DNA from: an uncultured Pelagibacteraceae bacterium
Lineage (GTDB): Bacteria > Pseudomonadota > Alphaproteobacteria > Pelagibacterales > Pelagibacteraceae
Length of the DNA: 64,000 nucleotides
Assembly (NCBI GenBank): GCA_902629935.1
Contig: CACOSU010000003.1
Location: 1 to 64,000, forward strand
Reading direction: 5' to 3'
The translations under genes and the position numbers were made by a program. The stretch's first letter is position 1. Every line of letters starts with the position of its first letter. Positions 1-64,000 of this stretch are shown here, in pieces. The notes beneath the pieces were generated by a model. It searched no databases. It had not been told where the DNA came from and saw only the letters and a program-made list of their open reading frames with translations.

Positions 1-429
1 GATATGACCTTCTTTTATTACTCGTTCTAACATAAATAACTGGGGTTTATTATTTGTTGCTCTAATAAATTTGATAAAATCTTTTAACAAAATTGATCTT
101 GTTGCTAGTTCTATGTTTGAATAAATAATCTTTTTCTTCGTTAATAAACTTAGTGAAACCTCAGATTTAACATACTCTAGTGGAAGTGGTCTTTTTGAAA
201 AAAAAAAGGTAGATCCTACTGCTTTTGCATAAATTTTTAATTTAAATGGGTCAAGAGTAAATTTAATTTTTTTTAAATCTAAATCTAAATTCTTATCAAT
301 TTGAACAATTCTATTTTTAATTTGTTTATTAAACCTATCTGTTTCTATACCTAGAGTGCTGAGATAAACTAATAAAATGAGAATTAAACTAAGAACTAAT
401 AAAAAAAACTTTAAAATATAATTTTTCAT
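1..429 (-). CDS. AsmA/DUF3971-like membrane-anchored protein, N-terminal part (runs off left edge of window)
   Basis: Not in ORF track because no stop lies inside the window. Reverse-strand ATG at 429 opens an uninterrupted frame (MKNYILKFFLLVLSLILILLVYLSTLGIETDRFNKQIKNRIVQIDKNLDLDLKKIKFTLDPFKLKIYAKAVG...) with an N-terminal TM helix. ATGA overlap with prfB stop. Confidence 0.6.
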   Translation of the reverse strand, partial: MKNYILKFFLLVLSLILILLVYLSTLGIETDRFNKQIKNRIVQIDKNLDLDLKKIKFTLDPFKLKIYAKAVGSTFFFSKRPLPLEYVKSEVSLSLLTKKKIIYSNIELATRSILLKDFIKFIRATNNKPQLFMLERVIKEGHI

Positions 430-1521
430 TTAATTTTATAAAGTGATTGTTCCAAAAATTCGTCAATATCACCGTCTAATACTTTATCTGGGCTTGTGCT
501 TTCAAAATTAGTTCTATTATCTTTTACAAGTCTATAAGGTTGTAATACATATGATCTAATTTGATAACCCCATCCTATTTCTGATTTTGAACTTTCAATA
601 TTTAAGTTTTCCTCCTCTTTTTTTTTAATTTCATAATCATATAATCTTGCTTTCAACATGTTCATACACGTTTCTTTGTTTTTATGTTGAGACCTTTCAT
701 TTTGACATTGAACAACAATTTTGGATGGAATATGTGTAATTCTAACTGCACTATCAGTGGTATTAACATGTTGGCCACCTGCTCCACTAGAACGATAAGT
801 ATCTATTCTTAAATCTTTCTCTAAAATTTCTACATTAATATTTTCATCTACAACTGGGTAAATCCATACGCTAGCAAAACTTGTATGTCTCCTTGCTCCA
901 GAGTCGAATGGGGAGATTCTAACGAGTCTATGTATTCCAGACTCTTTTTTTAACCACCCAAAGACATACTCGCCATGTATTTTAATTGTAGCTGATTTGA
1001 TTCCAGCTTCATCACCTTTATGTTCGCTGATTAAGCTTGATTTAAAATTTTTTTTATCAGACCATTTTAAATACATTCTTCTTAACATATCGGCCCAATC
1101 TTGACTTTCTGTACCTCCAGCTCCTGCATGTATTTCTATATAACAATCCAATGAGTCAGCTTCATTTGATAAAAAACATTTAATTTCATTTTTTTTTACT
1201 TCACGTCTTAAGTCTTTTATATTCTGTATAACCTCTTTTTGAACGGTTAAATTTTCTTCTTCTAGCGCTAATTGATTTAAATCATCTAAATCTTTTACTC
1301 TTTTAACAGCGCTATTTAAGGAATTAGTTAAATCCTCATAAAGTTTCTTTTCTTTTATTATTTTTTGAGAATTATTTTTGTCCTGCCAAAAATCGGCACT
1401 TGACATTTGTGAGTTTAAAGATTGAAGTTTTGAATAGATTTTATTTTTTTCAAAGATACTCCTGTATTTTTTGATTTATTTTTACAACTTCATCTTTAAA
1501 ATTTTTGTAATTATTATCCAT
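426..1521 (-). CDS. prfB: Peptide chain release factor 2, expressed through +1 programmed frameshift
   Basis: ORF 426..1406 has RF2 hallmarks (GAGGTESQDWADMLRRMY, SSGAGGQHVNTTDSAVRITH). Zero-frame start ATG at 1521 encodes MDNNYKNFKDEVVKINQKIQEYL, then TGA (1452-1450); +1 shift continues EKNKIYSKLQSLNSQMSSADFW into the listed ORF. Confidence 0.95.
1450..1463 (-). promoter_or_regulatory. prfB: RF2 programmed +1 ribosomal frameshift site (AGGAG TAT CTT TGA)
   Basis: Reverse strand reads CAGGAGTATCTTTGAA: internal SD-like AGGAG, 3-nt spacer, CTT slippery codon, in-frame TGA. Same layout as the E. coli prfB site. Confidence 0.93.
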
Positions 1522-3863
1522 TAGTAAAACTTTAGTATATTATTTGTATCCAATCTATCTGAATTTGAATAACGGACTTTACCATCAATTATATTTTCTC
1601 TTTTATATACCTCAATAATTGTATTTTTTGAGGAAAAATTAGCTTTTTGACCAGTTAGAGGATCAACTACCATCATTACTGTTCCTTTTGCAGCTTTGAA
1701 AGGTCTTGCATCTGATTTTTTAACCACTTTTTTAATAAAACTTTTAAATATAGGTAATGCAGTTTTAGATCCCGTTTCATATCTTCCTAGTGATCTGGGA
1801 TTGTCTGTACCAACATAAACACCTACTAATAAATTTGAAGTAAAACCTACAAACCATGTATCTGTATTTTTATTAGTAGTACCTGTTTTTCCTGCAATAT
1901 TTAAATTCAAATCCTTTAATTTTTTTGCTGTGCCTCTTTGTACAACTCCTTCTAATATTGAAGTCATTTGATAAGCTGTTTCAGGTGAAAATACCTGTTT
2001 GTAATTATTTTCAATTTTTGGGTAGTCGTTGCTGATATATGAAATTTTATCACAATTAATACATTTTCTTTTTTCGTTATTAAATATTGTATTTCCTTCA
2101 CTATCCTGAATCCTATCAATTAAAATTGGATTGACTATTTTTCCTCCGTTTACAAAAGTAGAATAAGCTGAGGTGAGTTTTAACAAAGTAGTTTCAGCAG
2201 ACCCTAAAGAAATTGACAAAAGTTCTTCAGGATTTTCATAAATATTAAGTTCTTTTGAAAAATTAATTATTTTTTCTAACCCTAATTTTTGAGCTATTCT
2301 CACTGTCATTAAATTTCTTGATTTTTCTAAACCTACTCTAAGCGTTGACGGACCATAAAATTTTTTACCATAATTTTCTGGTTTCCACATTTTTAAATCT
2401 TCACCTTGATCTAGAACTAAAGGCGCATCTAAAACTAAAGATGTTGGTGTAAAATTATTTTCTAAAGCTATTGCATAAACAAATGGTTTAAATGCTGATC
2501 CAGGTTGCCTTTTTGCTTGTGTTGCTCTGTTAAATTCACTTTTTTTAAAACTAAAGCCACCACTTAAAGCTAAAACTCTTCCTGTAAATGGATCCATTAC
2601 GACTATTCCACCATTAATTTCGGGTAATTGTTGCAAACTATAATAATTTTCGTTACTTTTTTTTACATAAATTACATCGCCTAATTTAAACAACTCATTA
2701 AATTCTTTTTTTGTCCAAGAGATATCTTTAAATTGTATAGAACCTTTAAATTTATCGTAAGTTTCAATATCAGCTGAAAATTTATTTATTTTTTTTACTA
2801 TTGCTAATTTCCATTTAAGTGAATTTTCTAAATTAAATTTATCAAGACTCTTGCTCCAATCAGAATTATATTTTTTATTTGTTAGTGGTCCTCTCCATCC
2901 TTTTCTTTTATCATATGAAATCAATCCATTTCTAAGAGAGTTTGTTGCAATTTTTTGTATTTTTAAATCAATAGGTGTATTTATATTTAATCCTTGTTTG
3001 TAAACTTTTTCATAACTTAAATTTTCTATTACATTTTTTCTAACATCTTCAATATAGTACTGAGCATCTTCTAGAAATATTTTTTTTGTTTTTTTTATTT
3101 TAATATTTTCTTTCTTTAGTTTTTTATACCATTCAAGTGTCAAATAATTGTTTTCATATAAATTTTTTAAAACTAAATTTCTTCTAAATTTCGCAAGTTG
3201 AGGATTATTATATGGATTATACTTACTAGGAGCTTTGGGAAGTGCAGCAAGCAAAGCTGCTTCAGAATAATTTAAATCTCTAATTGATTTGTCGAAATAT
3301 TCTAAGCTAGCAGCGGCTACACCATAGGCTCCACTTCCTAAATATATTTGATTAAGATACAACTCTAAAATTCTCTCTTTAGATAAAGCTCTTTCAATTC
3401 TAAAAGCCAATATTGCCTCTTTTATTTTTCTATTTAAACTTACTTCGTTTGTAAGTAAAAAATTTTTTGCTACCTGTTGAGTAATAGTTGATGCACCCTC
3501 TAATCTTTTTGATGTTAATACATTTGAGATATTGTTAATAATAGCTCTAATAACTCCTTTTGCATCAACGCCTGGGTGAGAAAAAAAATTTTTATCCTCA
3601 GCTGATAAAAAAGCATTAATAACGTTTTTTGGAATAGTATTAAATGGTACGAATACTCTTTTTTCCTGAGAAAAATCTGCTACTAAGTCTCCGTTGCCCG
3701 AATAAACTTTGCTAGAGACGGCTGGTTTAAAATTTTTTAAAAATTTATAATCTGGTAGATCATTAGAAAAGCTCCACAAAACGCTAATTATCAAAACACC
3801 TGTTAAAAGGATAAAAGATATAGATAAAATAAAGATATTTTTTAAAATTTTATTCATTTTCAT
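1521..3863 (-). CDS. mrcA: Penicillin-binding protein 1A (transglycosylase/transpeptidase)
   Basis: 780 aa; GT51 motifs (EDKNFFSHPGVD, GASTITQQVAKN) and transpeptidase motifs (KRQPGSAFKPF, KTGTT). Confidence 0.9.
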   Translation of the reverse strand: MKMNKILKNIFILSISFILLTGVLIISVLWSFSNDLPDYKFLKNFKPAVSSKVYSGNGDLVADFSQEKRVFVPFNTIPKNVINAFLSAEDKNFFSHPGVDAKGVIRAIINNISNVLTSKRLEGASTITQQVAKNFLLTNEVSLNRKIKEAILAFRIERALSKERILELYLNQIYLGSGAYGVAAASLEYFDKSIRDLNYSEAALLAALPKAPSKYNPYNNPQLAKFRRNLVLKNLYENNYLTLEWYKKLKKENIKIKKTKKIFLEDAQYYIEDVRKNVIENLSYEKVYKQGLNINTPIDLKIQKIATNSLRNGLISYDKRKGWRGPLTNKKYNSDWSKSLDKFNLENSLKWKLAIVKKINKFSADIETYDKFKGSIQFKDISWTKKEFNELFKLGDVIYVKKSNENYYSLQQLPEINGGIVVMDPFTGRVLALSGGFSFKKSEFNRATQAKRQPGSAFKPFVYAIALENNFTPTSLVLDAPLVLDQGEDLKMWKPENYGKKFYGPSTLRVGLEKSRNLMTVRIAQKLGLEKIINFSKELNIYENPEELLSISLGSAETTLLKLTSAYSTFVNGGKIVNPILIDRIQDSEGNTIFNNEKRKCINCDKISYISNDYPKIENNYKQVFSPETAYQMTSILEGVVQRGTAKKLKDLNLNIAGKTGTTNKNTDTWFVGFTSNLLVGVYVGTDNPRSLGRYETGSKTALPIFKSFIKKVVKKSDARPFKAAKGTVMMVVDPLTGQKANFSSKNTIIEVYKRENIIDGKVRYSNSDRLDTNNILKFY

Positions 3864-3959
3864 TTCATTATATCTTGGAATTTGTTAAAGATAAGGCACT
3901 AGTATTAAACAAAATTTTAAAAATATTAAATTATTAATGAAAATAACAATCAAAATATT

Positions 3960-5759
3960 ATGGAAAAAAATTTATTTATTGATGCCTCGCATCCAAACGA
4001 AACTAGAGTTGTTCTCAAATCAGGTGAAAATATCGAAGATTACGAGTACGAAGGTTTAAAAAACAACTTAATAAAAAATAATATCTATTTAGGCAAAGTA
4101 AGTAGAATAGAGCCCTCCCTTCAGGCGGCTTTTATAGATTTTGGACGAGAAAGACACGGTTTTTTATCATTTAATGATATTCAATCAGACTACTATCAGA
4201 TCCCAAAAGCAGATTTAGAAAAAATTAAAATTGAAGAGGAAAAAGCAAGAGAGGAACTTTCAAAACAAGTTGAAGCAAAAGAAGAAGAAAATATTGCTGA
4301 GGGAAAATTAGAAATAGATGATCCAATTGAAAAAAATGTAGATCAACAATTGTATGAAAAAAATGAAGACAAAGATAATTCAGAAGAGATAAAAGGAAAA
4401 AATAAAGAAATTAAATTTAAATTTAAAAAATATAAAATTCAGGAAGTAATAAAACCCAACCAAGTAATCTTGGTTCAAGTAATTAAAGATGAAAGAGGAC
4501 AAAAAGGAGCAGCACTAAGTACCTTTATTTCTATAGCTGGTAAATATATAGTTTTAATGCCTAATACGCCAAAGGGTGGAGGAATTTCGAGAAAGATATT
4601 TAATCCAGCAGATAGAAAAAAAATTAGAACAATTCTAAACGAAATAGAAATACCAAAAGAAATGGGTCTAATTGTTAGAACAGCTGGAAGTAACAAAACT
4701 AAAAATGAGATAAATAATGATTTAAATACTTTAATCAAAACATGGGGCCAAATAAAAGATAACGCTATAAATTCAATTGCACCATCATTAATTCATCAAG
4801 AAAGTGAAATAATAAAAAGGACCTTAAGAGATATGCTGGATGACAATACAAAAAATATTATTGTAGAAGGAAATGAGGGTTATAAAAAAGCACAAACTTT
4901 TATGAAAATGATGATGCCATCTGCAGTAAAAAAAGTTAAAAAATATAGAGGAAAAGTTCCATTGTTTATTGAGGAAAATATTGAACAAAAACTAAATCAA
5001 ATTTTCGATTCAGAAATAAAACTCAAATCTGGTGGATATTTAGTTATTAATCCTACTGAAGCTTTGGTATCTATAGATATTAACTCAGGAAGTTCAATTA
5101 AAGGAAAAAATATTGAAAGTACGGCGCTAGATACAAATATTGAGGCTGCTGAAGAAATCGCTAGACAAATTAAAATAAGAGATTTGTCAGGTTTAATTAT
5201 TATAGATTTTATTGATATGCTCAGTTATGGAAATAGAAGGTTAGTAGAAAAAAAACTTAAAGAAAAATCTAGGTCTGATCGAGCAAGAATACAAATAGGA
5301 AGAATAAGTAATTTTGGACTTTTAGAAATGTCAAGACAAAGGCTCAGAGAAAGTGCCATTAAATGGAAAGTTACATTGACTGATGAGTCATTTGCACAAA
5401 AAATTCTAAAGATTGTTGAATTAAAAGCAGTAATTAATAAAGCAAAATTTGTAGAATTAAAAGTTTGCGAAAAAATATCTGATTTTCTTAAAGAAAACTT
5501 TGTTAATGATTTAACATATTTTGAAAAAAAAAATAAAATGAAAATTGATATTGTTAGTGATAATTCTTTAATAATTCCTGAATATATTATGAATTTTCAA
5601 AATAAATCAAAAAAAACAATTGAACTGGTTGAATATCATGAAAAATTAAAAAATCTGGATATACAAACTAAAGAAGATAAATTTATAGAAAAAAAAGAAA
5701 ACAAAAAAATTAACAAAAAAACATATAAAAAAAAAAGATTTTTTAAAAAATCTAAATAA
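3960..5759 (+). CDS. rne: Ribonuclease E/G family protein
   Basis: S1-domain N-terminus with inserted charged segment; catalytic region ([50 protein letters not shown]). Confidence 0.9.
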
Positions 5760-6540
5760 TTCCTTTTGATGGTGAGGATGGATTACCCATTAACATTTTA
5801 TTTATCCTTCCAGATAAATATGATTGTCTTCCAGAAACTACGGCATTTTTAAAAGCAAGTGCCATTTGAAAAGGATTTTTTGCTTTAGCTATTGCAGTAT
5901 TTACTAAAACCCCATCACAACCTAATTCCATTGCAATAACCGCGTCAGAAGCTTGACCTAATCCAGCATCTATTATTAAAGGCAATTTTGTTTGCTTTCT
6001 AATTATTTGAATATTTACTTTATTTTGTATTCCTAAACCAGATCCTATGGGAGCTGCTAAAGGCATAATTGCATCAGCTCCTGAATTCTCTAAACGTTTA
6101 GCCATTAAAGGATCATCATTACAATAAACCATTACTCTAAAGCCTTCCTTGGCAAGAACTTCTGTCGATTTTAAGGTTTCAATCATATCTGGAAATAAGT
6201 TTTTTCTGTCTCCCAAAACTTCTAATTTAACTAGTTTCCAACCTCCAATTTCTCTTGCAAGTCTTAATGTTCTTAGTGCTTCTTTTGAATTAAAACATCC
6301 CGCAGTGTTTGGTAGATATGTTATTTTTTTTGGGTCAATATAGTCCATCAACAACGGTTTGTTTTTATCAGTAATATTTACTCTTCTAACGGCAACTGTA
6401 ACTATTTCTGCTCCAGAAAGCTCAATTGCTTTAGCACATTCTGACATGGTCTTATACTTTCCAGTTCCTACAATTAACCTAGAATTAAATTTTTTCTTAG
6501 CAATAACAAAATTATCTGTTTTCAAATTAACCACCTCCAA
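5752..6540 (-). CDS. thiG: Thiazole synthase ThiG
   Basis: 262 aa; [44 protein letters not shown]. Confidence 0.95.
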
Positions 6541-6745
6541 TAAAATGTACTATCTCTATTTTATCATTTTTTTTTAATTTTATTTTACTTATTTTTTTCT
6601 TATCTAATATTTCCTCATTAAGTTCTATAGCTACTTTATTTAGAGGAATTTTAAGGTGTTTTAATAGCTCTGATAGATTATAGTCTTTAATAACTAAATT
6701 CATTTTACCATTTACTTTAATTTTTATTTTTTTTATTTTTTTCAT
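6527..6745 (-). CDS. thiS: Sulfur carrier protein ThiS
   Basis: Listed 127-aa ORF is over-extended. ATG at 6745 gives [14 protein letters not shown]...[12 protein letters not shown] with ThiS-like C-terminal Gly-Gly; immediately precedes thiG. Confidence 0.85.
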
Positions 6746-6761
6746 CGTATATAAATGCTGA

Positions 6762-7208
6762 ATGAATAATAAAATAATTATTATTAATGGTCCAAATCTT
6801 AATCTATTAGGTGAAAGAGAACAATCACAATATGGATCTACAAATTTTGAACAACTTAAAGAAAATTGCCTAAAAAAAGGACAAGAAATTGGATTAGATA
6901 TTGAATTCACACAATCAAATGTTGAAGGAGAGTTGGTAAGTATAATTCAAGATGCTAGAAAAAAATATGACGGTATTATCATAAATGCTGCTGGATTTAC
7001 TCATTCGTCAGTAGCTATTAGAGACGCTCTTGATATATTTAAAAAACCAATTATTGAACTTCATATTTCAAATATTTATAAAAGGGAGGAATTTAGACAC
7101 AAATCACTTATAAGTGGTGTTGTAACTGGAGGAATATTTGGCTTGGGTACTGATGGATATATTTTGGCCATAATTTCATTACAAAAGACTTTGCATAATG
7201 AAAATTGA
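6762..7208 (+). CDS. aroQ: Type II 3-dehydroquinate dehydratase
   Basis: IIIINGPNLNLLGEREQSQYG, INAAGFTHSSVAIRDAL, ELHISNIYKREEFRHKS. Confidence 0.95.
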   Translation: MNNKIIIINGPNLNLLGEREQSQYGSTNFEQLKENCLKKGQEIGLDIEFTQSNVEGELVSIIQDARKKYDGIIINAAGFTHSSVAIRDALDIFKKPIIELHISNIYKREEFRHKSLISGVVTGGIFGLGTDGYILAIISLQKTLHNEN

Positions 7209-7629
7209 TAAAAATATTATTAAAGAGTTAAGCGATTATTTAAAGGAATTTAATCTTACTGAAATAGAGATAACAGAGAAAGATACAAAAATTAAAGTAT
7301 CAAAAAATAATGTTTCTATCAGTAATCAGCCACAGGTAGTTTCAAATCTTACAACTTCTTCATTAACATCTGATAACGCTCAAGCTATTAAATCAGGCAC
7401 TGAAATTACTTCACCCATTATTGGAACAGCATATCATGCCCCAGAACCAGGTGCTAAAAAATTTGTAGAAGTAGGAAAAAAAATAAAAAAAGGTGACACA
7501 ATCATGATTGTTGAAGCAATGAAAACAATGAATCATGTTCCTTCAACTCAAGACGGGATTGTAAAAGAAATTTGTGTAGAAGACGGGCAACCAGTTGAAT
7601 TCGGTCAGACTATTATTATTTTAGAATAA
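7198..7629 (+). CDS. accB: Acetyl-CoA carboxylase biotin carboxyl carrier protein
   Basis: Biotinyl motif MIVEAMKTMNHV; followed by accC. Confidence 0.95.
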   Translation: MKIDKNIIKELSDYLKEFNLTEIEITEKDTKIKVSKNNVSISNQPQVVSNLTTSSLTSDNAQAIKSGTEITSPIIGTAYHAPEPGAKKFVEVGKKIKKGDTIMIVEAMKTMNHVPSTQDGIVKEICVEDGQPVEFGQTIIILE

Positions 7630-7632
7630 ACT

Positions 7633-8970
7633 ATGTTTAAAAAAATTTTAATTGCAAACCGTGGGGAAATTGCAGTTAGAATAATTCGAGCATGTAAAGA
7701 ATGGGGAATACCTACTGTTGCTGTGCACTCAGATGTGGATAGAGAAAGTATGCATGTGAGAATGGCAGATGAAAGTGTGTGCATTGGCTCTCATCAACCT
7801 GCAAATAGTTACTTAAATATTCCAGCATTAATGTCAGCAATAGAACTAACAAATGCGGATGCAGTTCACCCTGGATATGGCTTCCTCTCAGAGAATGCCA
7901 ACTTTGCAAAAATTTTGGAAGATAATAAAATTAATTTTATTGGAGCTTCTTCAAGACATATAGAGATGATGGGTGATAAAATTCAAGCAAAAAAAATAGC
8001 CAAAGAAAATGGATTGCCTGTTATAGAAGGATCTGACGGGGGTGTTAAGAATATTTCTGAAGCAAAATCACTTTGTAAAATAATTGGTTTTCCTGTTTTA
8101 ATTAAAGCCTCTGGAGGAGGTGGAGGTAAAGGTATGAAAATTGTTTACAAAGAGGAAGAATTTGAAACATTGTTTTCAACTGCTAAATCAGAGGCACAAA
8201 AATACTTTGGAAATGATGAAGTCTATATTGAAAAATTTTTTCAAAATCCACGACATATTGAGGTTCAAATATTAGCTGGAAAAAACAGAGTAGTACATCT
8301 TCATGAAAGAGATTGTTCAGTCCAAAGAAGACATCAAAAATTAATAGAAGAAACCCCAAGTCCGGTTTTAAATGACAAAATAAGAAAAGACCTATTTGAA
8401 AAAACAGTAAAAATGGTTACAAAAATTGGTTATATGGGTGCTGGAACTGTTGAGTTTATTTATGAAGATGGAAAATTTTATTTCCTTGAAATGAATACAA
8501 GGGTTCAGGTTGAGCATCCTGTAACTGAAATGGTTACTGGGGTAGATATAATTAAAGAACAAATTTGGATAGCCTTTTCTGGCGAAACTGCTTTAAAACA
8601 AAGTGATATAAATCCAAGAGGACACGCAATTGAATGCAGAATTAATGCTGAGGATGCAAGTAAAAACTTTCAACCTTCTCCTGGATTAATTACTATGTGT
8701 CACCAGCCATCAGGCTTTAGAACTAGGGTAGATGGTGCTATATTTCAGGGTTATAAAGTGACTCCATATTACGATAGTATGGTTTGTAAATTAATTTGTC
8801 ACGGAAGAAATAGAACTGAAGCTATTCAAAGAATGAATAGATCTTTAGACGAATTTGTTATTGAGGGAATAACCACAACTATTCCGCTTCATAAAAAATT
8901 ACTTAGTCATAAAAAATTTATCAATTCAGACTTCAACGTAAGTTGGCTTGATAAAGACTCCATAGTTTAA
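7633..8970 (+). CDS. accC: Acetyl-CoA carboxylase biotin carboxylase subunit
   Basis: FKKILIANRGEIAVRIIRA, KASGGGGGKGMK, EMNTRVQVEHPVTE. Confidence 0.97.
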   Translation: MFKKILIANRGEIAVRIIRACKEWGIPTVAVHSDVDRESMHVRMADESVCIGSHQPANSYLNIPALMSAIELTNADAVHPGYGFLSENANFAKILEDNKINFIGASSRHIEMMGDKIQAKKIAKENGLPVIEGSDGGVKNISEAKSLCKIIGFPVLIKASGGGGGKGMKIVYKEEEFETLFSTAKSEAQKYFGNDEVYIEKFFQNPRHIEVQILAGKNRVVHLHERDCSVQRRHQKLIEETPSPVLNDKIRKDLFEKTVKMVTKIGYMGAGTVEFIYEDGKFYFLEMNTRVQVEHPVTEMVTGVDIIKEQIWIAFSGETALKQSDINPRGHAIECRINAEDASKNFQPSPGLITMCHQPSGFRTRVDGAIFQGYKVTPYYDSMVCKLICHGRNRTEAIQRMNRSLDEFVIEGITTTIPLHKKLLSHKKFINSDFNVSWLDKDSIV

Positions 8971-9374
8971 TAACAACTCACTAGCCAAACATCATAAACA
9001 GGGTGATCAAAAGGGGTAATTGATGGACTTGAAGAAAACATCCAGCCATTAAATACAAAAACCTCGTTATTGTCACTATTATTCAAGTCTCTTACCTGCA
9101 GGTAAGCAGTTATTTCGGGGCTATCGTCAAACTCAGAATTCTTACATTTTAAACTTTTAATTGATAAATCTTTATACTTTTTAAATTCTCCATTTTTCAA
9201 CTTTAAAAGTATATTTTTTGAACTTATTTTATCTAAAATTTTGATATCAGTAAAAGTACCTTCTAAATTATTTTTTGAGTTACATTTAATTATTACTGAA
9301 AAATAAATTAAAATAACAAAAAATATTAATTTAAAATTATTCTTTCCAACTCGAGTATTTTTTCTTAGCAGCAT
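8967..9374 (-). CDS. DUF2155-like secreted/lipoprotein-like protein
   Basis: 135 aa, N-terminal hydrophobic segment, NEVFVFNGWMFSSSPSITPFDHPVYDVWLVSC; located next to NDUFA12-like gene as in other alphaproteobacteria. Confidence 0.75.
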   Translation of the reverse strand: MLLRKNTRVGKNNFKLIFFVILIYFSVIIKCNSKNNLEGTFTDIKILDKISSKNILLKLKNGEFKKYKDLSIKSLKCKNSEFDDSPEITAYLQVRDLNNSDNNEVFVFNGWMFSSSPSITPFDHPVYDVWLVSCY

Positions 9375-9696
9375 TTGTATTTTTATTTGGATAATATGCC
9401 TCGTCTGTTCCGGTTAAGTTTTCTTTGTGAGGTTTCTGCCAGTCATATTTATCTAAATTATGTTTTTTTTCTATCCTATTAGGTGTAAAATGAATCCAGG
9501 AGTACCATTCTACGGGAATTTTTGACGCATCAATAGAATCAAAATAAATAACCCATCTTTTTCCACTTTTGCTCTCATAATATTTGTTGCCGTATTCATC
9601 TTTTCCAACAAGTTTTCCAAAAAAAATAGTTTTTAATCTTGTCCCAAAAGTATCTTGATTCCACCAAATGAAAATTTTCTTAATAAGTGTCAACAT
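9337..9696 (-). CDS. NDUFA12-family NADH:ubiquinone oxidoreductase accessory subunit
   Basis: WWNQDTFGTRLKTIFFGKLVGKDEYGNKYYESKSGKRWVIY...IPVEWYSWIHF matches the NDUFA12 family pattern. Confidence 0.88.
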   Translation of the reverse strand: MLTLIKKIFIWWNQDTFGTRLKTIFFGKLVGKDEYGNKYYESKSGKRWVIYFDSIDASKIPVEWYSWIHFTPNRIEKKHNLDKYDWQKPHKENLTGTDEAYYPNKNTNAAKKKYSSWKE

Positions 9697-9809
9697 AATT
9701 TTTTTTTTTTATTCAATTAAAAATTGTAAAATTTAAATTAGACTAAAATATGAATATGTATATAAATTAATTGATTCATTAATCAAATTAAAATTTAAAT
9801 TGAGGACAA

Positions 9810-10634
9810 ATGGCAAAATATCTAGTTGAAACATATTATACCTGTACTTTCAAAGTAAATCATTACTTAGATGACGTAAATGAAACAGAATTAAAAAATT
9901 TGGAAAAAAGAGATGACGGAAAATTTGAAGTTTTAGATGTAAAGCTTGATAATAGAAAAACTAAAAGTCTAGATCCGAAAAACAACAAAATTCTTGATGG
10001 TAACAAATCAGAGGTAATTACACAGGCCAAAAACACAAGCTCAATAAGCAAAGAAAGTATAATAACTAATTTAAATAAAACAAATGAGAAATCAGGAAAA
10101 AGATTTAGTATGCCTGATAGAAGAAAAGGTTATATTCAAAAAGCTACTATTGGTGATCACAAGGTCTATCTGCATACTGGAGAATACGAAGATGGAAAAA
10201 TTGGAGAAATATTTATTGATACTAGTAAAGAGGGTGAGCTTGTAAAAGCTTTAATGAATAACTTTGCGATTGCTGTTTCGCTAGGTCTTCAATATGGAGT
10301 ACCGCTAGATGAATTTATAAGTGCATTTGTAGGTACAAAATTTGAACCCTCAGGCAAGGTTTATGGTAACGACAGAATATTAAGTGCTACATCAATTTTG
10401 GATTATATTTTCAGAGAACTAGCTATTTCATACCAAAATAGAGAAGATCTAGCTCACACTCCTGCTATTGGTGGAAATGATACTGTAAATACAGAAGATC
10501 AGAACTCTGAAGATCAGAATCAATTATTAAAAATTGTAAAAGATATCACCAGCAAAGGTTTTGTAAGAAACAACTATAAAAAAAATTTGGTTGATCTTTC
10601 AGATGTAAAGATAAGCTTAAAAGGTAAGAAATAA
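9810..10634 (+). CDS. Stand-alone protein with NrdJ C-terminal (TSCPD-like) domain
   Basis: Residues ~105-220 ([81 protein letters not shown]) resemble the C-terminal domain of B12-dependent ribonucleotide reductase. No catalytic RNR domain in the ORF. Confidence 0.75.
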
Positions 10635-10636
10635 AT

Positions 10637-12421
10637 TTATTTTTTAGTTTTTAAAACAAGATTTAATTCTTTTAATTGATCTGGATTTACACTAGATGGT
10701 GCATTCATCATTAAATCTTGTGCGTTCTGGTTCATTGGAAACATAGTAACTTCCCTAATATTTTTCTCATTAGCTAATAACATTACTATTCTATCAATTC
10801 CAGGTGCTATTCCTCCATGTGGTGGTGCACCATAACTAAGTGCATTGATCATTCCGCTGAATTTCTCATCTACTTGTTTTTTATCATATCCTGCAATTGA
10901 GAATAGTTTGTACATAAGTTCTGGTTTATGATTTCTAATTGCTCCAGAAGACAGTTCAATTCCATTACAAACTATATCGTATTGATACGCAAGTATATCT
11001 AATGGATTTTTAAAATCTTTATCACTTAAATCGCCCTGAGGCATAGAAAACGGATTATGACTGAATCTTATCTTATTTGTTAATTCATCATTTTCAAACA
11101 TTGGATAATCAACAATCCAACAAAATGCAAAAACATTATCATCAATTAAATCAAGATCATTTGCAATTTTATCTCGTGCTAAAGCAGTAATTTTTTCTAG
11201 TTCATCCTGTTTATCACAGGCCATGAAAATACTATCCCCTATTTCAGAATTTGTTTTTCTCATGATTTCAAGTAATACATCTTGTGAAAAGAACTTGCCT
11301 ATAGGACCTTTTGCTGAAATATCTTTACCTTTTTCAAAAGTAAAATATGCTAAACCAGAAGCACCCTCTCCTTTTGCCCATTTATCAATATTATCAAAGA
11401 AACTTCTCGGCTTATCTTTGGTATTTTTAGTAACAATACATCTGACCATAGATCCACTTTTTACTAATTTTTTAAATATTTCAAATGAAACATCTTCTCT
11501 AGAAAAAATTTCAGTGATGTCATTTATGATAAGTGGATTTCTTAAATCTGGTTTATCAGTACCATATTTAAGCATCGCCTCCTTATATGAAATTTTTGGA
11601 AATTTATCAAAAAGTAGCTTTTTATTAGAAAAGGTTTTAAATGTATTAACCATTAACTTTTCAACTACATTAAATACATCTTCTTGCTCAACAAAAGACA
11701 TTTCTAAATCTAATTGATAAAATTCTCCAGGACTTCTGTCGGCTCTTGCATCTTCATCTCTGAAGCATGGGGCTATTTGAAAATACCTATCAAAACCTGA
11801 TACCATTATTAATTGTTTAAATTGCTGTGGAGCTTGAGGCAAAGCATAAAATTTTCCTGGATTTAGTCGGCTTGGGACCAAAAAATCTCTAGCACCTTCT
11901 GGACTGGATGAGGTCAAAATTGGTGTTTGAAATTCTAAAAAACCTAACTTAATCATTTCGTTACGGATGTATGAAATTACTTTAGATCTTAAAATAATAT
12001 TTTCATGAATTTTTTTTCTCCTTAAATCTAAAAATCTATATTTTAATCTAATCTCTTCTGCATACTCTTGATCACTAAAAATAGGCATAGGTAATTCTTT
12101 GCAAGTACCTAAAACATCATATTTTTCAATAGCGACCTCTATTTCACCTGTATCAATTTCATTATTAATTGTATCTTTAGATCTGTTTACAACTTTTCCC
12201 TCAACTTTGATTACTGTTTCCAACTGGATTTTTTCTAAATCAGAAAAGAATTTATTGTCTTTATCTATAATACATTGAGTAATTCCATAATTGTCTCTTA
12301 AATCTAGGAATAATAAATTACCATGATCTCTTTTTTTATTTATCCATCCCGAAAGATAAATCTTTTTATCTACATCTGTTTTTCTTAATTCGTTACAATT
12401 ATGAGTTCTATATTTATTCAA
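10637..12421 (-). CDS. aspS: Aspartyl-tRNA synthetase
   Basis: Class II aaRS with TSSSPEGARDFLVPSR, FRDEDARADRSPGEFYQLD, GGIAPGIDRIVMLL. Confidence 0.97.
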   Translation of the reverse strand: MNKYRTHNCNELRKTDVDKKIYLSGWINKKRDHGNLLFLDLRDNYGITQCIIDKDNKFFSDLEKIQLETVIKVEGKVVNRSKDTINNEIDTGEIEVAIEKYDVLGTCKELPMPIFSDQEYAEEIRLKYRFLDLRRKKIHENIILRSKVISYIRNEMIKLGFLEFQTPILTSSSPEGARDFLVPSRLNPGKFYALPQAPQQFKQLIMVSGFDRYFQIAPCFRDEDARADRSPGEFYQLDLEMSFVEQEDVFNVVEKLMVNTFKTFSNKKLLFDKFPKISYKEAMLKYGTDKPDLRNPLIINDITEIFSREDVSFEIFKKLVKSGSMVRCIVTKNTKDKPRSFFDNIDKWAKGEGASGLAYFTFEKGKDISAKGPIGKFFSQDVLLEIMRKTNSEIGDSIFMACDKQDELEKITALARDKIANDLDLIDDNVFAFCWIVDYPMFENDELTNKIRFSHNPFSMPQGDLSDKDFKNPLDILAYQYDIVCNGIELSSGAIRNHKPELMYKLFSIAGYDKKQVDEKFSGMINALSYGAPPHGGIAPGIDRIVMLLANEKNIREVTMFPMNQNAQDLMMNAPSSVNPDQLKELNLVLKTKK

Positions 12422-13084
12422 TTAATCTCCTAAAGCCTCTTTAATTATTTTAAAATCAATTGGTTTTTTTCTTTTTAAACTAATTTCGTCGATCTTATAT
12501 ATGAAATCAGATATTTTACCATAAGATCTATCAATTCTATTAATAACAAAATCAATAAGTTTTTTATTAATAAAAATTTGGCGGTCGGAGAGATTTTTTA
12601 GTATCAATGCATACATCAAATCATCATTGGGATTTTCAATATGAGATAAAATAAAATTTTTAGATCTTGATCTAAGATCATTTAATTCAAAATTATAATT
12701 TACAATTGGAGTCACAGATGTAACTATCAAATACTTATTATCTTGATCAATAGTATTTATTATTGTGAATAATAAATTTTCATCGATTTTTTCATCTAAG
12801 TTCTCAATTACTATATTTTGATAAATTTTTAAATTTTTAACAAATCCATTTGTGATATTTTCTGCATCAATTTTAATACCTTTAAATTTTTCTAAAAAAA
12901 TATTTATCAAATGAGTTTTACCTGAAAATTTTTCACCAATTAAATTTATAAAATTCTTTTCCCATTTTGGCCAAGTATTTAAAAGTGTAAACGCGTGTTC
13001 ATTGCTATTTGAAACATAAAAATCTTGATCTTTAAAATTTTGTTCGAAATCAAATTTTATAATTTGTTGATTAAGATCTCTCAT
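12422..13084 (-). CDS. hda: HdaA/Hda-like DnaA-related regulatory ATPase
   Basis: 220 aa DnaA-like AAA+ fragment (FINLIGEKFSGKTHLINIF ... IVIENLDE); no DnaA DNA-binding domain. Confidence 0.75.
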   Translation of the reverse strand: MRDLNQQIIKFDFEQNFKDQDFYVSNSNEHAFTLLNTWPKWEKNFINLIGEKFSGKTHLINIFLEKFKGIKIDAENITNGFVKNLKIYQNIVIENLDEKIDENLLFTIINTIDQDNKYLIVTSVTPIVNYNFELNDLRSRSKNFILSHIENPNDDLMYALILKNLSDRQIFINKKLIDFVINRIDRSYGKISDFIYKIDEISLKRKKPIDFKIIKEALGD

Positions 13085-14159
13085 TTAGAATCCAAATTTT
13101 ATTTTTTATTTCAAAATCATAATTATGATAACTCATAACTTCTAAAAATTTATCTGGAGTTCCATTAAAGATAATTTTGTAAAAATTATTTTTATTATCA
13201 AATTTATAAATAAAAAAATTATATATTAAATCTAAATTAGAGAGAATTTTCTCAAATTTATCAATTTTTATATTATTAGTATTATTTGTAGAAATATTTA
13301 GAGATAATTTAACTGAAGTATTAATTTGATTCTGTGACTTCCAATAATCTTCATAAACTAATTTTAAATTATCAATAAATTTGTTTAATTCTCTCTCATC
13401 ATTAAAATTTATATCATCAAATATAAAATTTTTTAAAATACTTTTATTATCGAATGATATTTTATTGAGTACTTTAATTGTTTCATTGTTTTTAAATACA
13501 ATCATTATTATATGATCATCTATACTGTATTTATCTGTAATTTCTCTGAAATCATAACTTTCTAAATTTTTAATATTTTTTTTAATTAAGTTAAAATCTT
13601 CAAGATCTTGTGTGGGCAAAATATAATTCAGTAAATTGAATTTTTTATTATTTAAATTCCAACTATTAAATAGTTTACTTTCAGAAAACATTAAAACCTG
13701 GTTTTCCTCTTGATCAAAAAAAACTGGGATAAATAATATATTTTTATTTACTGGAGGAGACGGAAATATATTTTTTGACTCTAACAAATCAAATAAATTT
13801 TTTTTATTAAATGAAACGTTGAGAGTTAGGTAATAAATATCATCAATAAATTTTTCTTCTTTTATTGAGAAGGTTTCAATCATTCCTTTAATTTGATTAA
13901 TTGAAGTATTTTTTAATTTAATTTTATCTTTACTTTGAACAATAGATAAAATTAATTCATCAAATGCCTTTAAAAATCCCTCATCAATAATTTCATTTTT
14001 ATTGAAATTTATTTCAAAAGGAGTGGATATTTCAATATCACTGACTGAAAAGGTCTTTGAGTAAACATTTTCTGTGGAAAAGAAAATATTTAGTAAAGCA
14101 AGAAATAAAAAAAAATTATATAAGTTTAGTTGTTTAATTATTTTAAAAATAAATTTCAT
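13071..14159 (-). CDS. DUF2066-like periplasmic protein
   Basis: Signal peptide, DUF2066-like body; located between hda and purM as in other proteobacteria. Confidence 0.6.
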   Translation of the reverse strand: MKFIFKIIKQLNLYNFFLFLALLNIFFSTENVYSKTFSVSDIEISTPFEINFNKNEIIDEGFLKAFDELILSIVQSKDKIKLKNTSINQIKGMIETFSIKEEKFIDDIYYLTLNVSFNKKNLFDLLESKNIFPSPPVNKNILFIPVFFDQEENQVLMFSESKLFNSWNLNNKKFNLLNYILPTQDLEDFNLIKKNIKNLESYDFREITDKYSIDDHIIMIVFKNNETIKVLNKISFDNKSILKNFIFDDINFNDERELNKFIDNLKLVYEDYWKSQNQINTSVKLSLNISTNNTNNIKIDKFEKILSNLDLIYNFFIYKFDNKNNFYKIIFNGTPDKFLEVMSYHNYDFEIKNKIWILNERS

Positions 14160-14170
14160 AAAACATATTA

Positions 14171-15199
14171 ATGAATAAAAAAATATATACCTATAAAAAA
14201 AGTGGTGTTAATATAAAATCTGCTGATAAGTTTGTTAACTTCATCTCTACAATTTCACCAAAAAAAAAAGGCAAAAAAAAGTTTTCTAATATTGGTGGAT
14301 TTGGCTCAATAACTACAATTCCAAAAAATATAAAACAACCAAGGATAGTTGCTTGTACAGATGGAGTGGGTACTAAAATTGAAATAGCAAACACTTTGAA
14401 TAAATTTGATACTATTGGTATTGATCTGGTAGCTATGAGTGTAAATGATCTGATTGTTCAGGGTGCAAAACCATTATTTTTTTTAGATTACATATCAATA
14501 AATAAAATTGATTTATCAAAACTTAAATCAATAATTAAAGGTATCTTAGATGGGTGCAAACAATCTAGATGCGAGCTTGTTGGTGGAGAGACTGCTGAAA
14601 TGCCAGGGACTTATGAAAAAGGTAAGTTTGACATTGCTGGTTTTGCTGTTGGTATAGTTGGAAAAAATCAAATTTTAAATAATAATAAAATAAAAAATAA
14701 TAATATTATATTAGCAGTTCCTTCCAGTGGGTTACACTCTAACGGTTATTCTCTTGTAAGATATTTAATAAAAAAAAACAAAATAAATATTACAAAAAAT
14801 AAATTTTTAAAATCTGAACTATTAAAACCAACTAAAATATATGTTAAGGAAATTATGAACTTAACCAACAAAAATTTGATAAATGGTTGTGCGAATATAA
14901 CTGGTGGAGGATTATCTGATAATATTAAAAGAGTAATACCAGAAAAACTTTCGGCAAATTTAAATTTAGATCAAATAAAAACCACTAAAATATTTAAGTG
15001 GTTAAAAAAGATAGGAATTTCTGATAATGAAATGCTTAAAACATTTAATTGTGGTGTTGGATTTTGTTTAATTGCTGATGCTAAGAAGTTAAAAAAAATA
15101 AATAAATATTTTTCAAAAAAATATAAACCTTATGTAATTGGTAAAATTACAAAAGGAAAAAATAAAGTTAAACTGAATGGCTCTATCAACTGGCTTTGA
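14171..15199 (+). CDS. purM: Phosphoribosylformylglycinamidine cyclo-ligase
   Basis: ACTDGVGTKIEIA, LVGGETAEMPGTY, NITGGGLSDNI. Confidence 0.95.
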   Translation: MNKKIYTYKKSGVNIKSADKFVNFISTISPKKKGKKKFSNIGGFGSITTIPKNIKQPRIVACTDGVGTKIEIANTLNKFDTIGIDLVAMSVNDLIVQGAKPLFFLDYISINKIDLSKLKSIIKGILDGCKQSRCELVGGETAEMPGTYEKGKFDIAGFAVGIVGKNQILNNNKIKNNNIILAVPSSGLHSNGYSLVRYLIKKNKINITKNKFLKSELLKPTKIYVKEIMNLTNKNLINGCANITGGGLSDNIKRVIPEKLSANLNLDQIKTTKIFKWLKKIGISDNEMLKTFNCGVGFCLIADAKKLKKINKYFSKKYKPYVIGKITKGKNKVKLNGSINWL

Positions 15200-15758
15200 T
15201 AAAATTAAAACTGCTGTTTTTATTTCAGGTAAAGGGAGTAATTTAAAATCATTAATTAAATTTTCTAAAAACAAGAGATCGCCTATTTCAATAGATTTAA
15301 TAATTTCAAGTAATTCAAAAGCTCTAGGGTTAAATTATTCAAAAAATTTTAATATTAAAAAAAAAATATTAAATTTTAACAATAAACGTTTAGTGGAAAA
15401 TAAACTACTTTTAGAATTAAAAAAAAATAATATTGAAATGATCTGTCTTGCCGGATTTATGAAAATTTTGTCAAAAAGGTTTATAAAAAATTTTAAAAAT
15501 AAAATTCTCAATATACACCCGTCATTACTTCCTAAATACAAAGGGTTAAATACTCATCAAAGGGTATTGAATAATAATGAAAAATTTTCTGGTTGTACTG
15601 TTCATTTTGTCAGTGCAAAACTAGACTCGGGAAAGATAATATTACAAAAAAAAGTAAAAATTAAAAAAAATGATACAAAAAAAACTTTAGCTAAAAGAAT
15701 TTTAGTTCAAGAGCATAAATTGTATCCAAAAGCTATTTTAAAAGTTTTCAATTTTTAA
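15177..15758 (+). CDS. purN: Phosphoribosylglycinamide formyltransferase
   Basis: FISGKGSNLKSLI, LAGFMKILS, NIHPSLLPKYKG; overlaps purM end. Confidence 0.95.
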   Translation: MALSTGFDKIKTAVFISGKGSNLKSLIKFSKNKRSPISIDLIISSNSKALGLNYSKNFNIKKKILNFNNKRLVENKLLLELKKNNIEMICLAGFMKILSKRFIKNFKNKILNIHPSLLPKYKGLNTHQRVLNNNEKFSGCTVHFVSAKLDSGKIILQKKVKIKKNDTKKTLAKRILVQEHKLYPKAILKVFNF

Positions 15759-16158
15759 AAAAAAAATCAATTTCAATTTTTGCATTCTCAATACTATCAG
15801 ATCCATGAACTGAGTTCTTATCTATTGAAATTCCATATTTTTTTCTAATTGTTCCCTCTTTAGCATCTTTTGGGTTTGTGGCACCCATTAACTCTCTATT
15901 CCCTAATACTGAATTTTCTTTTTCAAGGACCATAACAACAATGGGACCGGATGAGAGATAATCGCATAAATCATTATAAAATGGCTTTGTTTCATGAACT
16001 TTATAAAATTTTTCTGCTTCAGATTTTTCAATTTGAATTTTTTTTTCTTTCAATATTTTAAAACCATTGCTTTTAAACATTCCCTTAATTTCATTTTCAA
16101 GATTTCTTTCTACAGCATCTGGTTTAATGATTGACAATGTATGCTCTAAATTACTCAT
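15748..16158 (-). CDS. ndk: Nucleoside diphosphate kinase
   Basis: TLSIIKPDAVERN, NSVHGSDSIENA active-site motif. Confidence 0.96.
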   Translation of the reverse strand: MSNLEHTLSIIKPDAVERNLENEIKGMFKSNGFKILKEKKIQIEKSEAEKFYKVHETKPFYNDLCDYLSSGPIVVMVLEKENSVLGNRELMGATNPKDAKEGTIRKKYGISIDKNSVHGSDSIENAKIEIDFFFKN

Positions 16159-17605
16159 AATGATCCTCTATTAATTTGTTTAATAATCTCACTCCATAAC
16201 CTGTAGCACCACCTGAATTTAATGCTCCTCCATATTTTGAAAAGGCCATTCCAGCTATGTCTAAATGCGCCCAAGGTGTTTTGTTTAAAATAAACCTTTG
16301 TAAAAATTGAGCAGCAGTTGTTGATCCTGCTCCGCCAACATAATTAATATTTTGCATATCTGCGTTTTTAGAGTCTATTAATTTATCAAAGTTATTGTTT
16401 AAAGGCATCCTCCAAACTTTCTCATCAACATTTTCACCAACATCAATTAATTGGTTTGACAATTTATCATCATTTGAAAACAATCCTGCGTATTCAGATC
16501 CTAGTGAAACAATAATTGCTCCCGTCAAAGTTGCTAAGTCAACAATAAATTTAGGTTTATATTTTTCTTCTGTAAATGTAAGTGCATCAGCCAAAACTAA
16601 TCTTCCTTCTGCATCTGTATTTAAAACTTCTACTGTTTTTCCACTATAAGACTTTAAAATATCTCCTGGTCTAAGCGCGTTACCTCCAGGCATATTTTCT
16701 ACAAGACCAACAACGCCAACTGCGTTTATTTTTGCTTTTCTTAAGGCTAAACTTTTCATTAAGCCTACTACAACAGCAGACCCTGCCATATCATAAGTCA
16801 TGTCTTCCATAAATTTTGCAGGCTTTAATGATATTCCTCCAGTATCAAAACAAACTCCTTTTCCGACAAATGCCAAAGGTTTAGATTTATCTTTCAAACC
16901 TTTCCATTCAATAGTCACTAAATAAGAACCTCTCGCACTTCCTTGACCAACTCCAAGCAGTGTATTCATTCCAAGTTTTTTTAATTTTTTTTCATCATAA
17001 ATAGTAATTTTTAAACCAAACTTTTTTAATGAATTTAATCTTTTAGCATACTCATCTGGATGCAAAATATTTCCAGGTTCAGAAACTAAGTCTCTAGTAA
17101 AAAAAGTTCCCTCTTCAATTGCCTTAAATTTAATTTGCTCATTGACACTTGGTATATATTTTCCCACTACTAAAATAGAAATATTTTTTGTATTTTTTTT
17201 TGATTTATATTTATCAAAATTATATGACTTAAGCCTGAGTCCATGCAAAAAATATGCAACAAAATTAGTTAACTTCGATGGAATGCTATCTGTATTAAGA
17301 ATATACTCACTATTTTTTAATTCTTTAATAATATTATATAAATCGGCACCTAAATTTTCTACCTCAGAACTTTTTATATCTTTCTTAAGAGAAACTAGAA
17401 TAATTTTTTTTTTTGAACTTAAATCAAAACAAAATATTTTTTTTCTACTATTAATGTTCTTTATCAAATCTGATACATAAGAAAACTCTTTGTTGGAAAT
17501 ATACTTTTTTATATTTGTAATAGTAAATTTATCATCAACAAAAAAAACAACATTTGATATTGATTTACTGGACTTTATTTTTTTATAATTAATATTTACT
17601 GACAT
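16151..17605 (-). CDS. pepA: Leucyl aminopeptidase (M17)
   Basis: GKGVCFDTGGISLKPA, NTDAEGRLVLADALT. Confidence 0.95.
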   Translation of the reverse strand: MSVNINYKKIKSSKSISNVVFFVDDKFTITNIKKYISNKEFSYVSDLIKNINSRKKIFCFDLSSKKKIILVSLKKDIKSSEVENLGADLYNIIKELKNSEYILNTDSIPSKLTNFVAYFLHGLRLKSYNFDKYKSKKNTKNISILVVGKYIPSVNEQIKFKAIEEGTFFTRDLVSEPGNILHPDEYAKRLNSLKKFGLKITIYDEKKLKKLGMNTLLGVGQGSARGSYLVTIEWKGLKDKSKPLAFVGKGVCFDTGGISLKPAKFMEDMTYDMAGSAVVVGLMKSLALRKAKINAVGVVGLVENMPGGNALRPGDILKSYSGKTVEVLNTDAEGRLVLADALTFTEEKYKPKFIVDLATLTGAIIVSLGSEYAGLFSNDDKLSNQLIDVGENVDEKVWRMPLNNNFDKLIDSKNADMQNINYVGGAGSTTAAQFLQRFILNKTPWAHLDIAGMAFSKYGGALNSGGATGYGVRLLNKLIEDHYE

Positions 17606-17660
17606 AATTTAATATTGTATTCGAAAAACATGATATATATTAAGAAATACGATATTTTCA

Positions 17661-18770
17661 ATGGAAAAATTAATATTTAAAAAAGTAATTAAAGATATAA
17701 CACTGTTGTTTTTCTTGTTGTGTCTAACACTTGGATTAATAGTTTGGACGCTACAGGCTGTAAATTATCTTGATTTTGTTACACAGGACGGTCACGGTCT
17801 AAAAACCTATTTCTTTTATATCTTATATAATTTCCCTAAAATTATTCATCGATTAATTCCTTTTGTATTTTTTATCTCATTATTTTTAGTTTTAACAAAT
17901 TATGAAGCTAAAAATGAGCTGGTTATTTTTTGGACACATGGGGTAAGTAAAATGCAATTTGCAAACATAATAATTATATTGTCAATAATTTTACTTGTTA
18001 TTCAAATTTTAATTGGAAGCTATATCTCGCCTGTTTCTCAACTCAAATCTAGAACTTTTTTAAAAGATTCTAACATAGATTATTTTTCTTCATTAATTAA
18101 AGAGGGAAAATTTATAAATGCTGTAAAAGGTTTAACGATCTTTATAGATAAAAAGGATCAAGATGGAAACTTCAAAAATATATATATTGATGATTCTTCT
18201 AAAGAAAACACTAAAATTACATACGCAAATAACGGTAAAATTTTAGATATAAATAACAAAAAAATATTTAAGCTTTTTAATGGAAAAGTAATCAATAAAA
18301 AAAAAAATAAAATTAATGTATTTGAATTTGATCAAATTGATTTTAATTTATCAGATTATACAACTAAAACTATATTAACTCCAAAGTTACAAGAAACATC
18401 TACAAAAAACCTTATAGTTTGTTTTTTTAGTAAATTTAATTTTGAAAAAAAAAATGAAAAAATAAATTGCCAAGCTTCAATAAAAGCAGAAATAAGCCAA
18501 GAACTTTTTAAGAGAATCTATAAACCAATATACATTCCTATATTGGCTCTGATTTGTAGTTTTTTAATTTTGCTACCAAAAAATAATTCAGGTTATAAAT
18601 TGCAATCAAGTTTAACATTTTTATTTGGATTTTTACTTTTAATAATATCTGAAACTGCTTTAAGATATTCTACAGTATCAACCTTATCAACTGGTATATA
18701 TTTAATTACACCATTTATTTTGTTTATAATCATATATTTAATTTTATTCAAAAAATCTAAAAATGTTTAA
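17661..18770 (+). CDS. lptF: LPS export permease LptF
   Basis: YjgP/YjgQ-type permease, first of tandem pair followed by lptD. Confidence 0.88.
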   Translation: MEKLIFKKVIKDITLLFFLLCLTLGLIVWTLQAVNYLDFVTQDGHGLKTYFFYILYNFPKIIHRLIPFVFFISLFLVLTNYEAKNELVIFWTHGVSKMQFANIIIILSIILLVIQILIGSYISPVSQLKSRTFLKDSNIDYFSSLIKEGKFINAVKGLTIFIDKKDQDGNFKNIYIDDSSKENTKITYANNGKILDINNKKIFKLFNGKVINKKKNKINVFEFDQIDFNLSDYTTKTILTPKLQETSTKNLIVCFFSKFNFEKKNEKINCQASIKAEISQELFKRIYKPIYIPILALICSFLILLPKNNSGYKLQSSLTFLFGFLLLIISETALRYSTVSTLSTGIYLITPFILFIIIYLILFKKSKNV

Positions 18771-19842
18771 AATTTATCAAAAATATATTTTAAAAAAATT
18801 TATAAACAAATTTTTTCTTATCAGTTTAATTTTTTTTTGTTTAGCTGTAGTTTTAAATATATTTGAAGAAATTTCATTTTTTAAAAATTCTGATTCTAAT
18901 TTCATCTTACCCTATTTCTTAACAATACTAAATGCACCTATTACTCTTTTTGAAATTTTTCCATTTATTTTTCTAATAACATCACAATTTTTTTTTTATG
19001 AAATAATAAAAAATGATGAAATGTTCGTTCTTAAAAATAATGGATTAAGTAATCTAAAAATTATAAAAACTTTATTTTTCTCAACAATATTAATGGGTCT
19101 AATTATCGTTCTATTATTTTATAATTTTTCTTCAAAACTAAAATTTATTTATACAGATATTAAAAATAATTATAGCAATGATAACAAATATCTTGCAGTA
19201 GTAAATGAAAGTGGTTTATGGCTTAAAGATGAGACTGAAAAATCAATTTTAATAGTTAAATCAAAAAACATAGAAAATAACTTCTTAATAGATGTAGTAA
19301 TAAATGAGTTCAATTTTGATTTTAAGTTAAATAGAACAATTCAGTCAAGTAGAGTAGATATTAGTAACAAAAATTGGGTAATTTTTGAACCAACAATAAC
19401 AACTAAAAATAATTTACAAAACAAGTTTAATGAGATTAATCTTACTACCAGTTTTGATAATGATAAAATTCGTAGCTTGTTTTCAAATTTTTCAACATTA
19501 AATATTATGCAGTTATTTAATTTAAAAAAAGATTATGAAAATTTAGGATATTCATCTGATGAAATTGAAATACATTTGTTCAAAATTTTTATATCGCCAT
19601 ATTTTTATGCTTTAATGACTGTATTATCATCAATAGTAATGATAAGTGTGGTCAAAAGAAGCTCAATCTTTTTTAATATAATATTAGGAATTTTTATTTC
19701 TGTTGTAATATATTATATAAACTTCATGTTTTTTTCATTGGGAAACACTGGTAAAATCCCCACAGAAATATCAGTATTTTTACCTATTTTATTTTTAACA
19801 ATAATCACAATTATTGGTTTGGTTAGAATAAATGAAAATTAA
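18763..19842 (+). CDS. lptG: LPS export permease LptG
   Basis: Second YjgP/YjgQ permease; 8-nt overlap with lptF. Confidence 0.88.
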   Translation: MFKIYQKYILKKFINKFFLISLIFFCLAVVLNIFEEISFFKNSDSNFILPYFLTILNAPITLFEIFPFIFLITSQFFFYEIIKNDEMFVLKNNGLSNLKIIKTLFFSTILMGLIIVLLFYNFSSKLKFIYTDIKNNYSNDNKYLAVVNESGLWLKDETEKSILIVKSKNIENNFLIDVVINEFNFDFKLNRTIQSSRVDISNKNWVIFEPTITTKNNLQNKFNEINLTTSFDNDKIRSLFSNFSTLNIMQLFNLKKDYENLGYSSDEIEIHLFKIFISPYFYALMTVLSSIVMISVVKRSSIFFNIILGIFISVVIYYINFMFFSLGNTGKIPTEISVFLPILFLTIITIIGLVRINEN

Positions 19843-22486
19843 GATAATAATCAAGTCTCTATTATTATTTTTTATTTTTGAAATTTCTATTGCTGAAAAA
19901 TATACATTTGAAGTAAAAAAAATAATTTCTCTTAACAATGGGAATACAATTAGTGCATTTGATGGAGAAATAATATCAAAAAATAAAAATTTAAGTGTTA
20001 AAGCAAAAGAATTTAAATATTTAAAAGATTTAGATATATTGGAAGCATCTGAAGGTATAGCAATAATTAAATCAGAAAATTTAGAAATAATTTTTAAGCA
20101 ACTTAAAATCAATAATAATAATTTAACTCTTATAGCAAAAAACGGAATTCAAATTGATGATTTAAAAAACTCTTTAAACATTACTGGTGAAAAAATAGTT
20201 ATGGATCGATCAAAGAACATTTTAACTGCGTCTGGTGGAATTCAAATTGATGATTTAAAAAACTCTTTAAACATTACTGGTGAAAAAATAGTTATGGATC
20301 GATCAAAGAACATTTTAACTGCGTCTGGTGGAATTCAAATTGATGATTTAAAAAACTCTTTAAACATTACTGGTGAAAAAATAGTTATGGATCGATCAAA
20401 GAACATTTTAACTGCGTCTGGTGGAATTCAAATTGATGATTTAAAAAACTCTTTAAACATTACTGGTGAAAAAATAGTTATGGATCGATCAAAGAATATA
20501 ATTTTTTCTAATTCTTTAACAAAACTTAAAGATAAAAAAAATAATAAAATTAATACTAAATCATTTAAATATAATATTGATACAAAAATTGCTAAAGTAT
20601 CTAATGCATTGATAAACGATAATGAAAATAATAATTTTAAAATTAAAAATGCTACAATTAACTTGTTGTCAAACAATTTATTAGGAAAAGATATAGTAAT
20701 AAATTTAAATAATAAATTTATGGGACCTGATGTTGAGCCTACATTAGTTGGTAAAGAAATAAAATATAGAGGAAATGTTACTGAAATAACTGATGGAGCG
20801 TTCACGACTTGTAAGAAAACAGACAAATGCCCTCCATGGCAATTATCAGCTGATAAAATAACTCATAATAAAGAAAAAAAAACTATAAGTTACAAGAATG
20901 TGTGGCTAGAATTATATGATGTACCTGTTGCATATTTTCCTAAATTCTTTCACCCAGACCCTACCGTTAAAAGACAATCTGGTTTTTTAATGCCTACATT
21001 TAAAAGTTCTACAAACGAAGATGGTTATTTTAGTGTGCCATACTATAAGGTTTTAAGTGAAAATAAGGATTTAACTCTAACACCAAGGTTTTATGGTCAA
21101 GATCAATTTATGATACAAAATGAGTATAGAGAAGTAAATAAATTCAGCAAAATTACAAGCGATGTTGGTGTATATTCTGACAATAATAATAATATTCAAG
21201 GTCATTTATTTTACAATTTAAATAAAGATTTTAGTTTTGATGAATTTGAAAATAATAATTTAGAATTAAAAATAGAGCAGGTATCTAAAGACAATTATTT
21301 AAAAAAAAATAGGATTGAGTCTCCAATAATCCAAAATTATGAATTATTAGAGTCTTCAATAAAATTAAATATAAAGTCAGAAAACTTAAATATTAATACT
21401 AATTTAATGGTTTATGAAAATTTAAACATACAAAATAACCATGATAAATATGAATATATTTTACCAAAAATTGAGCTTGATAAAAGAGTGGAAAATAAAA
21501 CGAACCTGGAAGGAAATTTTAATTTTAAATCAACAAATTTTATTTATAATTATGATACTAATGTTTTTGAAAGAGTTAATACTAATAACCTTATTTTTAA
21601 TTCAACTCCAAAGATTTCAAAACAAGGAATTAATAACAATTACGAATTTATAATTAAAAACTCAAATACAAAATCAGATAATTCATTGTCACACAAAGAA
21701 GGAGCTGATCATTATCTATCTGGCCTTTTTCAATTTAATTCGACCTATCCATTAATAAAAAAAAATAATAATTATAGAAAATTATTAAAACCAAAAATAT
21801 CTTTTAAATTAAGTCCTAACAATACTAGAGATATTAGCAGCAATGAAAATAAGATTGATGTAAATAATATTTTTAATTTGGATAGAATCTCATCAAATGA
21901 AACTTTAGAGGGCGGTATATCTTTGGCATATGGATCAGATTACATACTTACTAGTGAAAAAAATAATAAAGAGATTTTTAGTTTAAAATTGGCAAATAAT
22001 TTAAGATTAAAAGAAAATAATGATATTGAGAGAAATAATCAATTAGGAGCAAAAACATCTAATTTTTTTGGAGAAATAACTTACTCACCAGTTGAGTTTT
22101 TGTCCTCTAGTTATAAGATATCAACATTAAACAATTTATCAGATATTAATTATCAAAATTTAATTACAGAACTTAAATTTAGTAATTTTACAACCACGCT
22201 AGATTATTTAAGACAGGATGGAGATAAAAATTCATATTTTTTAAATAAAACTACTTATAATTTCAATGATTCAAATAATATAAGTTTTTCAACAAGAGAA
22301 AACTTAAAATCTGATTTAACAGAATATTACAATTTATTATATCAATACAAAAATGATTGTTTAGTGGCAAGTATTGAATATCAAAAAGAATATTACAACG
22401 ATAGCGAGATAAGACCTTCTGAGAATATATTTTTTAATTTGACAATAATACCTTTTGGAACAGCTAAATCACCAAATATTCGATAA
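19832..22486 (+). CDS. lptD: LPS assembly outer-membrane protein LptD with tandem-repeat-expanded N-terminal OstA/LptA-like domain
   Basis: 884 aa; signal peptide, OstA-like beta repeats, LptD region (YFPKFFHPDPTVKRQSGFLMPTFKSSTNEDGYFSVPYYKVLSENKDLTLTPRFY) and C-terminal beta-barrel; lptF-lptG-lptD-surA order. Confidence 0.92.
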   Translation: MKIKIIIKSLLLFFIFEISIAEKYTFEVKKIISLNNGNTISAFDGEIISKNKNLSVKAKEFKYLKDLDILEASEGIAIIKSENLEIIFKQLKINNNNLTLIAKNGIQIDDLKNSLNITGEKIVMDRSKNILTASGGIQIDDLKNSLNITGEKIVMDRSKNILTASGGIQIDDLKNSLNITGEKIVMDRSKNILTASGGIQIDDLKNSLNITGEKIVMDRSKNIIFSNSLTKLKDKKNNKINTKSFKYNIDTKIAKVSNALINDNENNNFKIKNATINLLSNNLLGKDIVINLNNKFMGPDVEPTLVGKEIKYRGNVTEITDGAFTTCKKTDKCPPWQLSADKITHNKEKKTISYKNVWLELYDVPVAYFPKFFHPDPTVKRQSGFLMPTFKSSTNEDGYFSVPYYKVLSENKDLTLTPRFYGQDQFMIQNEYREVNKFSKITSDVGVYSDNNNNIQGHLFYNLNKDFSFDEFENNNLELKIEQVSKDNYLKKNRIESPIIQNYELLESSIKLNIKSENLNINTNLMVYENLNIQNNHDKYEYILPKIELDKRVENKTNLEGNFNFKSTNFIYNYDTNVFERVNTNNLIFNSTPKISKQGINNNYEFIIKNSNTKSDNSLSHKEGADHYLSGLFQFNSTYPLIKKNNNYRKLLKPKISFKLSPNNTRDISSNENKIDVNNIFNLDRISSNETLEGGISLAYGSDYILTSEKNNKEIFSLKLANNLRLKENNDIERNNQLGAKTSNFFGEITYSPVEFLSSSYKISTLNNLSDINYQNLITELKFSNFTTTLDYLRQDGDKNSYFLNKTTYNFNDSNNISFSTRENLKSDLTEYYNLLYQYKNDCLVASIEYQKEYYNDSEIRPSENIFFNLTIIPFGTAKSPNIR
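20144..20496 (+). repeat. lptD: 93-bp (31-codon) exact in-frame tandem repeat, ~3.8 copies, inside lptD
   Basis: Unit begins at 20144, 20237, 20330, 20423 (constant 93-bp spacing); encodes GIQIDDLKNSLNITGEKIVMDRSKNILTASG. Copies read identical at nucleotide level; the last copy diverges after 20496. Confidence 0.97.
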
Positions 22487-23421
22487 TGAAAGTTAAAATT
22501 TTATATTTTTTATTATTTTCATTATTTCTTATTAATTATTCAGTAAGTTATTCCAATGAAAAAATATTTATTGTAGCAAAAGTTAATAATCAAATAGTAA
22601 CCAATATTGATGTAAAAAAAGAAGTATCTTACCTTACACTTTTAAATCCAAAATTAAATAATTTAAATAAAAATCAAATTAATGAATTAGCGAAAAAAAG
22701 TCTAATTAATGAAACAATAAAAAAAAATGAGCTTGTAAAATTTTTTAATTATGAAAAAGAATTACCAATTATTAACAATATTTTTAAAGATTTTTATAAT
22801 AATTTAAACTTTACTAGTGAAAAGAATTTCAAAAAAAAATTATTGAGTGGCACAAATTATTCAATTTATGAAATTAAACAAAAATTGAAAACAGAATTTT
22901 TCTGGAATCGTTTAATATTAAATAAATTTAAAAATCAGGTTAAAATTGATGAGGAAAAACTTAAAATTAAAATCAATAATTTTGATAAAAAATATAAAAA
23001 ACAATATTTGTTATCAGAAATTTTTTTTAAAATGGATCAAAACATAGCTCTTGATGAAAAAATAAACAAAATTACAAAAAGTATAATTAATGTAGGTTTT
23101 AATAATACTGCAAATATTTTTAGTATTAGCGAAAGTTCAAAATATGGTGGAAAAATTGGTTGGGTAGATGAACAAAATCTATCGCAAAAAATTTTAAACG
23201 AACTTCTTAAAATTAAAGTTGGTGAGTTTACTAAAACAATAAAAATTAATAATAATTTTTTGATTTTAAAAATCGAAGATATAAAATTAAATGAAATTAA
23301 AAATGATAAAAAACAACTTCTAAAAAAAATGATAGAATTTGAAAAAAATAAACAACTAAATCAATATTCAAAAATTTATTTTAACAAAATTAAAATTAAT
23401 AATTTGATTAATGAAAAATAA
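22486..23421 (+). CDS. surA: SurA-like periplasmic peptidyl-prolyl isomerase/chaperone
   Basis: Signal peptide, KVNNQIVTNIDVKKEV, parvulin-like region (YGGKIGWVDEQNLSQKILNELLKIKVGEFT); between lptD and pdxA. Confidence 0.82.
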   Translation: MKVKILYFLLFSLFLINYSVSYSNEKIFIVAKVNNQIVTNIDVKKEVSYLTLLNPKLNNLNKNQINELAKKSLINETIKKNELVKFFNYEKELPIINNIFKDFYNNLNFTSEKNFKKKLLSGTNYSIYEIKQKLKTEFFWNRLILNKFKNQVKIDEEKLKIKINNFDKKYKKQYLLSEIFFKMDQNIALDEKINKITKSIINVGFNNTANIFSISESSKYGGKIGWVDEQNLSQKILNELLKIKVGEFTKTIKINNNFLILKIEDIKLNEIKNDKKQLLKKMIEFEKNKQLNQYSKIYFNKIKINNLINEK

Positions 23422-24373
23422 ACCTATACTTATTGTTGCTGGTGAACCTAACAGTATTTTTTTAGAGATATATTTTAAGACAATAAAAAAAAATATTAAA
23501 ATTCCACTAATAATCATTGCGTCTCAAAAGTTGCTTGAAATGCAAATGCAAAAGCTTAAATTTAAAAAAAATATAAGATTAATAAATATAAAAAAAATAA
23601 ATGAATATAAGTTAAATAATAAATCAATTAATCTAATAGATATAAGTTATACACAAAAAAAAGCGTTTACTAAAATATCAGATAAATCAAAATTATATAT
23701 TCAGAATTCGTTCAAAACTGCTTTTGAAATTATAAAGAGTGGTTTTTCTGAGAAATTAATAAATGGTCCTATCTCAAAAAAATATTTTCTAAAAAAAAAT
23801 TACTTAGGTATTACTGAATATATTTCCAAACAATTTAAAATAAAACAACCTGTGATGTTAATTTACAATAAAAAGCTATCAGTTTGTCCTATTACAACTC
23901 ACTTACCATTAAAATATGTGTCTAAAGAAATTAGCAAACAAATAATCAAGAAAAAGATTATATTAATAAATAAATTTTACAGAGAAAAGTTAGGTTTCAA
24001 ACCTGCAATAGGTGTTCTTGGATTAAACCCACATTGCGAAAGTGTATCAAAATTTAATGAGGATGAAAAAATTATTAAACCAGCGCTAAATGAATTAAAA
24101 AAATTAAATTTAAAAGTTACAGGACCATACCCAGCAGACACATGTTTTCTTAAAAAAAATAGAAAAAAATTTGATATTATAGTAGGTATGTATCACGATC
24201 AGGTATTAACGCCAATTAAGACTTTGTTTGAGTATGATGCAGTCAATATAACATTAGGATTACCATTTATAAGAATTTCTCCTGATCATGGACCTAATGA
24301 AAAAATGTTAGGAAAAAATATTTCGAACCCATTGAGTTTAATTAGAGCTATAGAATTTTTGGAAAAATATTGA
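23411..24373 (+). CDS. pdxA: 4-hydroxythreonine-4-phosphate dehydrogenase
   Basis: NGPISKKYF, GVLGLNPHCES, DIIVGMYHDQVLTPIKTL, ISPDHG. Confidence 0.93.
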   Translation: MKNKPILIVAGEPNSIFLEIYFKTIKKNIKIPLIIIASQKLLEMQMQKLKFKKNIRLINIKKINEYKLNNKSINLIDISYTQKKAFTKISDKSKLYIQNSFKTAFEIIKSGFSEKLINGPISKKYFLKKNYLGITEYISKQFKIKQPVMLIYNKKLSVCPITTHLPLKYVSKEISKQIIKKKIILINKFYREKLGFKPAIGVLGLNPHCESVSKFNEDEKIIKPALNELKKLNLKVTGPYPADTCFLKKNRKKFDIIVGMYHDQVLTPIKTLFEYDAVNITLGLPFIRISPDHGPNEKMLGKNISNPLSLIRAIEFLEKY

Positions 24374-25155
24374 TTAAAGCAAAAAAAAGCCTGGGTCAGA
24401 ATTTTTTAATTGATAATAGCATCTTAGAAAAAATAGTTAATATCACAGACATCAAAAATAAATCAATTCTTGAAGTTGGCCCTGGCACAGGAAATTTAAC
24501 TTCTTTAATTTTAAAAAAAAAACCAAAAAAATTTATAGTAATTGAAAAAGATAATATCTTAGCAAATACTCTTAAAAATGAATTTAAAGATCAACTTACA
24601 ATAATTAATAATGATATTTTAAAAATAGATGAAAATACTCTTGAAAAAGATAAATTAATAGTCTTTGGAAATTTACCCTACAATATTTCAACTGAAATTT
24701 TGAGTAAATGGATTATTAATTCAAAAGATAATGTTTGGTTTGATTGTTTAATATTGATGTTTCAGAAAGAAGTTGCAAATAGAATTATTGCTAACTTTAA
24801 TACATCAAATTATGGAAGATTATCAATTGTTAGTAATTGGAAACTTAATATTAAAAAAATTTGTGATATTAAACCTCAATCTTTTTATCCAAAACCTAAA
24901 ATTGATAGTTCTTTATTATTTTTTTCCCCAAAAAAAAATTATACAAAAATTAAAAATCCAAAAAATTTAGAAATAATTACAAGAATATTTTTTAACCAAA
25001 GAAGAAAAATGTTAAAAAAACCCTTCAACCAACTATTTAATGGAAATCAAAAAATTATAAATGAACTCAAAATTGATTTAAATCTAAGACCACAAAACTT
25101 GAATTTTGAGACTTACTATAAATTAGCTTGTGAATATGAAAAATTAAGAAGTTAG
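24370..25155 (+). CDS. rsmA: 16S rRNA dimethyladenosine transferase (TTG start)
   Basis: [33 protein letters not shown]; start codon at 24370 is TTG overlapping pdxA TGA. Confidence 0.94.
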
Positions 25156-25776
25156 TTTTTCAACGTGATTTCTTATAAAATTTAGATCATAATCTTTAGA
25201 TCCATTATTAATTACTGCATCAATCAAATTTGCTATTTTCAAATAACATTCGTTTAAGTCATTATTTATAACAACAAAATCATAATTTATCCAATGCAAC
25301 ACATCTCTTTCAAATTGTTTCATTCTTTCTTTAGCTATCAATTCTTCATTAATATGTCTTCTGGATAATCTTTCAAATAAGACCTCTTTACTAGGCGGAA
25401 GTATGAAGAAAGTAATTAATTTGTAATCTAGTTTTTTATTCTTTATTTGATCAGCTCCCTGCCAATCAATATCAAAAAGAACGTTCTTTCCTTTATCAAG
25501 TTTGTTTATAACTGGAGTTCTGGTAGTGCCATAAAAATTATTAAAAACTTTTGCATATTCTAGAAACTCCTCATTATTTATTAATCTTTTAAACTCAGAT
25601 TCATTTACAAAAAAATAATCTTCGTCATAAGTTTCATTTGGTCTTGGTTGTCTAGTGGTATGTGAAATTGAAATTTCAAAATTATCTTTTTCAGATAACT
25701 TTTTTACAAGGGTTGTTTTTCCTGCTCCCGATGGAGAAGATAAAATTATCATCACCCCATCTTTTTCTGAAGGCAT
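25144..25776 (-). CDS. gmk: Guanylate kinase
   Basis: [37 protein letters not shown]. Confidence 0.95.
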
Positions 25777-25785
25777 TAATTTTAT

Positions 25786-26025
25786 TTAGTTTGCTTTTCC
25801 TTCGATAAATTTAATAGCATCGCCTACTGTTAAAATTTTTTCAGCTTCACTATCTGATATCTCAGATCCAAATTCTTCCTCAAAAGCCATAACTAATTCT
25901 ACTGTATCCAAACTATCAGCTCCTAAATCATCAGTAAAACTAGACTCTTCAGTTACTTTTGCTTCATCAATTCCTAAGTGATCTGCTACAATTTTTTTTA
26001 CTTTGCTTGAAACGTCATCTGACAT
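25786..26025 (-). CDS. acpP: Acyl carrier protein
   Basis: [19 protein letters not shown] phosphopantetheine site. ORF track extends to 26076, but ATG at 26025 ([13 protein letters not shown]) preceded by AAAGGATCAAT is the better start. Confidence 0.93.
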
Positions 26026-26072
26026 ATTGATCCTTTTGTTATAAATTCTTAATAGTTTAAAAACCTGTTTTG

Positions 26073-26810
26073 TCAAGCCATATACATGCCCCCGTTAACA
26101 TGTAGTGTTTCACCATTTATATAACTTGATTGATTTGAGCATAAAAATAGCACTGCATTTGCAATATCATCAGGTTCTCCTAGGCGTGCTGAGGGGATTT
26201 TTGATATAATAACCTCTTTAAATTTATCATTTAATTTATCTGTCATTGCTGTCTTAATAAATCCTGGTGAAATACAATTAATGTTAATATTTTTCTTAGC
26301 ATATTCTATCGATAAACTCTTTGACATCGCAATAATACCAGCCTTCGATGCAGTATAATTTGCCTGCCCTAGATTTCCTGTATGACCTACAACAGATGTA
26401 ATATTAACAATCTTACCAGATTTATTTTTTAACATTTTTTTTATTGCAAACTTACTCATTAAAAATGTTGATGTTAAGTTGATATCTATTACTTTTTGCC
26501 ATTCTTCTAGGTTCATTCGTATTGCTAGATTGTCATGTGTTATTCCTGCATTGTTTACTATACAATCCAAATTACCACCAAGTTCCTGGGTTGCTTTTTC
26601 AACAAATTCTTCAATTTTATCACTTTGAGAAATATCAAACTTTAATATTTTAATATTTTTATTTTTTTCCTTTAGCTCCTCAAGTTTTTCTATTTTTGTA
26701 CCTGAAGCTAAAATATTTGCCCCAGCTAGATTTAATTTTTCAATAATTGAATTTCCAATTCCACCTGAAGCACCTGTAACGATAATTTTTTTACCTTTTA
26801 AATCTGTCAT
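26073..26810 (-). CDS. fabG: 3-oxoacyl-ACP reductase
   Basis: [40 protein letters not shown]; in fabD-fabG-acpP order. Confidence 0.94.
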
Positions 26811-27733
26811 ATTTTTAAACCTTCAATATCTCTTAGACTATTAATTGTATCAATTTTTACATTTTTATTAATTCTTTTTACCAAACCTGACAATACTTTC
26901 CCAGGTCCAATTTCTATAAAATGGTCTACATCATTTTCTATCATATTAATCACACTTTCTCTCCATCTAACTCTGTTCTCTATTTGCTTAATCAAGAGAT
27001 TTTTTAGTTCATCTGGATCTTTAATTTCATTAGCTGACACGTTTGAAATTAATTTATTTTGTGCATTATTAAAATTAAGTTTATTTAACTCTTCTCTCAT
27101 AATTCTTGTAGCATTATTCATCAAATCGCAGTGGAAAGGTGCACTTACTGGAAGTTTGAGGTTTTTAATTGAGTTATCTTTTAATATTTGCATTAATTTT
27201 TCTAAATCCTCTATTTTTCCACTCAAAACTATTTGACCTTCAGAATTGTCATTTGCAATTTGTGCTTTTAAATTTTCTTTATTTTCTATCAAAATTCTTT
27301 CGATGACATCAACTGTTGAGCCTAATACTGCAACCATACCTCCCTGCCCTTTAGGCACAGAATTTTGCATGGCATCTCCTCTAATTCTTAATATTTTTAA
27401 AGTATCTACAAAATCTAGATATCCTGCACATGACAAAGCTGAATATTCACCCAAAGAATGTCCAGCAAAGTATTTCGCTTTATTTAAATCTAATTTGAAT
27501 TCATTTTTAACTACATTAAATATTGAATAACTTATTAGAAATATTGCTGGTTGTGTATTGACTGTTAAATCTAACTCTTCTTTTGGACCCTCCAGAATAA
27601 GACTAGAGATAGAAAAATTTAGTGTATCATCTGCCTGTTTGAAGAGGTCTTTTACCGTATTAAATTTATCATAAAACTCTTTTCCCATTCCTACTAGTTG
27701 TGATCCCTGACCTGGAAAAATTACTGAAAACAT
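26807..27733 (-). CDS. fabD: Malonyl-CoA:ACP transacylase
   Basis: VIFPGQGSQLVGMGKE, GHSLGEYSALS, SAPFHCDLM. Confidence 0.95.
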   Translation of the reverse strand: MFSVIFPGQGSQLVGMGKEFYDKFNTVKDLFKQADDTLNFSISSLILEGPKEELDLTVNTQPAIFLISYSIFNVVKNEFKLDLNKAKYFAGHSLGEYSALSCAGYLDFVDTLKILRIRGDAMQNSVPKGQGGMVAVLGSTVDVIERILIENKENLKAQIANDNSEGQIVLSGKIEDLEKLMQILKDNSIKNLKLPVSAPFHCDLMNNATRIMREELNKLNFNNAQNKLISNVSANEIKDPDELKNLLIKQIENRVRWRESVINMIENDVDHFIEIGPGKVLSGLVKRINKNVKIDTINSLRDIEGLKI

Positions 27734-27760
27734 ATAAAAAAAACTAATATTTTTGCCTTT

Positions 27761-27788
27761 TTAACTATTGTAATTGAACTTTTATAAT
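27761..27788 (+). promoter_or_regulatory. Candidate sigma70-type promoter for rpsF operon (TTAACT-16-TATAAT)
   Basis: TTAACT at 27761-27766 and TATAAT at 27783-27788, 33 bp before rpsF ATG. AT-rich background lowers confidence. Confidence 0.4.
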
Positions 27789-27820
27789 AGTATATCCTCA
27801 CTTTTTATTAAAGAACTTAA

Positions 27821-28174
27821 ATGAATTTATACGAACACACTATTATTGCCAGGCAAGATACTTCACCAAGTGAATTAAAGCAACTAACAGAAAAATATTC
27901 TAAAATCGTTGAAAAAAATGATGGTGAGGTTGTTAAGACTGAAAACTGGGGATTATTAAACTTATCTTATATTATTAAAAAAAATAAAAAAGGAAGTTAC
28001 ATACATTTTAAAATAAAGGGTAAAGGAAATGTAATTGATGAATTAGAGAAAAATGAAGCTATAGATAAAAAATTATTAAGGTATCTTACAGTAAGAGTAA
28101 AAAAATTTGATTTAGAAACAAACTATTTTGGAAAAAAAGAAGATAGTGACAAAAAAGAAAGTGCTAAAAACTAA
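27821..28174 (+). CDS. rpsF: 30S ribosomal protein S6
   Basis: [42 protein letters not shown]. Confidence 0.95.
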
Positions 28175-28446
28175 TGCCAAAAAGACAAAGTGGAAATAAA
28201 AGAGGTAAACAAAGTAACTTTGCAAAACTAAGTATATTTCAACCAAATAAATATAAATTCAAAAAAACTTGTCCATTGTCAGTAAAAGGTGCTCCAGAAG
28301 TGAATTATAAAAACATAAAACTTTTGAAAAAATATGTTTCTGAAAATGGTAAAATTTTACCTTCAAGAATAACCAATGTATCTCAAAAGAAACAAAGAGA
28401 GTTGTCTCTTTCAATCAAAAGAGCTAGAAATTTAGCGTTATTATAA
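28174..28446 (+). CDS. rpsR: 30S ribosomal protein S18
   Basis: [42 protein letters not shown]. Confidence 0.95.
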
Positions 28447-28447
28447 T

Positions 28448-28906
28448 ATGAAAGTAATATTATTAGAAAACGTGAAAAGAATAGGATCTATTGGTGAAGT
28501 GATAGATGTAAAAAGAGGTTTTGCTAGAAATTTTTTAATAGCTAATAAAAAAGCCCTTTATGCATCAAAAGAAAATATAAAAGAGGTTGAAAAAATCAAA
28601 GCTGAGCTATCTAAAAAAGATAACGAAAAGAAAAAGGAAGCATCTCAAATTGCAGAAAAAATTAACAGTAAGGAGTATTCTGTCAAAAAACTAAGCACAG
28701 AAAATAATGAATTGTACGGTTCTGTTAAACCGACTGAAATTTCAAAACTTATTCAACAAGAAAACAAAATTGATATTAAGCCTTCAATGATACAACCAGT
28801 TGAAGAAATAAAAGCATTAGGAAAATTTAAAGTTAAAATTTCTTTACACTCAGAAGTTGATGCTGAAATTACAATAAATGTTTCCTCAGCTGATACAATC
28901 CAATAA
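28448..28906 (+). CDS. rplI: 50S ribosomal protein L9
   Basis: MKVILLENVKRIGSIGEVIDVKRGFARNFLIANKKAL. Confidence 0.96.
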   Translation: MKVILLENVKRIGSIGEVIDVKRGFARNFLIANKKALYASKENIKEVEKIKAELSKKDNEKKKEASQIAEKINSKEYSVKKLSTENNELYGSVKPTEISKLIQQENKIDIKPSMIQPVEEIKALGKFKVKISLHSEVDAEITINVSSADTIQ

Positions 28907-28974
28907 TTATACATTCTTTTCCCCAGCATCACTTTATAATTTGATTAAATCATTTTTCATGTAAGTTTATCATC

Positions 28975-30393
28975 ATGGAAAACAACTTAAGTATAGTCAA
29001 AGATCAATTTAAAGAATTACCAAATAACATTGAAGCTGAACAAGCTGTAATAGGATCCATTCTTGTAAGTAATGATATTTTTGATGAAATAAATACAATA
29101 ATTTCAAGTGCTAATTTTTATGATCCAATGCATCAAAAAATATTTGAAGCAGTTGAAAGTCTTATCTACAAAGGGATGTTAGCTAACCCTATTACTTTAA
29201 AAAATTATTTTGAAGATGAAAAAGATGATCTAAATGTTCCAGAATATTTGGTAAAAATCACAAAGTTTTCTACATCAGTTAGGCAAGCAATAGAATACTC
29301 AAAAATAATTTATGATATGTTCGTAAGAAGAGAATTAATAAAAATTTCTGAACAAACTATTGATAACGCAAAATTAAATGATCTTGATACTAACGGACAA
29401 TCTATAATCGAAAGTTCTGAAAGATTATTATTTGATTTAGCTGAAAAAGGTTCTTTCAATTCTTCTTTAGTAAAATTTGATGAAGCAATGAAACAAACAA
29501 TTGAAATGGCTTCAGCTGCTTATAAGAATGAAGAGGGAATCGTTGGTGTTCCAACTGGTTTAAGAGACTTAGATGATAAGCTTGGTGGTTTACATCAATC
29601 AGATTTAATTATTATTGCAGGTCGTCCTTCAATGGGTAAAACCTCCCTAGCAACAAATATTGCATTTAATGCTGCTCAAAAATTACAAGAAAGTGGTAAG
29701 AAATCATCCATAGCTTTCTTTTCACTTGAAATGTCTTCAGAACAATTGTCTACAAGAATTATATCTGAACAAGCTAGAATTAGCTCTAATGATATTAGAA
29801 GAGGAAGAATATCTGACGATCAATTTGATAAGTTTTTAGAAACATCAAAAAATATCTCTGAACTGCCACTTTATATAGATGAAACTCCAGCAATAAGTAT
29901 TGCAGCTTTAAGTAATAGAGCAAGACGTATTAAAAGACTTTTTGGCCTTGATATGATCGTAGTTGATTACATTCAATTAATGAGAGGAACAACATTCAAT
30001 AAAGATGGAAGAGTTCAAGAGATTTCACAAATTACTCAAGGACTTAAAGCAATTGCTAAAGAACTTTCAGTTCCTGTGGTAGCTCTTTCGCAGTTATCTC
30101 GACAAGTAGAACAAAGAGATGATCATAAGCCTCAATTGGCAGATTTAAGAGAGTCTGGCTCTATTGAGCAGGACGCAGATGTTGTAATGTTTGTTTATAG
30201 AGAAGGATATTACTTACAAAGAAAAGAGCCAAGAGAAGCTACAGTTGAACATGCGGAGTGGCAAGCAAAAATGAATGAGGTTGCACATTTGGCGCAAATT
30301 ATAATTGGAAAACAAAGACATGGTCCGATTGGTAATGTAACTCTTGAATTTGAGGAAAGATTTACAAAATTTAAGGATACTCAATTAAGTTAA
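28975..30393 (+). CDS. dnaB: Replicative DNA helicase
   Basis: PNNIEAEQAVIGSIL, IIAGRPSMGKTSLATNIA, VVDYIQLM, LRESGSIEQDADVVMF. Confidence 0.97.
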   Translation: MENNLSIVKDQFKELPNNIEAEQAVIGSILVSNDIFDEINTIISSANFYDPMHQKIFEAVESLIYKGMLANPITLKNYFEDEKDDLNVPEYLVKITKFSTSVRQAIEYSKIIYDMFVRRELIKISEQTIDNAKLNDLDTNGQSIIESSERLLFDLAEKGSFNSSLVKFDEAMKQTIEMASAAYKNEEGIVGVPTGLRDLDDKLGGLHQSDLIIIAGRPSMGKTSLATNIAFNAAQKLQESGKKSSIAFFSLEMSSEQLSTRIISEQARISSNDIRRGRISDDQFDKFLETSKNISELPLYIDETPAISIAALSNRARRIKRLFGLDMIVVDYIQLMRGTTFNKDGRVQEISQITQGLKAIAKELSVPVVALSQLSRQVEQRDDHKPQLADLRESGSIEQDADVVMFVYREGYYLQRKEPREATVEHAEWQAKMNEVAHLAQIIIGKQRHGPIGNVTLEFEERFTKFKDTQLS

Positions 30394-30414
30394 ATTCCAA
30401 TATAAAGAGCTTGA

Positions 30415-32811
30415 ATGATAGCTCATTTTTATCAAAATGTTATCCTTAAAAATCCAAAAGCAATATTTGTATTGTTAATTATTGCTATTTTAAGTTTTGG
30501 ATACTATTCAAAAAATTTTAGGCTAGATGCTTCATCAGAAACCTTATTAATAGAAGGTGACCCAGATTTAGCGTATTTGAAAGAAGTCTCTGAAAGATAT
30601 GGATCTAAAGAATTTTTAATTCTTACTTATACACCAAATGAGGGGATGGTAACTGATTCATCAATTAACAATTTATTAAGTTTAAAATATAAAATTCAGA
30701 GCTTTAACTGGGTCCATAGTGTAATTACATTATTAGATATTCCTCTTTTAAATAATTCTGATGCTCCTCTTCAAGAAAGACTAGAAAGCTTCAAAACCTT
30801 AAAAGATGAAGATGTTGATAGAAATCGAGGTTTTAAAGAAATTTTAAATAGTCCTGTTTTTAGGAATTTTGTCATTAGTGAAGATGGTAAAACTAGTGGA
30901 ATTATTGTTAACATTAAACAGTCTAAAAAATTAGAAGATATAGAAAATAAATCAAAAGAAGAAGTTGAAGTAATTAAAGATCAAATCAAAAAACAAAACC
31001 ATCAGAATATTTTAGAAATAAGACAAGTTATTAAAAGTTATGGTGATATTGGAAAAATTTATCTTGGAGGAATACCAATGATTGCTGATGATATGATGAC
31101 TTTTATTAAAAGTGATATAATTGTTTTTGGTTTAGGAGTTCTATTGTTTATAATTGCCACTTTGTGGTTTGTTTTTAGAAACCTTCTTTGGATTATAGTT
31201 CCTATAAGCAGTTGTCTTTTTTCTGTAATAATAATGATGGGGTTACTTGGTCTACTTGGATGGAAGGTTACAGTTATTTCATCAAATTTCATTGCACTGA
31301 TGTTAATTTTAACTATGGCTATGAATATTCATATGAGTACTAGGTTTCTCCAGCTTAAAAAAGATTTTCCATCAAAAAATAATTTTGAAATTATTTCCTT
31401 AACAACTTCAAAAATGTTTTGGCCAATTCTTTATACTGTTCTAACGACAATTTTTGCTTTCTTATCTTTAATTTTTAGTGAAATAAAACCTATTATTGAT
31501 TTTGGTTGGATGATGACTTTTGGATTAATTACATCATTTATCATTACATTTACCTTGCTACCTACCCTTTTAAACTTTGCACCCACAAATAATATTTCAG
31601 TTAAAAAAGAACAGAAATCTAAAATTACAAATTTACTTAGTTTAATTTCTATAAATAATAAAAACTTTATTTTCTTAGTAAGTGGAATGGTTATAATATT
31701 CAGTGTTATTGGGATAAGTAAGCTTGAAGTTGAAAATAGTTTTATAAATTACTTTGATAAGAATACTGAAATTTATAAGGGCATGAAACTTATAGATGAA
31801 GAACTGGGTGGAACCACTCCTTTAGAGGTTATTATAAAATTTCCTGAAAAAGAAAAAGTGAAAAAATTTGAAGAAGATGATGAATTTGAGGATTGGGGTG
31901 ATGAAGAAGATGCTAATGATGAAAAATACTGGTTTACTAAAGATAAAATTGACCTAATTAAATCTGTTCATAATTACTTAAATAGCTTACCAGAAATTGG
32001 TAAAGTTCTATCTTTTTCATCAATTATTGAAGTAGCTACTCAATTAAATAATAACAAGCCTTTAGGTACTTTAGAAATGGGAGTGCTTTACACTAAAATT
32101 CCTGAAAGTATTAAAACTGAAATCATCGATCCTTATCTTTCAATAAAGGATAATGAGGCTCGAATTAGTTTGAGAATAATAGACTCACAGGAAGATTTAA
32201 GAAGAAATGATTTAATTAACAAAATTAATTTTGATCTAAAAGATAAATTTGGTTTAGAAGAAAATGATTATAAATTGGCAGGTGTATTAATATTATTTAA
32301 TAATTTATTACAAAGCTTATTTAAATCTCAAATTTTAACATTGGGATTGGTTATGATTGGAATATTTTCAATGTTCATAATTTTATTTAGAAATATTAAG
32401 CTTTCATTGATTGGTGTTGTTCCAAATTTTATTGCTGCTTTTTTTATATTAGGAATAATTGGATTATTAGGGATACCTTTGGATATGATGACTATAACTA
32501 TTGCAGCAATTACAATAGGAATTGCAGTAGATAATAGCATTCACTATATTTACAGATTTAAAGAAGAATTTAATAAAATAAAGGATTACAACAAGACATT
32601 AAAAACGTGTCATGCAACTGTTGGGGTTGCTATACTAAATACTTCAATTACGATTGTTTTTGGATTTTCTATTTTAGTGTTATCAAAGTTTATTCCAACA
32701 ATTTATTTTGGTGTGTTTACTGGGCTAGCTATGCTATTAGCTATGATATCAGTCTTGACTCTTCTGCCTGCGTTAATCTTAATTGTTAAACCATTTGACA
32801 AATCATCTTAA
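30415..32811 (+). CDS. RND/MMPL-family exporter (HpnN-like)
   Basis: 798 aa, two sets of TM helices around two large periplasmic loops; GIAVDNSIHYIYRFKEE MMPL motif. Confidence 0.8.
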   Translation: MIAHFYQNVILKNPKAIFVLLIIAILSFGYYSKNFRLDASSETLLIEGDPDLAYLKEVSERYGSKEFLILTYTPNEGMVTDSSINNLLSLKYKIQSFNWVHSVITLLDIPLLNNSDAPLQERLESFKTLKDEDVDRNRGFKEILNSPVFRNFVISEDGKTSGIIVNIKQSKKLEDIENKSKEEVEVIKDQIKKQNHQNILEIRQVIKSYGDIGKIYLGGIPMIADDMMTFIKSDIIVFGLGVLLFIIATLWFVFRNLLWIIVPISSCLFSVIIMMGLLGLLGWKVTVISSNFIALMLILTMAMNIHMSTRFLQLKKDFPSKNNFEIISLTTSKMFWPILYTVLTTIFAFLSLIFSEIKPIIDFGWMMTFGLITSFIITFTLLPTLLNFAPTNNISVKKEQKSKITNLLSLISINNKNFIFLVSGMVIIFSVIGISKLEVENSFINYFDKNTEIYKGMKLIDEELGGTTPLEVIIKFPEKEKVKKFEEDDEFEDWGDEEDANDEKYWFTKDKIDLIKSVHNYLNSLPEIGKVLSFSSIIEVATQLNNNKPLGTLEMGVLYTKIPESIKTEIIDPYLSIKDNEARISLRIIDSQEDLRRNDLINKINFDLKDKFGLEENDYKLAGVLILFNNLLQSLFKSQILTLGLVMIGIFSMFIILFRNIKLSLIGVVPNFIAAFFILGIIGLLGIPLDMMTITIAAITIGIAVDNSIHYIYRFKEEFNKIKDYNKTLKTCHATVGVAILNTSITIVFGFSILVLSKFIPTIYFGVFTGLAMLLAMISVLTLLPALILIVKPFDKSS

Positions 32812-33356
32812 TGTTAGAAATCATAAAAGATTTTTATAAAGCAATATCAATAATTGATTTAATTTATTTAATTTTAACAATCCTATCTTTGATAAATTGT
32901 TATAAAAAGGGCTTCATTTTAAGTATCCTTTCAATGGCTAAATGGTTGCTGGCATACATAATTACATTAATTCTATTTCCAAAAATTAAACCTTATGTAA
33001 AAGACATTATTGATAATGAGTATGTGCTCGATGTTAGTTTAGGAATAATAATATTTGTCGTTGTTATATTTTTAGTTTTATTAGTAAATAAAGGAATCAG
33101 TAAAGCGGTCAGATATACAGGTATTGGTGGCCTAGATACGACATTTGGATTCTTTTTTGGTTTTATAAGAGCTTATATTATTTCAGTTTGTATATTTTCA
33201 GGTGTTCATATTGTTTATAATTACGATAAATGGCCAATAAATTTTGACAAATCATATATCTTTCCATATTTAGAAAAAGGTAGTAATTATCTGTTAAAAG
33301 AATTTCCTAATGAAAAAACATATCAAGATTCTAAAGAAAAAATTACAGAGCTATAA
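32811..33356 (+). CDS. cvpA: CvpA family protein
   Basis: Four-TM CvpA-like protein (LNCYKKGFILSILSMAKWLLAYIITLILFP, GGLDTTFGFFFGFIRAYII) immediately upstream of purF. Confidence 0.87.
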   Translation: MLEIIKDFYKAISIIDLIYLILTILSLINCYKKGFILSILSMAKWLLAYIITLILFPKIKPYVKDIIDNEYVLDVSLGIIIFVVVIFLVLLVNKGISKAVRYTGIGGLDTTFGFFFGFIRAYIISVCIFSGVHIVYNYDKWPINFDKSYIFPYLEKGSNYLLKEFPNEKTYQDSKEKITEL

Positions 33357-34791
33357 TCCAAGATTAAAAGAAGAATGTGGAGTTTTTGGTATTAGCAATG
33401 CAAAGGATTCTTCAGCTCTAACTGCGCTAGGGCTTCATGCTCTACAACATAGAGGTCAAGAAGGTTGTGGGATTGTAACTTTTGATGGAGAAAAATATTA
33501 TTCTGAAAAAAGATTTGGTTTGGTTGGCGATAATTTTAATAAAGAGAAAGTACTTTATAACCTTAAAGGAAATTATGCGATTGGCCATAACAGATACAGT
33601 ACAACTGGAAACAATATATTAAGAAATATACAGCCTTTTTTTGCTGATACCAATGCAGGTGGTATTGGTGTTGCACATAATGGAAATCTTACTAATTCAA
33701 TTGCTTTGAGAAATAAATTAGTTGAAGATGGAGCTATATTTTACACTACTTCAGATACTGAAACGATTGTTCAATTAATTGCTAAATCAAAAAGACTAAA
33801 AACGATTGACAAAGTAATTGATGCAATTTTTCAAATTCAAGGTGGCTATGCATTAGTGATGCTAACTCAAAACTCTTTAATTGGAGTTAGAGATCCTTAT
33901 GGAATTAGACCTCTGGTTATTGGTAAACTCGGCAATAGTTACGTCTTGGCATCTGAAACTTGTGCATTTGATATTATTGGTGCAAAATTTTTAAGAGAAG
34001 TTGAAAATGGTGAAATAGTTTTAATTGAAAATAATGAACTGAAAAGTATTAAGCCCTTCCCTGCTAAAAAAGTTAGGCCTTGTGTTTTTGAGTATATTTA
34101 TTTTTCAAGACCAGACAGTCTGATTGGAGGAAAAACAGCATATGAGCATAGAAAAAATATCGGAAGAGAACTTGCAAAAGAAAACAATACTGATGCTGAT
34201 ATAGTGGTTCCAGTCCCAGACTCTGGAAATGCAGCTGCTATGGGTTTTGCTCAAGAATTAAAAATGAATTTTGAACATGGTTTAATAAGAAATCATTATG
34301 TTGGTAGGACTTTTATTGAACCTAGTCAGAAAATCAGAAGCTTAGGAGTTAAATTAAAATTAAATGCAAATCAAACTACAATTAAAAATAAAAAAATAAT
34401 TCTAATTGATGATTCTCTTGTTAGAGGAACTACATCGTATAAAATAGTTAAAATGCTTTACGATGCTGGTGCTAAGGAAGTTCATGTAAAAATTGCATGC
34501 CCTGAAATAAGATACCCAGATTTCTATGGCGTAGATACACCTACAAAAAAGGAACTGTTAGCAGCAAATAAAACAAATGATGAAATTTGTGAATATATTG
34601 GAGCTAAAACTTTGAGATTTTTATCAATTGAAGGATTGTATAAAGCTATTGGTTTTGAAAAAAGAAACGAAACATATCCACAATTAACAGATCATTATTT
34701 TACTGGTGACTATCCTGTTGAATTAGTGGATGAATTAGGAGATAATAAAATAACTCAATTATCTTTATTAAGTACTGGATCAAACAATTAA
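33310..34791 (+). CDS. purF: Amidophosphoribosyltransferase
   Basis: ECGVFGI N-terminal nucleophile, LQHRGQEGCGIVT, IDDSLVRGTTSYKIV; 47-nt overlap with cvpA. Confidence 0.96.
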   Translation: MKKHIKILKKKLQSYNPRLKEECGVFGISNAKDSSALTALGLHALQHRGQEGCGIVTFDGEKYYSEKRFGLVGDNFNKEKVLYNLKGNYAIGHNRYSTTGNNILRNIQPFFADTNAGGIGVAHNGNLTNSIALRNKLVEDGAIFYTTSDTETIVQLIAKSKRLKTIDKVIDAIFQIQGGYALVMLTQNSLIGVRDPYGIRPLVIGKLGNSYVLASETCAFDIIGAKFLREVENGEIVLIENNELKSIKPFPAKKVRPCVFEYIYFSRPDSLIGGKTAYEHRKNIGRELAKENNTDADIVVPVPDSGNAAAMGFAQELKMNFEHGLIRNHYVGRTFIEPSQKIRSLGVKLKLNANQTTIKNKKIILIDDSLVRGTTSYKIVKMLYDAGAKEVHVKIACPEIRYPDFYGVDTPTKKELLAANKTNDEICEYIGAKTLRFLSIEGLYKAIGFEKRNETYPQLTDHYFTGDYPVELVDELGDNKITQLSLLSTGSNN

Positions 34792-34794
34792 GTT

Positions 34795-35352
34795 ATGAAA
34801 ACAGTAAATTTTACTGAAATGAAAAATGGAACTAAGGAAGATTATGAGCTTCTTGAAAAATTAGAGAAAAATTTTGAGAGACAAACAGCCGAAAGAATTT
34901 TAAATTATTTATCTAAACAAACTTCAACTTTAGAAGGTTATAAAATCACTAGATTAGAACACTCTTTACAAGCTGCAACAAGAGCTTTTAAAAATAAGGA
35001 AAGTGATGAAATGGTTGTTGCAACTTTATTGCATGATATTGGAGATGATCTTGCTCCAATGAATCATTCTCAATACGCTGCATCCATATTAAGACCTTAT
35101 GTTTCCGAGAGAACTTATTGGATTATTCTTCATCATGGTCTTTTTCAAACTTTCTACAGTGCTGATCATTTAGGTGGTGATAAAAATGCAAGAGATCAAT
35201 TTAAAAACCATAAATATTATCAAGACACAATAGATTTTTGTGAAAAATATGATCAGTGCTCGTTTGATCCTGATTATAAAAGTATGACTTTGGATGATTT
35301 TAGGCCATTAGTTAAAAAAATATTTTCTAGAGAGCCTTATTATCATCTTTAA
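34795..35352 (+). CDS. HD-domain protein (possible oxygenase-type HD family)
   Basis: EHSLQAATRAF...VVATLLHDIGDD...HHG motif set; distant resemblance to PhnZ-type HD proteins. Confidence 0.65.
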   Translation: MKTVNFTEMKNGTKEDYELLEKLEKNFERQTAERILNYLSKQTSTLEGYKITRLEHSLQAATRAFKNKESDEMVVATLLHDIGDDLAPMNHSQYAASILRPYVSERTYWIILHHGLFQTFYSADHLGGDKNARDQFKNHKYYQDTIDFCEKYDQCSFDPDYKSMTLDDFRPLVKKIFSREPYYHL

Positions 35353-35381
35353 ATTTACATATAAATCAGTACTTAAAGATC

Positions 35382-36677
35382 ATGATCGATACAAAAGATA
35401 AAATTGTAGAATATTTTTCATCAGGTATCAAAGATACAAAAAATTTTAGAATTGGAATTGAACATGAAAAGTTTCTTTTTAATAAAAACAATAATAAGAG
35501 AGTAGATTATTCAAAAATAAAAGAAATGTTTCAAGCTCTTCAAGAGTTTGGTTGGAAGCCAATATTTGAAAAAAAAAATATTATCGGATTAAATAAGGGA
35601 GGAAAAAATATTACCCTTGAACCAGGCAATCAAATTGAACTTTCTGGAGATAAATTAAATCATATGCACGAGGCATGTGCTGAATCACAAGATTATCTTT
35701 TCGAACTTGAGCAAGTAGCAAAAAAACTAGATATTAAAATTGTTAGCTCAGGTTTTGACCCTTTCTCCAAATTAGAAGAAATTCCAAATAATCCTAAGGA
35801 AAGATATGAATTAATGACTAAAAGTATGCCCTTGGGTGGTGAATTAAGTTTGGATATGATGTACAGAACATGTGGAACTCAATTGAACATTGATTATAAG
35901 TCTGAAGAGGATTTCAAAAAAAAATTTTTAGTAACAAATTCAATAGTTCCAATTACAATAGCTCTATTTGCTAATTCTTCTATAGTTGAAAAAAAAAATA
36001 GTAATTATTTATCTTATAGATCAAAAGTATGGCAAAGTACTTCTAGAGGTGGGCTACCTAAAATATTTTTTGAGGATTTAAATTTTGAAAAATATGCTGA
36101 ATTTGTAATGGAATTTCCTATATTATTTATTCAACATGAAGACAAATATGTACCTGGATCTAGTTATAAATTTATTGATTTTATGAACGGAAAAATCAAT
36201 GAGATTGGAAATAGATTACCTACAGAAAATGACCTAACAATTCATTTAAGCACTATATTCACAGAAAATAGATTAAAAAAATATATAGAATTAAGATCTA
36301 TGGATACTTGTGGCTGGGATTGTCTTTGTTCTGGACCAGCTTTTTTTATTGGAATGCTTTATGGTAATTTAGATGAAGTACATGAGTTAACTAAAAAATG
36401 GGACAAAAATAGAATCATCAACGCATACCTCGAGTCTCCAAAAAAAGGTTTTAACACAGAACTAATGGGAAAAGATTTACATTATTGGGCTTCAACCTTG
36501 TTAGATCTTTCGAGAAAGGGTCTTAATAATAGAGATATATTAAGTAAAAAAGGGAAAAACGAAACTTTATTTTTAAATCACTTAAAAAAAGTGGTTTTTA
36601 ACAAGTCAACAAATGCAGATTATATGATTGATAAATTTTCAAATGACGAAAATTTAGAAGAATTGTATGACCAGTAA
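35382..36677 (+). CDS. gshA: Glutamate-cysteine ligase (GCS2/plant-proteobacterial type)
   Basis: FRIGIEHEKF, LEPGNQIELSG, MMYRTCGTQLNIDY; gshB follows. Confidence 0.87.
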   Translation: MIDTKDKIVEYFSSGIKDTKNFRIGIEHEKFLFNKNNNKRVDYSKIKEMFQALQEFGWKPIFEKKNIIGLNKGGKNITLEPGNQIELSGDKLNHMHEACAESQDYLFELEQVAKKLDIKIVSSGFDPFSKLEEIPNNPKERYELMTKSMPLGGELSLDMMYRTCGTQLNIDYKSEEDFKKKFLVTNSIVPITIALFANSSIVEKKNSNYLSYRSKVWQSTSRGGLPKIFFEDLNFEKYAEFVMEFPILFIQHEDKYVPGSSYKFIDFMNGKINEIGNRLPTENDLTIHLSTIFTENRLKKYIELRSMDTCGWDCLCSGPAFFIGMLYGNLDEVHELTKKWDKNRIINAYLESPKKGFNTELMGKDLHYWASTLLDLSRKGLNNRDILSKKGKNETLFLNHLKKVVFNKSTNADYMIDKFSNDENLEELYDQ

Positions 36678-37593
36678 AATTATTGCAATACAAGGAAACC
36701 ATCCTTCTAAATTAAACCCCTTAACTGATACAAGCATTTTTCTTGCTAACGAAATTCAGAGTAAAAAATATAAGATTTTCTATTATGATCCAAAAAATCT
36801 TTCAATTATAAATTCAAAAGTTATAGCTAAAGGCTTTTTTGTTAAATTTAATTATAAAAATAAAAAGTTTTTTAAAATTTTAAAAAAACAAGTTTTAAAT
36901 TTAACAAATTGTAAGTTTATTTTAATTCGCCAGGATCCACCTTTTAATATTGAATATATATCTACTACTTACATCCTAGATAGAATAAAAGATAAAGTTA
37001 AAATAGTAAATAATCCAACTTCTATAAGAAATATATCTGAAAAATTATACTCAGCAAAATATCAAAAATTTATGCCCAGCACTATTTTTACACAAGATTT
37101 AAATGAAATTGGTAATTTCATTAAAAGACATAAAAAAATTGTTATAAAACCTATCCATAGCTATAGTGGCAATGATATTCACTTGCTTAAAAATTTCAAT
37201 TCAAAGTTAATAAATAAATTTATCAAAAAACACGATCATGTGATGTGCCAAAAGTTTTTAACTAAAATAAGTAAAGGAGATAAAAGAGTTTTTATTATAA
37301 ATGGCAAAGTTTGTGGAGCTATATCAAGAGTTCCAAAACCAGGATCAATCTTAAGCAATATGAGCAAAGGTGCTAAGCCAATGAATACAAGATTAACAAA
37401 AAGAGAAAGTAAAATATCTAAATTGATTGCTAAAGATTTAAAAAAAGAAAAAATATTTTTTGCAGGAATTGACTTTATTGATCAAAAACTTAATGGAGAT
37501 ATCAATATCACATCTCCTACTGGATTAAAGACTCTTTACGATTTGTCAGGTAAAAATCTAGCCATAACATTTTGGAAAGAACTTAAGGCGTGA
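36667..37593 (+). CDS. gshB: Glutathione synthase
   Basis: LIRQDPPFNIEYISTTYIL, VIKPIHSYSGNDI, VNITSPTGL-like C-terminus. Confidence 0.87.
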   Translation: MTSKIIAIQGNHPSKLNPLTDTSIFLANEIQSKKYKIFYYDPKNLSIINSKVIAKGFFVKFNYKNKKFFKILKKQVLNLTNCKFILIRQDPPFNIEYISTTYILDRIKDKVKIVNNPTSIRNISEKLYSAKYQKFMPSTIFTQDLNEIGNFIKRHKKIVIKPIHSYSGNDIHLLKNFNSKLINKFIKKHDHVMCQKFLTKISKGDKRVFIINGKVCGAISRVPKPGSILSNMSKGAKPMNTRLTKRESKISKLIAKDLKKEKIFFAGIDFIDQKLNGDINITSPTGLKTLYDLSGKNLAITFWKELKA

Positions 37594-38450
37594 AAAATTT
37601 TACAGATCAGCAAAAAGGTTCGTTAATGGCTTTTGTTGCTGTTATGTTTATCACACCTGATTCTTTATTTATAAGATTGTCAAGTATTGAGACTTGGAGT
37701 TTAGTTTTTTATCGAGGAGCAATTCCATTTTTTGCTGTCTTTGTTGGGATGTTGATTATTTATAAATTCAACTTCTTTAGCATGCTTTTTACCAGCGGAT
37801 ATCATGGTGTAATATATATAGCCACATTTTCTATAACTAACATCGCATTTGTGGTTTCTATTCAAAATACAAATGTTGCCAATACACTAGTAATGATTGC
37901 AATGGCCCCTATGTTGTCTGCAATTTTAGGAGGTATCTTTTTAAAAGAAATGCCAGATAATAAGACGTGGACTGCAATTGGTATCACCTTTTTTGCAGCA
38001 GTTTATATTTTTTATGACTCTTTACAGTTAGGTAATATTTTAGGTGATGTGCTGGGATTAATCTGTGCCTTAGGTTTAGCGGTTGGAGCAGTAATAATCC
38101 GATCAGCTAAAAATAAAAATTTAGTGCCTGCAGCAGTTGTGGGAAAGTTGGTTGTAGCTATTTTTGCAATGTTTTTTATAGAAACTTATGTTCTTTTAGA
38201 AAAAGATTTATTAATAGTTCCGCTTATGTGTATTATGTGCGTTGCTATACCTTTTGTTTTGGTAACTATAGCCCCAAGATATATTCCAGCAGAAGAGGTA
38301 AATTTATTCTTTTTATTAGAGACCATTATTGGTCCTATATGGGTTTGGTTGGTAATCAAAGAACAACCAAGCTTAGAAACTATTCAAGGAGGCATTGTAA
38401 TCATAATAACAATTGCGATTCACTCATTTCTTAAGCTTAAAAAATCTTAG
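37590..38450 (+). CDS. DMT/EamA-family permease
   Basis: ~10 TM EamA-type protein. Confidence 0.82.
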   Translation: MKNFTDQQKGSLMAFVAVMFITPDSLFIRLSSIETWSLVFYRGAIPFFAVFVGMLIIYKFNFFSMLFTSGYHGVIYIATFSITNIAFVVSIQNTNVANTLVMIAMAPMLSAILGGIFLKEMPDNKTWTAIGITFFAAVYIFYDSLQLGNILGDVLGLICALGLAVGAVIIRSAKNKNLVPAAVVGKLVVAIFAMFFIETYVLLEKDLLIVPLMCIMCVAIPFVLVTIAPRYIPAEEVNLFFLLETIIGPIWVWLVIKEQPSLETIQGGIVIIITIAIHSFLKLKKS

Positions 38451-38507
38451 ACCATAAATTACAATTAACTTGATTTAGCCACAAATCGGAAATAGATAGC
38501 GTTTCAT

Positions 38508-39803
38508 ATGAATAAAATATTAAAGAATTCTTGGGCTTTATTTTTGGGTATGGGGGCTCTCATGCTTGCTTACGGCTTTCAAGGATCTTTGCTTGGGGTG
38601 AGAGCTGTAAAAGAAGAGTTTAGTCTGACAGCAACAGGATTTATGATGTCCGGATATTTTGTGGGCTATTTTATTGGCGCAATTACAATCCCAAAATTAA
38701 TTTTGAGGGTTGGTCATATCAGAATATTTGCTGCTTTTGCTTCTATTGCATCTTTAGTTATTTTAGTTCATGCAGTTTTTATAAATCCATTTGTATGGTT
38801 TTTGTTAAGAGTATTAACAGGAATTAGTATGGTTTCTATTTATACAGTTGCTGAAAGTTGGTTAAATGATAGGGCAAGCAATAAAAATAGAGGAAGTGTT
38901 CTATCTCTCTATATGGTGATTTTATATGGAGCTATGGGATGCGGTATGTTTTTTTTAAATTTTAGTAATCCAATAAATTTTGAACCATTTATATTAATTT
39001 CGGTCATTACTTCAGGCGCATTAATTCCAATTTTACTAACAAAAAGAAAACCTCCAACTTTTAAGAAAATTGAAACTATGTCACTTCAAGAAGCTTATAT
39101 ATCCTCACCCTTTGGAATGGTTAGTTCATTTTTCTATGGAACCATTCAATCAGCACTATTCACATTATTAGCCGTATACGCAACTGGAAAAAATTTCTCA
39201 ATCTTTCAAATTTCATTAGTTACATTTCTTCTTGCAATTTCAGGTGCGATATCACAATGGCCAATTGGAAAATTGTCAGATATATTTGATAGAAGAAAAG
39301 TAATTATAATTGTAACATTTGCTGCAGCATTTTTTGCTTTATGTGCAATCTTTGCAAGTGGAACTATGTATTATGATGGTATGCTTGGGTCTAGCAAAAT
39401 ACTGTTTTATATTTTTTTAGTTTTATTTTCTTTTTGTAGTTTACCTATGTTCTCTTTAATTTTAGCCCACACAAATGATTTTATCCCTAAAGAAAAGTTT
39501 GTAGCAGCAGGTGCTAGTTTACAATTTACATTTGGAATGGGAGCAATGGGAGGGCCTTTCTTATGCTCTATTTTTATGGGTATAGTTGGATTAAATGGTT
39601 TTTTTGCTTTTTTAATTTTTTTTCATATCCTTATTGGGGTTTATGGAATTTATAGATCAAGAGTTAGACCTGTTGTTGAAAATCCAGATTCACAATTTGT
39701 TGCTATGCCTCAATCAATAACTCCTGCTGGTATAGAACTAAATCCAACAACTGAACCTATTGAAGAGCCAATAAAACCAAATTTAGAAAACTTAACTAAA
39801 TAA
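38508..39803 (+). CDS. MFS transporter
   Basis: 431 aa, 12-TM pattern, RVLTGISMVSIYTVAESWLNDRASNKNRGSVLSLYM, KLSDIFDRRKVI. Confidence 0.87.
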   Translation: MNKILKNSWALFLGMGALMLAYGFQGSLLGVRAVKEEFSLTATGFMMSGYFVGYFIGAITIPKLILRVGHIRIFAAFASIASLVILVHAVFINPFVWFLLRVLTGISMVSIYTVAESWLNDRASNKNRGSVLSLYMVILYGAMGCGMFFLNFSNPINFEPFILISVITSGALIPILLTKRKPPTFKKIETMSLQEAYISSPFGMVSSFFYGTIQSALFTLLAVYATGKNFSIFQISLVTFLLAISGAISQWPIGKLSDIFDRRKVIIIVTFAAAFFALCAIFASGTMYYDGMLGSSKILFYIFLVLFSFCSLPMFSLILAHTNDFIPKEKFVAAGASLQFTFGMGAMGGPFLCSIFMGIVGLNGFFAFLIFFHILIGVYGIYRSRVRPVVENPDSQFVAMPQSITPAGIELNPTTEPIEEPIKPNLENLTK

Positions 39804-39826
39804 ATCTAAAATTTTAATTAAATTTT

Positions 39827-40459
39827 TTATATTTTTTCAACAAAAGAGGACATTTTTTTTAATACCTCTTTTTTTGTGAGCTTATCAGTTCTAATTAATA
39901 TCGAATCTTTTACTTTTATAAGTGGACTATGTATTCTATTTTTATCAGTTAAAGTTCTTTTTTTTAATGATTTTTTTACCTCTTTTAGGGGTAATGATTT
40001 CTTAATATCTAGCCATCTTCTATAGCTAGCAACATCAATATTACATTTAAAATAAAACGCTAAATCATATTTTGGATTTTTAGATAATATTTTGCTAGCA
40101 ATATCTCTTCCCTCAACACAGATTCTTCTATTTTTTCTAATTATAGAAATTTGTAATTTGTTTACAATTTCTCTAATTTTTTTGACTTTTGCTAGCTCAG
40201 CTACATGACTACTTATTTCCTCAGAATGTAAATTTAACTTAGAAAGCTTTTTATAAGATAAACTACTAAATTTTTTTTTTATGAAAGAAACTTGATTTTT
40301 TGGTTTATGTTTAATTATTAATTTGCTTGCATATCTGTACAACAATCCAGAATTAATCAGTAATAGTTTGTACTTTTTAGAAAGAAGTTTAGCAGCAGTA
40401 CTTTTGCCGCTTGCAGACTCCCCATCACAAGCGATAATGAGTTTTTTAATTTTTTTCAT
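39827..40459 (-). CDS. cmk: Cytidylate kinase
   Basis: IIACDGESASGKSTAAKLLSKKY, INSGLLYRYAS, CVEGRDIASKIL. Confidence 0.85.
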   Translation of the reverse strand: MKKIKKLIIACDGESASGKSTAAKLLSKKYKLLLINSGLLYRYASKLIIKHKPKNQVSFIKKKFSSLSYKKLSKLNLHSEEISSHVAELAKVKKIREIVNKLQISIIRKNRRICVEGRDIASKILSKNPKYDLAFYFKCNIDVASYRRWLDIKKSLPLKEVKKSLKKRTLTDKNRIHSPLIKVKDSILIRTDKLTKKEVLKKMSSFVEKI

Positions 40460-40497
40460 AAGATTTTTAAGGATATATAAGTTTTAAAGAAACTTGT

Positions 40498-40944
40498 CTA
40501 ATCTAACAAATTAATTTCATCTCCTACATTTATGCTTGATGACGACAAAATTTGACATCTTAGACCACCTTTTCTTAAAAATTCTTTAATGATATTATCT
40601 TGGTTGAGTTTTTCCTTAAGATGTCTACATGGACGACATAAATCTACACCCTCTAACAAAACATTTCCAACTTTGATTTTCTTTCCGATTAAAGAATTTA
40701 ATTGAATGCCTTTGGTTACTATGTTTCTTCTAAAATCAATATAAGGGATATTTAATCCAAATTTAATATTATAAAAATCAATATTTTCAGCCTCAATTAA
40801 AGTTATTTGGCTAAATGGATCATTAAATTCTTTAAAGTGTCTATCTCCCACTACTCCTTGGTTTGCTAAAACCTTGATAGTTGTAGCCTCTTGAATTTTT
40901 TGATTGCTATTTTTTGTAATTCCAATTTTTAAGACTTGTGGCAT
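40498..40944 (-). CDS. MOSC-domain protein
   Basis: GVVGDRHF...ITLIEAENIDFYN...FRRNIVTKGIQLN...GVDLCRPCRHL. Confidence 0.82.
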   Translation of the reverse strand: MPQVLKIGITKNSNQKIQEATTIKVLANQGVVGDRHFKEFNDPFSQITLIEAENIDFYNIKFGLNIPYIDFRRNIVTKGIQLNSLIGKKIKVGNVLLEGVDLCRPCRHLKEKLNQDNIIKEFLRKGGLRCQILSSSSINVGDEINLLD

Positions 40945-40949
40945 TAAAA

Positions 40950-41741
40950 TTAATTAGCGTCTAAAACAGCATGTAAAAATTGCTTGGTTCTTTCATTTTT
41001 TGGATCACCAAATAATTTTTCTGGCGGACCCTCTTCAAATATTTTGCCATCATTAAAAAAACAAACCCTATCAGATATTTCACGTGCAAATCCCATTTGA
41101 TGAGTAACCATAATCATTGTTAGGTTATGCTCTTTATTTAAAGACCTAATTACATTAAGAACTTCTCCCACAACCTCAGGATCTAGAGCAGAAGTTATTT
41201 CATCTAACAACATTACTTTAGGTCTCATTGCTAAAGCTCTTGCTATTGCTACTCTTTGTTGTTGGCCACCAGAAAGTCTACTTGGATGTTGATCCTTTTT
41301 ATCAGTTAAACCTACTAATTCCAACAAGTCTAAAGCTCTTTCTTCTGCTTCTTCTCTATTTAAACCTAATACTTCAACAGGGGCCTCAATACAATTTTGT
41401 AAAGCAGTCATGTGAGGAAATAAATTAAATTGTTGAAAGACCATACCTATCTTAGAGCGCCTATCTCTTAAATATTTTTCGCTGGCTTCAACTGTTTTTC
41501 CATTTTCATTCATATGAGTTAAGGTCTCACCATCTAGATGTATAACACCACCATTTATTTTCTCTAAAGTCATCAATACCCTAAGAACTGTTGTTTTTCC
41601 TGATCCTGATGGTCCAATTATAGAAACCATTTCATTTTTTTTAATATCTAAATTCAAATTATCCAATACTGTTAAGTCTCCATATTGTTTTGTTACATTT
41701 TCAAATTTTACTATTATTTCCTCTGAATTATTATTCTTCAT
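40950..41741 (-). CDS. ehuA: ABC transporter ATP-binding protein, polar amino acid/ectoine (EhuA-like)
   Basis: Walker [41 protein letters not shown]; last gene of SBP-permease-permease-ATPase operon. Confidence 0.75.
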
Positions 41742-41744
41742 AAT

Positions 41745-42422
41745 TTATTTTTTTATTTTCCCTTGTGCTTTATTAACATCTTTTTCAAGTTTTCTAACCC
41801 ACATTGCTGCTGGAATAGATAGTGTTAAAAATATAACTCCAACTATAGTATATGGTTCTAGATATCTATAATTATAACCACCAACAGCTGTTGCTGCATG
41901 AAATAATTCTGCAACTCCAATAGTAGATAATAATGGAGTGTCTTTAAATATTCCAACTAAGTAATTTCCCATTCCTGGTATTGCTATTGGAAATGCCTGT
42001 GGCAAAACAATTCTTCTATAAGTATAAACTGTAGAAAAATTAAGAGCTCTACAAGCCTCCCATTGCGTTTTTGAAACTCCCTCCAGAGCCCCTCTATAAA
42101 CTTCAGATAAATAAGTTCCAAAATGAAGACCAATTGTGATCATTCCACAAACCCAGGCTGATAATGTAATACCAAATTGTGGTAATACAAAATAAACAAA
42201 AAATAACTGAATTAAAAGAGGCGTAGATCTTATGAATTCTACTATTTCTCTATTTATCCAGTTTATAATTTTAAATGGAGTTCTTTGACCAAGTAAGAAA
42301 AATAATCCAACTACTAAAGCAATTGCATACCCTACACCTGCCGCAAGAATAGTATTTAAAGTTGCAATTGCCATTTGAGGTAATATTTCCAAAGTAAAAT
42401 CCCATCTCCATCCCATTTCCAT
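41745..42422 (-). CDS. ehuD: ABC transporter permease (EhuD-like)
   Basis: PAAT-type permease, EVYRGALEGVSKTQWEACRALNFS. Confidence 0.72.
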   Translation of the reverse strand: MEMGWRWDFTLEILPQMAIATLNTILAAGVGYAIALVVGLFFLLGQRTPFKIINWINREIVEFIRSTPLLIQLFFVYFVLPQFGITLSAWVCGMITIGLHFGTYLSEVYRGALEGVSKTQWEACRALNFSTVYTYRRIVLPQAFPIAIPGMGNYLVGIFKDTPLLSTIGVAELFHAATAVGGYNYRYLEPYTIVGVIFLTLSIPAAMWVRKLEKDVNKAQGKIKK

Positions 42423-42425
42423 AAT

Positions 42426-43097
42426 TTAAATTCTTTCCTTTCCGATCTTTCTAGCTGCCAATACCTCTAGCCATCTTAAAAATGGAACTAAAGCAAACCT
42501 AGCAATAATATAATAAATCAGTAATGCAGTTCCAAAACACTGTGCAGATAACCATGTAATTGAGTTAATTTGTTTTGCCTCAAAAGTTAAATCTACAACT
42601 GTTACTAAGGCAACTAACGCTGTCGCTTTTAACAATTCTACAGTTAAATTTGCAGCAGGTGGAAGAATTATTGGAAATATTTGTGGAATTATAATTCTTT
42701 TAATTCTTTTTGCAGGAGTAAAATTTAAAGCATGAGCTGCTTCCCATTGCCCTTTAGGTACTGCAAGTATGCCTGCTCTTACTATTTCTGCACCATATGC
42801 CCCAAAATTTAAACCTAAAGCCACTACTCCTGCGGTAAAAGCTTCTAATGATATACCAAAAAAAGGTAACACATAATAAGCCCAAAATAATTGAACTAAT
42901 AAAGAAGTTCCTCTAAAAAATTCTATATACACAGTAGCGAGTCCTTGTACAGCTAGATTTTTTGAAAGTCTCATTAAACCAAAAATCATAGAAATAATCA
43001 CATAAAGGATCATTGAGCAAACAAGAACTTTTATTGTAGTTACTGTTCCTAATAAAAGTGTTACACCATGTTCATTTAAAAATTCAAAATATGTCAA
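42426..43097 (-). CDS. ehuC: ABC transporter permease (EhuC-like)
   Basis: PAAT-type permease, EIVRAGILAVPKGQWEAAHALNFT. Confidence 0.72.
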   Translation of the reverse strand: MTYFEFLNEHGVTLLLGTVTTIKVLVCSMILYVIISMIFGLMRLSKNLAVQGLATVYIEFFRGTSLLVQLFWAYYVLPFFGISLEAFTAGVVALGLNFGAYGAEIVRAGILAVPKGQWEAAHALNFTPAKRIKRIIIPQIFPIILPPAANLTVELLKATALVALVTVVDLTFEAKQINSITWLSAQCFGTALLIYYIIARFALVPFLRWLEVLAARKIGKERI

Positions 43098-43117
43098 AGT
43101 AAATTCCTTAAGATTTT

Positions 43118-43150
43118 AAAAACCAGGCAACAGTAATGTTGCCTGGTTTT
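43118..43150 (-). terminator. Intergenic hairpin between ehuB and ehuC (partial terminator/attenuator or mRNA stabiliser)
   Basis: AAAACCAGGCAAC-AGTAAT-GTTGCCTGGTTTT: 13-bp perfect stem, 6-nt loop; minus-strand transcript follows it with a U run. Confidence 0.85.
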
Positions 43151-43167
43151 ATTTTTTAATTTGTAAA

Positions 43168-44013
43168 TTATTTAGTTGTGCAAGCCCACTCTGTAGTCAT
43201 ATCAGGTGGAGGTAGTTGAGCTTTATCATAGCCATACTTACCAGCTCTCTCTAACATTTTATCTGGATTAGCTAAAACTTTAGCTAAAGCTACGTTAAAA
43301 GCTTCTCTAAATTTACTATCACTTTTTCTAAATCCTATTCCAACTACATTAACAGTTTCTTTAGGCATTAATTTTGGATCAGTCACTTCAAATGCACCAC
43401 CAGTTTTTTCTTCATGCTCTTTTGCACCAAAGAAAGTTTGTACAGCAGCGTCTGCTCTTCCTGCTTTCATTGCTGCTAAAATACCAACTTCACCCTCTAC
43501 TAAAAGCATTTGGCTGTCTGGCACACCAGCTTTTTTAGCAGCTTCTACAGTATTGAAACCAGTCCCTGTAACAAGTTTAGCTCCAGTTCTTATTACATCT
43601 GCATAATTATTAATACCTTTAGGATTTCCTTTTGGAACTAACATTGCATCTCCAAATACTCCTATTGGGTCAGAAAAATCAATGTTGGCACATCTACTTT
43701 TGAGAATATACATACCTCCAGTAATCATATCTGATCTATCTGCATTTATTCCTGGAATAAGACCAGACCATTCAAAAACTTTAGTTTCATGCTCATTAAT
43801 ACCCATTTCTTCAAGAACGGTTAATGCAATCATATTTACGAAACCTAGCGCTTCACCGTTATCACCTGCATAAGCCCATGGAACAGCTGTTCCAAAGCCT
43901 AGTCTAAGTTTGTGTCCATCTGCAAGTCTTTCTGTTAATGTTTTTGCATTAACACTAGAAATACTAAACAGAAGAACAAATAAAACTGTTAGTGTTTTAT
44001 AAATCTTATTCAT
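43168..44013 (-). CDS. ehuB: ABC transporter substrate-binding protein (EhuB-like)
   Basis: Signal peptide, RLADGHKLRLGFGTAVPWAYAGDNGEALGFVNMIALTVLEEMG SBP_bac_3-type; upstream SD AAGGGGAGAG. Confidence 0.75.
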   Translation of the reverse strand: MNKIYKTLTVLFVLLFSISSVNAKTLTERLADGHKLRLGFGTAVPWAYAGDNGEALGFVNMIALTVLEEMGINEHETKVFEWSGLIPGINADRSDMITGGMYILKSRCANIDFSDPIGVFGDAMLVPKGNPKGINNYADVIRTGAKLVTGTGFNTVEAAKKAGVPDSQMLLVEGEVGILAAMKAGRADAAVQTFFGAKEHEEKTGGAFEVTDPKLMPKETVNVVGIGFRKSDSKFREAFNVALAKVLANPDKMLERAGKYGYDKAQLPPPDMTTEWACTTK

Positions 44014-44119
44014 TATTATCTCTCCCCTTAGTTGTTATAATTTAGATAAATTTAATCAGATTAGAGAACAGGTGTACAGCCACACTAAAAAATATTTTCA
44101 ATCTTAAGTTGTTTAATTT

Positions 44120-44908
44120 TTAATTTATTTCAATTTTATCAAACAAATTGATCTCTCCGTCTTCTAATGGAGTTAGATAAATGCCCATATCATAATGATT
44201 ATAAGTTTGTTTTAAAATTTTAAGCAAATTAAAAGACTTATCATCTGATTTTGGTTTTAGGTTAATTGCTACACATCTTGGAATATTTTTCTCCACTTTA
44301 AATAAAACATTGTTAATTTTTAACATTTTACCAATCCAGTTTCTTTCTTGCCAAGCTTCAACACCATCGAAATACAAATTTCCTCTAAAAATTGAAGTTT
44401 CAATTTTTCTATTAATTTTATATTCAAAATCTTTGATGCTATTGATGTTTAAAAGAGAAATTGAATTTCTAAACTCAGACTTATTTGATATGGAAGTATC
44501 ATAAAAAGGATATTCTTCATTTTTCATTAATTGAATATCTTTTTTTAATGAACTCTCTAACTCAATTAATTTATTAGTAAGATCTTTTCTTTCCTCAATA
44601 TCGTCAATGTTGATTGTAATTATTTTCTTTCTATCCATTATTAAGGTTAATTTATTTTCTTGATATAAAAAATTGTATTTATTGAGGGCTGGGGTATTTT
44701 TAAGAGTTAATATTTTATTCCATTTTCCTCTTCTTTCATCAGGATACTTTTCAAACAATTTTGATTGCTCTGAGTCAAGATTTTGTGAAAATGCAAAAAT
44801 TCTATCACCTAAAATTCCAATATTTCTAACGATCTTACATGTTTCAATATCTTGAAAAGATATAGATTTTACTGGGCAGTAATGTATTGAAGAAATATTT
44901 ATGCTCAT
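44120..44908 (-). CDS. MOSC-domain protein with MOSC N-terminal beta-barrel
   Basis: ISSIHYCPVKSISFQDIETCKIVRNIGILGDRIFAF...FRGNLYFDGVEAWQERNWIGKML...CVAINLKP. Confidence 0.82.
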   Translation of the reverse strand: MSINISSIHYCPVKSISFQDIETCKIVRNIGILGDRIFAFSQNLDSEQSKLFEKYPDERRGKWNKILTLKNTPALNKYNFLYQENKLTLIMDRKKIITINIDDIEERKDLTNKLIELESSLKKDIQLMKNEEYPFYDTSISNKSEFRNSISLLNINSIKDFEYKINRKIETSIFRGNLYFDGVEAWQERNWIGKMLKINNVLFKVEKNIPRCVAINLKPKSDDKSFNLLKILKQTYNHYDMGIYLTPLEDGEINLFDKIEIN

Positions 44909-44913
44909 ATAAT
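44908..44913 (+). promoter_or_regulatory. Candidate -10 (TATAAT) of PhyH-family gene, overlapping start codon of divergent MOSC gene
   Basis: TATAAT 12 nt before ATG 44926; no Shine-Dalgarno between. Confidence 0.4.
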
Positions 44914-44925
44914 CTTAAAAATAAT

Positions 44926-45750
44926 ATGACTTATCTTAGTTCAAATCAACTTAAAGAATATAACGAGCAAGGTTATTTAGCACCATTGGATATTTTATCA
45001 AAAAGCGAAGCATTAGAGACTAGAAAAGAAATAGAATTGATAGAAAAAAAATTGCCAAATGAAATAGATAAATCAGGAAGATACAATGTTCATTTAATTT
45101 CACCAAAGCTTGATTCAATTGTTCATAATTCAAAAATTTTAGATGCAGTAGAATGTATTATTGGAAAAAATATCTTAGTTTGTAGTACTACTTTATTTAT
45201 TAAAAACCCTCATGAAAAAGGATTTGTAAGTTATCACCAAGATGCAAAGTATATCGGATTAGAACCACACAATTGGGTTACAGCATGGGTAGCAATAACT
45301 GACTCAAATGAACATAATGGCTGTATGAAAATGTGGCCTAAATCACATTTAAATATTAAAGACCATAATGAGAAATTTAACAAAGGAAACTTACTTACTA
45401 GAGGTCAAACAGTAGAAAATGTACCTGAGGATGAGGTTAAATCTATTGAGCTTAAATCTGGTCAAATGTCTTTACATCATCCTAGAATAGTTCATGGATC
45501 AGAAATAAATAAGAGTAATGATAGAAGAATAGGATTTGTTATTCAGAGTTACATAGGTACAAATGTAAAACAAACCTTAGGTAAAAATAGTGTTCAGCTT
45601 GCAAGAGGAGAAGATAAATTTCATTATCATGAGGTTATAAATAGACCTAGAGATTTAATGAATGATAAAAATATTTTACTAAGAAAAAAAGAAAATGATT
45701 ACCTTCAAGAAATTTTCTACAAAGGTGCAAGACAAAAAGGTTCTTATTAA
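44926..45750 (+). CDS. Phytanoyl-CoA dioxygenase (PhyH)-family Fe(II)/2OG oxygenase
   Basis: ORF track starts at a TTG (44887) inside the divergent gene; ATG 44926 (MTYLSSNQLKEYNEQGYL) fits the family. SYHQDAKYIG HxD motif, LHHPRIVHGSEINKSNDRRIG. Confidence 0.85.
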   Translation: MTYLSSNQLKEYNEQGYLAPLDILSKSEALETRKEIELIEKKLPNEIDKSGRYNVHLISPKLDSIVHNSKILDAVECIIGKNILVCSTTLFIKNPHEKGFVSYHQDAKYIGLEPHNWVTAWVAITDSNEHNGCMKMWPKSHLNIKDHNEKFNKGNLLTRGQTVENVPEDEVKSIELKSGQMSLHHPRIVHGSEINKSNDRRIGFVIQSYIGTNVKQTLGKNSVQLARGEDKFHYHEVINRPRDLMNDKNILLRKKENDYLQEIFYKGARQKGSY

Positions 45751-45751
45751 T

Positions 45752-46489
45752 TTAATTTGTAAATGTTTTAAATATACTTGTAGATATAAAATAAATATTA
45801 GATAAAACCCATAGAAACATTAAAAATAATTCATAAGTTGGATTAATACTCAAATCTTTAATCATAATTAGCAAAACTGACGTGATAAACCAAACAATAG
45901 AGAAACAAATAGATAAAACTTTTAAATTTTTAACTCTTAAAGGATGGATGCATTTTAATGGAGAAAATTTGAGTAATATTAACAAAATTAAAAACATTAA
46001 ATTAAAATTTTGGCTGGTACCAAAAATATAAAAATAAAGAATTATAACATTCCAAATTGCAGGGAAACCATTATAGTAATTATCTTTTGTTAAAATATTT
46101 AAATTTACATAGGAATAAATAGATATCAAAATCAAGATTACTGGGATTAATACCATAAACTGATCTGGCACATAATTGAACCAGTAAATCATAACAGATG
46201 GTATGATTACATAATTAAAAAAATCAATTATGCTATCCAACATCTTGCCATCAATACTTGGAAAGTTTTTTTTCACATTAAATTTTCTTGCTAAAGTTCC
46301 ATCAACACTATCTATTAAAAATGCAACTCCAAGCCAAAGAAAAGCCTCTTTTTGATTGTTGTTCATAACAGAGATTAAAGCAAATAAACCAGCTATTAAA
46401 CCTAATCCAGTTAATAAATGAATCAAAAAACCGATAATTTTTTCATATTTAAATTGATCTAATGTTTTAAAATTTTTTTCATTACTCAT
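45752..46489 (-). CDS. pcs: CDP-alcohol phosphatidyltransferase, phosphatidylcholine-synthase-like
   Basis: DSVDGTLARKFNVKKNFPSIDGKMLDSIIDFFNYVIIP (D-D...G..AR...G...D...D pattern), 8 TM; overall Pcs-like. Confidence 0.75.
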   Translation of the reverse strand: MSNEKNFKTLDQFKYEKIIGFLIHLLTGLGLIAGLFALISVMNNNQKEAFLWLGVAFLIDSVDGTLARKFNVKKNFPSIDGKMLDSIIDFFNYVIIPSVMIYWFNYVPDQFMVLIPVILILISIYSYVNLNILTKDNYYNGFPAIWNVIILYFYIFGTSQNFNLMFLILLILLKFSPLKCIHPLRVKNLKVLSICFSIVWFITSVLLIMIKDLSINPTYELFLMFLWVLSNIYFISTSIFKTFTN

Positions 46490-47159
46490 TTATAATTTTT
46501 TTTTTATTTTGATTTGAAATTTTATAGTTTTTGTTTTGTTTATTTATTTTCCTGCTATCTAAAATTGATGCAAAATTATGATTCACATCCCTATGACCAG
46601 CTTCATCATCTCTAATAACTTTAACAACATCTTTTAAGGTAGAATGTAAAGGTAAATTCCAATAATTTATTGCAATTTCTGGTGCGGGTTGATCTGGTAT
46701 TTTTCCTATTTCTAACTCTTTTAAGTATTCTGAATAACTAATTACGGCTTCCTCCTCAAAATATCCAACTATTCTATGTGCTGTTCTTTGAGAAATTATA
46801 AATATGAGCATATACATAATTATAAAAATAAATTGGGCTATCATTATAATTAAACGTTCTAAAAATGTAGGCTTTGCAATTTCGATAAAAGTCATTAAGT
46901 GCATTCGTTCATTTGCTGCCTCATCTAAAAGTATTTTAATCCAACCCTTATCATCTTCCATCTTTCTCAAAGACTTTAAATGTAAAAGCATTCCAGCTAC
47001 CATACCTGGAACAGCAGCAACTGTTTCAAGAACAACTGCTCTATGACCGTATTTTTTTTTAAAAAAAGCGTCAGCCAAAAATCTTAAAAATTTAGTAAAA
47101 ATTAATGCGATACGATCACTGAAATTATTAGGTTTATGATGTTTTTCTAGATTGGTCAT
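46482..47159 (-). CDS. aox: Alternative oxidase (cyanide-insensitive ubiquinol oxidase)
   Basis: Complete di-iron ligand set: VVLETVAAVPGM, LLDEAANERMHLMTF, YFEEEAVISY, RDDEAGHRDVNHNFA. Confidence 0.94.
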   Translation of the reverse strand: MTNLEKHHKPNNFSDRIALIFTKFLRFLADAFFKKKYGHRAVVLETVAAVPGMVAGMLLHLKSLRKMEDDKGWIKILLDEAANERMHLMTFIEIAKPTFLERLIIMIAQFIFIIMYMLIFIISQRTAHRIVGYFEEEAVISYSEYLKELEIGKIPDQPAPEIAINYWNLPLHSTLKDVVKVIRDDEAGHRDVNHNFASILDSRKINKQNKNYKISNQNKKKIINE

Positions 47160-47308
47160 ACTATATATATGGTTATTTTCCTGTTTTTTTCTATTGCATA
47201 AATTTTAACAAATAAAAAAGTAACTTTAAAAACTAAGGATTATTAACATAAATTTTATGCGACAATCTTGTATTGATGTGTTTCTAAAATTAGCATTAAA
47301 AATCAAAC

Positions 47309-47611
47309 ATGTTTATTGCAATGAATAGATTTAAGATAGTTCTTGGTAAAGAACGAGAATTTGAAAAAGTTTGGAGAGAAAGAGACACACATTTAAACAG
47401 TGTTGAGGGTTTCAAAGAATTTCATTTAGTTAAAGGTGAGACAAATAACGAGTTTTCCCTATATGCTTCTCACAGTGTATGGAGTTCAAAACAAGATTTT
47501 TTAAACTGGACAAAATCTGATGCTTTCAAGCTTGCACACAAAAATGCTGGTCAACATAAAGATTTATATATAGGTGCTCCTAATTTTGAGGGTTTCGAAG
47601 TAGTTTTGTAA
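47309..47611 (+). CDS. Antibiotic biosynthesis monooxygenase (ABM)/IsdG-like protein
   Basis: MFIAMNRFKIVLGKEREFEKVWRERDTHLNSVEGFKEFHLVKG...YASHSVWSSKQDFLNWTKSDAFKLAHKNAG. Confidence 0.82.
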   Translation: MFIAMNRFKIVLGKEREFEKVWRERDTHLNSVEGFKEFHLVKGETNNEFSLYASHSVWSSKQDFLNWTKSDAFKLAHKNAGQHKDLYIGAPNFEGFEVVL

Positions 47612-47616
47612 AAAAA

Positions 47617-48006
47617 ATGCTTGAACTAATTTTTTTTTATTTTGCTTCAGCAATATTGGGTATTATGGTTTTTTTTTCTTTTGTGGTAGCTCCTGTCACA
47701 TTTACAACCTTGAATGAGGAGAATGCTAGAAAATTTATTAGAAAAATATTCCCTTTCTACTATAATGTAAATTTAGCTTTATCCTTTCTAGCAACAGCTC
47801 TTTATGTAATTCTTAATTCTTATAATCTTAATTTTTATTTGATTTTATCAGTCTCTATTTTATTCGCAGTATCAAATTATATTTTAATGCCTTTGATCAA
47901 TAAATTTAGAGACGAAAAAAAAGACAAGCAATTTAAATATTCACATTTTTTATCAGTTATAATAAATTTTATTCAAATTTTGTTTTTATTAATTATTTTA
48001 CTTTGA
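47617..48006 (+). CDS. Small integral membrane protein (DUF4149-like)
   Basis: 129 aa, 4 predicted TM segments; FFSFVVAPVTFTTLNEENARKFIRKIFPFYY. Confidence 0.6.
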   Translation: MLELIFFYFASAILGIMVFFSFVVAPVTFTTLNEENARKFIRKIFPFYYNVNLALSFLATALYVILNSYNLNFYLILSVSILFAVSNYILMPLINKFRDEKKDKQFKYSHFLSVIINFIQILFLLIILL

Positions 48007-48023
48007 TTATAATTCTAAAATGA

Positions 48024-48251
48024 ATGAATAAAGAAAACGCAAGTAAACTCTGGAAAATTATTCAGGAAGCTGGCGATTATTTGGTAGGGCAATTACCTAA
48101 CCACCCAAATCACCCTAAAGGAAGAAACCCCTATGCTCATGTTGCTATTTGTGTAAAAAGTAAATTTAACGCAAGCTACAAAGATATTCCTGATGAACAG
48201 TTTGAAGAAGTAATAAAATATATTGAGTTTTTAAAAGAAAATCCTAGTTAG
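48024..48251 (+). CDS. Conserved-looking small soluble protein of unknown function
   Basis: 75 aa with GRNPYAHVAICVKSKFNASYKDIPDEQFEEVIKYIEFLKENPS; codon-like composition, convergent with 48244 gene. Confidence 0.6.
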   Translation: MNKENASKLWKIIQEAGDYLVGQLPNHPNHPKGRNPYAHVAICVKSKFNASYKDIPDEQFEEVIKYIEFLKENPS

Positions 48252-49293
48252 CTTTAATTGAATTTAACAATTCATCAACATCACTATCTTTAGTATTCCA
48301 AGCAGCAACTAATCTCACTGCTTTTCCATCTAATTCTTCTTCATTCATTTTATAACCTTCAGAATTTAGATGTTCTATTTTTTCTCTTGGGAACTTTACA
48401 AATACTTCATTTGCTTCAGTTGGGTAAGCAATTTCAATATCATTATGCTTACTTAACCCTTCACTTAACTTTTTACCCATTTTATTTGCATGCTTTGCAT
48501 TTCTCAACCAAACATCATTTGATATATACGCATCGAGTTGTGCAGAGACAAAACGCATTTTAGACAATAAATGCCCTGCTCTTTTCATTAAAAAAGCAAT
48601 GTCCCCTACCAATTCTTTCTTAAAAAATATAATTGCTTCAGCTGCCAAACATCCATTTTTAGTTGCTCCAAATGACAATACATCAACCCCAGATTTCCAT
48701 GTCATTTCCGCTGGAGTTACATCTAAAGAAACCAATGCATTAGCAAATCTTGCTCCATCCATATGTAAATTTAAATTATGTTTATGAGTGATTTCTGCAA
48801 TTTTTTTAATTTCATCTAATTGATAAACCTCACCTGTTTCACAAACCTGAGTAATACTAACTGATGAAGGTTGTGTATGATGAACAATCCCTTTTCCACC
48901 TATCGATTGATCTAATTCCTCTGCAGTTATTTTTCCCATAACTCCATTTAAAGTAACTAACTTTCCCCCTCCTGTATAAAATTCAGGTGCACCACATTCA
49001 TCGGTATTTATATGAGACATCTTATGACAATAAATGTTTCCATAAGAAGGTGTCATTGTAGATAATGCTAAAGCGTTAGCTGCAGTACCTGAGGCAGTAG
49101 GAAAAACAATTACTTCTTTTTCAAATATTTCTGAAAACTTGTCTTGTAATTCTGTTGATATTGGATCATTACCATAAGGAGTACTATCTCCTTCATTGGC
49201 TTTTAAAATTGCATCTAATACCTCAGGACAGGCACCAGCAACATTATCGGAAGCGAATTTAACTCGCTCTCTTTTTATTTTAATTTTTGCCAT
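48244..49293 (-). CDS. ltaE: Low-specificity L-threonine aldolase family
   Basis: FASDNVAGACPEVLDAI, FPTASGTAANALAL, HMDGARFANAL, SFGATKNGCLAAEAIIFF (PLP lysine). Confidence 0.9.
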   Translation of the reverse strand: MAKIKIKRERVKFASDNVAGACPEVLDAILKANEGDSTPYGNDPISTELQDKFSEIFEKEVIVFPTASGTAANALALSTMTPSYGNIYCHKMSHINTDECGAPEFYTGGGKLVTLNGVMGKITAEELDQSIGGKGIVHHTQPSSVSITQVCETGEVYQLDEIKKIAEITHKHNLNLHMDGARFANALVSLDVTPAEMTWKSGVDVLSFGATKNGCLAAEAIIFFKKELVGDIAFLMKRAGHLLSKMRFVSAQLDAYISNDVWLRNAKHANKMGKKLSEGLSKHNDIEIAYPTEANEVFVKFPREKIEHLNSEGYKMNEEELDGKAVRLVAAWNTKDSDVDELLNSIKAN

Positions 49294-49295
49294 AA

Positions 49296-50411
49296 TTATT
49301 GTTTTGGAAAGTAATCTTTAAGCTCACCCTCTCGGTAAACATCTGCAGTACAACAATGTAAACCACCACCAAAAGCATAGGCATCTCTAAGTTCTACAGG
49401 TATAACTTCCATTCCTAATTTATCTAATTGTTCAGCTTGATATTTTTCACTTTTTTCCACACACACAGTTTTAGGATCCAAAACTAAAACATTCATTGAT
49501 AGCCAAGTTGATGAATAACATAATGGAGGTGGTTCGTTATGTGCTGGTTGTACACTATCTACAATTTCCCAACCATTATCTTCAAAAAGTTTTCTTTGTT
49601 CCTTAGGAAGTCTTCTTTGTGGGTTATTGATAATTAAACCCTCTTTAATTGGGGTAAAAGTAGCATCAATATGAATTGGATAAGGATCACCTGGAAAGTT
49701 AACGGCGTGAACTCTGTGATCTTTATAATGTCTCTTTAGCCAATCAATTCCTTTTAAATTAGTTGTAAATCCATGTTGAACAACTAAGTCTTTTCCAAAT
49801 CTTAATACGTCTGCTGCATCAAATAATGGTTCTTCTTCAGTAGTTACAAAGTATTTTTTCTCAGTCCACTCTAATCTTTTTTGAACACCAATTTTATCTG
49901 ATAAATAATCTTTTCTGTAATCTGCATCCGTTAATCTTGGTTTAGGAGCAGACTCGTGTCTCATATTAGGATCTTGATTATAATAATCTTTTAGAAGTGG
50001 TCGGTAACATAAATATTCAAACCAACGACAACGATAACTCATTGTAGCTTCTAAAATTTCATTACCAACTGTTAATAAAACATCTCTTGGCGGCATACAG
50101 CCAAACATTGTTTCAGCTTCCCAATCAGGTGTTGATGTTTTTTGATTAAAATCTATAGGTGTTGGTCGATCAACTTTAATCCCTCTTTTTTCAAGCAAAT
50201 TTGAAAAATCATCTAAAAGTTGATTTGCTTTATCGATAGTATCTTTTGTTCTTGGTCCAAACTGACCTCTCATATCACTGTCTTCTGGAACTTTTGCGTC
50301 TAATGCTGGTTCAGGAGCAGGTATGCATGTGCCATCAGCTCTACCTACAATTACATGTTTTAACGGATCCCACTCGTTCCAACTATTAACAATAGTTTTG
50401 TTCTCGCTCAT
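49296..50411 (-). CDS. Glycine amidinotransferase (AGAT/GATM-like)
   Basis: NSWNEWDPLKHVIVGRADGTCIP, TPDWEAETMFGCMPPRDVLLTVGNEILEATMSYRCRWFEY, HIDATFTPI, FGGGLHCCTADVYREG. Confidence 0.87.
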   Translation of the reverse strand: MSENKTIVNSWNEWDPLKHVIVGRADGTCIPAPEPALDAKVPEDSDMRGQFGPRTKDTIDKANQLLDDFSNLLEKRGIKVDRPTPIDFNQKTSTPDWEAETMFGCMPPRDVLLTVGNEILEATMSYRCRWFEYLCYRPLLKDYYNQDPNMRHESAPKPRLTDADYRKDYLSDKIGVQKRLEWTEKKYFVTTEEEPLFDAADVLRFGKDLVVQHGFTTNLKGIDWLKRHYKDHRVHAVNFPGDPYPIHIDATFTPIKEGLIINNPQRRLPKEQRKLFEDNGWEIVDSVQPAHNEPPPLCYSSTWLSMNVLVLDPKTVCVEKSEKYQAEQLDKLGMEVIPVELRDAYAFGGGLHCCTADVYREGELKDYFPKQ

Positions 50412-50416
50412 AAAGA

Positions 50417-51634
50417 TTAGTTTTTTATAATATTATGCTCTGGGCCGAAAGGAAATTTTGTAATATTTTCTGCTCCATCTTTGCCAATCACTAAAATATC
50501 GTGTTCTCTATATCCGCCTGCACCAGGATTACCCTCTGGGATCATTATCATTGGCTCCATCGACACGACCATGTTTTCCTCAAGAACAGTATCAATATCT
50601 TCTCTTAATTCTAAACCAGCCTCTCTTCCATAAAAGTGAGAAAGCATACCAAATGAATGTCCATAACCAAAAGTACGATACTGAAGATAACCAAGTTCAG
50701 CAAATAATTCATTTAGTTCATGACAGATATCAGAACATTTAACACCTGGTTTGATTAATTCTAATCCACGTTTGTGAACTTTAACATTTGCTTCCCAAGC
50801 TTTAAGTGAAGCATCATCAGCATGATCTAAAAATAAAGTTCGCTCCAATGCAGTGTAATAGCCTGAGATCATAGGAAAAGTATTTAAAGATAAAATATCT
50901 CCTTTAACTAATTTTCTATTAGTCTTTGGATTGTGAGCTCCATCTGTATTGATGCCAGATTGAAACCATACCCAAGTATCCATGTACTCTGCACCTGGAT
51001 AGCTTTTAACAATCTCTCTTTCCATTCTATCTCTTGCTGCAATTGCTACTTCAATCTCTGTATTATCTTCTCTAATATTTTTAACTATTTCTTCACCACC
51101 AATGTCTGCAATTCTTGCACCATTTCTAATGATCTCAATTTCTTCGTTCGATTTAATCATTCTAAGTTTCATTAGATCTTTTGAAACATCACTAAACACA
51201 GAAAAAGTAAATATAGACCCTATTTTTTCTCGCATATCTAACGTGACATGATCATTTTCAATTCCAATATTTTTTGGAGGCTCGTCTCTTCCAATAATTG
51301 AAACAATGGCTCTTAAAAAATTATCTCTTTTCCAATCTGTATAAATCACATTATCACAATGAGATCTTCTCCATGGCTGGCTTGCATCAATATTAGCAGA
51401 AATTGTTGAAATTTTATTTTTTGTTACAACACACCCGTAAGGTCTACCAAAAGAGCAATAAATGAAACCAGTGTAGTATGCAACGTTATGCATAGATGTT
51501 AAAATAACCATATCAAGATTATTTATATCCATTACTGATCTAAGTTTGCTTACTCGATTGTTATATTCATTATCTGTAAATGGTATTTTTACTTTTTCAC
51601 CATTTTTAAGTTCAAAAAAATCTGGTCGTTCCAT
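50417..51634 (-). CDS. Creatinase (creatine amidinohydrolase, M24 pita-bread fold)
   Basis: Near-collinear with remembered Pseudomonas creatinase: YCSFGRPYG, ISANIDASQPWRRSHCDNVIYTDWKRDN, QSGINTDGAHNPKTNRKLVKGDILSLN, SGYYTALERTLFLDH, VVSMEPMIMIPEGNPGAGGYREHDIL. Confidence 0.88.
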   Translation of the reverse strand: MERPDFFELKNGEKVKIPFTDNEYNNRVSKLRSVMDINNLDMVILTSMHNVAYYTGFIYCSFGRPYGCVVTKNKISTISANIDASQPWRRSHCDNVIYTDWKRDNFLRAIVSIIGRDEPPKNIGIENDHVTLDMREKIGSIFTFSVFSDVSKDLMKLRMIKSNEEIEIIRNGARIADIGGEEIVKNIREDNTEIEVAIAARDRMEREIVKSYPGAEYMDTWVWFQSGINTDGAHNPKTNRKLVKGDILSLNTFPMISGYYTALERTLFLDHADDASLKAWEANVKVHKRGLELIKPGVKCSDICHELNELFAELGYLQYRTFGYGHSFGMLSHFYGREAGLELREDIDTVLEENMVVSMEPMIMIPEGNPGAGGYREHDILVIGKDGAENITKFPFGPEHNIIKN

Positions 51635-51635
51635 A

Positions 51636-52541
51636 TTAATTTAATGCTATATATCTTTTGTTCCATCTCATGATTAAACTGTAATAAAATATAGATACAA
51701 AAAGAAAAAAACCACCGATTATAGTATTTGTGGATGGCACTTCATTAATACCAAATAATGGCAACCAAACCCAAAAAATTCCACCTACAACTTCAGTTAA
51801 AGATAATAAAGTCAATTCTGCTGCTGGTATCGCTTTAGATCCAATTGAATATAAAATCAAACCAAAACAAACTAGTGTACCATGTAAAGAAAATAAAGCT
51901 CCATTGTAACTAGATGAAAAGAAAACTAAGTCTTTTGATAAAATCATAATTGTTGCAAACACAAAACAAAAGAAACCTGCAAAAGCTACCGTTGTGAATT
52001 TTGGTGTTTCTTTTCTCCATCTAAGCGTTACAGAAAAAACTGAGAAACCAATTGAAGAAGTTAAACCAAACACGAAACCAATTAATGATTTTTCACCAGT
52101 ATTTCCAAGTGCCATAATAATGATGCCAACTGTTGCAATTATTATTGATATCCACACATTAAGAGAAATTTTTTCTCTTAAAAATAAAAATGCCAATAAT
52201 GCTGTAAAAAAAGGCATTGCTGCTAAACAAAGCAAAGTAACTGCAGCACTTGTGTTGGTAATTGAATAAATAAATGTAATCATAGCGATCCCCAATCCAG
52301 ATCCGCCAATTACTCCAGATAAACCTATTTTGTAATAGTTTTTGTAAAAATTTTTTCCTTCCTCAAAAAATAAATAAAGATTTAATAAGATGAAAATTGT
52401 TAAACCTCTGCCAAAAATATACTGCCAAGGCACTAATTGAGGATTATCCATATATCGAACCACTAATGGGCCAAACGACCATAATATACCAGCAAAAAGC
52501 ACAACTGGAATAGCTATTCTTGGATTTCTTAACTCTAGCAT
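51636..52541 (-). CDS. DMT/EamA-family permease
   Basis: ~10 TM EamA-type protein; abuts creatinase gene on same strand. Confidence 0.85.
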   Translation of the reverse strand: MLELRNPRIAIPVVLFAGILWSFGPLVVRYMDNPQLVPWQYIFGRGLTIFILLNLYLFFEEGKNFYKNYYKIGLSGVIGGSGLGIAMITFIYSITNTSAAVTLLCLAAMPFFTALLAFLFLREKISLNVWISIIIATVGIIIMALGNTGEKSLIGFVFGLTSSIGFSVFSVTLRWRKETPKFTTVAFAGFFCFVFATIMILSKDLVFFSSSYNGALFSLHGTLVCFGLILYSIGSKAIPAAELTLLSLTEVVGGIFWVWLPLFGINEVPSTNTIIGGFFLFVSIFYYSLIMRWNKRYIALN

Positions 52542-52590
52542 ATTCAGAAATCTAATTCTAAAAAGATTTTTCTACAACAAAAATACGTTT

Positions 52591-53841
52591 CTAAATTAAA
52601 GTTTGGTTGTGGTGGTTGGGGAAAAAACAATCTACTAACTCCCCTTTTTTAAATTTTGCTTTGCCATCTGGCAACAAAACCCAAGTATTAGAATTTACAA
52701 AAGATTTAATCCTAAAAGATTCCTGTCCATCTAAAATTTCAACTTCTAATTTTCCATCTTTAGTTGTGCTTAGTTTACTTTTAACAAATCTAGTAAATAT
52801 CTTTTTTTTTATAAAATTATTTTTTAATTTAGCTTTAATCGACCTTTCAGGATTTAAACCTAGAATATTCTGTATATAAGGAAAAACAAAAAATCTAAAA
52901 CATGCTGCTGTGGAAATTGGATTTCCAGGTAAACCAAATATTACTTTTGATTTACCTTTAAATTTTGCAAACAATATTGGTTTTCCTGGCCTAATTGAAA
53001 CATTTTTAAATGAATGGGATAATTTTAATTTATTTATTACTTTTGGAATAAAATCAAACCTACCTTTTGAAACAGCTCCTGAGGTAATTATTATGTTAGT
53101 TTTAGACTTGAAAATTTTTAATATTTTTTTATAAAATTTATCCTCATCGTTATCTCTTAAAATTCCTAAATTTTTAAAATTAAATAAAAAACTATTATTT
53201 AAGCTCTTTAAATAATAATGATTTGAATTTCTTATTTTCCACTTATCAATATGGTTTTTTTCTGAAATTTCATTGCCCGAGGAAAAAAAAACAACATTTA
53301 TTTTTTTTTTTACATTAATCTTTTCAATACCAAGCGCTTTTAAAGCCTTAATATGACTAGAGTTTATTAAAGTATTTTTCTTAATGACGAGATCTTTAAA
53401 TCTGTAATCAGATCCTTTTAATCTCACATTCTCAAATTTTTTATAGGCTTTTTTAATTAAAATATATCTATTTTTTCCGTCTTTAAGTGAGGTGCAGTCT
53501 TCCATAGGTATTATTGAATTACTACCATTTGGCATAATGCCTCCAGTCATAATTTCTACAGCTTCGTTTTTTTTTAAAATTTTTCTATATGGTTTTGATC
53601 CAGCTGAAATAGATCCTACAATTTTAAATTTTTTATAGTTTTTATGTGAAACATCTTTAGTATGATTAAATTTAATAGCAAAACCATCTAGTGAAGAATT
53701 ATTTTCATAAGGATAATTATTTTTTGCATAAATATTAGACGAGCAGATCCTATTTAAACCACTCATACTTTTAATTATTTCGTTAGAAATTTTTATTTTT
53801 GATTTTTTTAAAATTTTAAGTGCTTCGTTATATGATTTCAT
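52591..53841 (-). CDS. moeA: Molybdopterin molybdenumtransferase MoeA
   Basis: NNSSLDGFAIK, GSISAGSKPYRKILKKNEAVEIMTGGIMPNGSNSIIPMED, TSGAVSKGRFDFIP, IFGLPGNPISTAACF. Confidence 0.92.
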   Translation of the reverse strand: MKSYNEALKILKKSKIKISNEIIKSMSGLNRICSSNIYAKNNYPYENNSSLDGFAIKFNHTKDVSHKNYKKFKIVGSISAGSKPYRKILKKNEAVEIMTGGIMPNGSNSIIPMEDCTSLKDGKNRYILIKKAYKKFENVRLKGSDYRFKDLVIKKNTLINSSHIKALKALGIEKINVKKKINVVFFSSGNEISEKNHIDKWKIRNSNHYYLKSLNNSFLFNFKNLGILRDNDEDKFYKKILKIFKSKTNIIITSGAVSKGRFDFIPKVINKLKLSHSFKNVSIRPGKPILFAKFKGKSKVIFGLPGNPISTAACFRFFVFPYIQNILGLNPERSIKAKLKNNFIKKKIFTRFVKSKLSTTKDGKLEVEILDGQESFRIKSFVNSNTWVLLPDGKAKFKKGELVDCFFPNHHNQTLI

Positions 53842-53876
53842 TTATAAATATAATATATTTAACATAGAAAATTTTT

Positions 53877-54278
53877 ATGAATTTAGAAATATTAAAAATT
53901 GCATCAAATACTAAGAATTTTAAAGATATTAAAAAGTATACCCATTATACTAAATCCAAAAATCCATTATGTGGTGATGAGATACACATTAAGTTGGTAA
54001 TAAATGATCAAAAAATTACTGATTTTGGTTATCAGGGTAAATCGTGCATTTATTGTCAGGCGACGGCGAGTATTTTATCTAATAAACTAATAAACTTTAA
54101 AACAAAAAAAATTATAGATTTGTGTGAATATGCAAACACCTATTTTCGAGGAAATAAGAATAATTTAAAGAAAGAATGGAGATTTTTAACTAAATTATTA
54201 AGTCAAAAAAACGTAGCAAGAAAACAATGTATTCTTTTACCTTTTAATGCGTTAGAAAAGATAGTATCAAAAATATAA
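53877..54278 (+). CDS. SufU/IscU-like Fe-S scaffold protein
   Basis: NPLCGDEIHIKL, GYQGKSCIYCQATASILS, RKQCILLPFNALEKI. Confidence 0.82.
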   Translation: MNLEILKIASNTKNFKDIKKYTHYTKSKNPLCGDEIHIKLVINDQKITDFGYQGKSCIYCQATASILSNKLINFKTKKIIDLCEYANTYFRGNKNNLKKEWRFLTKLLSQKNVARKQCILLPFNALEKIVSKI

Positions 54279-54279
54279 T

Positions 54280-54738
54280 ATGGGAAATTTAAAACAATCA
54301 ATCATTGGTGGAGTATTCTCAATAATTACTATTGGTATTTTAACTTTACTAACTTACAAAACGGATTTTGGTATATTTCTAATTGCCTCATTTGGTTCGT
54401 CAATGGTATTACTTTTTGGTTATCCAGAAAGTCCGTTTGCTCAACCTAAAAATGTTTTTTTTGGGCATCTTTTAACCGCTATTATTGGAATGTTTTTCTT
54501 ACACTTTATTCCACTACCTTTATTTATCATAATTCCACTGGCTGTTGGTTTTGGGGTTGGTTTAATGATACTATTTAATGTTACCCATCCTCCAGCAGGA
54601 GGAAACCCAATAATTGTTATTATTGGCGGTGTTTCTATTGAATACTTATTAAGTCCAGTCATCTCAGGATCAATAATAATTATAATTTTTGCAATAATTT
54701 TAAATCGTCTAATCCTAAAGAAAAAATATCCAAGTTAA
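54280..54738 (+). CDS. HPP-family membrane protein
   Basis: ASFGSSMVLLFGYPESPFAQPKNVFFGHLLTAIIGM, FNVTHPPAGGNPI. Confidence 0.85.
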   Translation: MGNLKQSIIGGVFSIITIGILTLLTYKTDFGIFLIASFGSSMVLLFGYPESPFAQPKNVFFGHLLTAIIGMFFLHFIPLPLFIIIPLAVGFGVGLMILFNVTHPPAGGNPIIVIIGGVSIEYLLSPVISGSIIIIIFAIILNRLILKKKYPS

Positions 54739-54817
54739 ATTATTTATTTGCTAGCAACTCAATTAGTGTGTTAGATATCTCTGATTTTATTAAAATAGTT
54801 CAATTAAAGGAGTATTA

Positions 54818-56017
54818 ATGAAAATACTATGTGTATTATATGATGATCCTAAAGGTGGTATGCCTGAAACTTATCCACTATCGGATCTTCCAAAACTAGA
54901 GAAGTATCCAGATGGAATGACACTGCCATCTCCAAAGGGAAGAGATTTCACACCTGGAGAATTACTCGGTTGTGTTTCTGGTGAATTGGGTCTGAGAAAA
55001 TTTTTAGAGAGTAACGGACATGAATTAATTGTAACAAATAGTAAAGATGGTGATGGATGTGAAGCAGACAAACATATTGTTGATGCAGATATAGTAATCT
55101 CTCAACCGTTTTTTCCATACTATTTAACAAAAGAAAAAATAGAAAAAGCAAAAAATCTTAAAATGGCAATTACCGCAGGTATAGGTTCAGACCATGTTGA
55201 TTTGCAAGCTGCAATGGATCACAAAATTGATGTTGTGGAGGTTACATTCTGTAATTCGAGATCTGTTGCTGAACATATTGTTATGATGATTGTATCTATG
55301 GTAAGAGATTATCACAATCAACATAGAATTGTTAATGAAGGTGGATGGAATATTGCAGATGCAGTTCAAAGATCATATGATGTTGAAGGTATGCATATTG
55401 GAACGGTTGCAGCTGGTAGAATTGGTTTGGACGCATTAAGAAAAATGAAACCATTCGATGTTCATTTGCATTATTTTGATAGACATAGACTTCCTGAGAG
55501 TGTTGAGAAAGAATTAAATCTTACTTTTCATGAGTCTGTTGAGTCAATGGTAAAAGTTTGTGATGTGGTAACTATCAACTGCCCACTTCACCCTGAAACA
55601 GAAAATCTATTTGACGAAGCAATGATTAGTAAAATGAAAAAAGGAGCTTACATAGTTAATACCGCTAGAGGTAAAATTTGTAATCGAGAGGCAATTGCCA
55701 AAGCTCTGGAAAGTGGTCAGTTAAGTGGTTATGCTGGTGATGTGTGGTTCCCACAACCCGCACCAAATGATCATATATGGAGAAGCATGCCTCATCATGG
55801 TATGACACCTCATACATCTGGAACCTCTTTATCAGCTCAAGCAAGATATGCTGATGGTGTAAGAGAAATTTTAGAATGCTTCTTTGAAGGTAAAGAGATC
55901 AGAAATCAATACCTAATTGTTCAAAATGGACAATTAGCTGGTATGGGTGCTCACTCTTACAGTAAAGGATCTGCTACAAGCGGCTCAGAGGAAGCTGCAA
56001 AATATAAGAAAAAATAA
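54818..56017 (+). CDS. fdh: NAD-dependent (metal-free) formate dehydrogenase
   Basis: QPFFPYYLTKEKI, TFCNSRSVAEHIVMMI, GTVAAGRIGLDALRKMKPFDVHLHYFDRHRLPESVEKELNL, GYAGDVWFPQPAPNDHIWRSMPHHGMTPHTSGT, GMGAHSYSKGSATSGSEEAAKYKKK. SD AAAGGAG upstream. Confidence 0.95.
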   Translation: MKILCVLYDDPKGGMPETYPLSDLPKLEKYPDGMTLPSPKGRDFTPGELLGCVSGELGLRKFLESNGHELIVTNSKDGDGCEADKHIVDADIVISQPFFPYYLTKEKIEKAKNLKMAITAGIGSDHVDLQAAMDHKIDVVEVTFCNSRSVAEHIVMMIVSMVRDYHNQHRIVNEGGWNIADAVQRSYDVEGMHIGTVAAGRIGLDALRKMKPFDVHLHYFDRHRLPESVEKELNLTFHESVESMVKVCDVVTINCPLHPETENLFDEAMISKMKKGAYIVNTARGKICNREAIAKALESGQLSGYAGDVWFPQPAPNDHIWRSMPHHGMTPHTSGTSLSAQARYADGVREILECFFEGKEIRNQYLIVQNGQLAGMGAHSYSKGSATSGSEEAAKYKKK

Positions 56018-56030
56018 ATTTAATTTAAAA

Positions 56031-56067
56031 AAAAAAGCGGTTTATATTTGTATAAATCGCTTTTTTT
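56031..56067 (+). terminator. Rho-independent terminator of fdh, abutting selO ATG (symmetric, potentially bidirectional)
   Basis: AAAAAAGCGGTTTATA-TTTG-TATAAATCGCTTTTTTT; stem with one G-T pair, flanking A/T tracts. Confidence 0.88.
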
Positions 56068-57516
56068 ATGAATAAAGTTAACTGGAAATTTGACAATACT
56101 TATTCAAAACTTTCTAAATCATTTAGAGAGTTAATAAAACCTACACCTGTTCATAACCCAGAAATAATAATATTTAATCATCAACTTGCTAAAAATTTAA
56201 ATTTAGATTTTTCTCGTTTAAATAATGAGGAGTTATCAAATATTTTTTCTGGAAATGTTTTACCTAAAGACACTATAACTTTAGCACAGGCGTATGCAGG
56301 TCATCAATTTGGTCACTTTACTATGTTGGGAGATGGCAGAGCAGTTTTGTTAGGTGAACATATAGATAATAATAAAAATCGTTACGACATTCAATTTAAA
56401 GGCTCAGGAAGAACATCTTTTTCAAGAGGTGGTGACGGGCGTGCAGCTTTGGGACCAATGCTAAGAGAATATTTAATCAGTGAAGCGATACATGCTTTAA
56501 AAATTCCAACAACAAGAAGTCTTGCTGTAGTAAAAACTGGTGAAAAAGTCGTAAGAGAAAATCTTTTAGAGGGCGCTATTTTAACTAGAATTGCTTCTAG
56601 TCATATTAGAGTGGGCACATTCCAATATATTGCAGCAACACAAAATATTGAAAATTTAAATACATTAGTAGATTATACAATTAATAGACATTACCCTGAA
56701 TTAATCTCATCTAAGTTTAAAGCTTTTGATTTATTAGAAAAAGTAATTCAAGTACAAATTGATCTTGTAATAAACTGGATGAGAGTTGGATTTATTCATG
56801 GTGTAATGAATACTGATAATATGTCAATATCTGGGGAAACTATTGATTATGGACCTTGTGCCTTCATGGATCATTACGACCCAAAAACTGTATTTAGCTC
56901 AATAGATAAATTTGGAAGATATGCTTACTCTAATCAACCACCAATAACCAAATGGAATTTAGCAAGATTTGCTGAGTGTATAATACCTTTAATTGATAAA
57001 AGTGAGGATTATGCAATTAAATTAGCTACTGATTTAATAGATAATTTCCAAAATATTTATGAAGACAAATGGTTAAATATGATGAAAGATAAGCTTGGTA
57101 TACTTGGTAAAGATAAAGATGATAAGAAATTAATTAATGATTTATTAGATTGGATGAAAAAAAATAAAGTAGATTATACGAATACTTTTTGTAATCTAAT
57201 GGGTATCAATTCTGATGAAGTTTTCAAAAAAAAAGAGTTTATTAATTGGAAAAATCAATGGAATAAAAGATCTAAATTAAACAATTCAACTAAAGAAAAA
57301 CAATCCAAAATAATGGCAGAAAATAATCCAAAAATTATTCCTAGAAATCATAAAGTAGAAGAAGCATTATCTGAGGCAGAGAAAGGAAATTTAGATAAAA
57401 TAAAAAAATTATTATCTATTTTAAAAAACCCTTATGACAATCAGAATAATATTGAAGAATATAAAATACCTGCTCCACCTAGCAGTAAAAAATATCAAAC
57501 TTTTTGCGGAACTTAA
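56068..57516 (+). CDS. selO: Protein adenylyltransferase SelO (YdiU family)
   Basis: YAGHQFGHFTMLGDGRAVLLGE, DIQFKGSGRTSFSRGGDGRAALGPMLREYLISEAIHAL, HGVMNTDNMSISGETIDYGPCAFMD, C-terminal YQTFCGT. Confidence 0.95.
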   Translation: MNKVNWKFDNTYSKLSKSFRELIKPTPVHNPEIIIFNHQLAKNLNLDFSRLNNEELSNIFSGNVLPKDTITLAQAYAGHQFGHFTMLGDGRAVLLGEHIDNNKNRYDIQFKGSGRTSFSRGGDGRAALGPMLREYLISEAIHALKIPTTRSLAVVKTGEKVVRENLLEGAILTRIASSHIRVGTFQYIAATQNIENLNTLVDYTINRHYPELISSKFKAFDLLEKVIQVQIDLVINWMRVGFIHGVMNTDNMSISGETIDYGPCAFMDHYDPKTVFSSIDKFGRYAYSNQPPITKWNLARFAECIIPLIDKSEDYAIKLATDLIDNFQNIYEDKWLNMMKDKLGILGKDKDDKKLINDLLDWMKKNKVDYTNTFCNLMGINSDEVFKKKEFINWKNQWNKRSKLNNSTKEKQSKIMAENNPKIIPRNHKVEEALSEAEKGNLDKIKKLLSILKNPYDNQNNIEEYKIPAPPSSKKYQTFCGT

Positions 57517-57518
57517 AA

Positions 57519-58622
57519 TTATAGCACATAGGGCTCTGGTCTAGCTGTTTTGCCTAAAACTCTCTCAACAGCAAAATCACTAATATCTATTGTTTGATAT
57601 GATCCTGTTGTAATTAATTCTGTTAAAGCTCTTCCAATACCTGGTGCTTGCATTAAGCCTCTGCCAGTAAAACCAGATGCCATGTATACATTATCAAATT
57701 TTGGATGTTTACCTACTACTGCATTGTTATCTAATCTATTACAATCATAATAACCTGCCCATCCGCCAGTTAATTTTAATTCCTCAAAAACAGGTATTCT
57801 CTTAGCTAGAGCTGGCCAAACTAATTCCTCAAAATCATTCCATGCAGGTTCTAAATCCTCAGCATCAAATACAGAAATTGGTGAACCAGCTAAATACTCT
57901 CCACCTTCTGGTCTCCAGTATACACCTGTTGTTAAATCTCCACTTAATGGCATCTCTTTTATATATGTTGGGCATTTAACCCTAAAAACTGTGTGCTTCT
58001 GAGGAACAACAGGGATATCTTCTAATAATTCTTTAGTCCAACAACCAGCAGCAGAAACTATTGTTTTAGCATTAATTTCAGAAATACTTTTTACCTCACC
58101 TTTAACAAATTCAGCCCCAAGCTCTATTGCTTTGCTCTTAAGGGCGCTATGAAACATAAACGGATCAATCCATCCTTCACTTTGATTATCTGTATAAGTT
58201 GCTGTTTCAATCCCTTCATTATTAACATAAGGGAAAACATTTGATAATTCTGATCCTTTGATATTTTTCGTTCCTGCGTCACATTCTTTGTGATTTTCTA
58301 AAGCTCTATATTGTTCATCAGCATGTTCTGGACCAAACATCAATAGATAACCATTCGTTACCATGCTTGCAGTTGGATTAGGATTTTTTTTTGTTTTAAG
58401 CAATTCAGGTAATTTAAAAATAAATTCTCTTGCAAATTTTCCTAACAAAATATTTTCTTTTTGAAAAAATTGTCTTCTAAAACCACCTAATGATAATGGG
58501 AATGAAGCTGTTTTGTAAGTAGGATCTCTCTCAATAACTTTCACTTTTCTACCCTCTTTGGATAAAAAATAAGCTGTCGCTACTCCAATTATTCCACCAC
58601 CAATTACAACAACATCATCCAT
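57519..58622 (-). CDS. FAD-dependent oxidoreductase of DAO family (sarcosine oxidase/glycine oxidase-like)
   Basis: VVVIGGGIIGVATAYFLSKEGRKVKVIERD, GWIDPFMFHSALKSKAIELGAEF, TGGWAGYYDCNRLDNNAVVGKHPKFDNVYMASGFTGRGLMQAPGIGRALTELI. Confidence 0.87.
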   Translation of the reverse strand: MDDVVVIGGGIIGVATAYFLSKEGRKVKVIERDPTYKTASFPLSLGGFRRQFFQKENILLGKFAREFIFKLPELLKTKKNPNPTASMVTNGYLLMFGPEHADEQYRALENHKECDAGTKNIKGSELSNVFPYVNNEGIETATYTDNQSEGWIDPFMFHSALKSKAIELGAEFVKGEVKSISEINAKTIVSAAGCWTKELLEDIPVVPQKHTVFRVKCPTYIKEMPLSGDLTTGVYWRPEGGEYLAGSPISVFDAEDLEPAWNDFEELVWPALAKRIPVFEELKLTGGWAGYYDCNRLDNNAVVGKHPKFDNVYMASGFTGRGLMQAPGIGRALTELITTGSYQTIDISDFAVERVLGKTARPEPYVL

Positions 58623-58624
58623 AT

Positions 58625-59092
58625 TTAGTTTAATATTATTAAGCTTGTATTCAGGATTAGTGCAAAGCTACACCAAAGTAAATATGGAATCATTAAATAA
58701 GCACTCAATATCTTGACGCGTCTGAACCTCAGAATAAGATTGATAATCAATGCTATTAGAATGACTATTACAAAAAGAGCCAAAAACATGTTGTGGAAAA
58801 CAAAAAAAACTACACTCCAAGTTGTATTAAAAATTAAATGAATAAAATAAATATAAACAGTCTTAATATCTCTATTTTTAGTATGCCAATAAAGCCATAT
58901 AGAGACTGTCATCATAATATAAAGCGATGTCCAGACAGGACCAAATACCCAATCTGGTGGATTAAATAATGGTTTATTTAGCAATGAATACCATGGCTCT
59001 TTATATGTAAAGGTAGCTAATCCTCCTATAGCTGAAGCGGAGAATGTAATGGTAAGAAAGAATATAAACGTTAAAAATTTGTTTTTAAGCAT
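58625..59092 (-). CDS. TspO/MBR-family protein
   Basis: KPLFNPPDWVFGPVWTSLYIMMTVSIWLYW; 5 TM. ATG at 59092 (MLKNKFLTF) preferred over 59107. Confidence 0.9.
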   Translation of the reverse strand: MLKNKFLTFIFFLTITFSASAIGGLATFTYKEPWYSLLNKPLFNPPDWVFGPVWTSLYIMMTVSIWLYWHTKNRDIKTVYIYFIHLIFNTTWSVVFFVFHNMFLALFVIVILIALIINLILRFRRVKILSAYLMIPYLLWCSFALILNTSLIILN

Positions 59093-59098
59093 GTTAGA

Positions 59099-59104
59099 TA
59101 TATA
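59099..59104. promoter_or_regulatory. Candidate shared symmetric -10 (TATATA) between tspO and SDR gene
   Basis: TATATA palindrome 6 nt upstream of tspO ATG (59092) and 11 nt upstream of SDR ATG (59116). Confidence 0.35.
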
Positions 59105-59115
59105 CATAGCAAAAA

Positions 59116-59874
59116 ATGAATAAAAAAACTATTTGGATTACAGGTGGTAGCACTGGTATTGGTAAAGCTTTGGCAATTAAATTTGCTAGTAAAGGATGGA
59201 ACGTTGCTGTTTCTGCTAGAAGGTCAGAATTATTAGATGAACTTTCTAAATCTTATGAAAATATTTCAAGTTTTCCTTTAGATGTAACAGATAAAGAAAA
59301 ATGCAAAGAAATATTTAATAAAATTAAGCACAAGTATCAAAATATTGATATTTGTTTTTTTTCGACAGGAACATGGGATCCAAAAAAAGAAAAAGATATA
59401 GATGTAGATCAAATAGAAAATGTGTTTAAAGTAAATTTTTTTGGAACTGTAAATAGTATAAAAGCAGTTGAACAATATTTTAGAGATAAAAAAAATGGCA
59501 TTATAACTATTGTTTCATCAATTGCAGGATATAGAGGATTGCCAAATTCTACTGGATATGGACCATCTAAATCTGCATTAAATAATTTAGCTGAAAGTCT
59601 TTATTTTGATTTTAAAAGGCATAATGTGCGTGTTTGCTTAGTCTCTCCTGGATTTATTAAAACACCAATGACGGATAAAAATGATTTTAAAATGCCTTTT
59701 TTACAAACTCCTGAATATGCTGCAGATCAAATTTATGAAGGTTTGGTTAACAAAAATGTATTTGAAATACATTTTCCTAAATCGCTTACAATTACTTTAA
59801 AATTATTAAGTTTTTTACCAAGTAAAATTTATTTTGGTTTAGTTGGAAAACTAACAAAATATCAAAAAAAATAA
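59116..59874 (+). CDS. Short-chain dehydrogenase/reductase
   Basis: WITGGSTGIGKALAIKFASKGW, SSIAGYRGLPNSTGYGPSKSALNNL. Confidence 0.9.
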   Translation: MNKKTIWITGGSTGIGKALAIKFASKGWNVAVSARRSELLDELSKSYENISSFPLDVTDKEKCKEIFNKIKHKYQNIDICFFSTGTWDPKKEKDIDVDQIENVFKVNFFGTVNSIKAVEQYFRDKKNGIITIVSSIAGYRGLPNSTGYGPSKSALNNLAESLYFDFKRHNVRVCLVSPGFIKTPMTDKNDFKMPFLQTPEYAADQIYEGLVNKNVFEIHFPKSLTITLKLLSFLPSKIYFGLVGKLTKYQKK

Positions 59875-60435
59875 CTAATCTTTTACAAATACAACTGTTA
59901 GTTCAGCTACTTTAAAACCAAATTTAGTCATAGTAGCTCTATTAATTGCTACTCTATCATCTTGTTTGAAAATCCAATCATCAAAAGTAATTTTCATTTC
60001 TTTACCTTTAACTGGAACTAATAAAACATATTCAAACTTGAAAGCTGGGCCATATGAATAACCTTTTGCTTTACCTACAACATCTCCTGCTGTTCCTTCA
60101 TAATTATGCTCATCAATTTTGTTTATTGTCCATTCTCGGTCTTGAACTTCACCATCGTCCCAATTAAATTTTTCTTTAAGAATTAATTGCTTTCCATCCC
60201 AAGTTCCATTTAAATCTGCAGAAAATTGTCTTGTTACTTTTCCTGATCTATTTTGTAGAACACCCCAAGCCTTAACATTACCAGATAAGTATTCCTCAAT
60301 AATTAATCTTGGTTCTTTGTTTTTAAAGTCTTCTGGTTTCATAGCGCTATTATTTGAGCAACTTGTAATTAAGAATAATGAAATTATCAATGAAATTGAC
60401 TTAATTATTTTTATATGTCGCATAGATATCTCCAT
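59875..60435 (-). CDS. DUF3833-like lipoprotein
   Basis: Lipobox-like LFLITSCSNN, DLNGTWDGKQLILKEKFNWDDGEVQDREWTINKIDEHNYEGTAGDVVGKAKGYSYGPAFKFEY. Confidence 0.8.
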   Translation of the reverse strand: MEISMRHIKIIKSISLIISLFLITSCSNNSAMKPEDFKNKEPRLIIEEYLSGNVKAWGVLQNRSGKVTRQFSADLNGTWDGKQLILKEKFNWDDGEVQDREWTINKIDEHNYEGTAGDVVGKAKGYSYGPAFKFEYVLLVPVKGKEMKITFDDWIFKQDDRVAINRATMTKFGFKVAELTVVFVKD

Positions 60436-60440
60436 TATTT

Positions 60441-61619
60441 TTATTTGTTTTGCATTGAAAATTGTATCAGGTCAATATTTTTTGACTTAAATCCAGCTTC
60501 ACAATAAGAAAGATAAAACTCCCACATTCTCTTAAAAGTTAAGTCAAAGCCTTGATTTTTTATTAAATCCCATTTTTTTAAAAACTCATTTCTCCATATA
60601 GCCAATGTATTTGCATAATGATCAGCATAAGAAATATATGAATTAACATTTAAACCGTTGTCAGAAACATATCGATTAATACTATTTTTGTTTGGCAAAA
60701 AACCACCTGGAAAAATATATTTTTGAATAAAATCTTGTTTGTTTTTATATCTATCAAACAACCTATCATCGATAGTAATTGCTTGAATAGCTGCTTTACC
60801 ACCATCAGATAAGTTGGTTTTAATAGTTTTGAAATAACCCTCTAAATAATTTTGACCAACTGCCTCTATCATCTCTATAGAGGCAATTGAATTGTATTTG
60901 CCTTTAAGATCTCTGTAATCTTTTATTTCAATATTTACTTTTTCGTTTAAACCACAATTAAAAATTCTTTCTTTTGCGTATTCAAATTGTTTTTTTGATA
61001 TTGTAATACAGTCAAGTTTAACGTCATATTTTTTTCCTAAGTACTCAGCAAAACCTCCCCAACCACATCCTATTTCTAAAACTTTGTCACCATTATTTGG
61101 TTTAATTAGATCTATTAATTTTTGATATTTGTTATTTTGTGCGTCAGAAAGATTTTTGGACTTGTCATCAAAAATAGCACTAGAGTAAGTGAGTGTATCA
61201 TCTAACCAAAGAGAAAAAAAATCATTACCTAGATCATAATGTTTAGCAATATTTTCTTTGCTTCTACTTCTGGTATTTTTGATTATTTTATTTTTTACAA
61301 AATTAATTATTGGAAAATCAAGAAGGCCTGAAAATTTATGTATAACTTCTATATTTCTTGCAGTTAATTCTATTAAATTTGGTAAGTTATCCGTTTCAAA
61401 TTCACCTCTCATATAGCTTTCAGCAAATCCAATACTACCACCTCTAATTAAATTATAATTAAAATCTGTTGTTTTTATTAAAATACTTGCATGCAATTTT
61501 TCATTTTGATTTCCAAACTTTAAAACTTTTCCATCATGTGTAGTTAGCTCTAGATAACCATGATTTATTTTATTAAGAAATTTAAAAACTAATTTATCTG
61601 CGGCGTTATTTAAAAACAT
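60441..61619 (-). CDS. cfa: Cyclopropane-fatty-acyl-phospholipid synthase family methyltransferase
   Basis: AKHYDLGNDFFSLWLDDTLTYSSAIF, VLEIGCGWGGFAEYLGKKY, SIEMIEAVGQNYLEGYF. Confidence 0.92.
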   Translation of the reverse strand: MFLNNAADKLVFKFLNKINHGYLELTTHDGKVLKFGNQNEKLHASILIKTTDFNYNLIRGGSIGFAESYMRGEFETDNLPNLIELTARNIEVIHKFSGLLDFPIINFVKNKIIKNTRSRSKENIAKHYDLGNDFFSLWLDDTLTYSSAIFDDKSKNLSDAQNNKYQKLIDLIKPNNGDKVLEIGCGWGGFAEYLGKKYDVKLDCITISKKQFEYAKERIFNCGLNEKVNIEIKDYRDLKGKYNSIASIEMIEAVGQNYLEGYFKTIKTNLSDGGKAAIQAITIDDRLFDRYKNKQDFIQKYIFPGGFLPNKNSINRYVSDNGLNVNSYISYADHYANTLAIWRNEFLKKWDLIKNQGFDLTFKRMWEFYLSYCEAGFKSKNIDLIQFSMQNK

Positions 61620-62383
61620 TAATTTTCTACTGTTATATTATTTTTAACTTTTAATTTTTTTTTAATAAATTTAATTCCTTTAATCCACAACTTAAACGCT
61701 TCAAAATGTATCGCAGAGATAATTTTAAATGTCATTAAAGGGTGTTTAAAATAAGAATTCATTAAGTTTTTGCTTGTCAAATCAGATCTTTCACCATCTT
61801 GAGATGCAAAAAGAATTTTTCCTTCCTGATCATATTGATCAATTATAACTGACAACTTCTGCTCTGGATTTAAAATTCTAAAAAAATAATTACAATTCAT
61901 TTCAATAAATGGTGAAACATGAAATTTCTTTGAGCAATTATTTTGAATTAATTTATTTTGTCCCTCTACTTTAAAAACATATGTGTGTTGCTCACCAAAT
62001 GTATTCTTAACCTCATATAAAATAGAAATTAAATTATTATTTCTATCATATACAAAAAAAATACTTAGTGGATTAAAAACATAACCTAGTATTCTTGGAT
62101 AACATAAAAGTTTAACCTTTATATTATCTGTGCTGATTTCGTTATTAATTAGATTTTTTTTTACCCACTCAAAAAGAGATGAGCCATCACGATCACCATG
62201 ATCTTTCTCATAAAAGCTAATAAGATTAAATTTATTTAATGAAAAAAATTTTAATTTATCATTAAGCTCATTTAGCTCTGATAAATCAATAAAAAGTGAA
62301 AATACTTTATATTTAAAAAAATGTTTTTTTGGTTTAAATCTCTTATGGATTACATTTCCATTATATATACAAGAACTAATCAT
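61619..62383 (-). CDS. DUF1365 protein
   Basis: HKRFKPKKHFFKYKVFSLFIDL, YPRILGYVFNPLSIFFVYD, EVKNTFGEQHTYVF, FHVSPFIEMNCNY. Confidence 0.88.
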   Translation of the reverse strand: MISSCIYNGNVIHKRFKPKKHFFKYKVFSLFIDLSELNELNDKLKFFSLNKFNLISFYEKDHGDRDGSSLFEWVKKNLINNEISTDNIKVKLLCYPRILGYVFNPLSIFFVYDRNNNLISILYEVKNTFGEQHTYVFKVEGQNKLIQNNCSKKFHVSPFIEMNCNYFFRILNPEQKLSVIIDQYDQEGKILFASQDGERSDLTSKNLMNSYFKHPLMTFKIISAIHFEAFKLWIKGIKFIKKKLKVKNNITVEN

Positions 62384-63614
62384 TAAGGTTTTTCAGCATT
62401 TCAATAGATGATTTTATTCCATCTTCATGAAATCCGTAACCAAAATAACTGCCACAAAAAAGTAAATCCTTTTGATTTTGTATTTTAATAAGCTCTGGTT
62501 GAGCATCTAATGCCTTTTGATCATAATAAGGGTGTGTAAATTTCACTTTTCTCAATATTTTTTTCTCGTCAATGTTGAAATAAGGATTTAATGTTAAGAA
62601 AATATTTTCATCACACTTTAAATTTTGTAACAAATTTAACCAGTATGTAATTGAGTTTTTTTCTAAATTCTTGTTATCTATTGATGAATTCCAAGAAGAC
62701 CAAGCTTTTTTATTTTTTGGCATAGCCCACTGGTCTGTATGTATATAAGCTATATTTTCTTTATAACTAAAATTCGAAAGAACATTTTTCTCATCCTCAG
62801 TTGGATTTTCAATTAACTTTAAGGCCTCATCAGCATGTGTTGCCAAAACTACTTTGTCATAATCAAAAAATTCGCTTTCTCCTCCATAATATAAATCTAA
62901 TCCTGATGATTTTCTTTTTACTCTTGTGACTTTGTAATTTTTGTAATGTTCACCACTTATTTGAGAAAGTATTTTACCTACATAAGTTCTGCTTCTATTA
63001 GTTACTGTGTACCACTGTGGTCTATTTTTCAATTTAAACAAACCATGATTTTGAAAAAATCTAAGAAAAAAACTAATTGGCATTTTGCTTGCTTCATAAG
63101 GTGGCATAGACCAAATTGCAGATACCATTGGTATTATATGATAATCAATAAAAGTTTTAGATAATTTATTGATTTTTAAATATTCACCCAGGGTGATTTT
63201 ATCATTGGATATATTTACTTTATCACTTTTTTTATAGAATTTAATTATATCAAAAAACATCTTTAAGAAATCTATGCTAAATAGATTTGATTTATTAGAG
63301 AAAATACCACTCAACCCTTTTCCACAATATTCAAAATTTGTATTATCTACCGAAACTGAAAAAGACATATTGCTTTTTTCAATTTGAATATTATTTTCCT
63401 TAAAAAAATTAATTAAATTTGGATAAGTTTGGAAATTAAAAACAATAAAACCAATATCTACTGAAACTTTTTTTTCATCAAAAAACAAATCTATTGTATG
63501 AGAGTGTCCACCAAAATGATCCTCTCTCTCGTAAAGATCTACGTGATGTTTTTTAGATAAATAATAAGCAGCACTTAATCCAGAAATACCTGAGCCAACA
63601 ACAGCAATCTTCAT
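62376..63614 (-). CDS. NAD/FAD-binding oxidoreductase (amine-oxidase-like)
   Basis: KIAVVGSGISGLSAAYYLSKKHHVDLYEREDHFGGHSHTIDL, VVLATHADEALKL, FCGSYFGYGFHEDGIKSSIEM. Confidence 0.9.
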   Translation of the reverse strand: MKIAVVGSGISGLSAAYYLSKKHHVDLYEREDHFGGHSHTIDLFFDEKKVSVDIGFIVFNFQTYPNLINFFKENNIQIEKSNMSFSVSVDNTNFEYCGKGLSGIFSNKSNLFSIDFLKMFFDIIKFYKKSDKVNISNDKITLGEYLKINKLSKTFIDYHIIPMVSAIWSMPPYEASKMPISFFLRFFQNHGLFKLKNRPQWYTVTNRSRTYVGKILSQISGEHYKNYKVTRVKRKSSGLDLYYGGESEFFDYDKVVLATHADEALKLIENPTEDEKNVLSNFSYKENIAYIHTDQWAMPKNKKAWSSWNSSIDNKNLEKNSITYWLNLLQNLKCDENIFLTLNPYFNIDEKKILRKVKFTHPYYDQKALDAQPELIKIQNQKDLLFCGSYFGYGFHEDGIKSSIEMLKNLND

Positions 63615-63620
63615 TAATTA

Positions 63621-64000
63621 TTATGCTGCATCTTCTTTAAACTCGTCCATACTTGGACAAGTACAAAAAATATTTTTATCTCCGTATACGTTATCAACTC
63701 TTGCAACTGGAGGCCAAAATTTGTTTGTCTTTAAAAATTTTGCTGGATATGCAGCTTGCTCTCTTGAATATTTATGATTCCATTCATCTGAAGCTAATTC
63801 AATATCTGTATGAGGGGCATTTTTAATTGGATTATCAATTTTATCGAATTTTCCTGATTTGATCATATCTATTTCTGATTTAATGCTAATCAAAGTATCA
63901 CAAAATCTATCTAGTTCAGATAAGCTTTCACTTTCAGTTGGTTCAATCATCATTGTGCCCGCTACTGGCCATGACATTGTTGGTGCATGAAAACCATAAT
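63621..64000 (-). CDS. gcvP: Glycine dehydrogenase (P protein), C-terminal end; runs off right edge
   Basis: [43 protein letters not shown]...[28 protein letters not shown]; frame stays open to 64000. Confidence 0.94.

Follow-up and report, generated by a model that had tools for sequence, protein, structure and literature searches.

An exact tandem array of probable jellyroll-hairpin modules in LptD of a Pelagibacter-like family in which a separate LptA is undetectable

The canonical bridge for lipopolysaccharide (LPS) is that of E. coli, LptB2FG-LptC-LptA-LptDE, for which it has been described as unclear how many LptA monomers make up a bridge (PMC7347655). Distance matters to the Lpt system, because a longer Lpp in E. 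coli makes key LPS transport components essential (PMC8824477). For Borrelia burgdorferi, one study places an N-terminal jellyroll at residues 76-293 of LptD, reports that models of domains of 212-218 residues measure 52.9-55.2 Å, and compares Lpt domain lengths of 41.9 + 55.2 + 52.9 Å with a periplasm of about 160 Å (PMC10353723). A six-protein E. coli bridge works one component short, LptC being dispensed with through laboratory suppressor mutations in LptF (PMC9972910). Variation in the copy number of in-frame tandem repeats is known from the E. coli envelope protein TolA, in which it modulates stress tolerance (PMC3477136).

The locus studied here lies in a window of 64,000 nucleotides, the whole stretch of DNA analyzed; its assignment to a SAR11-type, Pelagibacter-like family is based on gene content, AT content, genome size, and how large the genus is. 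Its LptD resembles the E. coli system in having an arm and a barrel, in the presence of LptF, LptG, LptC, and LptB, and in the fold of the arm as judged by Foldseek; it differs in belonging to a family without detectable LptA and in an arm that is longer and varies by modules. It shares an N-terminal LptD jellyroll with B. burgdorferi, which, however, has a separate LptA, and for which exact tandem repeats are not reported in the available part of the study (PMC10353723). Whereas the E. coli bypass was obtained in the laboratory, the component apparently missing here is LptA, and the family that seems to lack it occurs in nature. TolA differs in protein and function, the unit described below being a predicted jellyroll hairpin. 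A literature search, in which most subscription papers were not searchable, found no report of an LptA-less SAR11.

The lptD open reading frame (ORF; 19832-22486, plus strand, 884 aa) overlaps the end of lptG (18763-19842, plus; TIGR04408, E 2.9e-45, below cut-off), which is preceded by lptF (17661-18770, plus; TIGR04407, E 7.7e-49, below cut-off). A SurA-like peptidyl-prolyl isomerase, weakly matched (PRK10770 SurA, E 0.0065), follows directly 3' of lptD (22486-23421, plus). That the gene encodes LptD, as originally predicted, is supported by the NCBIfam LptD model NF002997 (E 2.5e-17; 62 bits, below the strict equivalog cut-off of 683) and by a profile built from 15 relatives, which matches solved LptDs across the barrel start with E values of 2.5e-18 to 3e-6. 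Among the Pfam LptD models, none matched the window protein at E ≤ 1, and of 20 genomes examined from the genus, 12 gave a PF03968 score above the cut-off, the window genome (G000) not being one of them. A search of genome contigs with the window protein returned a single match, to a distant deltaproteobacterial sequence. The order lptF-lptG-lptD and the presence of LpxC, found in all eight genomes tested, are consistent with a transporter of LPS to the outer leaflet; since LpxC is present, lipid A is to be expected.

Within the protein, residues 1-21 (19832-19894, plus; MKIKIIIKSLLLFFIFEISIA) read as a likely signal peptide. The N-domain upstream of the array (19895-20143, plus) appears to contain diverged modules similar to the unit, with a weak match of the module hidden Markov model (HMM) at residues 46-73 (4.6 bits). 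Downstream of the array, the rest of the N-domain (20516-20800, plus) leads to the barrel part (20801-22483, plus), which begins at the conserved motif FTTCKKTDKCPPW. C327, C333, and W336 of this barrel-start motif are invariant in 21 relatives, and the FTTC of the window-type LptD aligns with the GSFTSC-type motif of enterobacterial LptD in a profile alignment.

The array occupies positions 20144-20496 inside lptD and was detected by TRF with period 93, 3.8 copies, 100% matches, no indels, and a score of 706, that is, as 3.8 in-frame tandem units of 31 codons. The runner-up TRF array elsewhere in the window scores 74, a 48-bp sub-period of the lptD array being left aside, and the array is found once in the 1.2-Mb, 37-contig assembly. 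It is not a chance resemblance, because identity at a shift of 93 is 260/260 across the array and no other run of at least 15 identical bases occurs at this shift within the 64 kb. The unit starts at 20144, 20237, 20330, and 20423 had been given exactly, and the frame-preserving 31-codon period holds in the ORF. The accompanying statement that the copies are identical stands for units 1 (20144-20236, plus; GIQIDDLKNSLNITGEKIVMDRSKNILTASG), 2 (20237-20329, plus), and 3 (20330-20422, plus), which agree at 93/93 positions, including 31/31 third positions. It fails for unit 4 (20423-20496, plus), in which 74 bp are identical and the module runs on, diverging, to about 20515, so that over its whole length it matches the full unit at 81/93 positions.

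What one unit represents was addressed with an AlphaFold2 (AF2) model of residues 22-345, computed from the single sequence without an alignment. The mean pLDDT is 46 overall, with block values of 54-81 over fragment residues 91-200, the repeat core, where the model places two strands of 12-13 residues per unit with a period of 31 (ILTASGGIQIDD and NSLNITGEKIVMD). A second model of residues 70-240 (mean pLDDT 50) was weaker and was left unused. Foldseek searches with the first model returned as top matches almost only Lpt jellyrolls at a probability of 1.00, including LptD (5iv9), LptH (4uu4), LptA (2r1a/2r19), and LptC (3my2). AF2 can be over-ready to build regular beta structures from exact repeats, and the hairpin model is therefore support rather than proof. 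Independent support comes from 126 relatives, most of them lacking exact repeats, in which the module HMM also finds a spacing of 30-31 aa, so that one 31-aa unit is best read as one antiparallel, two-stranded hairpin of the LptD jellyroll.

Structure prediction, named beforehand as a test, thus puts the window units inside the jellyroll, with moderate confidence in the repeat core only. The location of the array upstream of the barrel motif and the Foldseek matches agree with the proposal that it lies in an LptA-like N-domain jellyroll, and the suggestion that each unit adds beta strands takes the form of one predicted antiparallel hairpin per unit. Expansion of a linker or of low-complexity sequence was rejected, because the unit shares its strand pattern and 30-31-aa spacing with the remainder of the domain. 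A role in antigenic variation or escape from phages was likewise set aside, since the units would lie in the periplasmic arm rather than in the surface barrel.

Comparison with close relatives bears on the age of the units. A FastTree tree of the barrel-start sequence groups the window (L005) with G218 and G022 in a supported clade; G100, absent from the tree, has a similar LptD. All four carry units in one register, beginning at residues 104/105, 135/136, and 166/167, and copy number, proposed as a point of comparison among relatives, does differ (four in the window, four in G218, three in G022, and at least three in G100). In the window, G218, and G100, no differences separate the full units of any one genome. 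First units compared across the four genomes agree at only 52-68 of 93 positions (56-73%) and at 10-19 of 31 third positions. Units that are alike within genomes and diverged between them would indicate either homogenization or repeated re-expansion at one place, in keeping with the idea of recent duplication, recombination, or conversion. In another clade, copies form a decay series of 86, 78, and 73 identical positions of 93.

The window repeat exemplifies a recurrent process. We measured the N-domain from the start Met to the FTxC motif in 126 LptDs of the genus, one genome per species, in a sample that favors close and long relatives and so does not yield prevalence figures. Lengths fall into classes of 203, 229-242, 262-271, 291-303, 322-335, and 419 aa, that is, they are quantized in steps of about 31 aa from -1 to +6 units; the best-fitting step is 31-33 aa, and the Rayleigh p is about 4e-6 at 31 aa (26 non-baseline proteins, kinship ignored). 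The shortest class holds one protein and the longest comes from a single-contig genome. On the tree, length class changed at least 19 times and the state baseline versus extended at least 13 times. DNA-level arrays of period 93 occur in G218 (3.9 copies), G100 (at least three), G022, G182, G240, and G200. The single-contig genome G409 (L203, C1:616800-621800), whose LptD has 1,017 aa, carries an older array with a period of 180 bp, 2.5 copies, and 74% matches; because this period equals two modules, blocks of two hairpins duplicate too. In G391 (C8, L085), an LptD match with two in-frame TAA stops was reported.

Such a pattern could also be tolerated mutational noise, in which similar hairpins duplicate easily, the jellyroll tolerates extras, and copy number drifts without function. 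Duplications recur, decay, and differ among close relatives, as drift would have it, and most relatives do without extra units; indeed, since 100 of the 126 sampled LptDs have the baseline length of 229-242 aa, members of the genus do not need extra units. Yet all four members of one group carry their arrays at one register and in frame, and lengths keep to whole modules, although recombination between modules alone would give the same result. We regard drift without function as a real possibility, if a rather doubtful one.

A misassembled array, with a true copy number below or above the assembled one, is a different concern, as exact arrays of 353 bp are hard for short reads. In G100 (L038), an exact 93-bp LptD array of this kind is cut off by the contig end, and in G185 (L039) the LptD match starts at the contig start, just past the array region; exact 93-bp LptD arrays may thus fragment assemblies and be under-counted. 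Misassembly cannot, however, produce the non-identical copies of G022 (80/93), G240 (78/93), and G125 (73/93), and the single-contig genomes G409 and G106 carry six and two extra, diverged modules, which makes an artefact very improbable.

The second line of evidence concerns LptA. The sister family, which belongs to the same order, has an intact kdsD-lptC-lptA-lptB arrangement in all six loci read. We searched 198 genomes (own-family ones at least 85% complete) with an LptA model at E 0.01: an LptA ORF of 148-159 aa was found in 18/18 sister-family genomes, and an LptA-sized ORF in 0/180 genomes of the window's family, the window's own included, in profile searches of fast-evolving, AT-rich genomes that could miss a strongly diverged LptA. 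The own-family matches were LptD-sized or LptC-sized, apart from one of 119 aa (G351), a partial one of 529 aa (G495), and one ORF of 1,526 aa. In 12 own-family loci, lptB lies directly 3' of lptC and the canonical lptA slot is empty, a count that leaves out the window's own lptC and one more locus, both at a contig edge. The window's family has an LptD arm of 233 aa against 143 aa in the sister family, a difference of about 90 aa, and this longer arm aligns with sister-family LptA (hhalign E 1.9e-6). A separate LptA is thus undetectable in the window's family and seems, on these profile searches, to have been lost.

It might instead persist, diverged beyond recognition, with the LptD extensions merely modifying an ordinary LptA bridge. 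Family models do score poorly here, PF03968 missing even the window LptD, and some other alphaproteobacteria likewise lack a match. We consider this unlikely, given the empty slot between lptC and lptB and the reach of the LptA model, which catches LptD arms of the family (E down to 1.2e-9) as well as LptC and yields no further LptA-sized ORF. In the complete genomes of the family, moreover, neither a sister-family LptA profile nor a family-specific LptD-arm profile detects an additional jellyroll ORF. In the wider class, an OstA-type match at E 1e-4 was present in 102 of 116 alphaproteobacterial genomes. Several near-complete genomes differ: G577 (5.4 Mb) and G611, for example, gave none at this threshold, and for G628 the only OstA-type match among those listed is LptD-sized. 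Undetectable LptA may thus not be unique to the window's family, and some other alphaproteobacteria may also be without it.

On balance, the array probably represents recently homogenized jellyroll-hairpin modules within a bridge that works without LptA and in which the LptD arm lengthens as modules duplicate. The stacked hairpins of the arm would form the lipid A groove; as the family has no detectable separate LptA, the arm probably reaches LptC directly. Since neighboring hairpins are alike, unequal recombination or slippage could add or drop exactly one module while keeping frame and strand order, and could likewise keep copies alike. The window protein, with three units, as assembled, beyond the usual single unit at the array site, would have a longer LPS-carrying groove. 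At 4.8 Å per strand, or scaled by the Borrelia domain models (PMC10353723), one unit would add about 8-10 Å and three extra units roughly 23-29 Å. The extent of LptD across the periplasm may be set by these hairpins, and we infer that copy number determines this reach. The idea gains weight because N-domain lengths are quantized and LptA is undetectable in the family. More tentatively, we propose that LptA was lost in this Pelagibacter-like family, its role being taken over by a modular, length-adjustable LptD arm spanning to LptC, and that bridge length evolves by copy number.

The broader context, in which arms lengthen recurrently in a family without detectable LptA, is of greater interest than this single array. 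If a very abundant marine family indeed lacks LptA and bridges with a single-chain LptD arm that varies by one hairpin, nature has run a length experiment: species would differ by known integer steps, making bridge length directly comparable with the width of the periplasm. Among bacteria, it would also be a clear example of exact tandem units evolving in concert within a membrane-assembly gene.

Other components of the bridge were also compared. Compensation by a much-changed LptC was rejected, as LptC ORFs measure 187-202 aa with and without an extended LptD in the genomes compared. Only one jellyroll protein lies between kdsD and lptB at L207:2429-3022; it has a match to LptC (E 4.6e-6) and a weak one to LptA (E 0.0035). 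In the window's family, LptB (L207:1646-2422 and L219:1896-2645) scores 227 bits, below the NCBIfam LptB equivalog cut-off of 240, whereas sister-family LptB scores 333; judged by these scores, the LptB ATPase appears to have diverged in the family without detectable LptA.
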